DNA from: Coemansia sp. RSA 487
Taxonomy: Eukaryota > Kickxellomycota > Kickxellomycetes > Kickxellales > Kickxellaceae
Length of the DNA stretch: 64,000 nucleotides
Direction: 5' to 3'
Assembly (NCBI GenBank): GCA_027577595.1
Contig: JANBRJ010000010.1
Span: 62,001-126,000 of the forward strand
Shown piece after piece: positions 1 to 64,000 of this stretch. The translations under genes were made by a program, and so were the position numbers. The stretch's first letter is position 1, and each line of letters begins with the position of its first letter. The notes beneath the pieces are model-generated. The model was not told the DNA's origin and ran no database searches. It worked only from the letters and a program-made list of their open reading frames with translations.

Positions 1-125
1 GGGAGACTTTATATTTCCTAAATGCTCCCCTGTATTTGGGTATTGCTTTTTCGATTTCCTCCCATTTCTCTTTTTTATCCACTCCATTCCATTACACTTC
101 ACTTGTTTGCTTATTCTTTTTGACA

Positions 126-1052
126 ATGACATCAGCCGCTATGTTGAAGCATACTGCTGCGTCCCAGCGTCGACCACTTCTCCTCGCCTTGGACTTTGAC
201 AAAACACTAACTACCCATGATACGATATCCAATGTTGCAGCCGTAGCAAAAAGGATCCATCCAGAGTATAAGAACTTTCAGTGGTTTGCTGACGAGTACA
301 TGAAGGACCACAATGCCTTTGAACACACATGGAAGGCCAAGATAGCCGGCCACAAGAACAGCAATACCGAGGAAAAAATAGACCGACGGTTCCTGGACAA
401 GTACCTCGAGGCCATGCGCCCAGTCGAAGAGACATCGCTGCTCCGCATAAACAGCCACGGCATCCTTGCAGGCGTCACCGCCAATGACATGTTTGAAGCT
501 GGCCGAGCCGTGCAGTTCCGTCCAGGAGCTGCCCGCACTATCAACCATTTCCTTAATGCTTCGTCAACAATCGACTGCACGGTATGTATCGTGTCTATCA
601 ATTGGTCTGAGAGCTTTATACGTGGCGCCTTGTCCGCCAACGGCGTTGATCTATCCAATGCAAATGCTCGGCCTGTTGATATACACTGTAATAACATGCT
701 GTTTGATGCAAAAACGGGACTAAGCACTGGCCATTTGCCTTCAAAGATGGTCGTCGCTAGTGACAAAACCGATGCAATTGACGCTGCCAAGCGCGATATT
801 ACCGAAAGGCATGGTCGCAACCCGATCCTCGTGTATGCTGGCGATTCGCTGACCGATCTACCTGCACTGCTCGATGCCAGCATTGGGCTGCTTTTCGGCG
901 ACAGTAGCGGTCCTGTTACTTGGTGTGAATGGCTTGGCATCCGATTTGGCGAACAGCGGTCGGAACCAGAGTGCACCAAAGTTCTGTACAAGCTGGAGGG
1001 CTGGGACAAGGCAATTGCAATTATACAAAAGCATATCAATGAAGTGGAATAG
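126..1052 (+). CDS. HAD-superfamily phosphatase (TH2/thiamine-phosphate-phosphatase-like)
   Basis: The protein has 308 residues from the ATG at 126. HAD motif I (LDFDKTLT, Asp23 and Asp25) lies near the N-terminus, and the late motif VYAGDSLTDLPALLDASIG carries the acidic metal-binding pair. This layout is that of HAD phosphatases with an alpha-helical cap, and the C-terminal part resembles the HAD domain of plant TH2 (thiamine monophosphate phosphatase). The substrate is therefore inferred, not shown. The frame is open upstream to 36, but only through a TTG codon and pyrimidine-rich sequence like other leaders here, so 126 is preferred. The gene ends tail-to-tail with the RING gene, 56 nt apart. 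It could equally be a generic phosphoserine-phosphatase-like hydrolase. Confidence 0.8.
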   Translation: MTSAAMLKHTAASQRRPLLLALDFDKTLTTHDTISNVAAVAKRIHPEYKNFQWFADEYMKDHNAFEHTWKAKIAGHKNSNTEEKIDRRFLDKYLEAMRPVEETSLLRINSHGILAGVTANDMFEAGRAVQFRPGAARTINHFLNASSTIDCTVCIVSINWSESFIRGALSANGVDLSNANARPVDIHCNNMLFDAKTGLSTGHLPSKMVVASDKTDAIDAAKRDITERHGRNPILVYAGDSLTDLPALLDASIGLLFGDSSGPVTWCEWLGIRFGEQRSEPECTKVLYKLEGWDKAIAIIQKHINEVE

Positions 1053-1108
1053 CTGGAGTAACCCTTTTTATAATGATACAGAGGAAATAAAATGAGAAAA
1101 GAAACTGT

Positions 1109-2940
1109 TTAGTCCATAGGCTCTTGCTCTGGCGGTGCAACATCTCTCTCACCCCTGCTCTGCTGCGGCTGCGTAGTTGTGGATTCGCCGGGCGAGGAAG
1201 GGAACGACCCAGGCAGTTCAGAATGTGGCCGCGGCACTGGTGATCCAGGGCTTGTACGTTTTTTGCTATCCTCGGTCTCGATTCTGGTTCGACAAATCGG
1301 ACAAGTTCCATTCATCTTAAGCCAGTGTTCGATACAATCTTTATGGTAGACATGCTTGCACGGCAGTTCCACAACTTCCTCATTCGCTTTATATTCATCC
1401 ATGCAGATTCCACAGTCAAGCTTCGCATTTGCCTCACTTGCAGTTATTGTGCGCCGGGGAAGCTTGGTTATTGACTCGTCTGAAGCAGGTGGCTGAGAGT
1501 TAGCGCTTGGGGCTTGGTCCATCAAGTTTGTAATAATGTCGTCCAAAGAGTTTTGGCCCCACGCATAGTCGCCCAAATTGCCGATAGGTACACCAAACAA
1601 TTGACTCATACCACCAGGACCTTGTCCGTCCTCGCCGCGAGATGCACCGCCCAAGGCACCCAGAAGCGAAGATACCAGCGTCCCTAGTGTTAGTGGCGCA
1701 TTTTCTTCTGGGTCAATAAACATTGGCCGGCGCATATCATCGCCTGACTCTCGCTGCTGATCATTGACATCTCCGTTATCGTTTCCGGGCCGCCTTTGCC
1801 CTCCCCCAGCAGCAGTTGCGGATACTCTGCTGGCAAATTCCTCTGGCGAAAAGCTACCGACTGAAAACGAGACCTGCGCACCACCCATATTTGACGTCCA
1901 TGTGCGTAATCCAGGAAACCGTCGGTCCTGGCTGCCTGCCGTTTCTGCTGTGCCTATGCTTCGTCCGAAGGTGCCGGACTGACCGGCGCCGCTGTTGTCG
2001 GGTATGGAGCCAGGTGTATTGCCATTGTCGTTGCCATCTGCAGCGTCTGCAGGTGAAGCCTGTGGTTGCTGCTGGCGTTGTTGTCCTGTCTGGTCTTCCC
2101 CGTCTGCAGTGGTTGGGATAGGGCGACCCATCATATTAGATAGCATATCCTGAAGCATTGTTTGCAGCTCCTGGTTGTAGTTTCCAGCACCGCCAAACTC
2201 GTTTTCCATTTCATCCTGGTCATGTTCGTTACCCGTATCAGCTCCAGCCAGGAAATCACGCGGATCGTTTTCAGTTTCAATCTACTTTGCAGCACGAAGA
2301 GAAGAGCCAAGAACTTGTCTAGTTAGCACATGGAATCATAAAACAAACAAAAAGTAGCCACCAGAAAACAATGCAAACAGATTCTCGTGGGATTCTGCCA
2401 TTCAAGCGTGGCTCTAGCCCCGTTCCCACAAAGCGTCGTCAATATGTTAAATAGCATCTCCCTCCCTCAAACTACCAGCAACGCTAGGCGTGCTGTTAGA
2501 CAAGCTCATACGCAGTTGTCATATACATAAATACATGCACAAGGAGCAGTTGCGAAGGATAAGGGGGAGATCATTCGGCGTGCCCGTTTAAATGGTAGAA
2601 AAAAACAATAGTGGCTCATGAAGAACATGGAAGGAAGGGGACAAATAAGAAATATCCATTGACTTGTTTGCAAGGCTCCCCATTTCTTGCCACGTAGCAC
2701 ATATTTCCAACAACCAACGCAAGTATGGCGAGCTAGTAGCCGCTGCATCGCATATTACACAGTAAGGCTTACCTCTTCGACGAAATCGCCATGGCAGCGA
2801 GGGCAAATTGGATTGGGTGCCATCATTGGTGAAATTTCCCTCTGGCACTGGTGGCACCAGTACATGGGCGCTGACTGTTGCTGTTGTCTGCTGTGCTGCC
2901 GCTGCTCGTCCGTCAAGTCTGTGCCACCACCTGTCGACAT
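1109..2940 (-). CDS. RING-H2 E3 ubiquitin ligase, RNF126/RNF115-like
   Basis: There are two exons: 2940-2773 (56 codons, phase 0) and 2281-1109. The donor reads GAG|GTAAGC and the acceptor AAGTAG|ATTGAA, leaving a 491-nt intron and a product of about 446 residues. Exon 1 encodes the N-terminal zinc ribbon (Cys29, Cys32, Cys46, Cys49, in YWCHQC...PICPRCHGDF) characteristic of RNF126/RNF115. The middle is low-complexity Gly/Gln/Asp, but keeps the family-like DYAWGQNSLDDIITNLMDQ segment. A C3H2C3 RING-H2 follows at about 346-387 (CGICMDEY...CKHVYHKDCIEHW...CPICRTRI). The C-terminus is Pro/Ser/Gln-rich. RNF126-type ligases ubiquitinate cytosolic quality-control and trafficking substrates. The in-frame TAG just before the acceptor shows that the exon begins at 2281. 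Confidence 0.87.
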
Positions 2941-4427
2941 ATCGTTCTAAATTATTTAAATTAAAAAAAAAGTAAAAAGTAGGATAAATTTGTGGAAAAA
3001 AGAAGGTAGTGGAAGAGCAGAGAAAAAGGTTGCGGAGAAACATTGGATAAAAACGCAGCGAGGGAAGAGTGTACGAAAAGGGCGCCATCATATCATTATC
3101 ATCATCGTTATTTGTTTGTGTTGAAAAAAGCTTCTCCGCAAAACAACCTCTCAGATGCTGAACTATCAAGCACTATTGCAATGTCCGCTCGCCAGATCCA
3201 CCAAAATGGAATAATTCATGGGGAAGAGGATGCTACAGCTCATAGCCTCTTCGCTTTCTCCGCAGATGGAAGCGAAAGAAGTCTGGCGTGGGGGAAGAGA
3301 CGAGCGAAAGTTAGTGTGACTCAGGCAACTTGTCATGAAGAAGACCTGCTTTAGCTGACAGCTTGGATGGATAATCCCCAATCAACGACGATTACGCACG
3401 CGCCCTTGGGCACGTGAAACGATTGGACAGCGGTGTGCGTGCTAGATCTGCAGCCTATTTTGCTAAATAAACCTCCATCAGCGCTTACCTTTTTTGGCTC
3501 ACCAATGAGTAGTGTGGCAATTTGCGCTTTGTTGTTGCTAAACAAGGGTTTGTTTACGTTTTGGCGGAAAGACCAGTCAGCAGCGAGCTTTGGGCGAGGA
3601 ATAAAGTAAACAAAAGTGATCCCAGAAACTATCAGCACTTTTTCATCAGTCCTTGCCACGGCTGTGAGAACAATGGGAGTTTGCGAAACAGTACTGGTGC
3701 GGGGGAGGGCGAGACGGCGGGTTATCTACTGTTTTTGTCAGGAACGTGGACTACAAAGGAAGAGGGACTGAACTGAAAAAGCAGAACCGGATTTTCGCAC
3801 CTTTCATCGCTTTTCGTACCCTGCTCCTGTCTGTCTTTTTATTCCCCCACCTGTGCGTTCTACATCACCATCGCCTTTTTTCCCTCTTATTTCTTTTTTT
3901 CTTTGATTTTGTGATTGTTTACATTTGAGCTATTTTCTACTTTCATTTTTTGTTCTTTGGCTGCAGCCCATACGCTTTTATTCTCTCTAAGCAAGGGCAT
4001 ACGTTGGCTTTATTGTATCCCCTACTTCCTCGATAAGAGCTTTTACGCACCCGAGTGCTAGCAAAGCACTTGTTTTTCTCTTTGTCCAGTTTGCAAGCAC
4101 AGCGCATGCGCATTCATTGGCGACAAGTAGCTTTGATGACTGCAAGCGGTTCGTTTGATTGATAACCTTGAAACCCTTTTTTTTGGCTTCAGCTGCATGC
4201 GTTTGCGAAATATTTGTCATTCTATTATTCTCGTTTTTGCACATCCGACTTCAGCTTTCTTCTTTTATTTGTGCTGCTCTCCTTCAGTTGGTGTTGTATT
4301 TTCTTTCTGCTTATTTAATCCCCCCTCTCCCCTCCTGCCATATCTCGTTACTGCAAGTACCTGCTACACCGTAACCTTTGGTTGTGTTGCTGTTCTTTCA
4401 TTTTATTTCTCGAATACGCCCTAGACA
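2941..4427. other. Intergenic, divergent promoter region
   Basis: This 1.5 kb lies between the RING gene (leftward) and the Cdh1 gene (rightward). It is rich in T/C tracts towards 4428, typical of the leaders in this window. I see no conserved coding segment or RNA gene; the short open frames have no family resemblance. Confidence 0.5.
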
Positions 4428-7178
4428 ATGCGGCATGGTAGTAACATCGGCAAGCAGGTGCGAGAATCTAGAACTAGCACGTCGTCTGCCCTCAGCAGCG
4501 ATGCTGACCCCTTAGAGTCTCGCAATAACGTCGAGAGCACAACAAGCAGTAGCACCCATTCAGCGGTTTCAAGCCAGCCTTCCCCCGCCCCGTTCACTGT
4601 TTCGTCACGAGCCGCAAGGGTTCAGGCCCGGACACGGAAACCAGAAGTGTCTACTGCAAAGCAGCATGCTCCTCCTGACACGGAAACAGAGAGTACTGGA
4701 TCCACACGGTACACACGCGCAGCATCTACAACTGCCGCTCACTGGCAGTCGGGCGTACGCAAGTCCACGCAAAGGAAGCCCATCCAGCACTCGAGTCCAA
4801 CAAAGCGTCAGACCAGGACGGCTGCCCTTGCTGTTACTACACGGAGTAGAGCGAAGAACACATATCCTCCATTGCCGCATCATTTGGATCCCAGCATTGA
4901 CGACTATCAAAGGAGCAGCAGCCATTCTACCGGTGATGCGACACACAGGCACGAACACGAGCATGAACAAGAGCATCTAGCACGAAGCAGGCAGCGCTCT
5001 CACCGCCCGGGCGTGGCGATGAGACGTGTTTGTACCCGCAGCCAGCGAAGCGACCCTGCGTATGAAGAGTTAAGCGATGGATCGCCCACACTAACACACT
5101 TACCAGAACAGCCTACGTTGCCAGGATCCTCTGAAGGCGTGGTCACCCGGTCGATGGCCCGGAAACTAAAGGAGCAAGACCCATCGGAGCTTGACGCCGG
5201 AAGTGGGCGTCCTCGCATGCTAAAGCACACCATCTCATCTTTATCAGCATCAACAGCCGCAAGCGACGAAACAGCGCCACTATCAGAATCTCAAGAGTCG
5301 GCATCTACTCCGCCACCCCGCAAGCAGTCATCAGTCGCTCGTTCTGAGGATGCAAACTCCTTCCCACATCTTAACTATGACAACGACAAGGGCGAATTCG
5401 ACACACCAGAGAACCACTTTAGACAAGTACGCAGGTCTCCTCAGTTCAACTACGACCGGTTTATCCCTGCCCGGTCCCCCGATTTGGGCTCCGATATTCG
5501 CATGTACGATCATGGCCAACGACCGTCGTCCCCTGTTTTTTCGCGTAAAACAGCAAACATAGAGCATCGGATCCACATGGACGAGGCGAACCGCACATAC
5601 GATGCACTGCTGCGCTCCGAGCTACTGAACGACCGCTCAGCAGCCGACGACTTTGAACAGCCGCGTCGGCTACGTTCAAGCAGCCCGCCACCGTCGCATT
5701 TGACCTCGAGACGAGATATCTACAGGCTTTCATCGTCGCCAAACCAACTGCCATCGCTTGTTCCGTGGAGCAGCAGCGCAGCCAGTGGGCCTGGTAGTAG
5801 CAGTCGGCCAGCAACACCCACGCCAAGCAGTCCTAACCGTGCACAGCCAGTGTTTATCTACAAGTCTCCGCGCAAATCCGGCATTGGAATGGCATCTAGC
5901 TTGCCGCCAGTGAGTCCGACAAACGGACGCAGCCTGTTTGGTCGAGTATCACCAGTGCATGAAGTGTATCAGCAGAGCAAGCTGGCAAAAGAGTCCCGGC
6001 GAATTCTGAGCCCGCGACAATCCCATCGCAAGATCCCAAAGGAGCCAGTCAAAGTGCTGGATGCCCCAGGAATACGCGACGACTATTACCTGAATCTCAT
6101 GGACTGGTCGACGTCCGACCAAGTGTCTATAGCGCTCAACAGCGAAGTGTACGTGTGGGACGCCCAGTCAAGCCAGACAAACAGACTGTGTGATGTCAGC
6201 ACCGAGGGCGACAGCAACTGGGTGACTGCAGTGCGGTGGGCAGAGAATGGCAAGCATCTTGCAGTCGGACTAAACACTGGAGCGGTGCAAATATGGGATG
6301 TCAACCAAGGCCGCAAAGTCCGCTCATACAACGTGCACGCGCGGCGTGTCGGAGTGGTTGAGTGGAACCAGTCTGTCGTGACGACGGGCAGCCGCGACAA
6401 ACGCATCTACAACCACGACTCGAGAGCGCGCGAGAGCTCTGTGATTTCGACATACTATGCGCACGAGCAAGAAGTGTGCGGCTTGCGATGGAGCCCCGAT
6501 AGAACGCAGCTGGCCAGCGGCGGAAACGACAACCTTTTGCTTATTTGGGACACCCGGTACACCCCGCTAGAGTCGCTGGTGCCGTCGTACCACCCCGAGA
6601 TCGCGTCTGTCGCACGAACGTTCCGTCGACCGCTGTTCCGCCTGCGAGACCACACAGCAGCGGTCAAGGCGCTCGCGTGGTCACCGACACAGCGTGGATT
6701 GCTGGCCAGTGGCGGTGGTACTGATGATCGGTGCATCCGCATGTGGAACACGCACACAGGTCAGCAGGTCTCTTGCAACGACACAAAGTCACAGGTGTGT
6801 AACCTTAGCTGGTCGCATGATGGAACGGAGCTGATCAGCACGCACGGATACTCCGAGAACCACATTGTTCTATGGAAATATCCGTCAATGAGGCCGTTCG
6901 GGATCCTTTCGGGTCATACGAAGCGGGTTCTGTACCTGGCACACAGTCCTGACGGCCAGACAGTGGCGACGGCCGCCGGTGACGAGACCATCCGGTTTTG
7001 GGAGGTGTTTGCAAAGAGCACTGGCCCTCCAGGACGGCCTGGTGCGCTTTCAAGCAGCATGACTCGTCTTGTTGGGCTCCCTGGTACACCTGTTGGTGGA
7101 GGCAAGGATGGAAGCGCTACCGCTGCCACCAGTACTGGGACTGGCATTATGCTCGATGACCTGGCACACATTCGGTAA
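4428..7178 (+). CDS. CDH1: APC/C activator Cdh1 / fizzy-related WD40 protein
   Basis: The 916-residue protein comes from one uninterrupted frame. Residues 1-340 are disordered and Ser/Arg/Thr-rich, with repeated TRS-type motifs (TTRSRA, CTRSQR, VTRSMARKL). The C-box DRFIP is at 343-347, followed by a Cdh1-like linker (KIPKEPVKVLDAPGIRDDYY). About seven WD40 blades run from roughly 550 to 860, with the LASGGGTDDRCIRMWNT and TAAGDETIRFWEVF signatures of the Cdc20/Cdh1 family. The chain ends in the Ile-Arg tail (LAHIR) that docks on the APC/C. In the family this protein recruits D-box and KEN-box substrates in late mitosis and G1. The C-box lies unusually far from the N-terminus, and there is a roughly 20-residue insert between two blades. 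The LAHIR end and overall similarity favour Cdh1 over Cdc20. Confidence 0.92.
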   Translation: MRHGSNIGKQVRESRTSTSSALSSDADPLESRNNVESTTSSSTHSAVSSQPSPAPFTVSSRAARVQARTRKPEVSTAKQHAPPDTETESTGSTRYTRAASTTAAHWQSGVRKSTQRKPIQHSSPTKRQTRTAALAVTTRSRAKNTYPPLPHHLDPSIDDYQRSSSHSTGDATHRHEHEHEQEHLARSRQRSHRPGVAMRRVCTRSQRSDPAYEELSDGSPTLTHLPEQPTLPGSSEGVVTRSMARKLKEQDPSELDAGSGRPRMLKHTISSLSASTAASDETAPLSESQESASTPPPRKQSSVARSEDANSFPHLNYDNDKGEFDTPENHFRQVRRSPQFNYDRFIPARSPDLGSDIRMYDHGQRPSSPVFSRKTANIEHRIHMDEANRTYDALLRSELLNDRSAADDFEQPRRLRSSSPPPSHLTSRRDIYRLSSSPNQLPSLVPWSSSAASGPGSSSRPATPTPSSPNRAQPVFIYKSPRKSGIGMASSLPPVSPTNGRSLFGRVSPVHEVYQQSKLAKESRRILSPRQSHRKIPKEPVKVLDAPGIRDDYYLNLMDWSTSDQVSIALNSEVYVWDAQSSQTNRLCDVSTEGDSNWVTAVRWAENGKHLAVGLNTGAVQIWDVNQGRKVRSYNVHARRVGVVEWNQSVVTTGSRDKRIYNHDSRARESSVISTYYAHEQEVCGLRWSPDRTQLASGGNDNLLLIWDTRYTPLESLVPSYHPEIASVARTFRRPLFRLRDHTAAVKALAWSPTQRGLLASGGGTDDRCIRMWNTHTGQQVSCNDTKSQVCNLSWSHDGTELISTHGYSENHIVLWKYPSMRPFGILSGHTKRVLYLAHSPDGQTVATAAGDETIRFWEVFAKSTGPPGRPGALSSSMTRLVGLPGTPVGGGKDGSATAATSTGTGIMLDDLAHIR

Positions 7179-7565
7179 ACAAATGCATCGAGGTTTATCT
7201 TGTATTCAACTTTAAATTTTCTTGACATTTTATCAATAACGATATTATTTTTTCCATCTATCTTGAGAATCACGATGGGCAAAAACGCTGGCAAATGAAG
7301 AAGGAAGCATTGAGCTTGGCAAGCGATCAATTGAAATTTAGACAGATATCAACGGTACCCTTGAAGCTGGAAAAAGCAGTATGTGCCACACAAAAAAGAC
7401 TGCAGCGTATTAAAAAAATGCGAAAGTGAACCACAAAAACTTGTGCCTGTTTTCTTTCCTTTTAAATGTTTTTAAAAGTATTTTCGCCTGTATATTTATT
7501 ATTTCCGAGCAATTTCACTATTACGCTGATTTCTTTTGCAAAGCTACGACAAAATAAAAGGGAGA
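7179..7565. other. Intergenic, 387 nt
   Basis: This is AT-rich sequence between Cdh1 and the OTU gene, holding the Cdh1 3' end and the OTU promoter. No separate feature is seen. Confidence 0.5.
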
Positions 7566-9633
7566 ATGGTTCGTAGGCACGAAGGTACGGCAAGTAATAA
7601 CATAAAGCTAGTTTTCTGTTTCTGGGGGCAGTTTACTCGCTATGCTTAACATGTGTGGGTAACTTGCAGTACTAACCATATTCACGTTGCGTTATTGTAC
7701 TTGTAGAAAGGAAAGGGCGTGTACTAAGACGAGTAAGTTCAGTGTAACAGGATTATCCTTTCTGTACCATGGAGAGTGTACATTGATCCTTTCGGAACGA
7801 TTCTCGAGCGGAAGTACTAAGCAAAATGGTTGCCCCCTTCATTTACATATTTTTATATAGGAACGAGATATTTACGGCCATGATGACTTTTCTCAGCTCA
7901 ATCGGGCACTAAAGAAGAGCGGGCTGTACTGCAAGGAAATGGACGGCGATGGCAACTGCCTGTTCAGGTAAGCAGCATAATGAGCGTATTTCGCCTTTAT
8001 TAATGGAGACAAGCACCAAGCCATACTGTAGCTAATAGGACATAATGGCTTTGATTAATAATTTAGGGCACTGGCGGACCAAGTAGACGGATCGCCCGAG
8101 ACCCACATGCGACACCGGCAGTCCGTATGCGACTACATGGACCGGAATCCTGACGAGTTTGCGCCGTTCATGGATGAGAGCAGTCCGCTTGGACGGTACA
8201 TTAACAATATGCGGAACCCTGGCGTGTACGGCGGCAACATGGAACTCGTTGCATTTGCGCGCAACTTCCTTGTGGACATCAAAGTGTACCAGATGGGCGG
8301 TACCGTATTTGTGATAAGCGGGGCACCCGCCGAAAACCCCAGAGAATCAGCGAGGAACTTGCAAACCGTACATATCGCGTACCATTCGTATGAGCACTAC
8401 TCATCGGTTCGCAACAGGGATGGACCGCATTCAGGAATGCCTGATGTTAAAGAAAGTACCAAGCTGAGTTTCACGCCTGTGCTGAATGATGATCTTGTTG
8501 ATGGGGTTGGACGAACGGATCCCTTGTGGAACCCTTCGAGCAAAGCGTGCAAACCTATCCGTTCTTTCTCCAGCTCCTCAAAATCCCTGTTGAGCTATGG
8601 CTTGCGGTTCCTTGACATGTTCACCAAAAACAAACCCTAGGAGTTATTGCTTTTGCTTTTCTGTGTATATATTTCACATTGTATTGTGTTTTTTTTGTAG
8701 AATTCTGTCTTTCACTACAGCAAAGGCCTTTCTTCCACCTCCCCCTTTTTAAAAATTGTACTAATCATTCAATTTCATTCAAACACACTCCCTTTTTCAT
8801 GTAGTGTATCTGAAACACGATGAATATTATATTGTTTGTACGTGTAGCCAACACTATCCGATGAGCCAGATGATGATCCCCCAAGAGCCTCGGCGGACGA
8901 CAAAACAGAGACAGATTCACAGGACTCAACGCCAGGACCAAAAGAAAAGATAGTCATTGCATCCACAGGTGTTTCCAACCTGTTTCTTGTCCGCAGACTC
9001 TTGAGAGAGAACCGTGGGGATGAGGGTCAAGTGATCGAACTGCTGATCCAGTGGATGGCCGATGATCCCGATAATCCAGACCAGTGGTGGGCCGACAACG
9101 GCCCCACAGACTATGCTGGTCCTCCACATCCACTATCGACGGATATTCAGGCAAGCGAGCAAAAGACAAATGATACCGATACCCGTGAGTCGGGAACCCC
9201 GATGATTACCGACGATGCTGTCACGCTAGTTGACGACAGGTCTGTAAGCAAATGCAGCAGCAGTGCTACCACCATCGTTGAGGACAACAAGAAGACAGAA
9301 GCTTCAACAGTCGAACAACAGCAGCCACCTTTCGACCGCCAATCTTCTGAAAAAGAAAATAGTTCCAAAGATATGGCAACGTCAAACAATACGGCGGAGG
9401 ACCACCAGCAGCCGCCAACAACACGGAATCGCCAGAAGCATGTCAAGGGCGCAGCACGGCAGAAGAAAGCAGAGTCCAAGAAAAGACAAAAAGAAATGGC
9501 AAAGATGAAGAAGCGAAAGGCCGCCCGAGAAGCAGTAGCGCCCGGCTCTGCTACTAGTACCAAAAATACAGGAAGAACCGACGAGGAAACAGCACTGGAG
9601 CTGTCCAACCAAATCAGCCAGATATATATCTAA
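7566..9633 (+). CDS. OTU-domain deubiquitinase, OTUD3-like
   Basis: I read five exons. Exon 1 is 7566-7584 (19 nt), exon 2 is 7707-7732 (26 nt, donor GA|GTAAGT), exon 3 is 7861-7967 and exon 4 starts at 8067. Exon 5 is 8848-9633, preceded by an in-frame TAG that fits an AG acceptor. Phases agree through exon 4. The end of exon 4 is uncertain; a phase-0 donor at 8446 is my best guess, and without it the frame would run on to 8640. The product begins MVRRHEERKGRVLRRERD. The OTU catalytic site is DGDGNC with Cys48, followed by FRALADQ and the catalytic His161 in YEHYSSVR, all close to OTUD3. Exon 5 carries a UBA-like stretch (QVIELLIQWMADDPDNP) and a Lys/Arg-rich tail that may be nuclear-localising. 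The family cleaves ubiquitin chains. Confidence 0.8.
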
Positions 9634-9747
9634 GTGGCCACTGGTTTTCAAGATCCTAAAATAGGGTTTGATATTCTATTGATATTGAAAAAAGCTAATG
9701 ATAGAAAAAGCCAATAAACCAACAAACCTTTACGTGCTTGGCTCATT

Positions 9748-11559
9748 TCACAGATCAGCAATTAGATAGGACCAGGCAGCAAGGGCAGCAGCGCTACGAC
9801 GCAGTTGGTGCTTATCAATTATCTCCATCCTGTCGCTGCTAGCATGGTGGTAGCGGAAGTAATGTGTTTCCCATTTGGGGTCTCCTGGCGCAGCGCCGTT
9901 CTCAGGGTTCGTGCTCAGGAATCCGGCGCATGGCACACCGTTCTTGCACAGAATGGCGATGTCTTCACCAGGCTCCTCGATCTCGGACGTGATATTGCCA
10001 GCACCCAGGACCTTAAGCAGATCGGCGCCATAGCTGCGCAGGTTCTTAACGATGCGGTCGTCGGCAGCAACGACGAGGCCCCAGGGGTCAAAGACACCGA
10101 TATCGCTTTCTATGGCAAACCAATGGTCCTTGATCTGCGCCTTGTGCTTCGCGTAGTAAGCGCGTGCTCCACGCTGGAATGTCTCCTCATTGTTCCACAT
10201 AACCACGCGGATCGAGCGCTTAGGCTTGCGTGGCAGTTGGGCGATCATGCGCGCGGCCTCCCAGGCAAGGAACGCACCGGCGCCGTCGTCCATTGCACCG
10301 ACCCCGATGTCCCAGCTGTCAAAGTGCCCGCTCAGCAGCACGATTTGCTCCGGCTTCTCGGTACCCTCAACGTCGATGATGACGTTGGCCGACTGTTTCG
10401 CATTTTTGTGGAGCCGCGAGTGCATAATCAGTTTGACACGCGGATACACGTGGTCCAAGGAGCTGCCAATGCGAGCGCGCTCGTACATGCGCTCGATGAA
10501 ATTCGCGTCAGCCAGCGAGATCGATGCCGCCGGGATGCTTGCGCGCTGGGAGCTGCCTGTATGTAGGGACTCAAACGACGTGTCTGGCGCCAGAGTGCGA
10601 ACAAGAACCGCCTGGGCGCCATACTTCTCAGCCTCCCGTGCGCCCTGGGAGCGGAAGCGCCCAACATTGGAGTAACCCGTATAAGGGAAATTGAATAGAA
10701 CGACCTTGCCAGCAATTGTTTTGTTTCCCAGAAGCGCCAGCTCCTCAAACGAATGGACAGGCACAATGTCGGCCTCGACGCCGTCACGGGGCGTAGGAAC
10801 CGAGTTGCCCAAACCGAGGATTGGGATTCTGACGTGGCCGCCGGGGCGCGTAGGCACGAAAAGGCGCAGCGACTCGCTGCCGCGCTGCCACTCGTCAACA
10901 AACACAGGCTCAGTGTAAGAATGCATGGCAGGATCATTCTTGGCGGTGCTCACCACCCAGTCAGCGCTGCGGTCGTACGCATGGCTGCCGGTCATCCGGT
11001 GCCCGTACAGGTCGGTCATCTCGGCCAGCCGGTCCCATGCCACCGTGTTGCTGCGGTTGAATCCGCCGTCCAGCAGCTGCTGCACCGCCTCCAGCGTGTC
11101 GGGGCTAGTTCCCAGCGTCGTGGCTGAGAACATTGACGGGTTGATGGCTGAAGGGTCGCACATGCAGTTGCGAACATAGTAGATGGCGCTGCTCATCGCC
11201 GCAATGCCCGCAAGGAAGACCGCCATCCGCTTGCGCAGGCTCATAAAGTCAGAGGAAGCGGATGAAGATGGGGTGCCGTTTCCTGCCACGTTGTTCCTGA
11301 GTGGTGTATATCCATGCGGTCCACTGCCTTGCTCGTAGTGGTGACCATCGGTCATGTCCTTTGATTTGTAATCAGCGGCATCAGGGGTATGGAACGCCGC
11401 ACCATACTGCTGCTTCTCGCTGTCTGTTGTCAAATTTTCCGCGTCACTATGCTCGTCAGCAGCAGCAGCAACACTGGCTTGCTGTTGTTGCTTGGCAACA
11501 ACCTCCAAACGCAGCGGCGGCAAGCCCCACGGGATAGGCTTCTTTTCGTCGGGTATCAT
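9748..11559 (-). CDS. M28 zinc metallopeptidase, carboxypeptidase Q-like, type II membrane
   Basis: The protein has about 603 residues from the ATG at 11559. A cytosolic head is followed by one membrane segment at about 110-130 (MAVFLAGIAAMSSAIYY). A PA-type insert carrying VLFNFPYTGYSNVG leads into the M28 catalytic fold. Its co-catalytic zinc ligands are visible in GHFDSWD, GAMDDGAGA, MWNNEE, IESDIG and the late YHHASSD. This order matches plasma glutamate carboxypeptidase (CPQ) and related vacuolar or lysosomal exopeptidases, so a lumenal or extracellular dipeptidase role is inferred. The frame stays open 23 codons upstream. However, an AG acceptor sits one base before this ATG and a GAG|GTAAGC donor lies at 11771, with stops and no ATG in the joined frame. 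That points to a 5'UTR intron (11561-11771). Confidence 0.87.
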   Translation of the reverse strand: MIPDEKKPIPWGLPPLRLEVVAKQQQQASVAAAADEHSDAENLTTDSEKQQYGAAFHTPDAADYKSKDMTDGHHYEQGSGPHGYTPLRNNVAGNGTPSSSASSDFMSLRKRMAVFLAGIAAMSSAIYYVRNCMCDPSAINPSMFSATTLGTSPDTLEAVQQLLDGGFNRSNTVAWDRLAEMTDLYGHRMTGSHAYDRSADWVVSTAKNDPAMHSYTEPVFVDEWQRGSESLRLFVPTRPGGHVRIPILGLGNSVPTPRDGVEADIVPVHSFEELALLGNKTIAGKVVLFNFPYTGYSNVGRFRSQGAREAEKYGAQAVLVRTLAPDTSFESLHTGSSQRASIPAASISLADANFIERMYERARIGSSLDHVYPRVKLIMHSRLHKNAKQSANVIIDVEGTEKPEQIVLLSGHFDSWDIGVGAMDDGAGAFLAWEAARMIAQLPRKPKRSIRVVMWNNEETFQRGARAYYAKHKAQIKDHWFAIESDIGVFDPWGLVVAADDRIVKNLRSYGADLLKVLGAGNITSEIEEPGEDIAILCKNGVPCAGFLSTNPENGAAPGDPKWETHYFRYHHASSDRMEIIDKHQLRRSAAALAAWSYLIADL

Positions 11560-11926
11560 TCTGCACATACAAAGTTGGTCCAGGAAGAGCGAAACAGGTG
11601 CTAATAAACGACCAATACAATAGTACAATATGTATATAATTTGTAAAAAGAAATTTCAAAAGTGTAAAGAGCAGAAAGCAAGAAAGGAAAGAAAAGGCAC
11701 TGTGAGCGGAATCCTTTCCAGCATAACGCAATCAATATATTTTCTCCACTACCCAATGACCGCCTGGCTTACCTCGGACTGGACAGCTCTATTCCGACGA
11801 TAATACACTACTTGTACACAGCAAGACCAATAATTTCCCCATTTGTTGTCTCTTTCTTTCTCCTCGTGCACAGAGAAATGCTATATTAAAAAGAGATCCG
11901 CATCACATACTAAGGACTACCAAAAG

Positions 11927-12606
11927 CTACGAGTCGCTGCTCGCGGGCCCCACGCGTTTCTTCTGCTCCTCGCGCTGCCTGTTCTGCCACCTGTGCAGCT
12001 CGGCGATTTTGTGTATTTTGAACCCAAAGATGCGTGGCACGTAGCGCTGCTCGGACGGCGCCGGCTTAATCGACGGGTACACTTGGAACAGCATGTGCGG
12101 GAAGCTGGTGCCAAAGTACGCGCCATCCACCAGTGCATGTTTTCTGGACTTTGGGTTATATACATCTTCGCACCGGCCGCAGTACAGCTTGACCCCTTTG
12201 ATGTTGGGCTGGTCCGTAATCCCGACAGGAAGCAGTGGGTTCTGCGAGCAGTACACGCGGGGGCACATTCCAAAGTCTCCGCGCTTGTACTTTTCCAGCA
12301 TCTTCAAGAGGCCGCGCGCAGTGATGATGTAGCGCGCGTGGATTAGTCCGTACAGGTGGCACGCTGATTGCTCTATTTGCTCCCGCAGCTCGTCGCTCAG
12401 CGGTGTGGAGGGCATCCGGTCCGTTATCAGATCCAGCGCCTTGTGATAATGCGGCACCTCCAAGGGCAGATTGGTCAGATTGAACCTGTCTAGAATGTAT
12501 TCTTCGTCCACATCGCAAAAGTACTCCTTTCCCTCCAGGTTTATAAACCACTCGATCCAGCACTTGTAGTAGTCGCTATCCGAGTCGGTTGACAGCAGGT
12601 CATTCA
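11927..12606 (-). CDS. CKB1: Casein kinase 2 regulatory beta subunit
   Basis: About 226 residues. The order is classic CK2 beta: the N-terminal WIEWFINLEGKEYFCDVDEEYI region, PHYHKALDLI, the LYGLIHARYI segment, and the Cys4 zinc dimerisation site (CPRVYC and LYCGRC). The DGAYFGTSFPHMLF motif and the late PRIFGFKIH segment that contacts the catalytic subunit follow. CK2 beta dimerises and docks two alpha subunits. No in-frame ATG opens this exon; the first codon would be GTG, directly after an acceptor-like TTGTAG. Joining to a donor at 12754 (AAAAAGA|GTAAGC) makes an ATG that spans the splice junction. That exon's frame has an upstream stop and no other ATG, so I place the start on the junction. 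Confidence 0.92.
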
Positions 12607-12754
12607 CTACAATGAGAATAACAATAACAATAATAGGTCAAGCCAAAGCAAATGGAAAGAGTGCTCAAAAAGTCAGCACTTGCTTTTTAGTAAGCTCAGC
12701 TTTGGCAAATGTGTTGTGGTCGGGGCTTTCCTTCGACTCTCGTAGTATGCTTAC

Positions 12755-14629
12755 TCTTTTTGGACGTGTTTATTCAAATTTACGCAAATGAATATTTGTT
12801 ACAAAATATCAAACAAGGGAATAGGGAGAGCCGAAAACAGAGAAAAGTGGTCGAAAGTGTGGAGAAAAAGCTTGTGCTTGACGACAATCCCAAGCAGCGC
12901 AAGGAAAACATTTTGGGCAGTGGTGATTCTCCACCGGATCATGGGATCAAAAGATGATAGGAAAAAACACAAAGAAAATATTTTAGGTGAATCGACGTCA
13001 GTAGCACTTTTCCAAGAACCAGCACAAAGAAAATAAATGACATAAGTGACAAACATTCTCCTTTACTGTATATAGACAGATGATCTTTCTGGAAATCGTT
13101 AATACTTTCCAATGTAGACACATTTTTAACAGATTACTTTTATCCTGAAGTGGCATTTAAACAGAAAGTCAGAAAAAATATCTATCGGATGCTCCTCTAA
13201 ATAGAAACCCGGATATGGGCTAATTATAGAATCGCCGGAAATATGGACATTCTATTAAACTCTCTTTTCTCGATAAACTCTACATGTTAGATGTCAAAGT
13301 TAAAGCTGGCTGCTGAATCAGCGGATTTACGATTGTTATTTGTGGCTCTGCAGGGCCAGAGAACGTTCTGCGAACTGACTTTTGTGCATCGATGACAATG
13401 CTGCCGCTTGTCCTTTTCCTGCGTAAGCGGCGCCACCACAGCAAAACAAACTAAATGCAGATAATGGATGAAACTTGCAACAAGCACACGCGTTCAGCGT
13501 GAAGTAGCATGCACCATTCCACAAGAAATAGCGCCATGTTTAAAGATGCGTAACAGATGGAAAAGACATCCTAGAAAATGATCTACGCAGACGCATGTTG
13601 GTTTTTGATGGGCTGCGATAACGCCTTGAACACAAAGCACAACGACCAACAGAAGGGGACCACCCACCCCACCATAGGTCATGCCTCGTGTTTTTTCTTG
13701 GCGGACTGTCGCTCTTTTTCCCTTTTGGCAGTCCGTCTGCATGGGCTACAGCGAAATCGGGAAGCCAGCAATTAAGCAAATGACGAATGAGTTGAGGAGC
13801 ACACTTCACACAGACGCACGCACGGAGAGGAGCCATTGCGTTGGACAAAAAGACCCACTGGCAGAACCAGCCGCCAGTGAGCGAAAGGGGGAGGAGAAAA
13901 TGCACACCACCAGCAAGCTTTCTGTTTTGCCCCCCCCACCCATCTCAATCGCAAACCAGCACCGATTGGTCCCGGTGCTAGCAGTGTTCAGCAGCGGCCT
14001 ATAAAACCTCTACTGTTAGAAATCAAAAGACTTTGAAAAATAAAAGATGTCAAATATCTTTCGTTGTAAACACGAAAATTTTTGTTTCCATCTTTTGCTT
14101 TCTTTTTCTATCGTCTTTCATGCCTTTATTCCATACTCTTTCTGCGTCTACTGCAACCCGTGTTTCTGGTACACATATCTAGCTCCCCTCCTACCCAGAG
14201 TTGTTGGCAAAGCAGTTGCGAAATCTTTAGGACCATCCTTCTACCGCAGTGGAGAAGATAGCCTCCCTATTGTTGTCGTTGTTGTTGCCAAGCTGAATGC
14301 ACAACTCCGTATAAACTCGTTTTGTTTGTTCGCGAGCCACATTTCCTCTTATTCTCTGCCTCTGCAAGCTTGCGCTTGACAGTAGCATTTACTGACAATA
14401 TCTGCGGCCAGCAACAGAAGCCTCGTTATTAAAGGCAATTTTTGCTTTCCTGTTTCGTTCGTCCACTTTCTCTTCCTATTTTTGTGCGGACTGCGTTTTT
14501 ATATATTTTTTATAAACCACTTTTGCGCACGGTCAAGGCTACAATCATATCTGCTCTTCCTTTTTCATTCTTCGTCTTTGCGGACTTTTCTCTTCTTAAG
14601 AGCTAGCACCAAATTTCCACCACATATCC
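12755..14629. other. Intergenic, with a duplicated coding-like motif
   Basis: This lies between CK2 beta (leftward) and the mannosyltransferase (rightward). At 12892-12918 and 12962-12988, in two different forward frames, there are two copies of a sequence encoding K-x-x-KENILG whose differences inside KENILG are all silent. This hints at a decayed or spliced small gene on the + strand. A good TATA-like box (CCTATAAAACC) lies near 14000. The rest is T/C-rich leader-like sequence with no recognised gene. Confidence 0.4.
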
Positions 14630-15883
14630 ATGGGCTTTCCTCAAATTGCGGGCTTTAAGCCCACAGCCCGAATGTACAAGCTCGGAATCCTGGTTGCCGT
14701 CCTTGTAACCGTCTTTATGACGCTCCACATGGCATCATCGTTCTTTGAGTCCGTCACAACGTCGTCACTGGCGGACAACATTCCATTCTCAAATGTCCTG
14801 GCGCCCAACCCAGCCAAAGCCTCCGGGAACCTGAGTGTTGGCGTGCTTCAGCCCGCACGGATATCCTACGACGAGCCAGCGCCGGGTGAGCGCGTCAACG
14901 GCGCTATTGTTGTTCTTGTACGTAACAGCGAGCTCGATGGGCTGCGAAAGAGCATGCGGATGTTCGAGGACCGGTTCAACCGGCGGTTCAAGTACCCGTA
15001 TGTTCTGCTGAACGACCAAAACTTTACGCAAGAGTTCCGCGACGGTATTGCCGCAATCACAAAGAACGAGGTGCGGTACGGCATTCTGGACGAGAACTAC
15101 TGGAACTACTCGCCCAGCGTCACACCTGAGGAGACCGAGAACAAGCTCCAGGTCAACAAGAACCGCTACCTTTACGGCGGAAGCCTCAGCTACCGCTTCA
15201 TGTGCCGCTTCCAGTCGGGTCTGTTCTACAAACACCCGCTGGTGCGCACGCTCGACTGGTACTGGCGCCTGGAGCCCGACGTCGAGTACTACTGTGACAT
15301 TGATTATGATCCATTTGTGTTCATGCGGGACAATGGCATCAAGTACGGGTTCACCATAGCTCCGCGCGAGGGCCGCCGGACGGTCGAGACGTTGTGGAAC
15401 ACGACGCGGACATGGATCAAGGCCAATTCGCATTTGCTCCCCGAGCGGTCGCTAGCCAACTGGGTGATGGGCACCGACGGCCACTACAACCTGTGCCACT
15501 TTTGGTCCAACTTTGAGATTGTCGATCTGTCACTGTACCGCAGCGAGGCATACGAGTCGTACTTCAACCACCTTGACGCCTCGCAGGGCTTTTTCTACGA
15601 ACGCTGGGGCGATGCGCCAGTGCACTCGATTGCCGCCTCGCTTCTTCTGCAAAAAGGCGAGATTCACTGGTTCGAGGACATCGGCTACAAGCATCCAGGC
15701 AACATGCACTGCCCCAGGGACCCCGCCATGCATGCCAAGTGCGTGTGCGATCCTGGGAAGGCATACACGTATCGCAGCGCCTGCCAGACCCGCTTTGCAA
15801 AAGTCAACAACATGGCCAAGGATCGGCTTATGCAGATCCTCGACAGCTCAGAGTTCGAGTACCGCTACAACCCAGCCAAATAA
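14630..15883 (+). CDS. Alpha-1,2-mannosyltransferase, GT15 (KRE2/MNT1 family)
   Basis: The 417-residue type II Golgi protein has a short cytosolic tail, one membrane anchor at about 16-38 (LGILVAVLVTVFMTLHM), a stem, and a GT15 catalytic domain from about residue 80. Family signatures include GAIVVLVRNSELDGLR, VLLNDQNFT, the block YRFMCRFQSGLFYKHPL, and the EPDVEYYCDIDYDPF motif at 214-228 with the metal- and GDP-binding acidic residues. The catalytic-region motif HFWSNFEI and the C-terminal Cys-rich CVCDPGKAYTYRS segment also fit. Members extend O- and N-linked mannans using GDP-mannose. The length is normal for the family. The start is the first ATG after a pyrimidine-rich leader, and no intron is visible. 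Confidence 0.95.
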   Translation: MGFPQIAGFKPTARMYKLGILVAVLVTVFMTLHMASSFFESVTTSSLADNIPFSNVLAPNPAKASGNLSVGVLQPARISYDEPAPGERVNGAIVVLVRNSELDGLRKSMRMFEDRFNRRFKYPYVLLNDQNFTQEFRDGIAAITKNEVRYGILDENYWNYSPSVTPEETENKLQVNKNRYLYGGSLSYRFMCRFQSGLFYKHPLVRTLDWYWRLEPDVEYYCDIDYDPFVFMRDNGIKYGFTIAPREGRRTVETLWNTTRTWIKANSHLLPERSLANWVMGTDGHYNLCHFWSNFEIVDLSLYRSEAYESYFNHLDASQGFFYERWGDAPVHSIAASLLLQKGEIHWFEDIGYKHPGNMHCPRDPAMHAKCVCDPGKAYTYRSACQTRFAKVNNMAKDRLMQILDSSEFEYRYNPAK

Positions 15884-16490
15884 AAGCGACGGCCATGTGT
15901 GTGCTGTTTTTATCTTGTTGCAGAAAGACTCGCTTCTGCGTGTGTGCTTTCGCATTTTGGCTATCTGCGGATTTGTTGGTATGCACTCTATTTCTTGGCG
16001 CTGCAACTCCCGACATTCCCTAAAAAAGTAAACAAGGCCTGTGGGAAGAAACTTGTGTCATCTCCACGTCATCTTCTCTGGACCTCATTACCTTACATCT
16101 CTCCCCCTGACATTTGCTGCAGTGCAGTTAGAATGAAGCATTTCTTTTATATTAAGCCCTTTTACGCGTTATCCAATTTTTCTTCCTCGCCATTAGTTTG
16201 AATCACCAGCTAACCTCAATGGAGGAGAGGGAGTCACCACCAGCCATTGCAAGTAGGCTCTTGTTTTCCGTAATGCTGGAATTTTCATAGCTACATTTCA
16301 TTCTTCAGTTGTCTCTTGGTTTACTTGTGTCTCTTTTATATACACTGTTTTTTACTACATCTATCTATGCTTCTTGCTTGGTAAGGATCAGCTGAGTTCA
16401 AATGATACTTTGTTTATAGTTCCATATTGCAGCAACGGAGTCAGTGCATTAACATTTGAGGATTTAAAAAGGGAGACTAGCCATAAAATA
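15884..16490. other. Intergenic, 607 nt
   Basis: The 3' flank of the mannosyltransferase gene up to the left end of the Tc1-like element. It is AT-rich and I see no gene. Confidence 0.5.
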
Positions 16491-16509
16491 CAGTAGTGAG
16501 TCAGTGTTT
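16491..16509 (+). repeat. Left terminal inverted repeat of the Tc1-like element
   Basis: It matches the right end (17396-17414, reverse complement) at 17 of 19 positions and is bordered by the TA target site. Confidence 0.88.
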
Positions 16510-17395
16510 TCCCCTCTTAAACAATGTAGAGTAGATGTTTTTTTCGATGTAACATTGACTAATATTTCCTTTGGAACTATTCTAAAACGACTTTTGCAAC
16601 TTTCTTTCCTTATCGTTTGTCTAGAGCCTTGTAAACTATATACATCGTGGCCTGTCCATTATCTATTGGAAAACAAGTTATTGAGAAGAGGGATCAAGGT
16701 CTTCATCTTCAAACAATAGCCAAACCCTTAGGCTTGCTTGTGCGGACTGTGTGAGTCTTGATCAAGCATTCCGATGAATGTGAGATAGCAAAGATCATAT
16801 CAATTGGGACATCGAACAGTGGGAGGATTTTATATTCACTGACGGAAGCATATTCTAGCTCGACCTTGGTCAGTCAAGAACTCTTGTAAGGCGATCTAAA
16901 AAGAGTGAACTTGATAGACGTAATGCGGTTGGTGCCTTCAAACCAGATGGCCGTTCTCTTGACGTGTGGGATGGTGCTTTTACAACGGGCACACTGACTT
17001 TGTTGTTTTCAGAGAAAAGCCAGCGAATAGCGAGGTATCAAAAGAAGAAGCATATAAGAATCAGCTGGAAAGTTCAATGAAAGACAACCTCACAGCACTT
17101 GTAGAAGACAACGCTCATACACACATAAAACACTTCCTATGAATACCATCAATCGCGAGGTATCAAAAATCGACATGGCCAGTGAATCCTCCCGACCTCA
17201 ACTCGATTGAAAATGTGTGAGGAATATTGAAGTGCAGGGTTTCCAGGGAATTAACAAGATACTCGACACGCAATGACAAGGAAACACTTTTTTGCAAACA
17301 CCGGAATAGCGTCGATATAAAGGATATCAACAAACTAATCAAAGGTATGTCTAAGCGCATGAAGGTGGTCATTGACAAAAAAGTTTGAACAAAAT

Positions 17396-17414
17396 AAACA
17401 CTGGCTCACCACTG
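17396..17414 (-). repeat. Right terminal inverted repeat of the Tc1-like element
   Basis: The reverse complement reads CAGTGGTGAGCCAGTGTTT, with two differences from the left end. It is followed by TA. Confidence 0.88.
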
Positions 17415-17819
17415 TACTATCGCTCATATGGAAAGCCCGCTAGTTTTTCTATCCAGCACACCATCCACCACCACCAGGTGCTAGCTCAGTAGTTCTGTTC
17501 TGTAAACATTGCTTTTTTTATTGCGCTCTTCAACAACTAAAGCTGTAGTGTTTGTGTGGTTGTCCTGTGTAGACGCTGCCAAATCGTTTGCTTTGGGCTT
17601 TCTATCGTTTTTCTTGGTCTCTGGCTTTATGCAATAGCGTTTGCGCTATTTCCCATTGTTTGCAACTGCGCTGCTTGCTGTGGTTTCGCTGAATCACAAT
17701 CAAAAACAACATTTGCAACGTTTATACGCCAATCGACCACTTTGGCCACTGTGTTGCGAGTTCAAACACGATTCATATATTATAAACGGAAAAACATCTG
17801 CTCACCACCATAGTTCACA
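17415..17819. other. Intergenic, 405 nt
   Basis: This is the right flank of the transposon and the 3' side of End3. No gene is seen. Confidence 0.5.
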
Positions 17820-19166
17820 TTACTTGAGCTTGATTTGCTCCATTTGCAGGTCAAGTAGCTCCTGCTTACTAGACGAAATAAAGCTGTCCATTGCACGCTT
17901 TTCTGACAACAAAAACGACAAATGGCCTTCCAATTTGTAGATAGACTGCTTTATGTCCTGCAATGTCTCGGGCTCTGCAGGCTTGCCATTACAGATCTGT
18001 TCCTCAATTTGCCTTTTCTCTGTTTTCTTCTGGTCCCGTAAACGTTCAAGCTCCTTGAACGTCGCTTCCAAACGCTCGCTATCACCAGAATCGCCTTCCT
18101 GCTCGTCTTCTTCGCGCTTAATGCTTCGAAGCTCGCTTTCTAGGTCATCAAGCTCAGCACGAAGCCGTTTCTCCTCTTCTGAGTTCTTGCTTGAGGAAGC
18201 GTACCTCGATCCTGGCTCGTTTTTGAACGTCGACGACGATTTTAGCTTTGAAAGATAACTATCTGCCAACGCTACATTGCCCGATTTTTCGCCATACAGG
18301 CCAGGCTTGTTGCTGCGGCTGCCTGAGGCACTTGTGAGAGACGCAGATGACACTGACGACTTTCCGTACCTATACGAATGGCTACCAGAGCCCATACCAT
18401 CGGTCGAACCACCACCACCAAGCCCAATGTCCAGATTGAGCGATCTGTAAATGTTGTCCTTGACAGCAGACGGAAGCGTCACTGGAATGCGTGCGCCCTT
18501 CGTGTACGCATTAAGCACGTGTAAGAGATAGACAAACTGGTCTTTGTTAAGCTGTTGGTACTTGCGCACATCCACGAGCGCCCACGCCTGTGTCACGGTG
18601 GGACGGGAGATCCCCAGCGAATTCAGAAACTCGTCTACGTCCAGAAGACGTACCTGTGCCGATCCACGCGCGTATTGCGAGAACATGCCTTCGTATCGGA
18701 CTCTGTCTTCACCAGGGACATACCATTCCAAGGTGGTGGTGGTGGCACCACCAGTGGTTTGTCTCTGACCCGCGCTTAGTGCTCCTGCATCGGACAGTGC
18801 TGCAGGCGACCCGATGCTGACTGCTGAGCCTTGTACGCCAGGGCTGACCATGCCGGCACCAAAGTACTTGTACTTTGTCTCTGGGATAAGCCCTGGAGGA
18901 AGCACCGGCGGAATCGCAGGGATTACGTGGTGGAGAAGGGAAAATACTAATTTCAAGGCAATGCAGTACTCGTCGAAATCGAGAGCTCCATCTTTGTCAA
19001 TGTCCGCGAGCTCCCAAATATCGCCTAGCTGCTGGCTTGTCAGTCCCGATTGGAGGAGGTTTGCCCGTGCAATAGACCCCGGGAGCTTTCCATCTATAGG
19101 ATTTGCATTCAAGAAATGCTGCTGGTACTGCTGCCGCTCGTCGGAGCTTATCGTTAGCGAATTCAT
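17820..19166 (-). CDS. END3: EH-domain endocytic actin-patch protein End3
   Basis: 448 residues from the ATG at 19166. The first EH domain (about 1-95) has the EF-hand loop DIDKDGALDFDEY and the motif WELADIDKDG, followed by the End3-type VLPPGLIPETK linker. A second, divergent EH module lies at about 140-235 (VRYEGMFSQYA, ISRPTVTQAWALVD). The C-terminal 110 residues are a charged coiled coil (ELDDLESELRSIKREEDEQE). In the family End3 links Pan1 and Sla1 at clathrin-actin patches, and EH domains bind NPF peptides. The frame is open upstream to 19325 through a signal-less, leader-like stretch, so I chose the first ATG that starts at the conserved region. It is divergent from the SAH hydrolase gene. 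Confidence 0.92.
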   Translation of the reverse strand: MNSLTISSDERQQYQQHFLNANPIDGKLPGSIARANLLQSGLTSQQLGDIWELADIDKDGALDFDEYCIALKLVFSLLHHVIPAIPPVLPPGLIPETKYKYFGAGMVSPGVQGSAVSIGSPAALSDAGALSAGQRQTTGGATTTTLEWYVPGEDRVRYEGMFSQYARGSAQVRLLDVDEFLNSLGISRPTVTQAWALVDVRKYQQLNKDQFVYLLHVLNAYTKGARIPVTLPSAVKDNIYRSLNLDIGLGGGGSTDGMGSGSHSYRYGKSSVSSASLTSASGSRSNKPGLYGEKSGNVALADSYLSKLKSSSTFKNEPGSRYASSSKNSEEEKRLRAELDDLESELRSIKREEDEQEGDSGDSERLEATFKELERLRDQKKTEKRQIEEQICNGKPAEPETLQDIKQSIYKLEGHLSFLLSEKRAMDSFISSSKQELLDLQMEQIKLK

Positions 19167-19592
19167 TGGTCCTCTTCTTAGTGTTTCTAAAGAAAACTCC
19201 CAGCGACAAAGATGTGTAGATAGTGTGTGTTTTGGCGAATACAACAGATGAGATAAAATAAAAGGAAAAAAGTACATATTACAGAAAAGAAAAGGCGCTA
19301 CTAAACTTTCCTTTGTGTGTTGCAAGTAAAAAGCGCACAGGCAGAAACAGGCTTTACTGCACGACTTTTGCTAAGAGCCGATGGTGATCTGATATCAGTG
19401 ATTTGTGCTGGAATTAGATATATCGTATATCCAAAGATGTGCCAGTAAAATGCCAGCTAAATATGCTGTTATCTTGCGGAAATTCCAAGACTTGTCATAG
19501 CTGCCCGAAATCAAAAACATATAGATATAGTATCGTCGTCTGTTGTTGTCTAAAGTGCATGGCGGCTGCTCGTTTGTCTATCCTCTTTCATT

Positions 19593-20040
19593 CACAATTG
19601 CTCACAGTTGCCTTTGTGATGTTCCCAGTTCACTCCCAAAGATGGCTGCAATAGCAAGCGCTACTGTGAAGGAACAACGAGAAAGAGAAAATGGATTGTC
19701 CGTGCATATATTTGCTGTGGTTGGTAGTCACCTGGTACCTTCACAAAGCACAGCGCTGCTCCTTGTTGTGCGCTGCGTTATTGTGCACAATTGCTCACAA
19801 CCACCATTGGGATGTTCCCATTTGCTCCCGGCACTTGCTGCGGTACTGTGGGAACGAGAGGAGCAGGGGTGAATGAGTGAATGGATGTCAAGTAGGGCGC
19901 CAGAAATACTTTTGCTTTGAATAGCTTGCATATATTTGCTTTGGTCGACGGTCACCTGGTATCTTCACAAAGCACCAATGCTTCCCTGTTGTGCACTGCG
20001 TTATTGAGCACAGTTTTCACAAGACAACCAGCATCAAAAT
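19593..20040. repeat. Imperfect 224-bp tandem repeat
   Basis: The block TGCATATATTTGCT...GGTCACCTGGTAYCTTCACAAAGCAC starts at 19703 and again at 19927. The similarity continues about 95 nt (TGTGC-CTGCGTTATTG-GCACA). A separate pair, CACAATTGCTCACA followed by GATGTTCCCA, occurs near 19593 and near 19788. This implies about two full units plus partial ends. Confidence 0.8.
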
Positions 20041-20370
20041 ACAAACGAGTGCGTGCGAGGAGATTCACCAAAGCACATTCCTGTTTGCTTAGCATTTGCC
20101 CATCCCCTGAAAGGCTGTAGTTGTGAAAAGAAGGATATATGCTTGTGTTCCAAGAGAAGGTACTTTCTCCCCCAATCTTATGCTACATCTGTTTGCGTTG
20201 ATTGGATTTTTGGGGGGAACAGGGCTCCGTGAATGGAACGGTGGGAGTAACAATTCATCACACTGTGATAATCCACAGCCAAAGGATGCGCGGCGTGAAC
20301 TGATTTGCTCCCTCCTTTTTTCCTTCATTCAAAACACATTCATGCTTATCGTGGACACAGGAACAAGTGG

Positions 20371-20378
20371 TATAAAAA
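20371..20378 (+). promoter_or_regulatory. TATA box of the SAH hydrolase gene
   Basis: TATAAAAA lies 158 nt before the ATG at 20529, followed by a long pyrimidine-rich leader, as is usual for highly expressed fungal genes. Confidence 0.55.
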
Positions 20379-20528
20379 GATGCAACCGCGTTCAGCCCAA
20401 AGCCAGTGTCCACTTTTCCTCCTTTATTCTGCAAAATCTTTTCCATCTCTTTTTTTCTTCAAGAAAAACTTTTTTCCGCTTTTTTACTGCATAGGAAGGT
20501 TGTTTACTTTTTTTCTTACAAATAAGCC

Positions 20529-21828
20529 ATGTCGAACTTCAAGGTTGCTGATATCTCTCTTGCCGCGTGGGGGCGCAAGGACATTGAGCTGTCCGAGAAC
20601 GAGATGCCTGGTCTCATGTACCTGCGCAACAAGTACGGACCTTCGCAGCCGCTCAAGGGCGCGCGCATCGCCGGGTGCCTGCACATGACCGTCCAGACTG
20701 CCGTCCTCATCGAGACACTGACTGCTCTTGGCGCCGAGGTCGCGTGGAGCTCGTGCAACATCTTCTCTACCCAGGACCATGCGGCGGCGGCGATCGCAGC
20801 CACCGGCGTCCCGGTGTTTGCGTGGAAGGGCGAGACCGACGAGGAGTACCTGTGGTGCATTGAGCAGACGCTCAGCGCGTTCAAGGACGGCAAGCCGCTC
20901 AACCTGATCCTGGACGACGGAGGCGATTTGACTAGCTTTGTGCACGAGAAGTACCCGCACTACCTCGCCGACGTCAAGGGCATCTCCGAGGAGACCACCA
21001 CCGGCGTGCACCACCTGTACAAGCTGTTCGCTGACGGCAAGCTCAAGGTTCCTGCCATTGACGTCAACATCTCTGTCACCAAGAGCAAGTTCGACNNNNN
21101 NNNNNAACGGATGCCGCGAGTCTCTGATTGACGGTAGCAAGCGCGCCACCGACGTGATGATCGCCGGAAAGGTCGCCGTTGTTGCCGGATACGGCGACGT
21201 CGGCAAGGGCTGCGCCGCTGCTCTGCGCGGCATGGGCGCCCGCGTGCTTGTGACGGAGATCGACCCCATCAACGCGATGCAGGCCACAATGGAGGGCTAT
21301 GAGGTTACCACGATGGAGGAAGCGCTTGCTGAGGGCAACATCTACGTCACCAGCACCGGCAACCGCGACATCCTCACCGGCGCACACATGTCCAACATGA
21401 AGGAGGACGCCATCATCTGCAACATCGGCCACTTTGACATTGAGATAGATGTTGCATGGCTCAAGGCCAACGCCACCAGCCATGTCAACATTAAGACTGG
21501 CGTCGACCGCTATCTGATGCCCAACGGCCGCCACCTGATCCTGCTCGCCCAGGGCCGCCTTGTCAACCTGTCCTGCGCTACCGGTCACCCCAGCTTCGTC
21601 ATGTCAAACTCCTTCTCCAACCAGGTCCTTGCGCAGATCGCCCTGTGGACCAACGCTACCGCTTACCCGCTGGGCGTCCATGTCCTGCCCAAGCTCCTTG
21701 ACGAGGAGGTTGCACGTGCCCATCTTGGTCAGCTTGGCGTCAAGCTCACCACCTTGACCAGCGCCCAGGCTGAGTACCTCGATATCCCCACCCAGGGACC
21801 CTACAAGCGCGACGAGTACCGCTACTAA
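20529..21828 (+). CDS. SAH1: S-adenosylhomocysteine hydrolase (adenosylhomocysteinase), split by an assembly gap
   Basis: Residues 1-189 read from 20529 to the gap, and about 239 residues read after it to the stop at 21828, so the total matches the usual 430 or so. Visible motifs are [16 protein letters not shown], the [17 protein letters not shown] substrate region, and the catalytic SVTKSKFD just before the gap. After it come [10 protein letters not shown], the NAD-binding GYGDVGKG, and the C-terminal KRDEYRY whose Lys and Tyr bind NAD. The enzyme splits S-adenosylhomocysteine to adenosine and homocysteine, relieving methyltransferase inhibition. The two halves are in different frames only because the ten Ns at 21096-21105 are a placeholder; the real gap is probably about 5-6 nt. 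Confidence 0.95.
21096..21105. other. Assembly gap (10 N) inside SAH1
   Basis: Exactly ten Ns sit between the KFD and NGCRES codons. The family reads KFDN-x-YGCRES here, so only a couple of residues are missing and the N count is not the true length. Confidence 0.95.
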
Positions 21829-22034
21829 ACACCCGATTTTCTTGGTTTACTTTTGTGGTTTTTCTTCTGACTAATCCTGGTTGCAAGCAACATTTTTAGT
21901 TTATAAAAACGACTTCCTATCTTTGCAGCCCGAGAGCACACAAGTGGCTTATGGCAAGATCCAGATCCGTTTTTTGATGATAAAAGCGTGGGTTTGAGTC
22001 TGATCAGAATTGAAAAAAAAATTAACACAGCTTG

Positions 22035-23353
22035 CTAGATGGCGCGTTTTGCCAGGGCACGCAAGTTTCCTAGAAATATGTGCGTGATTTCGTGAAAATG
22101 GTTCGGCTTGTTTGCAGCGACCTTGGCGCGCTCAGCAAGCCAGATCTCGGGCCGCGCAACCTCAACCTCGAGTTCGTGGGTGGTGACTGCAGGCGTTGTC
22201 TTCGGCGGGCCCAGTGCGTACGGATTCACCGGGCCCCGCTCCTGTTCGGGACTGACAACCTGCGTAAGGTCAAAGCTCCAGAGATCCTGCTTGTACGACA
22301 GCCGGTCTTTGTGTCTTTCCAAGATAGGCTTGATCAAATCGGTGTCTGGTTTGTCCAGCGTCTTTTCCTCGTTTATCGTAATTCTGATGTCAAGCTTTGT
22401 ACGTGGTGAGTAGATGTTTAGATCTGCTACTTTCGTTTTTGTGATGACAGAAATAATGCGTCCAGAGTCCTTTTCGGTGGTTACACGAATACGCATCCCC
22501 TCGATTTTGTAGAAATGGTCAATCTCCTTTGTGTGGCTATACACTATGCGCGACCCGCGGAACTCGCTTCGCCGCGTCTCGTCCACTCGCTGATTTAGCA
22601 GTCGGTTGAACGCCGCGTGCTGCTGCAGGGTCATGTTCGATTCGAATCGTGTCGCTTTGTCGTCTGAAAGCGCTGTCTCACTAAGTACGGGCAGCGCTAT
22701 CCTCTGTCCCGTGTTCTTGTCTACTATCCGTCCAAGCTTTCCCTCGATCTAAAATGAAAAAAAACCCACACACATGGACACGTTGGTTGTATTAGCTCCA
22801 TGTCTCACTTTGTCAGCCAAACCCTTCCCTTTTGTCTGTTGCAGCTTTTGCTTAATTGTTTTTGTAATTATCGCAATCTTGATTGTCTTTTATACGCATA
22901 TATATCGTGCATTCGACATTATCTACCACATTAGCATAATACATGCCACATCAAGAAAAAAGGGATAGGAAGAACCTTTATTCTCAGCCAGACATATAGA
23001 CCATACAATGCATACACCGTGTGGGCCGACATCAAACAAGCGAAGCTTACCTCGACATTGGACCTGTCCTTCAGGTGAGTATATAAAAAGTCCGCCACCA
23101 CACGTACGATATCCTCGGCTGGCCGTGCGCCAAAGACATTCTGCTCCAAGCGCAAGGGGCTCAATGGCCTATGCTCATAGTGTACTGGCAACGGCTGGTA
23201 CTGTTGTTGTTGGGATGGTACTGGCGATGGCGAAGGGTGATAAGTAGCGTCGGGGTCTGGGTTCATTATAGCGCTTAGCGACGCTGCTGACACTCGCCGC
23301 TGGAATTCAGGTGTCTCGGTTCTTTGTCTCTTTCGTGACGTGTTCTCGTCCAT
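22035..23353 (-). CDS. CET1: mRNA capping enzyme RNA 5'-triphosphatase, Cet1/Pct1 type
   Basis: There are two exons: 23353-23051 (101 codons) and 22748-22035. The donor is GTCGAG|GTAAGC and the acceptor TTTTAG|ATCGAG, both phase 0, giving about 338 residues. The first 75 residues are disordered (Pro/Gln/Ser). The conserved part starts DIVRVVADFLYTHL. The first metal-binding Glu-x-Glu of the TTM tunnel fold lies across the junction as VE|IEGKLG (Glu101, Glu103). The matching strand near the C-terminus is HELEVEV. Basic strands such as MRIRVT and KLDIRITIN line the tunnel. This divalent-cation triphosphatase removes the gamma phosphate of nascent mRNA before guanylylation. It is a fungal-type enzyme, unlike the cysteine phosphatase of animals. 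Confidence 0.92.
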
Positions 23354-23633
23354 AGCCTTGTGTGAAGCGTGCGATATAAACGAATGCGAATGCAAAAGAG
23401 GAAAGTGAGGGAAGGTAATAGCACAAATGAAAGGTAGGAATGTAGGAGAACAAAACAACGAAATTATGAAATGTGGAAAGAGAGGAGAAATAGATACCCG
23501 CATGAGTTTTCCCGAGCTTGTACTTTTTTTCCACGTCGAGAAAAATCACGTTCTTTTTCAGTTTCTCTTTTCAGCAAGCCTAAAAGTACTTTTTACATTT
23601 TCTTTCTGCATTCCCTTTTTCTTCTTTTTGGCA

Positions 23634-24764
23634 ATGGACCTGACCAGCGAGTTTAAACGGCTAGTAGCCGCAGAGCGTGCGACTAGCGCAACATCAAGTC
23701 TATCTAGCATTAATGAAAAACATCCTTCCTCATTCCACAAAGACCTTACACGCCCAATTACCAATGCCTTTCTCAGCGAGGCGTATATAATCGCCAAGCA
23801 TCTTTCCACACTTCGCAATCGCATTCTTGACATGCGCCCAGCATACCTGAATCTGCAAAGAAAGACAAACCGAAAAACCAACGTTGGCGCCATGCAGCTG
23901 CCAAGCGCATCGTCGGAGCCCCCAAGCGTATTTGCTAGATATGGCGGAATGGTCAAACTGAGCGATCCAGAGCGCGATGAGATTGACCGTGGAATAAAAA
24001 CGACTATCAGGCAAATGCTACGCAAGATACAGTCGCTAAACGAGCTAGGCGAGCATGCGGTCGAGGCAATGCCAGAGGATGATGAAAGCGGTGCGGTAGA
24101 GGCTGTCAATGTTTTGTTCCATCGACTTGTCGCGGCGCTTGATCCGCGGAATGCCGGTGCGTCTGCTTCTTCCAAACAGGTGCAGGTCTTTAGTAAACGC
24201 GATTGCATGGCTGCGCTTCAGAGCTCAGTTGTATGGTGGTTGAACTCTAGACTGCAGGAAGCTAACCAGGTGCACGGTGAGATGCAAGAGCTCTATCTAC
24301 GCCAAAAGCTTGAGCGCCAGCACAGTGTCTTGTCGCAGCAGCAACAAATTACAAAAAGTAGCGCCAGTTCATTGAAACCTGCTCATATGGCAAATATGGG
24401 CACCAAAACGGACGACAGCGACGAGGTGCTCAAGCATCTGTCAGAGCAAGAGCTTCTGCAGCTGCAGTTGGAGAACAACAACCTGGTTACTGAGTTTGAA
24501 AGCGCGTTGAACAGGATCAGAGAGACACAGCGCTCAATTGTCGAGATTTCTACGTTGCAGACACAATTGGCCAACGAACTGAACGCACAAATGCAGCAGA
24601 CGGAGAAGCTGTATGACGAGGCTGTGGGTGCGGTCGACGATGTTTCCCATGGAAACGAGTACCTTGTTTCTGCGCGCAAGCACCAGGCATCTGCGCGCAA
24701 GTGGGTGCTTGTGATATTTATTGTGCTGAGCCTGGTTTTGTTGTTTCTGGATTGGTTTGACTGA
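23634..24764 (+). CDS. UFE1: ER t-SNARE, Ufe1/syntaxin-18 family
   Basis: 376 residues from the ATG at 23634. The frame is open to 23427 but overlaps the leader of the divergent capping gene. The N-terminus MDLTSEFKRLVAAE is typical of syntaxin-18, and an Habc-like helical region follows (LSEAYIIAKHLSTLRNRIL). A coiled SNARE motif runs at about 285-345 (NRIRETQRSIVEISTLQTQL). The chain ends in a tail anchor at about 357-376 (WVLVIFIVLSLVLLFLDWF). In the family it mediates retrograde Golgi-to-ER and homotypic ER fusion with Sec20, Use1 and Sec22. Residue length and order are normal for the family. Confidence 0.9.
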   Translation: MDLTSEFKRLVAAERATSATSSLSSINEKHPSSFHKDLTRPITNAFLSEAYIIAKHLSTLRNRILDMRPAYLNLQRKTNRKTNVGAMQLPSASSEPPSVFARYGGMVKLSDPERDEIDRGIKTTIRQMLRKIQSLNELGEHAVEAMPEDDESGAVEAVNVLFHRLVAALDPRNAGASASSKQVQVFSKRDCMAALQSSVVWWLNSRLQEANQVHGEMQELYLRQKLERQHSVLSQQQQITKSSASSLKPAHMANMGTKTDDSDEVLKHLSEQELLQLQLENNNLVTEFESALNRIRETQRSIVEISTLQTQLANELNAQMQQTEKLYDEAVGAVDDVSHGNEYLVSARKHQASARKWVLVIFIVLSLVLLFLDWFD

Positions 24765-24960
24765 TATATGCCAACATCCTACTTGCGCCTTAACTGTATA
24801 TCCAATAATGTAACATTTGGCAAGTGGTGAGAAAGTATATTTTTTAGTCCACTGTTTCGGAATTATATCAAAATAAAAATTCGATATTAAATTCAAAAAT
24901 TTGGTGGTGACGTAAAAGCCTTGAATAGATAAACGAAAGCAGCAACAGTGAATATGCTAG

Positions 24961-25218
24961 TCAGCTTTGTAACGAACTGAGCGATGTGTCAATTACAGCC
25001 ACCGGCCAGTCTCTGTTGCCACTCCTTCCACCACTACAGTCATGTACGTGAACAGGCCAATCCCTGTCTGGGCCATCTGTGTTGTGTAGGCCAGTCGTGC
25101 CAGAGCTGAAAGGGGCTGCTGCAGCTGCCGGCACAGAAAGCAACACTAGTATGAATGCTACTGTTGCGGGCATTAACGTTGCGGCGATCGAGGAAGAGCG
25201 GCGAACCAAAAGTCTCAT
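24961..25218 (-). CDS. Possible short secreted repeat peptide (85 aa)
   Basis: I do not recognise this gene. The ATG at 25218 has A at -3. Residues 1-11 are basic and 12-35 hydrophobic, ending in an Ala-rich signal-peptidase-like site (VPAAAAA). The 50-residue remainder has two copies of RDWPV (GPDRDWPVHVHD and GNRDWPVAVID). The two copies differ at four third codon positions (AGG/AGA, GAT/GAC, CCT/CCG, GTT/GTG) without changing a residue, which suggests real coding selection. A secreted repeat-peptide precursor, for example a pheromone-like or other processed peptide, is possible. There is no dibasic site next to the repeats and only one Cys in the mature part. The frame could also be chance. 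Confidence 0.42.
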   Translation of the reverse strand: MRLLVRRSSSIAATLMPATVAFILVLLSVPAAAAAPFSSGTTGLHNTDGPDRDWPVHVHDCSGGRSGNRDWPVAVIDTSLSSLQS

Positions 25219-28200
25219 TTTGCTACTTTCTTTTGTTTATTTACAGTTGTTGTGGTTTTGAATATGGTGCCAGAACGTAAAATGCTGTGCTACTTTGAGA
25301 AGTCAAGCACAATAAATGATGGCCAAAAGGTATAATAAACAAGGGCGTATGAGAGGTTGTGGATGCTGGTAGTAATGCTGGAGTTTCTAGATGACCAGCA
25401 GACGGAGTGCTTTTTTTAGTGGGTATGAAGTGACAAGAGCATGAAACAGGAAGATGGTGATGTACTTTATAGTTGAAATTTTAATAGGAATGCAGAGTAA
25501 AACGAAAAGGCCTTTCAAACACGACGCAAACGAAAAGCTTTTATAATCTTTCATTGTGCTAGCCAAGATCTTCCCATTACTTTTGGTCAGATGGTGTGTT
25601 TATTATAAAGTTCTTCGTGGGAATGCTTATTTGCAGGTAAAACGGCATCATTTACACTATTAAGGCGGTGTACGGGTGTATACATGATCCGCAGCATACT
25701 GTGTTAAACCGACAATGCTCAATGCAAAATGGCGCCGATTGACCAATCCTTGATACTTGATACTGGATGGTCATTGCCCGCCTGAATGTTCTATTCAGCA
25801 CTTGGCCTTGAGCCAAAATAAATAAATAAAAGCCATGTATCACGCATATTGAGCAAAGTTGCTTGGCTAAATGCTCTTTCTAGCATAGTCATGTGCAGAT
25901 GCACTTTGCTTCTACAACGATGATTATTTTATATACATGACAGACTAACGGTACCTGCATAAACAGTGCTGATTTTAATCAACATGCTGTGCACTCACAG
26001 CGAAAATCAAGAAAAATGAAAAGCTGATCGTTGAAGCTTTAATACACTTATATTCAACACAAATAAAAATAATTAAAAAAATTAGTATCGGCAAAAATAA
26101 AAGATAATATAATAATGGACCGATTGAGATTTTGGGCTTGTTTGCGCTCGCAGCCTAAAATTTTACTTTTATATTTTTAGAAATAGGGAGACGTTAATAT
26201 TCCTCTTCCCATTCGCTTTCGAGCCTTCTGTCGGGCATAGGAAAGTCCCTGTGGACGACGGAGGTATTGTTTACAGAGACAATAGCGCACATTGTGAGTT
26301 GACGTGAATAGAGGTTGGTTTGTGCTGAATGGATAGACCGAGAGATAGGCGGATACTGAGTGGTGTGTAGACTGAGAGTACAGCTGGAGAAAGAGAGATC
26401 AGGCAGCGATGATGTAGATAATATATGTAATGCGGCCGTGAGCGTTAACTGACGATCTGGTCGGAGATAAATGGCGTAGAATTGTCGCAGTGTAGAAACT
26501 AACAAACTCGTATAGATCGTGTGGAAAGAAACGGATAAAGAAATTGCTATTAGACTTACAAGGAGAAAAGACTGGATAAAGGAAACCAAAAAGTAATGGT
26601 GGAGGAGGATGACGGTCAGGCTATTTATAATGCCTTCAAAGCAACGGGTAAGGAGAAGGCAGGCGCAATTAAAGCAAGATGCACATTGGTCTGCCTTATT
26701 TTTGCAAAAAAGATATTTGGATTGCTTGAAAAAGAGCATTGACAAAATAAAAATAAAAATAAAGGATAGACGCAGGCTATGCACCTCGTATGGGCTACAA
26801 AGCAAAACCGTCGCTTGAATTGAGGGAGTATCCACTAGCGAATTTTCTCTTTTTTCATTCCGGTACAACTACGACCGGTGCTACTGCCTCGCCTCGTCTT
26901 GCCATCCTGCCTGTCCTGTTGTTGTTTTTGAATTTTTTTTATCCCGCAGCGAGCGGCTTGCGTTTTTCTGCATTTATGAATTGGCCTGCCAAGCCCGAAA
27001 AAACAGACCTTTTTCGCTGTTACAGCCCGGATTGTCCCTCTTTTTTTCTTTCCGCCCATGTTATGCACACAGAGCACATCCCCCCTTCACCATTTGTAAC
27101 CGTTTATACTACACGAGCACGCACAAAGGACGATTCACAAGATCTTGGCTGTCAGCCGCTGACATAGGCTATGCGTATTCCCGCACGGCGCTGGTATCCT
27201 CTCCACATTTCTATTTTGGAATTGTTCCTTGTGCTTGTCACAAACAATCCACCGACCAAGGAAATGAGCTCTATGAAACGGATGACCCTTGATTTCGGTA
27301 GGTGCAAGGCGTTCCACCCCACCCGACCCATGCTCGTCCTCCCCATCTCCCCTTCTCTCCCACCACAGGCCGAAAAGCTGTTTCAACTTCCTCCACGCAT
27401 CGCCGACTCCGATAGCCCCTTGTTATTTCCAATTTCGCGAGAATGAAAAAAAAACAGCCAGATGTTATGCACCCACGATAATGCTACTGTAGCCTCTGTA
27501 CGACCCTTTGTTTGCCGCAGCGATTGCAATCCCATGTTACCCATTTTCCGTGTTTATTGACAATGCCTTATTCATTTTTCCAATAACCATCACCTATTAT
27601 CCTTGTGCATATGCATGAATGTCAAGGGGAGGTGGTACTCTCTTCCCACAACCATGTACTGTTCCTGTAATACGCAGAATTGGTGAATGAAGGGTGACAC
27701 TAGGAGGGGAAAAGAGGGAGGCTGCAGAGTACATGATGTTAAAAGTCAGCTGCGCTTCATTTCTCCCCGGAAATTTACTTTCTAGCAACTCCAATGCCCA
27801 ACAAGCAATAAATGATTGCCTTCTATATGTGCCGACGTTGCGTTTTCTATTGCAATTACATTCGTCCGATTTACGCATTGTTGGTGCAGTGTGACATGAG
27901 TCGACTGGGAATCTTAAAATCCTTTGGTGCAAAGGGCAAAACATATCTTGTATTGTTTTCAGTCTGGTATGGAAAAGCACAATACTATACGCTAATTTTA
28001 ACAAACAATAGAAGACATGCTTAGCACCTTTTTTTCTCATTTGCGTTTATCTCTACCACGAAACTTGTCACTCGTTCGGGAGGATCAATGCACACCCATT
28101 GTTTCTTTTCTATTACACATCCCATTCTGCTATTATTGCACCAATATTATCGCTTGTTTTGATTCCATACCATCTATTACAGCCGTTTTTCGTGCAATGA

Positions 28201-28959
28201 GGAGCAATCAAGAAGAAACAAGCTGAATTGGCAAACAAGAAACTACTTGCAAATCCAAAACTTCCTGACTAAACCAGAACGGCATGTATGACATGCACAT
28301 AATTATGCGTTTATTAAACCAGCAGTGGACATTTTGATGTCAGGGTGCGCTCTCCACAAAGGCAATCAAAACAATCCTCACTTTTTTCTGACACGGGAAA
28401 GCAGCTTCGCTTGAAAGTCATATCAAATTACTTGCACAACATGTTTTCTCATGCATAACTGTGCATATTATTTTTCCTTATGAAAACGAAAAGGTCCATC
28501 AAGTTGATTTCACTGACCTTTGGACCTTTTTTTGTTGTTATTGACTAGTTGGCAACCTTTTGGCGAATGGGATTATGATTTCATCAGTGTTGCAAATAAG
28601 CTGTGTTTACATTTGAGTAGTCAGTTTCATTTACATTTCAACTTCCCCATTTCTCGTTTGTTATTGGAAAATCCTGGAAAAACACATTGCAGAATACCTC
28701 CTTGAGTCAAGAAAATGACGTTGCCTTGCAGTTTTCAATATGCACAAGCGACATGCTTTTTACTTTGGCTGCCTGAATCCGCGTCTACTTGCTTTCGCCG
28801 TGTCAAGCGACAAAGAAGATGACTGCAATTGCGCTTGATGCGTAATAATCTATTCAGCAAGAAAAGCAAACCCAGACATAAAAATTGTAACAACTGAATT
28901 AAACACATTTCAGTGGCGGATAATCGCACGACCCAACCGAAAGCAAAACAAAAATGAGA
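25219..28959. other. Gene-poor stretch, 3.7 kb
   Basis: This is AT-rich and full of stops. The longest frame (26194-26868, minus) is hydrophobic and Ser/Leu-rich with no family resemblance. Short A-rich microsatellite-like runs occur near 26740-26765. I see no tRNA, rRNA, transposon ends or conserved exon. It could hold a non-coding RNA or a strongly intron-split gene, but nothing supports one. Confidence 0.45.
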
Positions 28960-30375
28960 TCAGTGAATAGAAAAGTCAATGTCTTGGTTCCACTGCAAAC
29001 TGTTCTGTAGCACTGAAGAGGCATCATAACAGCCGTCTGCCACGACTTTGCTATCATCGCTCAGCTCCGCGTCCAGCCCATCACCGAGTCCAGGACTTGG
29101 CATAGCACCATACATGCACTCCATAATGGACTCAGATGACGTTAGTCCTGCATCGCCAGATATCAACAGTCCGCCTAACAAATCCGACGTTGATTGGCAG
29201 GGTTTAAGTGTTGGCATGTCAGTGAGTTGGACATGCGATTGCTGTTGCTGTTGTTGTTGTTCGTGGTGGTGGTGGTGGCGTTGCTTGCCATTAGGTCGTG
29301 GATATGCACTACCATTAGCGGAGTTGAGCGTAGATTGTCCAAGCTTTGGCGATTTCTCACACGAAGCCTGCTGACAATCATCTGCAGCGTTTCCGCTAGT
29401 TTCTTTACTACTGATAGAATGATCGACTGTCAATGTAGTTGAAGCGCCTGTGCCTGGCTTCCGCCCATCCTGTTGTTGTTCCTGGCTTTCGCCTTCGCCT
29501 TCGTTCTGCTCAAAATCGTGATCAGGAGCGTGATCTATCATCTTCCAGACGTACATCACTTTTACACTCGCGTGTTTAACTATGAGATTTTGCCATAATG
29601 GCCGACACAACCACATGGCATCCATGTCAAATAAGAACGGCAGTTGTCTAATAGTCGGGGGCCCACTTTCACCGCCAGACGTCCTATCGATCGAGTTCTG
29701 ACGCTGTCTCTTGCTCAAGCTCGCATCAGAGCCCTTGTCTCCTACCAACGGCTCTGTTGCTAGACGCTTCTGCACCGAACTGCCTTTTGTACTGTCTTGA
29801 TCATCTTCGTTTGGATGATCTTGGTCTTTCGTGGGGTTTGGCTTTGCTTTGGCCAGCAGCTTTCCCACAAGGTTGGCGATGTTCGCATTGTTTTGAATAT
29901 AAGTCGGCTCACCAAATATCTCGTTCTCCGTCCCGCCCAGACATATAAAATCCGTGATGATAATCCATATCTGCGGGGCACCGGCCCTTGCGATTCGCTC
30001 TGGGCAAATATGCCTGTTGATCTTTGACCATTTCTGCTTCTGCTTGTTCTTCTTCCGATGCTGTACATTCTCAGGGCCTTCGGCTCCACTATAGAACATT
30101 GGCTTGAACGATTTGATTTGAATGATCATATTTTCGAGACTGGAGATGTCACATACGCTTTGTAATTTTAAAGATTTGGGCGAAAATGCCGCCCGCATAA
30201 AATCGAACTTGTCAGATATTTCGCAAGTGTGTTTGTAGAAGCTGCTGTCGCTAGGATTGTGGTTGTGTTTGAATAGCTGCACGCGTCGGGCGCCTTGCGT
30301 CAGGGTTTGGCCGAACTGGGAGGCATTTTTAAGCATTATATTGGACAGCCATGGCTTTTCAAAGTACACCGACAT
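28960..30375 (-). CDS. Unrecognised nuclear-type protein with Gln/His and acidic tracts
   Basis: 471 residues from the ATG at 30375; the frame is open further to 30438 but the ATG is the first. Not assigned to a family. Residues 1-180 look folded (KPWLSNIMLKNASQFGQTL; PQIWIIITDFICLGGTENEI). A second ordered piece follows at about 245-285 (PFLFDMDAMWLCRPLWQNL; VKVMYVWKMIDHA). Basic clusters KKNKQKQK and SKRQRQ resemble nuclear localisation signals. The last 170 residues are low-complexity, with an HHHHHEQQQQQQQ run and an acidic, bulky-hydrophobic end (LQWNQDIDFSIH) like a transcription activation domain. A role in transcription is only inference. It is divergent from IBA57, 441 nt away. Confidence 0.7.
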   Translation of the reverse strand: MSVYFEKPWLSNIMLKNASQFGQTLTQGARRVQLFKHNHNPSDSSFYKHTCEISDKFDFMRAAFSPKSLKLQSVCDISSLENMIIQIKSFKPMFYSGAEGPENVQHRKKNKQKQKWSKINRHICPERIARAGAPQIWIIITDFICLGGTENEIFGEPTYIQNNANIANLVGKLLAKAKPNPTKDQDHPNEDDQDSTKGSSVQKRLATEPLVGDKGSDASLSKRQRQNSIDRTSGGESGPPTIRQLPFLFDMDAMWLCRPLWQNLIVKHASVKVMYVWKMIDHAPDHDFEQNEGEGESQEQQQDGRKPGTGASTTLTVDHSISSKETSGNAADDCQQASCEKSPKLGQSTLNSANGSAYPRPNGKQRHHHHHEQQQQQQQSHVQLTDMPTLKPCQSTSDLLGGLLISGDAGLTSSESIMECMYGAMPSPGLGDGLDAELSDDSKVVADGCYDASSVLQNSLQWNQDIDFSIH

Positions 30376-30816
30376 TGGCACGAAAGAAAAGAAATTGCAC
30401 TCTTTGTGTGGAAAAGACAGCTTAAAGAAAGTATACAAATAATAGAATTAGAAAATACAAAAGTAAAAAATAGAGAAAAATAAACAGATTTTGTGGAGAA
30501 AGAGAGGGGAAAGGGGGTTTTCCCAAAGCAATGGCAGGCAGAGACGCGTCGAGCCTTAAAAAATCAGGAGGATGACACGTGTGCAGAGATGAAAATAGGC
30601 TGACAAAAAGCTTTCTCCAGTAGATAATTTCCTACTGCTCTTATCAGCTGTTTTTTTTCTCTAAAGATATTTTTCTAATTTCACCAACATTGTAGAGCTC
30701 TTTGTTTAGAGTGTTGTGGATTTATTGAATCGAATCGTTCAGACACACCTATAGCCAGACTGGCCGCGTGTGCTATATTTTGCATCGAAACATAGCACTC
30801 AAAAAGAAAGAAAGAA
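30376..30816. other. Divergent promoter region, 441 nt
   Basis: Shared upstream space of the unrecognised gene (-) and IBA57 (+). It is A-rich and holds a CACGTG-like ACACGTGTG at about 30577, a possible bHLH-type site. Nothing else is seen. Confidence 0.4.
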
Positions 30817-32157
30817 ATGGCGCACAACATAGCAAAGACAGCGGCAGTAGCAGCGGGACTACGGGCACACTTATTACAGCAGCGGCTGCCAGTAAGCGGT
30901 AGAGAAATGCTCAGGCTGTGCCGAACCAGAACACAAAGACAACAGCAAGTGCGGATGAGCAGCAATAAAACAACAGCAGCAGATGCGGTGATAAGAGTGG
31001 AGCGCGCAACGGACTTTGAAACAGTGCTTGACCAAAGCAACCAGTATGCGCAGATCCCACGGCGTGCAGTGATCGAGGTGTCAGGACCCGATGCGTCAGA
31101 GTTCCTGCAAGGGATGCAGTGCAACCACATGCCAACAATCGACCAGGGCGGCGGAGGTATGCTGACAGGGTTTCTAACGCCGCAGGGACGAATGCTAGCC
31201 GATGCGTTTGTGTACCCAAAGAACGCGGGGGTCAACTTCCCGCACCCAGTGTTTCTGGTCGAGGTTGACGAGCAGGCCAAGGACAGGATGCTGAAGACAT
31301 TGCAGTTCTATAAGCTGCGTGCAAAGGTCCGCCTGTGCGACGTGACAGACGAGTACAGCGTGTGGAGCGTGTGGGGCCCAGACAGCACAGCACTGGTGGG
31401 GGTCGTCGGCCAGCCGCTGGGGCACGTCCCCAGAGGCAGTCTTGTGTTCAAGGGCGAGACGACGGCGGCGGCAGACGTGTGGCTGCTCGATGGGCGTGCA
31501 CCAGGGATGGGGCTGCGGCTGCTGCTGGCGGCGGCAAACAATGCAGAACCGTCGCTGCCGGCGGGGTTCGAGCGCGTGGCAGCGGAGCGGTACACGCTGC
31601 GGCGCGTGCTGAAGGGAGTTCCCGAGGGCGCATGCGACTTTGTTGCGGGCGTGGCGGTTCCGTTGGAAAGCAACCTGGACTACATGCACGGCGTGCACTT
31701 CAACAAGGGCTGCTACGTGGGGCAGGAGCTGACGATCCGCACGCACCATCGCGGCGTTGTGCGCAAGCGCATTGTGCCAGTGATATTTGCGCACACAAGC
31801 GATGACGCGTCATCACTAGCAGTTGATCAGAGATTTGCACAATCGCAGGCGCCTGCGCCACAGGCCGACATTGTCCGAGTGGCGGAATCAGGCGAGTCAC
31901 AGCCTGCAGAAGCAGCAGCACCAAAAGTGACGCGCACGCGCTCGCGCAGGGTGCCGCCTGGGAAGACGGGATCAACAGTCTTCAATGCGGGCCTGGCGCT
32001 GATGCGGCTGGAGCTTGTGGAGCAGTTTGTGTCGCAGCCGGCGGACGGGTGTGCGCTACGGTTCGAGACGGTTGCCGCCGATGGGCAGCGGCTGGCGGTG
32101 TTGCCGTGGGCGCCCAGCTGGTGGCCGGGAAATCTAGAGGCACAGAGGCAAGGCTGA
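30817..32157 (+). CDS. IBA57: Mitochondrial Fe-S assembly factor Iba57 (YgfZ/GcvT fold)
   Basis: 446 residues. The first 50 or so are Arg/Gln-rich without acidic residues near the start, fitting a mitochondrial presequence. The folate-binding YgfZ/GcvT fold shows RRAVIEVSGPDASEFLQGMQ, LTGFLTPQGRMLAD and LKTLQFYKLRAKV. The signature KGCYVGQE with its conserved Cys is at 297-304, followed by LTIRTHHRGVVRKR. Iba57 acts with Isa1 and Isa2 in making mitochondrial 4Fe-4S proteins such as aconitase and lipoate synthase. A roughly 50-residue Ala/Pro/Gln-rich insert lies in the C-terminal domain (about 328-380). The second half is noticeably GC-rich. Confidence 0.93.
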   Translation: MAHNIAKTAAVAAGLRAHLLQQRLPVSGREMLRLCRTRTQRQQQVRMSSNKTTAADAVIRVERATDFETVLDQSNQYAQIPRRAVIEVSGPDASEFLQGMQCNHMPTIDQGGGGMLTGFLTPQGRMLADAFVYPKNAGVNFPHPVFLVEVDEQAKDRMLKTLQFYKLRAKVRLCDVTDEYSVWSVWGPDSTALVGVVGQPLGHVPRGSLVFKGETTAAADVWLLDGRAPGMGLRLLLAAANNAEPSLPAGFERVAAERYTLRRVLKGVPEGACDFVAGVAVPLESNLDYMHGVHFNKGCYVGQELTIRTHHRGVVRKRIVPVIFAHTSDDASSLAVDQRFAQSQAPAPQADIVRVAESGESQPAEAAAPKVTRTRSRRVPPGKTGSTVFNAGLALMRLELVEQFVSQPADGCALRFETVAADGQRLAVLPWAPSWWPGNLEAQRQG

Positions 32158-32570
32158 TGTTTAACTTACAATTGCAATTTCCCCTTTGCCCTCTTCCCCA
32201 AAAATCATGTAAAAAAGAATAGCCTCACTTTTAAATGTCGTATTAACTTTTTTTTTTAACGACGGGTAACACGCATTCTTTCTAAAGGCGTTTTTGCCCA
32301 CTGTGAGACAAAAAAATGATAAAGTATCAAGAGAAACCCCCATTTGGCTTCTTTCCTTTTTTTCTCTACAACATTTTTCCTGCTTTCTTTTTTCTGCTAC
32401 ACTTACCCTCTGTACGCTTTTTTTCTATCCTTGCACGCTATCCAAACAACCTTTTTTTGCTGCTGCCAACAGACCCGACCCCTCCACACCACAACCACCA
32501 CTGCCTGTCTGCGTATACTCCTGCCAACATCCTTCACTAACCACATCGAGTAATATACGCGTTACAGCCC
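32158..32570. other. Intergenic, 413 nt
   Basis: T/C-rich leader-type sequence between IBA57 and the HMG gene. No separate feature is seen. Confidence 0.45.
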
Positions 32571-35000
32571 ATGTCGAGAGTACGTTTTGCTATCCTGCTT
32601 CGTGTTTTTTCGTGGCAAGCTACCACACTATCTGCTGTATATTTCACACCTTTTGCTAAATATGTCCCGTTCATCCAAATGTTTGCGTGTTTATTGTCCG
32701 CTGTAGGGATCCAAAGCAAAGCCCGCCGCTCCTGGCGATGGTGTTGGAGCTGATGGTAAGCGTCAAACGGCACAGACGAATCCTTCCTCCTGTGCTATTG
32801 AATGCAGTTTCCTTCTTGCATGAAATAGTGTCTTTATTTTGTCTTCTATTTTCCTTCCCCCATTCAAAATACTGCCTGAATGGATATTTAAATGGCTGGT
32901 TCCGAACCTAATCGACTGTCTTTTTTTTCTCCCCTTTCCCGCCTTTTTTTGCACTGTCCAACCCTGATGCAGAAGTGCAATTCTTGTTTGTGTTTTTCCC
33001 TCTCTTTTTATTGCTTGCCTGATTTTATTGATGAAATTCCTTCTTCCGCGTGCTCTGTTGTCCTTCCGCACAGCAACCATGCCGCTATCTATCTTACACT
33101 ATATTCATCTCATGTGAAGCAGCCCTCTCCCCCCGCGAGATTTGCCTTTTCCCTGACACACTTGATTTGCCATTCAGAACGCAATCTTTTTGTATTTTGT
33201 TTTCCCCGGCGTTCTTGATGCGTTTCTTTTTTTTTTCCTTTTGTCACCACTGACGGGAAGAATTCCACTCCCCCAAAATGCACACAGTAGCAACCATGAA
33301 AAATAGAAAGTGATTGAAAGCAGCAAAATGTACTGCGTCTGCTGCTGAGAGAACTTTTTTGTTGCCAATATCCAAAAGGGAAAAAAAACATCTATCCTTA
33401 CGTGTTTTCTCATTATGAACGCGCTTCTTTAGCATTATCCTCCTTCCTTCCTGAGCCAAAAGGAAAATCCCCCTGCTCCCTTGTTTCATATTCCGGGCCT
33501 TTCTTTTGTTCATTCACAGTCTGGTGCTTTCTCCCTTGTTTCTAAACTACGCCTAGCCAACATCTAGCGCCTTCCTTCTGGGGTCTATTTCCCTCCTTAT
33601 TTTTCTTATATATTCTCTAATGCCATTCTCCTAGTGTCGACCGTCTCTTTTGCACTTTCTTTAATAAATCGGCTGTAGAAAAGCATCACAAATACCGTTG
33701 TCGCGAGCTAAAACGCCAGCTCGGGGAGCTTGAAGAGTACAATGAAGCTCTTGCCATTAGGCTCTTGCGCTCACAAAAGCGTCTGCGCAGAATGAAGATC
33801 GAGCGCAATGTTCTCCTCGAGCGCTTCGAGCGCACACAGCACTATGGCGCCAACCACCACGACGATGATGACTCTGCCTCAGACTCGGATGCCCCGCTCA
33901 AGGACACCTTTCCACGCCCGCAGCTGTCTGACGTCGACATGAACGACCACTCCCTCTACATGCCCACATCCGCCGCCACCACCACCTCCACAGTCTCGGG
34001 TCGCGGACGTCGAAAGAATCCAGCCCATTTAGGTACGGCCAACGCACTCAACATCCATCAGTCCAGCACCGGCAGTACTCCTCGCCAGCAGTCTATCAAT
34101 AACATCCACGCCGATCTGCCAGTAACGCCAGCCCCGGTACCAACCACAACTCCTGCTAGAAAGCCTCGCGCCGAAAAGGATCCTCACGCACCAAAGCGCC
34201 CTGCAAATGCATTTGTAATGTTCTGCCAGTCTGAGCGGCCCTCAATCAAGAGCTCTGGCATTGACATGACCTCGAGCGAGCTGACAAGGGCGATGAGTGC
34301 AAAGTGGAAGGGCCTGCCAAAATCAGAGAAGCAAAAATTCTATGACATCTATGAGCGCGAGATGGTCCGTTATCAGCAGGAGCTGCTCTCATACAAGGAA
34401 GGCACTGCACCGCCTACACCGGCCTCGGACTCGGCGGCCACAAAAATCACTAATGCGCAGCCCAGTTCTGCTGTGACTGCTGATGGCAACAGCAACAACG
34501 ATAAGGCACTGTCTGCTGATCCTTTGCAGCCGTCGTCTGCGTCATCGACATCATCCGCGTTTGCAGCGTCAGAGGCTGCTGGCGCCTCTGCAGCCACTGT
34601 CTACACAGATGACACAGCTGCTAGGAAGAACGGTGTTATTAGTGGGGCCAATGCGTCTCCTACTTCTCAAAGAAACGGCACCCACTCGCCAAAATATGCA
34701 CAAAGACCCGTACCAATAGCCGATAGTAATGATGGCATATCTAATACGGCACCGGTATATAATGGTGTTGACTCTTCTATGAAACAGCAGTCACAAAGTA
34801 ACGGCAACTCTGTGCATAGCCTACTGGAAAGACCCGACGCAAACGCAGAGCAATCGGCAAATACATATACGACAAAATCAATAGAAGACGGAATGCGGAC
34901 CACTGCGCTCCACGAGACATCGACCACATCAACACAGCTTGGATCCACAGTGTCAGCAGTTTCAACGCCAAACACAGCCAAAGTGGCTGGGCAGACATAG
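32571..35000 (+). CDS. HMG-box protein, INO80-complex Nhp10/Nht1-like
   Basis: I propose three coding exons: 32571-32579 (ATGTCGAGA, donor GTACGT), 32707-32755 (donor GATG|GTAAGC) and 33679-35000 (acceptor GGCTGTAG). Phases agree, giving 459 residues. The start reads MSRGSKAKPAAPGDGVGAD and runs into the coiled segment EKHHKYRCRELKRQLGELEE...RRMKIERNVLLERFE at about 20-70. That segment resembles the N-terminal coil of Nhp10 and the INO80 TFPT/INO80E region. One HMG box lies at about 183-256 (DPHAPKRPANAFVMFCQSER through YQQELLSY). The rest is Ser/Thr/Ala-rich and disordered. Family members bind bent or nucleosomal DNA within INO80. The 923-nt second intron could hide another exon. Confidence 0.78.
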
Positions 35001-36545
35001 ACCAGATCTGAACGAGGATGCACGGATCGTTTTTTTAGTTCGGATTCCAAGCAGAGCAAGACGCGATAAGAGCACGGGAAATATGATACTGCTTTCTGCC
35101 TACATCTGGCATTGCTGGAATGAACGGAAAGGCCTGCAAAGCAGATGCGTATATCCTTGTACTGTTTAGAGAGGTGAGGTGGGTTTTATTTTGCCTATCT
35201 GGGATTGCCAGTGTTGTCAGCTGGTGGCCTGCCATCCTGTCGAACCGTGCTCTTGTTGTGTATCTATATTATTTCGCGCTTTTGCTTAGATACTATACTC
35301 CGTTGGTTCTCTATACCTTGAAACTCACATCTTTAATATTCCATTCACCTCTGCTTTTTTGTCATTATATATTTTTCTTTCAAGTAGCGCTTACTGATTT
35401 TGATACTAATATTCGTTCTCATAAACTGATCAATGTTCTTGATTGTACAATTGGAACAACAAGCGAGAAATGTAGAAAGAGGCTTGGGGCCGAAATTTCC
35501 CAAAAACAACCTCCACTCAACACATGCCACATATTGCGATATTGCTGCAAACAGGTTCAATTCGAGATCTAGACACCTTTTAGTGATCTCTGAGGCTTGC
35601 AAAATAACCAACACTGCGCTGCTTGCAGGAACAATGGAGAGTGAACATGCATATAAGTTTGGCGAAGAGAGAATATTCGTCTAAATCCGAATAAAAAAAA
35701 CAAGACATGTAGCAGAACAGGCGACTGGAATACATGTTTGCTAATCGCAAGATGTTTAAAGCTATCTTGAACAGGCTTCACTCCTGTAACACACAACACC
35801 AATTTGCCTTTTCGGGAGAAACAGTTTCTTTTATGCCTGCGGGAAAAGCCGCATATATATCTTACAAATGGAGACTTGGCCAATGTTTGTTTTGTTCTGA
35901 CCGGCAGAACATCTGTCCTCCTCTCCCCCCGCCTTGTTTTGCGCATGTATCTCAATATATTTTTGTGCATTGGTTTTATTTTCTACCGAATATACACATG
36001 CGAACACAAGGGCTGAAGTGGAACGGGGAGTCTCAAACTGGAACAAAAATGGCAACAAGTAACGATAAGCTTTTTCCATCTCTATGTGTTCATGCGATTT
36101 CAGGGGTGGCTTTTCAGCGTTTTGGGCTTTGAGCAAGTGTTGTTGATCTCAAAGGGTTTTACACTCATATGCTTTGCTGATCGCGAAAGAGGAAATATCT
36201 GCTTCCGAAAACAAGCACATTCGAGGGGGGGGGTTTTGTACACATGGCTGGAAGACGCAGCACATCATCGGTTGCGTCTGTTTACATACCACTGACTGAA
36301 GAGATGTTAACTAGTCGATTTAAATGTATCAAGAGCAAAACTGCTCTGCAATGCACCCACGCCCATTCGTATATAAATACCAAGTATCGCTCTGGAAGAC
36401 GAAGCACTTTTCTTCACCTTCCAAACAGCAAACACGTTCACATATTTCCAAACATCTTCAGATTCTGGGCTACTAGTAACCGGTATTATATTGTGTATAC
36501 AATACTTTTTTAATACATTATATTCATCGCAAAGCAAGAGAAGTA
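35001..36545. other. Intergenic, 1.5 kb
   Basis: The 3' end of the HMG gene and the promoter of the acyl-CoA synthetase gene. It is AT-rich, with a G-run (GAGGGGGGGGG) near 36224. No gene is recognised. Confidence 0.5.
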
Positions 36546-38804
36546 ATGGCCGAACCCCAAACACAAGCGCAGCCACAAGTGCACCCTACTCCTCATCCGC
36601 ATCTGCATTCTCATGTGCATGGCCACCACCACCACCACCACCACTATCGTAACTACCATCCCAATCGTGGCCACCACCACCACAACAGCAATGCCCACTA
36701 CCACCACAACCACAACCACCACCACCACAATCACCCAGCACACCACCACCAACACCACAGTCAGAACCTCAAGGCGTACATTGTGCCAAACTCTGCGCGC
36801 CCCGGCTACTCCTCGATTCTGCGGCATCCATATTACCGACACGGCAAGTTCAGCGACGAATTCGACAACGTACTCACGCTATATGACCTCTTCCAACGGT
36901 CGCTGGGGATGTTCCCCAGCACGCCGTTCCTGGGCACGCGGCACTTCAGCAACGGCAAGCACTCGTTTGGCGAGTACAGATGGAAGACAGTTAGGGACGT
37001 GGCCGAGACGATCGACTACTTTGGCTCTGGTCTCGACGTGATCTACGAGAAGCACGCGAGCGGTGGTGGGCCTTCGGGGTATGCACAGCTGCCGCTAGGG
37101 ATCTACTCAAAGAACCGCGCCGAGTGGATCATTGCCGAGTTCAGCGCGTTCCGGTCCAGACGGTACACAGTGGCCCTGTACGACACGGCCGACAGTGACA
37201 CGATCGAGCATATAATCGGACATGCGCAAATCAACGTCCTTGTGTGCTCGATCGACAAAGTGCCCGCCCTCCTTACGCACAAGAGCGCAATGCCAAACCT
37301 GCGTGTCATTATATCGATGGATACGCTCGACGGCAAGGGCAAGACTCCTTGGGCGTCAGCGTTTTCCATCGGCACGACGCGGGTGCTGCACAAGCACGCT
37401 GAGGCGCAGGGCGTCGTGCTGCTCGACATGGCTAGCGTCGTTGCGCTGGGCCGCAACAACGTCACTGCGCCAAGGCCACCGAGCCCTAACGACGTGTGCA
37501 CGATCAGCTACACTTCAGGAACGACCGGCCGGCCTAAGGGCGTGGTGTCGACGCACTCGAACTACGTGTACTCTGCAAAATCCATGTACCACGCTGTTCC
37601 CCTGTACCACAGCACATACTTGTCGTTCTTTACGCTGGCGCACTGCTTCGAGCGCAACATTGTGTACACAGGAATGCTTGGCGGCATGCACATCGGGTTC
37701 TTTTCAGGCGACGTCGAGCGCATCTTCGAGGACACGCAAGCGCTGAAGCCCACGGTGATGGCTGGCGTGCCGCATCTATTCAACGAGATATACCACAGAG
37801 TCTCGGCCGAGACAACCAACACCAGCGGGTGGTCCGGCACGCTGGCGCGCACTGCCATCAGGCAGAAGATGCAGCGGCTGGACTCGGGTAAAGGGGGTGT
37901 CAAGCACGGGTTCTGGGACCGCTTCGTGTGCAACCGCATTGCTCAGCTTTTCGGCGGGCGGCTCAAGCTGGTGATCTCAGGCGGCGACCCGATCGATGCG
38001 CACGTGCTGAACTTCCTTCGCGTGGCCATCAGCTGTCCGCTCCTCGAAACGTATGGGCTCAGCGAGAGCTGCGCGGTGGGCACGGCGTGTCTGATAAGCG
38101 ACCGGTCTTCGGGCCACGTCGGTGTGCCGCTTCCAGGAATCGATGTGTGTCTACGTGATGTGCCCGAGATCGGCTTTCTGACAAGCAACCAGCCGTGTGC
38201 GCGCGGTGAGCTGCTGCTTCGTGGACCCAACGTGTTTATGGGCTACTACCGAGACGATGCACGCACGCACGTGGCCACGGACGGCGAGTGGCTAGCCACC
38301 GGCGATCTGGCGCAGCTCAATGACGATGGCAACATCGAGATCATCGATAGGAAGGAAAACATCGTTAGAATTGCAGAGCCCTTCAACACGTTCGTTGCCC
38401 TCGAGCATCTGGAGACCGTATACACTAGGCATCCGCTGGTCCACGACATCTTCATCTACAGTATCCCGGACCGCTCGGAGCTAGTTGCCGTCGTAGTCCC
38501 TGTGCCTGGGTCGTTTTTTCCACTGGCCCGCAACATCACAGGCAACAGGACCGCTTCCGTCGACACCCTTGCCAACGATGACCAGGTGCGCAGCGCCATT
38601 CTCATCGTCCTCTATCAGCATGGCAAGAAGGCGCACCTGCGCTCCTGTGAGATGATCGCTGACGTCTTCTGCGAGACTGTGCCCTTTGACATCGAAGGCA
38701 ATGGTCTGCTTACATCGACATACAAGCTCCGTCGCAAGATCGCTGCAAAGTACTACAAGAGCCAAATCGATGAGATGTACGTTCGTATTGCCAAACAGCC
38801 CTAG
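36546..38804 (+). CDS. FAA1: Long-chain fatty acyl-CoA synthetase with His-rich head
   Basis: 752 residues. Residues 15-72 are an unusual His/Asn tract, with about half His including a run of seven. The AMP-forming domain follows: IYSKNRAEWIIAEFSAF, P-loop motif YTSGTTGRPKG at 322-332, the family-typical HCFERNIVYTGML, LETYGLSESC, GEWLATGDLAQL and DRKENIVRIA. The late lysine region STYKLRRK completes it. The order matches yeast Faa1/Faa4 and animal ACSL, which activate C12-C20 fatty acids at ER, peroxisome or lipid-droplet membranes. The signature usually reading NGEYIALEKLE is FNTFVALEHLE here. The symbol is by resemblance; FAA4 is equally possible. Confidence 0.88.
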   Translation: MAEPQTQAQPQVHPTPHPHLHSHVHGHHHHHHHYRNYHPNRGHHHHNSNAHYHHNHNHHHHNHPAHHHQHHSQNLKAYIVPNSARPGYSSILRHPYYRHGKFSDEFDNVLTLYDLFQRSLGMFPSTPFLGTRHFSNGKHSFGEYRWKTVRDVAETIDYFGSGLDVIYEKHASGGGPSGYAQLPLGIYSKNRAEWIIAEFSAFRSRRYTVALYDTADSDTIEHIIGHAQINVLVCSIDKVPALLTHKSAMPNLRVIISMDTLDGKGKTPWASAFSIGTTRVLHKHAEAQGVVLLDMASVVALGRNNVTAPRPPSPNDVCTISYTSGTTGRPKGVVSTHSNYVYSAKSMYHAVPLYHSTYLSFFTLAHCFERNIVYTGMLGGMHIGFFSGDVERIFEDTQALKPTVMAGVPHLFNEIYHRVSAETTNTSGWSGTLARTAIRQKMQRLDSGKGGVKHGFWDRFVCNRIAQLFGGRLKLVISGGDPIDAHVLNFLRVAISCPLLETYGLSESCAVGTACLISDRSSGHVGVPLPGIDVCLRDVPEIGFLTSNQPCARGELLLRGPNVFMGYYRDDARTHVATDGEWLATGDLAQLNDDGNIEIIDRKENIVRIAEPFNTFVALEHLETVYTRHPLVHDIFIYSIPDRSELVAVVVPVPGSFFPLARNITGNRTASVDTLANDDQVRSAILIVLYQHGKKAHLRSCEMIADVFCETVPFDIEGNGLLTSTYKLRRKIAAKYYKSQIDEMYVRIAKQP
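36600..36762 (+). repeat. CAC/CAT-rich repeat encoding poly-His
   Basis: Runs of CAC with interspersed CAT, AAC and CCA codons encode the His-rich head of the acyl-CoA synthetase. It is a coding low-complexity repeat. Confidence 0.85.
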
Positions 38805-38884
38805 TTTATTTACTTTTTCTTTCTCTCATATCGTCTACATAAAGAAGTAAGTGCATAATGGCCTGCTGTAATGATCTCTGCCTA

Positions 38885-41695
38885 TCATTGCCAGTATTTT
38901 GATGTGCCCTCGATCAGTGGCTGCGTGTGCGATTCGTCGTCAGAGTTATGTCTGGCTCCAAGCCCAACATAGTCTGTGTTTTTGTTGTGCTGTGCTGGCG
39001 GCTGGCTTGTGCTCTGGGAATCAGCAAACGGATCATCTAGAACGGCGACACTTGTATGCGAATGCGCACGCTTGGAGTCTATAAACGGGTTCTGCTCATC
39101 ACCGCTTTCCCGATCCGACCGGGATGAGCTGCTGGACTCTTCTGGTGAAGCGCCATCGTCTAACTCCGAATCCGACTCAGACCCGCTGCTTGCGCTGTGT
39201 TCAGAAGCACTGTCGTCCGGATTGCTATCACCAAGCTCCGAGTCGCTGCTGTCTGAAAAAGACGATTCGGAAGAAAGCTCAGACTGCTTGAAAATAACCG
39301 CCTGCCTCTGGACGCTCTGTAGCGGAGCATGCATGAATTCCGGCCCCGCGCGAGTAGGAGGAGCACGGCGATCGTCTTCCGAGTTCAAAAACGCATCGAG
39401 GTCATCGTCTGCATTGCCACGCCCATCGACGCTGCGTGGGGTCGAGAAGTCTGCGTACGCAGTGTGCGGCTGCGCCCTGCCGCTGATCCCAGCAATCGAG
39501 ATGGCCCTGGAGCCGCCTGGAGCCTGTATATCCGGAATTGACGCAACCGCTGACCCTCCTCCTACGGCATTTGCAGAGGATGCCGAAACAATTCCACGGT
39601 TGACGTCCTCGGGCATCGATGTCGGCCAGTCGGGCAATGGCAAGTATTCCTTGATTACTCTGTCCATTGTCAGCGACAACGACCCAATTGTGTACTTTGG
39701 TTGGGCGGCAAGCGACTTCTTGAGCTCTTCGCTCGTCTGGCTGTCCAGGATCTGCTTGCTTCCATATCCGATCAGCTCCCCAGAAAGCTCCAAAACACTC
39801 GCCATTTTTTCTGTGTGCGCCTCGTCTCCGCCCAGAGGACACAGCGCTCGGAGCATACGTGCTCGCTCACGGACCTCGAAACTCACGTCGTATCTGGCCA
39901 ACGTAAACAGATACGTGTGTAAATCGTTCAAAATTCCCGTATGCTGCCGCAGTCGCTCCGCCATATCCTCACCACGGCTGTTTACGGCAGACTGGGGGGC
40001 TATGTTTCCGGAACCGGCCTCATTTGTGGCACCACCTTTAGTAGACTTCTCCTTGCTTAGCAAGACAAAGCGTGCTGAAAGCTCAAGTATCTGCATCTTT
40101 GTCTGCACCCCCTCTTCTTTAAACAAGCGGACAGCGCTCCTCAGGACATCTAATCCGTGGAGGTATCCGAACTTTGATGTTGCAAACTCCGAAACGAGAC
40201 TGAAAATGTACGCGCGCGCCATATCCGCCGTGCACTTGTCCAGGCGCCTGGCAAGGTAGCAAAGGATATCGTACAGTGTCACTGCTCTGCGATCCTGCGA
40301 GTCCCTGACTGAGCCATCGAGGAGCAGAATCCGGATAGCGCGCGCTGCCTCGCTTACAACGTCGTCACGGGGGTCGTCGATCAGAATAATAAGGCTTTGG
40401 AAGCAATCCATCGTTGATTCGCGAATCCTTTGCGCACATGCCAAGAGCACACCGATAGCGCCAACGCTGACGTCCTCTTGTGTGCTCTGCGTGTAGCTGG
40501 CTACCTCGGGCACCAAAAAATGCACGGTATCGCTGGACGCTATTGCCGCAAGGACTTGTAACTTCAGCTTCCGAATAAACGGCGGATCAAGGGCGGCCAC
40601 ATAGAAGCTGCGCACGTGCGGGTTGAATATCTCTGGCCGCCGGAGCGCTATCTGCAATATGTTTGCAAGTGCCACATATCCGGCTTCCCTGTTGGTTTTC
40701 ATCAGCCGCACAAGTGGTCGAGCCACCGAGCCTAGCTGATCGGCGGGCGCCAGGTGGTAGTATGCAGAGACCGCGCCCATTACAACGGCGCTGTTCCGGC
40801 TTTGGAGCAGCGGATGTATGGACTTTATCAAAAGCGCGTGATCCGGATCCAAGTCGTTGAGGGCTTCTTTGCCAGACTTGCTGCCTTTGTCGTCGGCAAC
40901 GAATGGGCGTAGGAAGTGCGTGCGCGCATATGCGGTCAGGAGCTTGACAAGCTCTACTTGACCCCACTCGTCGAGCTCGCTAACCATGAGACACCATCTG
41001 CGGTAGTTCAGGTGGACCATGTCGTAGTCGGTGGGGCAAACGGTTGTGAATGCCTGGATAACCGATCCGACAGCAAGCGGCGAGCTCTCGCTCAGCATCT
41101 CAGCAACAACCTCGATGAGCTCTCCCTTCAGCGACGCATCGAGACGCAAGAGCTTGGGAATCGCCAGCGCCGCGGTTTTCCGCACATGCGGAGACCGGTC
41201 CTTTGCCAGCTTGCGAACAGCCATCATGGCGATGGAGCTGATAACGGGCACACGGATACTAGTCATAACGCGGAGGGCCATTGCACGGATCACCTGGTTC
41301 GCGTCGGCCAGATCACGCTGGAACGTGTTGACCGACAGCAGCGCCAAATCCTGCTCCTGCTCGGCGTACCGCAGCAAGTAAATGTACACAAGCCGCCGTA
41401 CTTCCAGACTACCGGACGCTACGTTTTTCACCACGTCGGCAAAATACTCGGACGCGTCAACGCCCCGTGCTATGATGACAAGCAGCCGCTTCATCGCCAC
41501 AACTTTCTCCTTGTCCGCTCCCGAATTCAGCGCCTTGCGTACGGTTCCCAGATTGTACTCCGCATTGTTGTAGAAGCTTCCTGGCGTGTCCAGCCCGAAC
41601 TCGAGCGCATTATCTACTATCTCTTCGGAAAACCGCAGCGAGAGCTTTGCTGCGTCTTGCGCAAGCGCCATTGCCCTGCTCAGGTACTCCGCCAT
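38885..41695 (-). CDS. APL6: AP-3 adaptor complex beta subunit
   Basis: 936 residues. An adaptin trunk of HEAT-like helices covers about 1-680: AEYNLGTVRKALNSGADKEK, EYFADVVKNVASGSLEVRRL, VYIYLLRYAEQ, VRKTAALAIPKL. The region around MKRLLVIIARGVDASEYFA and YNLGTVRKAL fits AP-3 beta better than AP-1/2 beta. A hinge follows, ending in a long Ser/Glu/Asp tract (about 790-890, e.g. SESSFSDSSDSELGDSNPDD) typical of AP-3 beta. No ear domain is seen, as in several fungal Apl6 proteins. AP-3 carries cargo from Golgi or endosome to the vacuole. The gene converges on the acyl-CoA synthetase gene with 80 nt between stops. Confidence 0.93.
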   Translation of the reverse strand: MAEYLSRAMALAQDAAKLSLRFSEEIVDNALEFGLDTPGSFYNNAEYNLGTVRKALNSGADKEKVVAMKRLLVIIARGVDASEYFADVVKNVASGSLEVRRLVYIYLLRYAEQEQDLALLSVNTFQRDLADANQVIRAMALRVMTSIRVPVISSIAMMAVRKLAKDRSPHVRKTAALAIPKLLRLDASLKGELIEVVAEMLSESSPLAVGSVIQAFTTVCPTDYDMVHLNYRRWCLMVSELDEWGQVELVKLLTAYARTHFLRPFVADDKGSKSGKEALNDLDPDHALLIKSIHPLLQSRNSAVVMGAVSAYYHLAPADQLGSVARPLVRLMKTNREAGYVALANILQIALRRPEIFNPHVRSFYVAALDPPFIRKLKLQVLAAIASSDTVHFLVPEVASYTQSTQEDVSVGAIGVLLACAQRIRESTMDCFQSLIILIDDPRDDVVSEAARAIRILLLDGSVRDSQDRRAVTLYDILCYLARRLDKCTADMARAYIFSLVSEFATSKFGYLHGLDVLRSAVRLFKEEGVQTKMQILELSARFVLLSKEKSTKGGATNEAGSGNIAPQSAVNSRGEDMAERLRQHTGILNDLHTYLFTLARYDVSFEVRERARMLRALCPLGGDEAHTEKMASVLELSGELIGYGSKQILDSQTSEELKKSLAAQPKYTIGSLSLTMDRVIKEYLPLPDWPTSMPEDVNRGIVSASSANAVGGGSAVASIPDIQAPGGSRAISIAGISGRAQPHTAYADFSTPRSVDGRGNADDDLDAFLNSEDDRRAPPTRAGPEFMHAPLQSVQRQAVIFKQSELSSESSFSDSSDSELGDSNPDDSASEHSASSGSESDSELDDGASPEESSSSSRSDRESGDEQNPFIDSKRAHSHTSVAVLDDPFADSQSTSQPPAQHNKNTDYVGLGARHNSDDESHTQPLIEGTSKYWQ

Positions 41696-42179
41696 TTTTC
41701 CAAGGGAAAACGAAATCCGTAATGAAGGAGTTTTTGGTTAGCTGTGATAATTACGAATGTGATGAGAAAACGATAACAAAAAACAATGCAACAAAAAACA
41801 ATCTGATGAAGAATAGGACGCTGTCGAGAAAGATTAAGGAAGAACTGAGAAATTAAAAAGGGACAAATGGGAAGAAAAGAAAGCGCATCCAGCCAACTTC
41901 CACTTTCTCCCAGAAAAAAAAACCATGAAACGAGATTTTGCATCCGCTCATATCCCCGCTATGACATCACCAGCCAAGCTTCAAAGTTAATTTTACTCGA
42001 TCGAACAGCTTGGAAGTGTTTGCTTTATTACGAAGGGAAAAAAGGAAAAGCTATTTCGTTGATGTTATACACGCACCGGGGAGATGGCTAGAGAAGACAA
42101 AAGCCCGGGGCAGAGAGAGCCGGAAGCTCTCTCTCGGAGGGGGGCCGGCTGAGGTTTATCAACAAAACAGTTTGTCAAT
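41696..42179. other. Intergenic, 484 nt, with a short hairpin
   Basis: The space between AP-3 beta (its 5' side) and allantoicase (its 3' side). A perfect 9-bp inverted repeat at 42112-42134 (AGAGAGAGC, 5-nt loop, GCTCTCTCT) lies 46-68 nt after the allantoicase stop and would fold in its 3'UTR. Confidence 0.6.
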
Positions 42180-43616
42180 TTAGCTGGAAGCGGGGCGGCC
42201 GTTGATGCGGATGCGCTTGAGACCACCGTCGGGGTACATGGTGAATTTGACGTGGGTGAAAGCGACGTCCTTGGGGCCAGTGGAGTCAAAGTAGTGCTGG
42301 GCGTCGGCGGTCGTAGGAACGCCAGCAATGATCTCGGTCCACTTGGCGTCGTCGGCCGGGATGTCCTCAGATGACACGGTTCCGTGCAGCGTGACCAGCG
42401 GCGGGAAGTTGCCGCAGAAGTGCCTGGTGTCGATCTCGACCTTCTCGACGTATCCGGGGATGCCCAGCTTCAGGATGGCCCAGTCGTTGTGGTTGGGCGT
42501 GCGCGAGCGGCGCGTCTCCCATCCGTCGCCCATGGTCTTACCACGGCCCGGCAGAACCAGGTTGGATGGCGAGCAGAAGTGCTGGTTCGAGCAAGCGACG
42601 GCGCGTCCGCCGTTGCCGACAAACGCAAGGTCAACGAGTCCGTCAGAGTTGGTGACGACGGTCTGAGGCACAACTTGACCGTACACGCGCAGCCGAGCAA
42701 TGCCACCGTCAGGGTAGTTGTTGACACGCAGGTGCGTGTATGTCTTGGTCGGCGCCTCGTACACAAAGTAGTGGTGCGAGCCCGGGTTCATGTTGACCTT
42801 GGGCAGGATCTCTTCGAACTGTGCTTTGCCGGCACGCACATCCTCCTCGGTGGCATTGGCACCCTCGATGCTGACCACGGGTGCGTGGTTGCCGGTAAAG
42901 TGCGACGTGTCGACGTCAAAGCCGTAGATGACGCCGGCATAGCCGAGCTGGACGATGGCCCAGTCGTAGTTCTTGTTGTGGCGGCGGGTCTCCCAGCCGT
43001 CCATCCACTTGCCGCGGTCCGTGAACTCCTCGGGCAGGAACACCGCCTCCTCGTCCTTGAGCATGTTGGCTGCCTCGGCGAAGAACTCATCGGTGAACGA
43101 GATGATCTTGGAGCCAAGGGAAACGCTGGCAAGGTCTATAAGGAAAGAAACGAGCAATGTGACAGTTCACAGAGAGCTGATTAGTATTGTGTTTGGCTTG
43201 ATCTAGTGTGCATGTGTAAGTTCTGAGGAAGCTTGCGCCGACTATCACATTGCAATCGCCAGTTTTTTTTTTTTTTGGAAAAACCATGGTCATGCATTAT
43301 CGTAGGTAGATCGGGAAGTAGCAGAGGGAGTCCTAACAGCTGCACAGCTGGCATCCGTCTTCTGTTTTTATGCCGTCGGACATCGTCACAGCATATGATG
43401 GGCGCAGATAACACTCGGAAGAGCAAAATATAACCTAAAGATGCTCCATAGATGGTGCAACAATCATTTTCTTTCACAATACAAACGCTGGAAATGAAAG
43501 CCAGCTGCAACATCAGAAAAAACATTGTGCAAAAGATACGTACTTGACTTGCCCTTGAGGGCTGCGACCTCAGCAGAGTCGGCCTGGACGGTACGGAAAG
43601 CAGGTGCAGCGGGCAT
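42180..43616 (-). CDS. DAL2: Allantoicase
   Basis: There are two exons: 43616-43544 (24 codons plus one base, donor TCAA|GTACGT) and 43135-42180 (acceptor TTATAG|AC), total 342 residues, normal for the family. The start MPAAPAFRTVQADSAEVAAL continues as GKSNLASVSLGSKIISFTDEFFA. The protein is two similar jelly-roll repeats, each with W-E-T-R-R (GWETRRHNKNYDWAIVQLG; GWETRRSRTPNHNDWAILKLG). Each is followed by a D-T-x-H-F-x-G-N motif (VDTSHFTGNHAP; IDTRHFCGNFPP). It hydrolyses allantoate to ureidoglycolate and urea, so the organism probably uses purines or allantoin as a nitrogen source. The second exon is GC-rich, a sign of high expression or codon bias. Confidence 0.94.
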
Positions 43617-45115
43617 TGTTACTTGGCAAATAATGGCTTGTGTTTTTGCTTTGCTCGATTGTACAAAGTATGTAATGTGCGATTGTTGTAGCAGAGGGTT
43701 GGCAAACGCAATGTCGAAGTTTAAAGGAGAAGCCTTGATCCGATATGAGTTTGGGTCGCTAAATGTATGTATGAAGAATATGAAGAACTAAAAAAAGCAG
43801 AACTTGAAACTTTGCCAGACGGGAAAAACATCGCTCCTTTTATATTCCTCGTGAAACCAAGAAAAAACTCACCCCAAGCTATCTCCAACTTTATCACACT
43901 AACTCGGTTCTTCCTCAACTTTGTGCGCACTTTGCGCATAAACCTGGACAAATCGTAAAATGAGCGATACGCGAGATGCAAATAGCAATTAAAAAAGTGC
44001 GCTATTTTTCTGTTAGGTCAGTTGCTCATGATCCACCACTCTCACACACCCCCTTTTTTCCTCAGCCTTTGCTTCCAGCAGAATGGCATCTTTTCCAAAT
44101 TCGCAAGTTCCTGTTTCTGGACGGAATATCATATACGCGAATGTGCATTATACTTCATCTCCACTGACAAACACGGGCGAGGCTTTTGCTGCAAAAGCAA
44201 AATTACTTGCTTGTATTTCATGCGCTCAAAAACTAGTGTTGTAACATCTTTTCAAGTTTGGCCACTCTCTCCCTGAACCACAATTACAAAGATGCTCCGG
44301 AAATAAGGAGCAGCGATATTCAAAGATTATTCTAAAGCTGAATACTTGATAATTTGCGCACATAACCTACTTTACTTTTTTTAACTCGGCGCAAGCTTCC
44401 TGTAAGATTTTCCTTTCTAGCTCTAGACTTGCTGCGCACCAAACAACGACAATCGCCACCCAAATACCGCTTATCCCAAACAAACAATTCACAATGTCAG
44501 ATTATCTATTTATCATATCAAAATCCTAAAGTGATACCGCATATGGATATTTTGCACTTCTAGTAAAGTGTAAGTTACATCTTGGCCAAACCACACGCCA
44601 TCTTCCAACGCCAAAAAGCCCATTTAAGTGCAGCACTATTTAGCCTCTTCCCAGCTCGTGAATGCAAATGAAATGCAATCAGCATTGCAGGCAATAGCAC
44701 AAGCAAAAAGACGAGCATGGAAATTTTTCGCCAACAGAAAAATTCTCCGCTTTTCTTTGATATTAATGAGGTAGGGTTGCGGATTTGCGCAACACATCAT
44801 GTACACTGCATTTCGTCATCTTTTTGTGGAAAAATGTAAACCCAGAGAAAAATGCCGAGATTACAACCAAAAGAGACAAAAAGGTCCGCAGACTTGGAAA
44901 CTTCTAGCATCTCAATTTGAAAAATACAAACGCATATAACCTTGCCTAATATGGAAAATGTCCTGCAAGGTGGTGCAATGTGCATAGGCCATTTGCGCAA
45001 GAATGCCAAACTTACAAAGCGTATGACAGCTCGAAAAGCGTTAGAGGAAAACAAAACAAAATGACAAAATAATGAAAAGGAATTTTTAAACGAAAATAAA
45101 CAACGCCCTGTGTTT
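43617..45115. other. Intergenic, 1.5 kb
   Basis: The allantoicase promoter and the 3' flank of the giant gene. It is AT-rich with scattered short frames. No gene or RNA is recognised. GATA-type sites (upstream of a nitrogen-regulated gene) would be expected, but I could not identify a convincing cluster by eye. Confidence 0.45.
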
Positions 45116-48100
45116 TCAGCGTACAGCCAGTTGCTGCGGATGTGCAATGTCCTGGAACTTGGAACTTGGAATGTTGTGGTTTACAATCGACGACTCCGAC
45201 GCAATAGCCGTGCTGCTATCGATTCTGTCGGTGACGTCTGCATGGAGCAGCTTGATGAGCCACGACGGGATCTTGGGGATGCTGCCAATGACGCGCCTTG
45301 TGATTTCCACCCACACGCCCTTCTCGTGCTCGGTCTCCGTGTAGAACTCAATCGATCCGCCCTTGCCGAACTCGATGCTGAAGCTGTGCTGCATGCCGTT
45401 GTCTGCCGCGCCATCACCCGAGTGCTCGCTGACGATCCCAGAGTCCGTGCGCCCTGCAGAACGCTCCGCTGCAGATGCCCCTGCATCGTGCGAGTTGTGG
45501 ATCTCGCCGCGCGCACGCTTCTGCGTCCGTCCGCGGCGCATGGTCATCTTCTGGAGGGTCGGGTCTGCAATGTCAACCAAATCTGCAGGCTCCGAGTCCG
45601 ACGCATACTCGTGGCCAGGCGCCTGCGCAAACTGGCGCGGATTACGTCCAGAAATGCCGGCGGCTGCTGTCACTCCGCCGTCACGCGACGAGTGGTCAGA
45701 GTTGTTGCGCTTGTGCGTCATCCGACGCCGTACTCTCGCAGAGCGCATCAGATCGGAGCTGCCAAACAGCTGGTTCGATCCCAGAAGCGGCGTGGCTGCT
45801 GCACGACTTGTCCGGTTTGCCTGGTTATCGACGATTCGCGTGGCATCGTTGAGATCGATAAAGCACCGCGGCTCCATCGTCTCTTCGTGGTAGGCAAACA
45901 AGAACCCGCCGATGAGCCTAAAGTAGCGGCGCCGCCAGAACCGCGTGTCGCCACCCCGCTGGCTCATATATCCAGAGTTCAGCGTGCGGTTGTGGAAGTT
46001 ACACACCTCCATGGCCATCTCGCACTCCGACAGAGTCCGTGGAAGCTCCTCTTCGTGGAAGAGCGGGCATTCGGGAATATAGAATAGCTGCAGCTGGAGT
46101 CTCGCTCCCTTGCGGCTCTCCCAGACATTCTCCACATCCCACGAATCAACAAGCCCGTGAAGGAAGACCTCATCGATCATTTCGCCAACATGTACAACCG
46201 CCACACCGCTTGTCTCCTCCTTGAACTTTGCGTGCGCAAGTCCCTTGTGCGAGGGAAGATAGCCAGTCATCTCCGAGCCAGGTTCGTAGAACACGCTTGA
46301 CGGCGCCTGTGTGGCATTGAGCGAGCGTGGATCATTAAAGCCACTATAATCCTGTTGTGTACCGCTCCGTTCGCTGGCATACCTCTGACTGGCTTGAGTC
46401 ATTAGCGCGCTCGACACACGCTGAGGATACCCCGGTCCTAGTGGAGTCCGAACGGCTGCTCCCATCATTCTGTCAGTCGGCCATCCCTTGCGAACTCCAG
46501 GCGGCCCGCGAGGCGGCCCGCTTGCAAAGTCAAAGATGCTGTCCGCCGAGCTTGAACAGTTGAGTCGGTTGCCACGCGATCTCGTGTTGCGCCGAATTAG
46601 TCTCTTCAGAAGCGGCGGGACACAGCCAGGGTCGCCCGGGTTCCGGCGCGACATGTTGCTGCCGCGTCCGTTTTTGTAGATAATAGCATCGCTACGAAAA
46701 CGCATCCACATTGTTATCGATACGCTTGGATCTGTCAGGATGCGAAACTCTTGGTTGATTGTGGTTCCGCTCTCGCCGGCAACGCTCACCGGGGTTGTTG
46801 CCAGAGTGTCAATGCCATTGCGGATAACAAAGTACACCGAATCCGTTTTTGCCTCAATGTCCTCGATGCTTAATATGCGCATGTAGAGATAGCCCGACTT
46901 TGCGGTTGCCTTTGGAGGTACAAAGAACGGCCCTGCAGGGATTCCATTCAGCGGCGAAACGTACTGCGGGATCATTGACGGCCTGACTGTGCCGGCTGGC
47001 ATCTCGTATGAAAACTGCCCTGCAGAGCGCACGTTCACCGATCCCATCACATCTGCCCTGACCTTGACATCCAGCTCATCGATCTCACTCATCACGCGCT
47101 CCGAGAATGTTGTGCCGCGCGTGCGAAGAACAAGCTTCTTGCGAGGAAAGAGCAGCGAAGGATCAAACTCTGGCACGGGGTGGTCTTTGTCGCCAGGCAC
47201 TTGGAATTCCTGCGAAATCGGAGACACAAACGCCTCATCCTGGAAAGACTGCCGTTGGCCGCGGGCCTGGTCGATGCTGTCGTCGCTGTCGCTCTCCGAC
47301 TCTGAAATCGGAATTTCAACGCTATCCAAGAACGACTTGCGCGTTCCGTACGCACTGACTTCGTCTTTGTCGTCAGCATCCTCAGAGCCAGGTTCTTTAA
47401 ACATCCCTTGAATGCCAGACATACGAGGCCGTTTACTCAAAGGTTTGATAGTGCCACGGCTGGCCGACAGTTGCGCCATATCCTCAGCCATCGTCGCATC
47501 AAGCTCCTCGCGCAGCCGAAGCGACGATATAGACGATGACCCTAGGCCACGCTTCAGCTCTGGATGTTCAGTAGTACGATTGTCCCGGAGCTCCTCGACC
47601 ATCAGCTTGTCACGCTCCGCAAGCATCATCTGCATTTCCTTGGGCGTCAGCGGATCAATGAAGCTGTTTTCCATGAACCAGAGAGGCGAAATCATCTTTG
47701 TTGGTTTCTCGGGTGGCAGTGTGATTCCTTTCTTCGCCGCCTCTCTTTTCATCCGCTTTTCCTTACGCAATTCCTCGCGGTAATCTCGGATTTCAAGCCC
47801 AGCCGGTCTATAACCTTCGAAATCCTGCGAACGCAAGAACAGGATCTTAGGTATGAGCTCCTCATCAGTTGACAGATCTGCTTCGAGTTCATCAACGGTA
47901 GTCACGGGGGCAGGTTGGCTAATCACAGGCGGTTGGATTTGCTCCATTTCGGGAAGATTGCGCCGTTGTTCAGCACTCTGCCCTTTAGCCATGCCCTTGC
48001 CTTTATCTACGCCCTTTCCTTTACCAGCGCTAGAGCCACCACCACTGCTGCTGCTAGCTTCGTCGTCCGCCTTATCGAAACTAAGATTGGATAGAGAGCT

Positions 48101-51100
48101 CTTCTCCAACCGCCTGCGAGGGCCAACGCGGCTTGTCGATGCAATTGGCGTGCGGGAACGCGAGTCACTATCAGCCAAGTGACCCGGCTCACTCTCAGGG
48201 GCATCTAGCGGCTGCATGTAGATTACACGACTAGCAGAGGAGCTGGGCCGACCAGAGCCAAGAATATCGCTATGATCAAAGCTGCTGCGGCTGGCCATTG
48301 TGCTGTTCTCCTCAGATGTGTACCCAAATATCACGTTTGGATCATATGAGTTGGAGCTGATTGAAGGGGTGTGCGACTGAGTATCGTCATCGAGGATAAA
48401 GGAACCAGAGCTCACCCCGCCGAATCCCGAAAATCTAGGCGATATTGGGGATTGAGGCACATTCTCTTGATCTACAACATCCGATGACTCTATTGACTCA
48501 AAGCCCGAGCGCAGAGGTGAATTTGGATGGTCTTTGTTATAGAGCTCAGTAACAAGTGCACGCAGTCCACGCGCTGACTTGGAATTTGCTGAATGCGCCT
48601 GTGCCCAGGAGTCTAGTTCTCCGCCTCGACCTTCTCTGTCCCGAGACTCTGGTGCCAATGATAGATCTGGGGAGGAGCCCTGTTTCGAGGATTGGGCATA
48701 CGGATCGTCAACATTGCCTGTGGCATCTGCAGAAGATGCCTTCTGTGTGTCGCTGATAGCAATACTGGTGTTTCTGCTCTCTTCCTCTTCTTCTTCGACT
48801 GTAGACAGACCAAACAGTGTCTTGGTGTTATATCGGGGACGCGAAGGCATAAGAGTGTGGAAACCCACATTATCTATGGCGCTATCACTTTGCTCCTCGG
48901 AAGACTGAGCTGATCCGTGCACATATAGAGCTTCAGCCTCCTGAGACTGCCCTGGCTCTACTGCATATGGGTCATCCTCAGTGTCATTGACGGTGCGAAA
49001 TCCAAGCTCGATGTCAGAGGCGCCAGGAATGGGCCGCTGCTCCATCTCAGAATGTTCCTGCTGGTCCTTGTCTGAAGAAAAATAGGTGTGCTTTTCCTCG
49101 ATGGAGCGTGCCTTCATACGCCGCTCAAAACGCTTTGGATTCATGTTGTACTGCGCGAGAAGCCCAACATTCGTGTTTTCCGGCGCACTATCAAGAGGGG
49201 TTGACTCTGGAGTGCTTAGCGTATCCAGCGACGAAAGAATATGGAGTGAAGAATCCTCACCAGAAGCGCTTCCACCTCCGGATCTGCCGCCGCTGCTACC
49301 GCGTGAAATAAGGACAGCACCATCGGACTCAGACTGTGCAAGCAGTCCGTGTGTGGACCTCAGGGGCTGTTCCAAGTTATCAACAGCAGCAGCAGAGGCG
49401 GGCATTCTCAGACTATGCCCTTCATTTGCGGCACCGTCGTTCTGACCAACATTGGCACGCTCGCTTGACGGGGGAAGGGCAGCACGGCTCCTAGATAGGG
49501 GTCGTTCGACACCTACTGGCGCTATGTTCACGTTTGCAGATCTCGTGGCAGTGGCTACGCCTGAACTTCGAGATCCCAACTGCTCTTCACCCCGACGCCC
49601 TAAAAAAGAAGATGTGGTGGTTTCTTCGGCAGGAGCTGCCAGAATCTGCTTGTCGCTGTTGCCCTCGTCACGGGATGCAGCCTGAGAGCGAGGCTTGAAC
49701 CTGCTACTGGATGCATGGGCTGTGCCTTTTCTATCAGTGCTGCTGGGTCCCGAATCTGATGAAGAAAGCTGAACCTTGGCCTTGCGCGATTTAGCCGGTG
49801 ACCTACTAGATGACTGTGGTGGAGATTGGACGTTCGAGTCGCTTGAGGTCAGCAGAGCTTTGCGGCTCTTGACAAACCCTCTATTGCTAATCCGCTCGAG
49901 AGTACCACTCTTGCGACGATTAGCCAGCTCCCGAAAACGCCTTTTGCGCTCTGTTTCTGAGTCAGGCCGAGCCTCAGCACGAGTGTGCATTTGAGTAGGA
50001 GCAGATTGGTGGATCATTTCCTTGCTTGACGAGCTTTTCGACTCTGTGGACGAGAATATCGACGATCCGATATGGTCGCTGGATCCGCGTGAATCAAAGA
50101 GCATGGATGGCGAGTCTCCAAGATTAGCCGCAAGGCCACGTCCACGTCCAGGAACCGGGCTGCTTGTAGGCGTAGACGTGCTTCCGTTGCTGTCGGTGCC
50201 TGTTGAGTCAAGAATAGCTGCGCGGGGGTTTGGGCTTGGTTTATCATCGTCGCCGTCACCATTGTTACCGCGACGGCCACCGCTACCAGAACCGCTGCCG
50301 CCATTACCCTTACCGCTACCAGCACCGCCAGTTTCACCATAGTCATCAGCACCACCCGAGGGATCGTCATTCCCGCCACCAGGGGAACCTTTTCCGTTCC
50401 CAGCGCTGCCATGGCTCTCATGAGCACCTGTGGTCTCTCCAGCCGTCGTGGGCAGACCATGGCTGCCAGCGCTGTGTGAGCTAGAAATGCTGTTTGAGCG
50501 AGCAGCCGGCTTGAAGCTCTTGGTCAAACCACCCAGAGGAGCAGACACAGCCCCCGATGCGCTCTTCTCCTTGGACTCCATATCAGCAATGGCTGTGGTA
50601 ACAGAGCGCATAGCAATAGTCAGCTTTGGCGGCGACACGCCAGCCTGGCGCTCAAAGTTCTGAGACAATGCAGCAACACGCCCGATGCGCGCTGTGCTAG
50701 TGCCCGACAGAGGCTTTGTCGACCGTGCGCCATCTCCACGCTTACCAAGCATTTGGAATGGTGGAGGAGCTGCATCCACAGGCGTGCTCATCGCACGAAT
50801 GCGCTGGCTGTTGAACGAAGGAGATGGAGCAGGACTTGCCGAAAAGTGGTCAACCGAGTCTGATGTGGGCGTTATCTCTGGCGTATTACTGCCAGAAACC
50901 TTTGCCGGCGAATTAGACACAAGGTTGCGTGTCTTCAGACTTGCCAGTGATGGAGAGATCTTCCTTGCTGACGATGCCGGTCGTGAAGGCTCTGGTACCT
51001 GAGGTAGCTGTGGTGGATCGGGTGCAAGATTCGCAAGCGTATTGGACCGCGTGCGTCCATTGATTGTCGCACCACTAGTAACGGACACACCACGGGTGTG

Positions 51101-54100
51101 CTTTGAAGGAGAACTGCGGGACCCCAACTCTGCATCGCGGCTACGGTCGCGCACTCCCAGTGCGCTGGGGCTCCGCGAGTGCACGAAATCCAATGCGCTT
51201 TCGCTCCGCTTGTATGAATGGCGATAGCGACTAAGCGCCATGGGTGACTGGTGGGCACTATCGTTCTCGATATCTCCGTCATCGCTGCTCTCAACGCCAT
51301 CGCTTGCTCCATTGGAACGGGTTGGCATGTCCGACCGCATAGCATTGGCAATGCCTATGCGCGCACTTCGTTTTCCAGGCGAGCCACTGCGCATGGTGTT
51401 GCGGTTAATCAGTGTCTGTAGGTACTGATCTCGCTTGTCTCTGGTAAGTGGCACGTCGGCGGGTAAACTCGGCGGCTCGGCTGACGGTGACTCAAGCTCA
51501 CTTTCGCTAACATCGGTTTTGGATGCCTTTTCATCGATGTTCTCCATGGACATCTTCTGCTTGACAAACGAAAAAGACGGATCTGAGCTGAATCCCGACG
51601 TATCGTCCCCAAGAAGCTCTGCAGTTGCGCGACCTTGGCGGCGTCCTATCCGTCCGGCATTGAAATCCACAGATGGAAGCGAGGGGAAGTCATCGCCCTT
51701 GGAGTTGGGCTCCATAGTGATGGGGGTATGGAACTCGGGCGTACCGTGCTCAGATGAGGATGAATCATCGTCATCATCCGATGAAGGGTGACCCTCTTGT
51801 TCCAATGTACTCGTCCCGGCGTCAGCAGGTGAATCGACAGGCATATCAAACAGCGAGGCAGCTGTAGGGCGTGGTGCAGCCACTGGAGAGCTTGAACGCG
51901 TACTGACAGCGTCCTCAGCTTCGAAATCGGTGGCCGGTGTTCCCTGCTTCTCATCAGTCATGTGGTGGTTATCATCACGAGCAGGGGAAGGGAAATCAGG
52001 ACGCCTGCCATTAGGCTGTGTCCTGAATCTGCTCATTGCGTCAACGCCGCGCCCTGGCTTTGAGCTATCGTCATCCTTCGCCGTTTCTGGCACCTGTGGT
52101 GCAGGGTTCGACACTGTGCCAAAGCTCGAGTCATATGGCGGAGAAGAAATGACAGTTTGTGACGGCGATCCACTGCTTCCGTCAAATGTGGTGCTTGTAG
52201 GGCTCACATGCGAATTCGGTGAAGTTGGTGAGGTGGGGGAAATAGGCATGGCGCCGCTCGCTGTTTGGTTATCCTTGGAGACACTGACCGTCGAGGTGTT
52301 TGAAAACGCAATACTGTTTGACGAGCCAACACTGGCAAGGCTGCTCTGTCTGCTGGTCGTTTTGCCCATGATCATCTCGTATAGCGAGTCGCGAAGAAGA
52401 AACGGACTCGATGCTCTCTTCGAGTGCTCATCTCCCTTCGCATTGCTGTCATCTTGCCTCAGCTGTTCAAGAGCTTTTAACGACCTTCCGCTGTCATCAA
52501 TTCCGCGCGGCATATTCTCGTGAATCATGACAGGGAATGCCGAAATGGCTGTGCTAGCAGGCGCAGCGGTTTTTGTGTTCATAGAAGCCATCGCCATTGC
52601 GTTGTTAATCGAGCGCATGTTGATAGAAGCCGAGGACGAATCAGACGAAACAAACGAGATCTGCTTCGATGGCACCTCACGATCATTCACTGGCGCGCTG
52701 CCGTTATGAAAGGAAAGTCCCGAACCAGAGCGGTAGTATGATGGCTCAAACTGAACCATGTCATCATCATCGCTAAATATATCCTCGAGTTTGCTGACAT
52801 CCGTCGAGTTGAGATCCTCCTTCAAGCGCATTGTAGAGTTGGCGCTGTCAGAGGGAGTGGGATCATGCTGGCCATCATCTGCCATATCCTGATCATTGAA
52901 TCCTGCATTTGCAGCCGGACTCACAGCTCCGTCACTATAGGCTACACCGTTGGCGGTATGGAATGAGACGTTGCTAGCCGTGCTAGACAGCGGGTGATGA
53001 AGACTGCTGGGCGATTCGGGCTTTTCAATGTGGTTGCTGGAGCTTATGTTGGAGCCACGGCTGTTTGGACGGCTGCTGTCCTTGTTGTGCAGTGAGTTTT
53101 CAAGAGCGCGCTTGCGCATAGGCATGGCCTCAAATGACTTTGAGGATAGGTTGCCTTTGCTGCCACTTCCACCTAGCCCCAAGCTGCTTCTATCGCTAGA
53201 GGAAACGACAGAACCGCTGTCAGTTTGATCCCCGTCGGACGAGTCGTCGTCTGATTCCCTGTTGTCAAACTCGTCGTCCGCATGGTTGAGCTCCATACGC
53301 TCTGGAGAACCTTCTGGGGTTGGCGGGTGCATTTCGCGCATGCTGTCAGCAAACTGCTTAATATACGAGGATTCAGACACTACGTCCCCATCTTCGCTGA
53401 GCTGATCCAACGCGCCAATATTGAATTCCTCCTTGGCAGCCTTTGTACGAGGGCTGTCTGGAACAGACATCGACGAAGGCTCCATGTCGTTGATGTCGTC
53501 CATGTACTGGTTGCCTTCATGATTTTCTTCGGGGGAGTAGTAGTGCATTGACTTCTCCTGTGGCAGGGATGTTGCCTGAGGCGCCTGGTACCTTGTTCCG
53601 CGTACTTGTCCCTGGTACATTGCCAGCCACTGCAGCGTGGGCTTGTCGTTGGTTATGCCACCGGGAAGGAAGCCCATGCGGTTGGAGATATCCACTGCCG
53701 CGCCCTGTCTCAGCAGTCGCTCGACCAGGTTTGCATCGTTATAGAATGCAGCGAGGTGAAGCGTAGTGTTCTGCTGGCGGCCAAAGAAATGCGAGTCAAG
53801 CTGCTCGGGCGAGATGGCGTCAATAAGAGCGCCAAGAATGACTTCGCGCACAGCTACATGCTCCTTCATCTGGTCAGCAGACATCGACGCCATTTGCTCG
53901 GTCTGAGCGCCGTTACCAAGGCGCCAGTTTGCATACGCGTTCTTGTAACCCATGATGGCGACTTGGAGCCCGTCCATTCCAGTGGTGTCGTTTCCGAGCC
54001 ACTCAGACGCTATGTGTGTGAGAGCCATGTGGAACGGCGTTGACTCGTGTCGCCGCATGTTCAGGACTTCGGGGTGGTCAGCAAGAATGGAGTGCACCTG

Positions 54101-54971
54101 GATAGAGCGGCCTTCGGTGATTGCTCCAAACCACTGCTTGTACAGCATCTGGGGCCATTTGGGCTCACTGGACTTTCCTGGGAGCCCGAATTTGGAGTGT
54201 CGCTGATGCTGAGGCGCAGAGCCGCTCATGTGTGGCTGGCGCGAAGGCTGTGTGCTGGACGAAAAGTCAATATGTGTTGGTACTTTCATGCCCTACAATC
54301 TGAGTGGTGTTTGTTTGCCAGTGTAGAAAATAAAGTCCGCGGAACAAGCTTCCCAATTTAGTAATACTGCTTGTATGATGGCGATTTTAAAAGACCACCA
54401 CAAAGGATTTTAACCAGACAGGCAATAAAAACGTGCAACATCCTCAATTCGCTACTCAGCTGATCAATGGACCGTATGTGTGCACATGATAGAGACACAC
54501 AAACTAGACATTGGTCTGTGCCAAACAATCGGGGCTGTAAGACCATTTGCCAGACTGACTCCACTTTGGTCTTTGTAGCTCTTTTTAAGCGGTTATTGTA
54601 TTCCCTCTCTCTGACTCTTTGGGTTTGAGCCTATAGCAAACAAGCAAGCAACATCGCCTCTTCCCGGCAATTGTGAGGCATACCAATAAGGAAAGAGCAG
54701 CAAAACGTATATAGAAAGCATGTGCATGTGGCGGGTTGCTGAGACAATTGCAACTTAAAGGCCAACTGTCATTTTCAAGAAATTTCTAGGGGAGTATACC
54801 TACCGGTGTAGAACCAATTCGTGAAGACGAAGGGTGGGATGGCGACCTTGGTATTTCCATAGGACCAACGACAGATTCGGGAACATCCTCTCCATCCGAC
54901 GGATCAAAGTCGCTGTCCGAGTCGTTGCTCTGACGACGTGTTTTGCGCGGGTACTGCTGGCGAAAGGGCAT
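45116..54971 (-). CDS. Giant ankyrin-repeat plus anillin/Bud4-like PH protein
   Basis: There are two exons: 54971-54804 (56 codons) and 54292-45116. The donor is ACACCG|GTAGGT and the acceptor GATTGTAG|GGCATG, phase 0, giving about 3114 residues. Residues about 105-290 hold weak ankyrin repeats (ESTPFHMALTHIA; TTLHLAAFYNDANLVERLLR). About 2100 disordered Ser/Asp-rich residues follow, including a Gly/Ser/Asn block near 1370-1400. The C-terminus resembles anillin/Bud4: a C2-like start near 2520 (SGYLYMRILSIEDIEAKTDS, TINQEFRIL). A PH domain follows from about 2827 (GYMSQRGGDTRFWRRRYFRL) and ends near 3060 (GVWVEITRRVIG), split by a roughly 110-residue loop. Anillin-type proteins tie septins and membrane at the division or bud site. 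An N-terminal ankyrin module is unusual for that family. The function is inferred from the C-terminus. Confidence 0.85.
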
Positions 54972-57286
54972 CGCTTCTCTGTATATATCTGCGTTTCTTG
55001 AGAGACACTGCTTCTGGCACTTTTTCCGCGCAAGAGGGATTTGTGTGTGTTTTGTACAAAAAATACAACAACAGCTATTGCTGCAAGGTAGAGCCAAGCG
55101 TTGCGTCTATGCCGTAAACAATACTTGTTGGAGATGCACGTTAGAGCGTATAAGCAAGAGACAACGAACGACGAGAATAATGTGGCTGCAAAGGTATAAT
55201 ATGGGTGCACGTTGTGTTACTGAACGATGGTAAAAGCACGATTTTGTAAGCCCGAGGATATGGTATGTCTGAGCTGCGACTGGCGATATACACCAAACCG
55301 TATAATGAAATGGATAGTTTTGTAGAATATTATGTGTATGAATATGAATAGGTTTCGTGGTTTAGCAGACTCGACTGCTTCGGTGTGCTGCAAGATGAAG
55401 GAGAATAAGAAGAAAAAGGCAGAAATATGGTGGAAAGAGGAGCAGACCAAAATGACAAGAAAGGTAGGGAAGGAAGAAAAGGTAAATAAAGTCCGCTGGG
55501 CCTTCTTCGCTCCCTGTTTTTGTTTGGCAGTTGTTTGAGTTGAGCCCGCAGTGGATTTCCCTCTCCTTGCCTCAGGGAATAGCGGCGGCTCTTTGCTTGC
55601 GTGTCTGGACGGCTTCTGCACGCTATGCGCTTGTCAGAAAGCTGGAAAACCTTGTGCTGCTCAGCAGGAAACAGAGCGAAGATCCTGTAGACTTTGAAAG
55701 AAAAAGAAAAATAGTGCTGCCTGCGTAACGCGTGCAAAGACACCAAGCAACAGTGCTTGTTTATTCCCCTCTTTGAGAGATGCAGTGGCCAGTGTTTTTC
55801 TTTCTGTATCTGACTAGAGCGTATTGCTTTCGTCAAACTGTCGTCCCCTCTTTCAGCGAGAGAAAAAGAAAGAGAAAATGAGCGCTGAGGGAGCTATTCA
55901 ACAAATAAGCCAGCAACACAAGACGCGAACTGATAACAAAGACAACAAGGAGATGTGCTGGATATTAACGCTTTAACCAAGAGATGTAGTAAACAAGAGA
56001 GCGAGAAACCGAAAGTTAATAATACTCTAGCGAGTTGATTCCAGAAGAGAGAAGGAAAGAGAAGACTAAATGGAGTTTTAATTATTTGCGCACAGAGTAT
56101 GTCGCAGCAAATACCAAATTATAATACACAGCCATTTCTCTGCTACAGCAGCAACTGAGTGAAAACCCTGGCCTTGCTGTGCATTGGAGTTTGGTGTAGT
56201 GCGCCCAAGCTCTCGAGTATCTGTGATTGGCTGCACACCACTAATAAACACGGTCCACACTGTTTATTCAGAAAAGCCCTTGATTGCACGCAGTAGAAAA
56301 AAAGTAAACAGCGACATCAAGAACATCTCAACATTTTTTCAAGTGTTACTTCTAACATCTACCAAAAAGAAGGGACCAAATACACTTCCTCCTCTCAGCG
56401 TGGCCTCCCTTCTCCTCAATGCCAGCAGCTCTCGCTCTTCATTCTACTGCAGCTTTCCTGCTCGGTGAATCAGATGTGCCAGACTGGGCGGATCAGCCGA
56501 TTAAGGAATCGCACATATGCCGATTGATTGTCTGCCATGCTAATTTACTACTGACCATATGCGCACAGGGCAGTCTAGTAGTGTTGTTGACAGCCTTGGC
56601 CATCCATTCATCTACTCTAGCTATTTACACGGTGTTGATATATTACAATCCAGCCGAGGAATGGCTTGTAAATGCTAAACAATAGCAACTTGCATGTACA
56701 AGTGGTGAATGAGTGATATATCTGCAACAGCGAATATATTCAAAATTGATATCACTCGCTTTTGTGGTGGTTGTAAATTACTACGATTTTTCTCTCAAGA
56801 AAATCGTGATAAAGCAAATGACCAGAAGCGTACGATTCTCTTTTACTTTTATTATTATATTTTTCACATTTTGCTGCGGCACTAGAGCTTTTTGCATTCT
56901 TATTCAACTCAAAAGTGGTGTTTTGGTTGTATTTTTCTCGCGGTGTTGCCACTTTTTTTATATTGCGGCAAAGAAAAATATGTGCTGCAATTTTCTGTCT
57001 CGGAATTGCTAGGTTGGATGCCATACAACAAGCTACCAGGCAGACCTTGCCGTATATATAGCAAATGTTTTCGCCGTATTTCTTTTCGCTTCCTGCTCCA
57101 TAGCTTTTCTTTATCGCATGAATTTCTTTCGATATCTACATAGTAGCTTCTTTTTCCAAATACCATCACCACATCTCGCTCCGTGTGTCCACAAAAGAGT
57201 ATAGCCGGAACCAACTCGTGCGTTTTCTCTTTTGTTTCAGTTTTTATACCCTTTTATCTTAACCAAGGCTATTTCTTTTTTCTCCA
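54972..57286. other. Intergenic, 2.3 kb divergent region
   Basis: Between the giant gene (leftward) and the ABCF gene (rightward). It contains AT-rich sequence and several short frames, the longest ATG frame being 56419-56685 with no recognised family. Pyrimidine-rich leader sequence precedes 57287. No RNA gene or repeat is evident. Confidence 0.5.
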
Positions 57287-59677
57287 ATGATTAACATTAA
57301 GGTTTTTCTTGAGGCGGCTCCCGTCGCTGTGCGGGATGCCCTCGACCAGGATACGGTTGATTATCTCAACGGCCTGATCGAGGAGGACCCCAATCCAGCA
57401 ACCCTACGCGATGCTGCCGAGCCATTCCTTGTCGATGCAGGGATGAGTGACGCTGATATTGACGCCATATTTACCAAGCTTTCTATTCAGGACGATGACG
57501 ACGACCCCGCTGGAGGTGCAAAGGGCAAGGCAAGCAACGTTCAAGTCAAGCCCGTGTTGCTGCCTCAGGCAGCGGCTTCCAAACCGACTGACCCTCCTCC
57601 ATCGGCAAGCACTTTTATTCCAGCCCAAGCGCCCAAGGCCTCTGGCCCAGGTAGCCAGCCAGAGGCAAAAAAGAAGCCGGCGGGAACCAAGCAGCCATCG
57701 GCTTCTACTTCAGCTTCAGCTACCATGAGGCGCCCGGTCGTTCAAGCTTTTTCCCAGCAATCGCGATTCCATACGGAGACACTCGTCACCATGTCCAAGG
57801 AGATCGACCTGAAGGGCGTCAACGTAATTGTTGACAGCCGCGAGCTCATTGTCGATGCCCGCCTGTGGCTGAAGACCGGGTACCACTACGGAATGATCGG
57901 TCGCAACGGCACTGGAAAGTCGACACTGCTATCTGTCATCGGCGACGGCTCGCTTGTTGGCTTCCCCGAGAATATCCGCACGCTGTATATCCAGCAGCTG
58001 GACATTCTGGATGTTGACACCACCGTCATCGACTCTGTTCTTGCTGCCGACGAGCAGCGCGAAAAACGTATAACTGACGTTCGATCCATCGAGGCGGCCA
58101 TAAAGTCGCCTGACGCGCTCCACGAGGCGCTCGAAAAGTATATCTCGCGGCTTGTCAGCGAGAAGCTCGCGACGGCTCAAAAAACCGCGACGCTTCGCAG
58201 CGGCAAACGCGGAAGGATAGCCCGCGAGGCAGCGCTGAAGATGGAAAAGACCATTGTTTCGGACATCCGAACAGAGCTTTACCACGGCGGCAAGACGGAT
58301 GGAGACGTAGCATCCAGCGTGCTTGACACCTTGTATTCAGAGCTTGACCAGATAGATGCCCATTCTGCTGAGGCAAGAGCCCGAACCATCCTGGACGGTC
58401 TCGACATTTCGGAAGAGCAGCAGAATGGCCCAGTCAGCGCGCTGTCTGGCGGCTGGCGCATGCGCGTTGCGCTGGCAAAGGCGATGTTTGTCGAGCCCGA
58501 TATCCTTCTGCTCGACGAGTGCACCAACCATCTTGACCTTGCAGCCATCGCGTGGCTGCAAAACTACCTTGTTTCCCTCGAAGACATCACCATTGTATGT
58601 GTGTCGCACGACCACGATTTTCTGAATGCCATCTCGCAAGAAATCATCCGCTTGAAGGACGGGCAGCTCACGTACCACCCCGGAAACTACGATGAGTACG
58701 AACAGACAGAGGACGAGTTTCGGAAAAAGAAAGAGCGCCAGTTTGCCGCGCTCGAGCGCCGCAGAGAACATGTCAAAAAGTCTATTGAAAACTTTACGAA
58801 GCATGCGCGCGCTACAAACGACTCCAAGGTGCTAAACCAGGCAGCGTCGCGCAAGAAGAAGCTGGACCGTCTTGCGGGCCTGGATAAAACGGAGGACGGC
58901 AAGCGCTTCAAGGTCTCGTACTGGGCTGGATTCCACGACACGCTTCGTCCAGAACTCAAGCTTGAACGCGCCGAAAAAGGCGTCGACTTTAGTCTGCCGC
59001 AGCCAGAAACGCTGCGCAACTCTGGCCCACTGGTTATGCTTGATGGCGTCAGCTTTGGATACAGCGGCCAGCCCAATCTTACTCTCAAGGACATTGACCT
59101 GAGTATCATGATGGGCGACCACATTTCGATTATCGGCCTCAACGGCTGCGGAAAGTCAACGCTGATAAACATCATCCAGGGCAACCTGGTGCCAACCAAA
59201 GGCAACGTCGAGCGACACGCGCGCTTGCGCATCGGCTACTACACTCAACATTTCGTCGATGAGCTCTCCACCGAAAGCCTTTCGGGGCTCAAGGTCCTGT
59301 TGAACGCCAACGACGGCGTGAAGGAGAGCGAGGCGCGCAAGTGGCTGGGGTCATTTGAGCTCAGCGGCGACCTGGCTACACGGCCGGTCCATACACTCAG
59401 TGGTGGCCAGCGAGCCCGCATGGCAATGGCGCTCATGCTCTTCTCAAACCCGCACCTACTCTTGCTCGACGAGGTGACAAACCATCTCGACATGTACGCG
59501 GTTCAGGGCCTGATCACAGCCATCAACGAATACGAAGGCACTGTGATCCTTGTCTCGCACGACCGGCACTTTTTGCGCGAAACTGCTGACTATAGCTACC
59601 TCTTGCAGGACGGCAGGTTCACGCAGCTAGACGGCGGCGTTGACGAATACGTCGAGTCTATTGGTATGGACTTTTGA
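57287..59677 (+). CDS. GCN20: ABCF-type ATPase, Gcn20/ABCF3-like
   Basis: 796 residues without membrane segments. The N-terminal 90 residues form a helical ABCF3-like domain (DYLNGLIEEDPNPATLRDAA), followed by a Pro/Ala/Ser linker. Nucleotide-binding domain 1 has Walker A GRNGTGKST (about 204-212), signature LSGGWRMR and Walker B DILLLDECTNHLD. A charged linker follows (about 470-540). Domain 2 has GLNGCGKST (about 616-624), LSGGQRAR and LLLLDEVTNHLD. This order is that of Gcn20/ABCF3, which works with Gcn1 on ribosomes to activate Gcn2 under amino-acid starvation. The length is slightly above yeast Gcn20 (752). Confidence 0.94.
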   Translation: MINIKVFLEAAPVAVRDALDQDTVDYLNGLIEEDPNPATLRDAAEPFLVDAGMSDADIDAIFTKLSIQDDDDDPAGGAKGKASNVQVKPVLLPQAAASKPTDPPPSASTFIPAQAPKASGPGSQPEAKKKPAGTKQPSASTSASATMRRPVVQAFSQQSRFHTETLVTMSKEIDLKGVNVIVDSRELIVDARLWLKTGYHYGMIGRNGTGKSTLLSVIGDGSLVGFPENIRTLYIQQLDILDVDTTVIDSVLAADEQREKRITDVRSIEAAIKSPDALHEALEKYISRLVSEKLATAQKTATLRSGKRGRIAREAALKMEKTIVSDIRTELYHGGKTDGDVASSVLDTLYSELDQIDAHSAEARARTILDGLDISEEQQNGPVSALSGGWRMRVALAKAMFVEPDILLLDECTNHLDLAAIAWLQNYLVSLEDITIVCVSHDHDFLNAISQEIIRLKDGQLTYHPGNYDEYEQTEDEFRKKKERQFAALERRREHVKKSIENFTKHARATNDSKVLNQAASRKKKLDRLAGLDKTEDGKRFKVSYWAGFHDTLRPELKLERAEKGVDFSLPQPETLRNSGPLVMLDGVSFGYSGQPNLTLKDIDLSIMMGDHISIIGLNGCGKSTLINIIQGNLVPTKGNVERHARLRIGYYTQHFVDELSTESLSGLKVLLNANDGVKESEARKWLGSFELSGDLATRPVHTLSGGQRARMAMALMLFSNPHLLLLDEVTNHLDMYAVQGLITAINEYEGTVILVSHDRHFLRETADYSYLLQDGRFTQLDGGVDEYVESIGMDF

Positions 59678-60144
59678 TCTGCGATCCTTGTAAAAAACGG
59701 CCCAGCTCAACAGTATATGTGCATTTGGCTGCCAAACTGGCATGTATTTAATTTTCTAATTATATTTAATAAATCCTGATCAAGGTACCAAACACCCGAA
59801 AGCTCCAATTCCCTAAAGTTTTATCACGTGGATGAAATGTATTTTTTGATCACCAAACACAATTTTCAGGCATCCGATGCCTGATCATATTTAAAAATAT
59901 TAAAATCACCATCCCCATGTTCGTATTTTTCCCTCAGGAAAAAAACAATGCAAAACCTACTGTGATTAAGAGCTTGGAAAATGGAAAAAAAATATTTCTC
60001 ATGCTCAAGCAAGAACAAAGCAACGAAATTGGCAGCAAAAGCAATGGGAATCCTTCTTTCTCTTCAATCAGTCGCCTTTTTCGCCTTATAAAAGTTCGCT
60101 AATTTAAGCAAAACACTTTCGGTTCGAAACACAAAAACTCTAAA
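59678..60144. other. Intergenic, 467 nt
   Basis: The Gcn20 3' flank and the RPS29 promoter. It is AT-rich, with no other gene. A TATA box lies at 60087. Confidence 0.5.
60087..60094 (+). promoter_or_regulatory. TATA box of RPS29
   Basis: TATAAAAG lies 58 nt before the ATG at 60145, so any leader must be short. Confidence 0.5.
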
Positions 60145-60862
60145 ATGGCCCACTCCAACATCTGGTTCTCTCACCCCCGTCGCTACGGTAAGGGTAGCCG
60201 CGCCTGCCGCATCTGCGTCCACCGTGCCGGTCTGATCCGCAAGTACGGTCTGGACCTCTGCCGCCAGTGCTTCCGCGAGAACGCCAATGCTATTGGCTTT
60301 GAGAAGGTAGACCAAAATTCATATTCTCCTCATTTGAGGAACAAATCGACCAAATTGCTTGGAACATTTTGCTTGGTCGAGCAAGCGAGGAAATCCTTCT
60401 TTTCCGAACAGGAAACAAGGCTCGCTTGTAACTTTAAAGTTCCTATCGGGGGAAAGGAGCTGTTCACACGTCTTTGATCTTGTTGAAGCCATTTGCGCGT
60501 ATTGCCACAAGTCTATGTTGTTATCTGTTGCAGTCACTGAGGTGAGAGAGGGCGTCCCTTGGTGCAAAGAATTATCTGTTTGAATAGCAGATATCTGCTG
60601 CCAGATCAATAGAGACTATGTGTGGTGCCACATACCGTGCCTCTAGCTTTTACTGCAAAGCAGTGTACAGCATATTCTCTCTCCCCGATACCATCCTTGC
60701 TATTGCGAGAAAGAGAGGACAGCGCAACCTCTTCTTCTTTCTCGCAACAATGTCAACATTTTGCATGTTCTTTTTTTGATGCACTGCTAGCTTTAGAGCG
60801 CTGTGAATACTGATTGTGTCCTGTAACTCGTTTGTCTATGCTTTCCCATGTAGACCCGCTAA
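60145..60862 (+). CDS. RPS29: 40S ribosomal protein S29 (uS14)
   Basis: Exon 1 (60145-60306) encodes 54 residues starting [20 protein letters not shown]. It carries the zinc-binding Cys pairs (CRIC and CRQC) and the conserved [17 protein letters not shown], ending GFEK. The donor is GAGAAG|GTAGAC. The frame would otherwise run on as non-family sequence, so a short last exon is needed. CATGTAG|ACCCGCTAA at 60854-60862 adds Thr-Arg-stop, for exactly 56 residues, the usual length. The usual fungal C-terminus is similar (GFNKYR, GFTKHR). This acceptor is the best candidate by eye but is not proven. The 547-nt intron is large and rich in inverted repeats. Confidence 0.88.
60327..60441 (+). ncRNA. 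Structured segment in the RPS29 intron (candidate intronic RNA)
   Basis: Consecutive inverted repeats follow the donor: TCCTC/GAGGA (60327-60340), CGACCAA/TTGGTCG (60347-60379), and CAAGCGAG...CTCGCTTG (60382-60428). The last contains inner pairs CCTT/AAGG and TTTCC/GGAAA around a GAACA loop. A palindrome AACTTTAAAGTT follows at 60430-60441. Ribosomal-protein introns often host snoRNAs or autoregulatory folds. No clear C/D boxes or H/ACA ends were found, so the class is unknown. Confidence 0.35.
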
Positions 60863-61273
60863 AGCCCCTTCTTGTTGGAAAAGGGAAGAGATCGTTACGC
60901 TGCTTTATTTCTTTCCCGCTCTCTGTCTTATTTGGCAGAGCGGTCAGGCGTTGTTACCTCTGTTGTGCATGGAGCCTGGAGGCAGGCATAGCGTTCTTTT
61001 TATGGATTCGGCTGAAGGTTTATTGTTTTACCACATGCCGGCTCTGTCCTATCTTTCCAGATGCTTTGCAGTTTCTTTCTAATATAAACAACCAAAAACA
61101 CAACCTTTAGCAATTAAAGAGAGGCATCAGTTAAACGTTCACTTGTTTGTCTTATTGCTGAACATTGGATATTGGATATTGGATATTTTGTTATGTACTT
61201 GAAGGAAAAAGGATAGACTGAAAAGGAGGAGAAAGGGATAAGTAATATACATGACGAGTGAAAGAGAGAATAT
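60863..61273. other. Intergenic, 411 nt
   Basis: The space between the RPS29 and CHAP gene 3' ends. TTGGATA is repeated three times in tandem near 61168. No gene is seen, unless the last RPS29 exon lies here instead. Confidence 0.45.
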
Positions 61274-61990
61274 TTACACCTTGAGATGAATATAGTTGAA
61301 TGTGCTCGCTGGAACAGTGCGGGTGCCGTACTTGTTCTTGGTCCAGTTGTACTCCTCGATGGTGACCTGGCTTCCCGAAACCTTTGCAACCCAAGCGACA
61401 TGGCCAGCAGAACCAGCATTGCTCTGAGCGACACATCCGGCTACAGGCTTGCTGTTGACTGGGACGCCAGTCTTGCGCGCTGCCTCGTCCCAGGTGTTGG
61501 CATTGCCCCAGTTGGGTCCCTTGTAGTGGTTGTGGAACTTGATTCCCAGGCGCGAGTTGATGCGCCACGCGACGAAGCTGGTGCACTGGCACTTGAAGTA
61601 GCGCCACGGATCAACGCCGCCGCACTGCCCAGGGTACGGGTAGTCATCCTTGATCGGGCCTGGTACCTTGCCGCCGCCGTTGTTGCCGCCACCAGTGCTG
61701 CCGCCACTGCACTTCTGAGTGACATAGCCGGTGGATCCGGTCTTAAGGTAGTAGTCCGATACGTAGCAGCCGGCAGTGGTCTTGTCCCACAGCGTGTTGC
61801 CCTTGATGTTGGTGCCGGATGTCTGGCAGCTCAGGCTGATGTTGTCCTTGGCCGTGTATGTGCGCACAACTTTGCCACTGGTGCTCGGCGTCGACCGGCA
61901 GTTGACCGTCGTGGCCTTGTAGATGTTGTATCCTTCGGTGACCGAGGCGAGCCCGACGATGCAAAGAGCGACAAGAGAGTAGAGCTTCAT
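61274..61990 (-). CDS. Secreted SH3b-CHAP peptidoglycan hydrolase
   Basis: 238 residues. The signal peptide is at about 1-20 (MKLYSLVALCIVGLASVTEG). A bacterial-type SH3b module lies at about 22-95 (NCRSTPSTSGKVVRTYTAK; GCYVSDYYLKTGSTGYV), then a Gly/Ser/Asn linker and a CHAP domain at about 112-238. Catalytic Cys136 is in CQCTSFVAWR and His197 in GHVAWVAKV, with the polar partner in IEEYNW. The WGNANTWDEAA motif is that of staphylococcal and streptococcal CHAP amidases or endopeptidases. It would cut bacterial peptidoglycan, acting outside the cell. CHAP is rare in fungi, so an origin by transfer from bacteria is inferred. It is divergent from the GH24 gene, with which it shares its SH3b module. 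Confidence 0.92.
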   Translation of the reverse strand: MKLYSLVALCIVGLASVTEGYNIYKATTVNCRSTPSTSGKVVRTYTAKDNISLSCQTSGTNIKGNTLWDKTTAGCYVSDYYLKTGSTGYVTQKCSGGSTGGGNNGGGKVPGPIKDDYPYPGQCGGVDPWRYFKCQCTSFVAWRINSRLGIKFHNHYKGPNWGNANTWDEAARKTGVPVNSKPVAGCVAQSNAGSAGHVAWVAKVSGSQVTIEEYNWTKNKYGTRTVPASTFNYIHLKV

Positions 61991-62140
61991 TGTTTGCGAT
62001 AGATGGAGATGTTGCTATTGTTGTTGCTGTTGTTGTTGTGCGATTGCCGCAGAATCGTTGGCAGAGTAGATATTGTGCTGTGTGTGAATGTTGTGGATGA
62101 TATGGAAAAATGCTATTCGAATACGCCAGATATCTTGTCA

Positions 62141-62148
62141 TTTATATA
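62141..62148 (-). promoter_or_regulatory. TATA box of the SH3b-CHAP gene
   Basis: TATATAAA on the minus strand, 151 nt upstream of the ATG at 61990. Confidence 0.5.
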
Positions 62149-63038
62149 CGCACCAGATACACCACATGTCTTTAAGTTTTTTTTTATTTAATTACACAGC
62201 TGTACTTTTTGCTTATACCACACACTAATAGCGCATATTTGGCACATTAGCGATTGTGTTCAAGCGTCTAGGGTTGTCAAGCAAAATTCCATATATAGGC
62301 AGTCTTATACTCGATATGCATAACGAAGTGATTGTTGTGACAACCTTTCTGGTGTTACTTATTCCACAAGTCTGCTTCCAGGCATTCGCTAATCAACTAA
62401 GTAGGTTGTCTTCTGGAAGATATGTGGTTAGATGCGCGGTTTGAAAATTGCTGGGATATATGTGCTCTGTCTGGTATTTTTAGAAATGCATAGCAATAAA
62501 TAAAACACCAATGCCTTTTTACAGGCGATGATCATCAATACACATGCAGGTGAATGCAATATCTACAGCCATCTATTTTTAAAAAGTGCGTTTAAATGTT
62601 TGGATTTAACCAGGCTTGATTTTCTTGATTGGTGGAGCATGCACACTTTCTACTGGCATGAAACTAAAACGCTGCTCTAAAAATAGACCGTTTTTACATG
62701 GAGATTTATGAAGAACAATGTCTAACTGCTTTATTTTTAGCAAAGGATGCTACGTAACGACATGAGATATCCACGCATTTGGTGCCCAGTATTCATAGAC
62801 CGTCGCTAAATATAGACATGCTATACACACGAGCATATTTAGGCTCTATCTAGAACAGCATACACACGTTTCTCAACGAAAAAGAGATAACCAAAACACT
62901 GCGCTGGATAGATAGAATAAACAGCTATTCTATTCAGGCATCCTTCCTGCATCGTATACGGAGGGTTGTCAATATACTTTGTCATTTGCAAATGGAATGC
63001 CACATATTCTGGAGACAAACAATTGCCCGAAAATCGGG

Positions 63039-63046
63039 TATAAAAG
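63039..63046 (+). promoter_or_regulatory. TATA box of the SH3b-GH24 gene
   Basis: TATAAAAG, 166 nt upstream of the ATG at 63205. Confidence 0.5.
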
Positions 63047-63204
63047 AAACCGATTGCGCCCTGCAATTCAATCATTCAAACACACATCTTATCAACGATA
63101 CCAGCAACAGAAACAGAAACAGCATCAGCTTTACCAGCAACGACTCTGCAACTACACACCTCTCCTGCAATTTACTACAACTCATTAGCTATCCAATTCC
63201 AACA

Positions 63205-64000
63205 ATGAAGATCGCCGCCGTTACCGCAACCGCAGCCTTTGTCCTGGGCTCTTTTGCTCCTGCCAATGGCTACGCCATCACAGGCGACGTCGTCAATTGC
63301 CGCTCAGGCCCCGGCACAAGCTACAGCGTTAAAACGACATACAAGAAGGGCCAGAACGTCTCGGTCTCCTGCCAAACGGCTGGCACCAGCGTCAATGGCA
63401 ACTCCATTTGGGACAAGACTGCCGACGGCTGCTACGTGTCCGACTACTATGTGTCCACAGGCAGCAGCGGCTATGTGACCACAAAGTGCAGCACCGGAGG
63501 CAGCACCGGAGGCGGCAGCAGCAGCTACTGCCCAAACATCAACAGCGCCGGCATCGATATGGTTGCGCAGTTTGAGGGCTTTGTGGCTAGCCCCTCGCCC
63601 GATCCTATTGGCCTCCCAACCGTCGGCTACGGCCATCTGTGCAAGCAAAAGAACTGCGCCGAGGTCAAGTATAAATTCCCGCTGACCACCACCACCGCCA
63701 AGCAGCTTCTCAACGACGACCTGCCTGTATACACAAAGTGCCTTGCCGGCTACCTCAACAGCAAGCCCAAGCTCAACGACAACCAGTGGGCGGCGCTGAC
63801 ATCCTGGGTGTTCAACGTCGGCTGCGGCAACGCAAAGACCTCGACGCTTGTCAAGCGCCTCAACAACGGCGAGAGCCCCAACACCGTCGCTGCGCAGGAG
63901 TTGCCCAAGTGGAGAATGGCCGGCGGCAAGGTTATGCAGGGGCTTGTCAACCGTCGCGCTGCCGAGGTCAAGCTTTTCAAGACCGCCTCCTCCAAGCAGG
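63205..64000 (+). CDS. Secreted SH3b-GH24 lysozyme (3' end beyond the window)
   Basis: 265 complete codons are visible and the gene continues past the window edge, so its stop is not seen. The signal peptide is at about 1-22 (MKIAAVTATAAFVLGSFAPA). The SH3b module at about 25-95 is a close relative of that in the CHAP protein (NCRSGPGTSYSVKTTYKKG; GCYVSDYYVSTGSSGYV). A Gly/Ser linker leads to a phage-type GH24 lysozyme domain from about 110. Candidate catalytic Glu124 is in AQFEGF and Asp133 and Thr139 precede VGYGH. The conserved NDNQWAALTSWVFNVGCGN and the late LVNRRAAEVKLF follow, so only a few residues are probably missing. It would cleave the MurNAc-GlcNAc bond of bacterial wall. A bacterial or phage source is inferred. 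Confidence 0.92.
   Translation, partial: MKIAAVTATAAFVLGSFAPANGYAITGDVVNCRSGPGTSYSVKTTYKKGQNVSVSCQTAGTSVNGNSIWDKTADGCYVSDYYVSTGSSGYVTTKCSTGGSTGGGSSSYCPNINSAGIDMVAQFEGFVASPSPDPIGLPTVGYGHLCKQKNCAEVKYKFPLTTTTAKQLLNDDLPVYTKCLAGYLNSKPKLNDNQWAALTSWVFNVGCGNAKTSTLVKRLNNGESPNTVAAQELPKWRMAGGKVMQGLVNRRAAEVKLFKTASSKQ

Follow-up and report, generated by a model that had tools for sequence, protein, structure and literature searches.

Coemansia sp. RSA 487 carries a divergent pair of genes for secreted proteins that are probably lysins directed against bacterial peptidoglycan, with SH3 and CHAP parts of likely bacterial descent. The pair lies at the end of the window, by which we mean the whole 64,000-nucleotide stretch of DNA that was analysed. 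The initial annotation described two adjacent secreted proteins, one with a CHAP and one with a GH24 domain, that share related N-terminal SH3 modules, and the open reading frames, Pfam searches and alignments agree with this description. Similar fungal SH3-muramidases are already known. Apparently new are the joining of the module to CHAP in a fungus and its pairing with GH24, bacterial proteins with the SH3-CHAP layout, a ruined second copy of both genes, and an SH3 protein free of any enzyme domain. The features are as follows.

60991..64000 (to 64177 past the window), no strand: block of which an inverted duplicate was made at C10:24483-25096 on this contig
61274..61990, minus strand: secreted SH3-CHAP peptidoglycan hydrolase gene (ORF and translation; Pfam CHAP, 2.3e-16)
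61346..61609, minus strand: CHAP catalytic domain with C136, H197 and E212 (Pfam and alignment)
61709..61930, minus strand: residues 21-94 of the CHAP protein, its SH3-like wall-binding module with cysteines 31, 55, 75 and 94
61931..61990, minus strand: signal peptide of the CHAP protein, approximately residues 1-20 (by inspection of the sequence)
61991..63204, no strand: intergenic region between the divergent ATGs, common to both genes, 1,214 bp
62141..62148, minus strand: TATATAAA, the CHAP gene's TATA box, at -158 to -151 relative to its ATG
63039..63044, plus strand: TATAAA, the GH24 gene's TATA box, at -166
63205..64000, continuing 20 bp past the window to L003:3020, plus strand: secreted SH3-GH24 muramidase gene, 271 aa
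63271..63489, plus strand: residues 23-95 of the GH24 protein, its SH3-like wall-binding module with cysteines 32, 56, 76 and 95
63568..63966, plus strand: GH24 catalytic domain with E124, D133 and T139 (Pfam and alignment)

Two secreted proteins with different catalytic domains

The minus-strand gene is a single open frame from the ATG at 61990 to a stop that ends at 61274, and its 238-aa product has the layout signal-SH3-CHAP. A Pfam search with this protein gave 60.5 bits for CHAP (PF05257; curated cut-off 26). C136, H197 and E212, positioned by alignment, are what we take to be the catalytic residues. The nearest NCBIfam models, ScrM and PcsB, both scored far under their cut-offs (85/400 and 45/450 bits, respectively). 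Six candidates in the genome yielded five CHAP paralogues, all above the Pfam cut-off, and the alignment showed the catalytic Cys and His kept in all five. CHAP evolves under purifying selection, with a dN/dS of 0.08 between the window gene and the C90 paralogue (97% amino acid identity over 168 residues, dS 0.26) and of 0.29 between the window gene and the C93b paralogue. The 3′ flank of the C90 copy still faintly resembles that in the window. Contigs C90 and C93 each end within an SH3-CHAP gene, and the two ends fall in the same 77 bases. Structure prediction for the CHAP protein with five related rows reached a mean pLDDT of only 44.0.

The plus-strand gene starts with the ATG at 63205, and its stop lies at the window-equivalent positions 64018-64020 (L003:3018-3020, on the contig that continues the window). 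Its product has the layout signal-SH3-GH24 and scored 134.5 bits with Phage_lysozyme (PF00959; cut-off 22.3, E 3.3e-39). The alignment places E124, D133 and T139, presumably the catalytic residues; T4 and P21 lysozymes have the catalytic spacing E-8-D-5-T. This is the only GH24 gene in the genome, where searches for the other lysozyme families GH25 and NlpC/P60 gave no matches. Peptidoglycan is the known substrate of both the CHAP and the GH24 domain families. The earlier view that both proteins are secreted peptidoglycan hydrolases stands at the level of family, the Pfam domains and active residues being present. The computed pI values of the mature CHAP and GH24 proteins, 9.5 and 9.2, fit binding to anionic walls.

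The SH3 module

The SH3 modules of the two window proteins share 60% identity over 73 columns and are alike at the DNA level too (74% over 150 bp, E 3e-9), so their likeness is not due to chance. All five motifs listed beforehand, VNCRS, SCQT(S/A)GT, WDKT, GCYVSDYY and TGS(T/S)GYV, were found in both proteins. With SH3_3 (PF08239), the CHAP and GH24 proteins scored 14.9 and 20.9 bits, under the curated cut-off of 27, and the P0004, C59 and C93a proteins gave no match at E 0.01; a bacterial protein discussed below, L052, scored 28.4 bits. At least seven sites in the genome carry the module. In the eight fungal SH3s that were aligned (five from this genome and three from the PDB), the four cysteines are kept throughout and the Arg after the first Cys, equivalent to the triglycine-contacting Arg10, is invariant. 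The module of the window proteins is the four-cysteine peptidoglycan-binding module of fungal GH24 and GH184 muramidases (Moroz 2023, PMC10394673). Its earlier publication as a fungal muramidase domain had been overlooked in the initial annotation.

The GH24 protein's module shares 70 and 66% identity with the GH184 modules of the ascomycetes P. virgatum and T. terrestris, more than the 60% that it shares with the module of the neighbouring CHAP protein. From the side of the CHAP protein, the best match by identity is the GH24 module at 60%, followed by C59 at 58%.

One SH3 protein, P0004 on C74, is without an enzyme domain and has a GPI-like tail. The hydropathy of its first and last 20 residues is 1.53 and 1.51, respectively, and S, T, D, G and N make up 72% of residues 96-178; we treat it as a candidate GPI-anchored surface protein. 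Its structure prediction from the single sequence had a mean pLDDT of only 45.5.

Proposed mode of action

We propose that each exported protein would grip the peptide parts of bacterial peptidoglycan with its N-terminal SH3-like module, which has cysteines for two disulfides, and that a flexible Gly/Ser linker would allow the catalytic domain to reach its bond. GH24 would cut the MurNAc-GlcNAc glycan strand and CHAP, as an amidase or endopeptidase, would cleave an amide bond of the peptides, so that both enzymes together would dissolve the wall faster than either by itself. Lytic activity, this synergy, co-regulation and a use on living or dead bacteria are inferences.

The enzymes could serve nutrition, through digestion of dead bacteria, and not defence, a reading that we give a substantial but less than even chance. 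Moroz et al. suggest that enzymes of this class let fungi feed on dead bacteria (PMC10394673), and all of the sequence-based evidence fits feeding equally well. In C. cinerea, however, GH24 lysozymes are reportedly made in co-culture with bacteria, according to a review (PMC9119436), which favours defence in another fungus.

Head-to-head arrangement and duplication of the pair

The two ATGs are 1,214 bp apart and the TATA boxes lie ~160 bp upstream of them, confirming the reported head-to-head arrangement across 1.2 kb with similarly placed boxes. TATA(A/T)A words were found at -158/-156 and, as a third, at -307 from the CHAP gene and at -166 from the GH24 gene, whereas the window as a whole has 0.71 such words per kb and strand. 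A promoter sequence common to both genes was ruled out, as 81 of 200 first-order resamplings scored as high. Because the two upstream regions are alike no more than expected by chance, it is by position only that the arrangement suggests co-regulation of the CHAP and GH24 genes as a divergent pair. Searches of the window for Rfam and tRNA matches gave none.

An inverted remnant of the block lies 98 kb away, which indicates that both genes were copied together in the past. The remnant is missing the part that matches 61449-64001 (2,553 bp), a deletion that lies at a 4-bp microhomology. Comparison of its two borders with each other revealed a 9-base direct repeat, and none of the four stretches that border the duplicated block contained an internal repeat. 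This deleted remnant is the sole other copy of the pair in the genome.

Origin of the SH3 and CHAP parts

Proteins with the layout signal-SH3-linker-CHAP and a strong CHAP match were found in 1 of 396 sampled actinobacterial genomes (G485), which encodes two of them, L052 and L060, with CHAP matches of 145 and 142 bits. In the CHAP tree, the five fungal CHAPs form one clade (97/99) that groups with the G485 SH3-CHAP proteins and an Actinomadura CHAP (82/93); a tie of fungal CHAP to Actinomadura alone was not rejected (p 0.136). Monophyly of the fungal SH3s had 63/76 support in a tree of 17 rows, and the single clade at 99/99 in a 12-row tree arose after five rows had been removed from the same set. 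The window SH3s had been expected to be sisters. The best 17-row and 12-row trees keep them apart, and forcing them together cost 4.9-7.5 log-likelihood units, although the AU test does not reject sisterhood (p 0.184 and 0.177, respectively).

When genome contigs were scanned for the SH3 alignment, 0 of 4 stretches were confirmed, which says little because the single peptide pattern required Cys53, a residue absent from the bacterial modules. A profile search in 398 genomes of Kroppenstedtia's phylum gave weak matches in eight, the best at 5.1e-6 over 45 positions. Viral-contig scans confirmed 0 of 33 stretches for SH3, 0 of 7 for GH24 and 0 of 11 for the bacterial SH3-CHAP, and one of nine for CHAP (39% identity).

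The initial annotation envisaged that one bacterial module was taken up and duplicated head to head locally, after which the catalytic part of one copy was swapped. The similarity of the window SH3s in protein and DNA, their adjacent and divergent placement, and the fact that the CHAP module finds its best identity match in its neighbour are all accounted for by this history, and the AU test leaves the required sisterhood standing. We nevertheless consider local duplication and swapping improbable: the GH24 module is nearer to those of P. virgatum and T. terrestris, the window pair is not joined in the best trees, the module occupies at least seven sites and CHAP forms a five-gene family, and both builds exist elsewhere, SH3-GH24 in T. 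saccata and SH3-CHAP in bacteria.

The broader proposal of bacterial uptake held up better. Bacterial ancestry is supported in outline by the G485 SH3-CHAP proteins, the CHAP tree and a below-cut-off match to GsmA. The SH3 and CHAP parts probably came from bacteria, with actinomycetes the likeliest donors, and were possibly acquired ready-made as one SH3-CHAP protein. In fungi, the module would have gained its second disulfide and joined GH24, GH184 and other domains. This direction and order of transfer are likewise inferred.

Discussion

A wider but improbable interpretation is that the fungus has turned a single wall-recognition module of bacterial origin into an all-purpose part for sensing and killing bacteria. 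The module would direct one GH24 muramidase and no fewer than five CHAP lysins to peptidoglycan, including the two enzymes of the divergent unit that is duplicated whole, and would also be displayed enzyme-free on a GPI-anchored surface protein, that of C74, as a receptor or adhesin for bacteria. If this is true, the C74 protein would be a fungal counterpart of the extracellular receptors with which animals and plants carry out pattern recognition; fungi are seemingly without LRR-type receptors, according to a review (PMC9119436). An enzyme-free and possibly surface-anchored binder, if confirmed, would bear on how fungi sense bacteria.

Action on the fungus's own wall, as chitin remodelling, is very unlikely. 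A survey of early-diverging fungi classes GH24 under cell wall remodelling (PMC8778642), but the T. saccata CWBD bound Micrococcus cells and not Avicel cellulose (PMC10394673), and chitin offers CHAP no peptide to cleave. Contaminating bacterial DNA, or a recent transfer not yet assimilated, could produce single open frames with bacterial-type domains but can practically be dismissed, given the continuous 284-kb contig on which eukaryotic genes (ABCF-type ATPase, RPS29, allantoicase and Trm8-like) flank the pair on either side, the TATA promoters, a host-like GC3 (0.77-0.78 in the pair versus 0.67-0.74 in three neighbours), paralogues in the same genome, the four-cysteine fungal SH3 and 62.5% identity to an ascomycete enzyme. 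The contamination check raised at the outset thus points to a genuine fungal locus.

The pair links a peptidoglycan-binding module already published from fungi with bacterial proteins in which a related module and the same enzyme follow each other in the same order. The origin of the module thereby becomes testable, and its second disulfide is a candidate for a fungal gain. Together with its paralogues, the pair offers a small system in which to study how fungi deal with bacteria. As lysins, two wall enzymes that share a binder and whose cuts complement each other are also of practical interest.

Comparison with known systems

GsmA, the sporangiospore maturation cell wall hydrolase (NF038016), is presumably an actinomycete protein. 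Three fungal SH3s match its model (2.6e-8, 2.3e-11 and 1.4e-10), but at 33.6, 43.7 and 41.1 bits against an equivalog cut-off of 240, and the SH3 stretch alone matches; our literature search found no paper on GsmA. The actinobacterial SH3-CHAP proteins (L052 and L060 of G485) have the same order, signal-SH3-linker-CHAP, but contain only the Cys33/Cys72 pair, without Cys9/Cys53, and have approximately four extra residues ahead of the WDK motif. Fungal GH25 muramidases are likewise cell-wall enzymes of bacterial origin, reported from Dikarya with a probably actinobacterial donor by Metcalf et al. 2014 (PMC4241558); they differ in belonging to another enzyme family, with zero matches in this genome.

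The T. saccata CWBD-GH24 muramidase (8b2s) shares with the window GH24 protein the four-cysteine SH3, the short Gly/Ser linker and GH24. The two are 62.5% identical over 232 columns (64% over 156 in the catalytic domain), and cysteines 32, 56, 76 and 95 align with the positions of Cys9-Cys53 and Cys33-Cys72. Removal of the T. saccata CWBD, which binds M. lysodeikticus cells, lowers OD-drop activity from 0.50 to 0.17 (PMC10394673). The window GH24 gene differs in sitting head to head with a CHAP gene, and its module is nearer to the GH184-linked modules (70 and 66%) than to that of T. saccata (57%). By sequence, its product is a plain member of the fungal CWBD-GH24 muramidases.

The fungal GH184 CWBDs (8b2g and 8b2h) are the same module, with the four cysteines and the Arg, and are 53 and 55% identical to the module of the CHAP protein, but they are joined to GH184 rather than to CHAP or GH24. 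The legend of Fig. 5 in Moroz 2023 names amidase, C40, M23, GH24, GH73 and GH184 as CWBD partners, and the main text contains zero occurrences of 'CHAP' (PMC10394673). CHAP, the partner in the minus-strand protein, is outside these six, although the label 'amidase' might cover other folds. A literature search that covered subscription journals poorly found no paper on a fungal SH3-CHAP protein; protein databases may hold some. The window CHAP protein is best read as a variant of the published fungal CWBD architectures.

The divergent gene pair

The window (C10:62001-126000) belongs to an assembly of 17.8 Mb in 184 contigs and contains two genes in divergent orientation:

61274-61990, - strand: SH3-CHAP gene, 238 residues; a signal peptide (by inspection) precedes the SH3-like module (residues 21-94), which a Gly-rich linker joins to the CHAP domain
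63205-64020, + strand: SH3-GH24 gene, 271 residues; signal peptide, SH3-like module (residues 23-95), Ser/Gly linker and GH24 domain; its last codons extend 20 bp outside the window

Every motif quoted in the initial annotation was present in both proteins. The reported head-to-head layout across about 1.2 kb corresponded to 1,214 bp between the start codons, and the similarly placed TATA boxes were located at -158/-156 (CHAP gene) and -166 (GH24 gene). When the divergent promoters were compared, no common sequence beyond chance was found. The active-site residues of CHAP and GH24 were intact in alignments, and both mature proteins were basic (computed pI of 9.5 and 9.2).

Fungal context of the locus

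Gene content and the fungal SH3 module indicate that the locus is fungal. The contig extends 62 kb upstream of the window and 158 kb past it. The pair is flanked on the left by genes for an ABCF-type ABC ATPase and RPS29 and on the right by genes for an allantoicase and a Trm8-like methyltransferase. Of ten further window frames scanned, one had no match; the rest included a Glyco_transf_15 mannosyltransferase as well as CDC20/Fizzy, adaptin, syntaxin-18 and EH-domain genes. GC3 of the pair (0.77 and 0.78) was close to that of three neighbours (0.67-0.74). A bacterial contaminant contig, the alternative that the initial annotation had named, is contradicted by the flanking eukaryotic genes and the neighbour-like GC3.

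The RPS29 first exon occupies window 60145-60306, and the remainder seems to lie beyond an intron of ~550 bp (judged by eye). Two allantoicase genes lie ~22 kb apart (window 42183-43166, - strand; L003:4524-6029, + strand, on the continuation of the contig past the window); one occupies a 328-codon open frame, and the product of the other (502 aa) carries a long C-terminal extension rich in Lys, Ala and Glu. Window 45119-54292 (- strand) is an uninterrupted open frame of 3,058 codons.

An internally deleted second copy of the pair

A remnant of the pair was found elsewhere on the same contig:

C10:24483-25096 (L022:3483-4096): second copy in inverted orientation, with an internal deletion, at a distance of 98 kb from the window pair

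One side of the remnant corresponds to the C-terminal coding end and 3′ flank of the CHAP gene (window 60991-61448; 88%), and the other to the final codons and 3′ flank of the GH24 gene (63998-64177; 89%). The two sides are joined directly, without the intervening 2,553 bp, at an AGGC common to both (4-bp microhomology). In the simplest reading, a ~3.2-kb block that contained the two genes and no others was duplicated, and a microhomology deletion later shortened the second copy; this would have removed both SH3 modules, the promoters, nearly the whole GH24 gene and all but the last quarter of the CHAP gene. The fragment still reads as a CHAP end, with the conserved EEYN changed to EKYS. The two genes were thus apparently duplicated as one block, and on at least one occasion the pair behaved as a unit. 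A direct repeat of 9 bases, CATTTTTCA, flanks the remnant (L022 3463-3471 and 4103-4111) and could be a target-site duplication of the inserted copy; it was sought post hoc, and equal matches turned up 11 times in 2,000 shuffled pairs and 23 times in 3,000 genomic pairs with that spacing. The borders of the window block had no common word longer than 6 bases.

SH3 and CHAP genes across the genome

The GH24 protein matched seven SH3 places in the genome, the window pair included. The others comprise:

C59: SH3-CHAP gene with a long Ser/Thr/Asp linker
C93 near 12 kb: SH3-CHAP gene
C90, and C93 near 65 kb: SH3-CHAP genes cut by contig ends, with the SH3 visible at its end only
C74 (L024:2608-3210), - strand: P0004, an enzyme-free SH3 protein with a signal peptide, a Ser/Asp/Gly-rich stretch and a hydrophobic C-terminus

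P0004 is a candidate for a GPI-anchored peptidoglycan binder without an enzyme. Genome-wide profile searches counted five CHAP genes (PF05257) and one GH24 gene (PF00959), and found neither GH25 nor NlpC/P60. The C90 and window CHAP genes showed 97% protein identity at a dS of 0.26 (dN/dS 0.08), indicating that the CHAP protein has been kept by selection. The 3′ flanks of the C90, C93 and window CHAP genes have drifted apart: that of C90 still resembled the window's slightly (score 30 of 604, reached by 0 of 200 shuffles), and that of C93 showed none (score reached by 199 of 200).

The cut genes lie at L027:9397-9900 (C90 end) and L026:9388-9900 (C93 end). These contig ends share exactly their last 77 bases, as expected from a k=77 assembly break inside a common repeat. 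The two genes may be divergent neighbours whose 5′ parts are nearly identical; a whole-protein search showed no separate 5′ half.

Bacterial relatives and origin of the two proteins

Of 75 candidate stretches in a CHAP-domain scan of genome contigs, 3 loci were confirmed (49-52% identity):

Actinomadura: stand-alone CHAP
Kroppenstedtia: coiled coil and CHAP (by eye)
Thermoactinomyces: GH25-type domain and CHAP (by eye)

At 1e-10, CHAP matches occurred in 9 of 396 genomes of Actinomadura's phylum, Actinomadura among them. One of the nine, G485, encodes two proteins with the order signal-SH3-linker-CHAP, as in the window protein; in the matching loci of the other eight, no SH3 like the window's was seen. 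Related SH3 modules were carried by plasmids of Rhodococcus (with CHAP) and of Pseudalkalibacillus and Burkholderia (with M23). On the Pseudalkalibacillus plasmid, a secreted stand-alone SH3 protein with a related module (L061:1744-2100) adjoins an M23-SH3 enzyme; the arrangement is a bacterial analogue of an enzyme-free binder next to a lysin.

The SH3s of the three fungal proteins searched matched NCBIfam GsmA with scores under its cut-off. The Cys33/Cys72 pair was present in 8/8 extracted bacterial SH3s and Cys9/Cys53 in 0/8 (by eye; the weaker matches L043-L050 are left out of this count). In a CHAP tree of 24 rows, the five fungal rows formed one clade (97/99) that grouped with Actinomadura and G485 (82/93); topology tests rejected neither a fungal-G485 clade (p 0.51) nor a fungal-Actinomadura clade (p 0.14). 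Fungal SH3 modules also formed a single clade, with weak support when 17 rows were used (63/76) and strong support (99/99) once five had been dropped (long-branched C93a, C74 and L045; near-duplicates L063 and L065). Together these results support bacterial ancestry, as the proposed uptake of a bacterial module implies, and a single SH3 stock in fungi in which a second disulfide was acquired. A specific donor is not fixed, because the bacterial rows were chosen for likeness to the query and the sample was small.

The further proposal of local duplication followed by a catalytic swap is probably incorrect. The SH3 of GH24 was nearer to the modules of P. virgatum (70% identity) and T. terrestris (66%) than to that of the neighbouring CHAP protein (60%), and the latter was about equally near to the SH3s of GH24 (60%) and C59 (58%). 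The best trees did not place the window SH3s as sisters, although AU tests did not reject that relationship (p 0.184 and 0.177). Two separately made proteins placed side by side are the simpler account, since SH3-GH24 occurs in Trichophaea saccata and SH3-CHAP in bacteria. Overall, the initial observation stands and its interpretation is borne out in part.

Comparison with known fungal enzymes

The top PDB matches of both SH3 modules were the fungal cell-wall-binding domains (CWBDs) of Moroz et al. 2023 (8b2s, 8b2f, 8b2g and 8b2h). The fungal CWBD binds Micrococcus cells, and lysis falls when it is removed; its Arg10 touches triglycine, and it has two disulfides (PMC10394673). The four cysteines and the Arg were kept in all eight fungal SH3s aligned. 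The SH3 modules would anchor both basic secreted enzymes to peptidoglycan, with GH24 cleaving the glycan and CHAP the peptide bonds. The sequences fit feeding and defence alike: Moroz et al. incline towards dead bacteria as food (PMC10394673); production of GH24 lysozymes by Coprinopsis grown with bacteria is reported in a review (PMC9119436).

Across 232 aligned columns, the window GH24 protein and the T. saccata enzyme shared 62.5% identity. GH24 matches in phages (1,245 of 50,697 records) and plasmids (517 of 72,556) were all below 60%, at 36-41% among the 15 matches listed for each, and are far from the window GH24. The window GH24 gene is a new but ordinary representative of an established fungal family. 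The module partners named in the Figure 5 legend of PMC10394673 are amidase, C40, M23, GH24, GH73 and GH184, from which the CHAP partner in the window protein differs; 'CHAP' has zero occurrences in the main text of that paper. Beside the known GH24 family, the new elements are the SH3-CHAP gene with its bacterial counterparts, the apparent duplication of the pair as a block, and the SH3 protein that lacks an enzyme.
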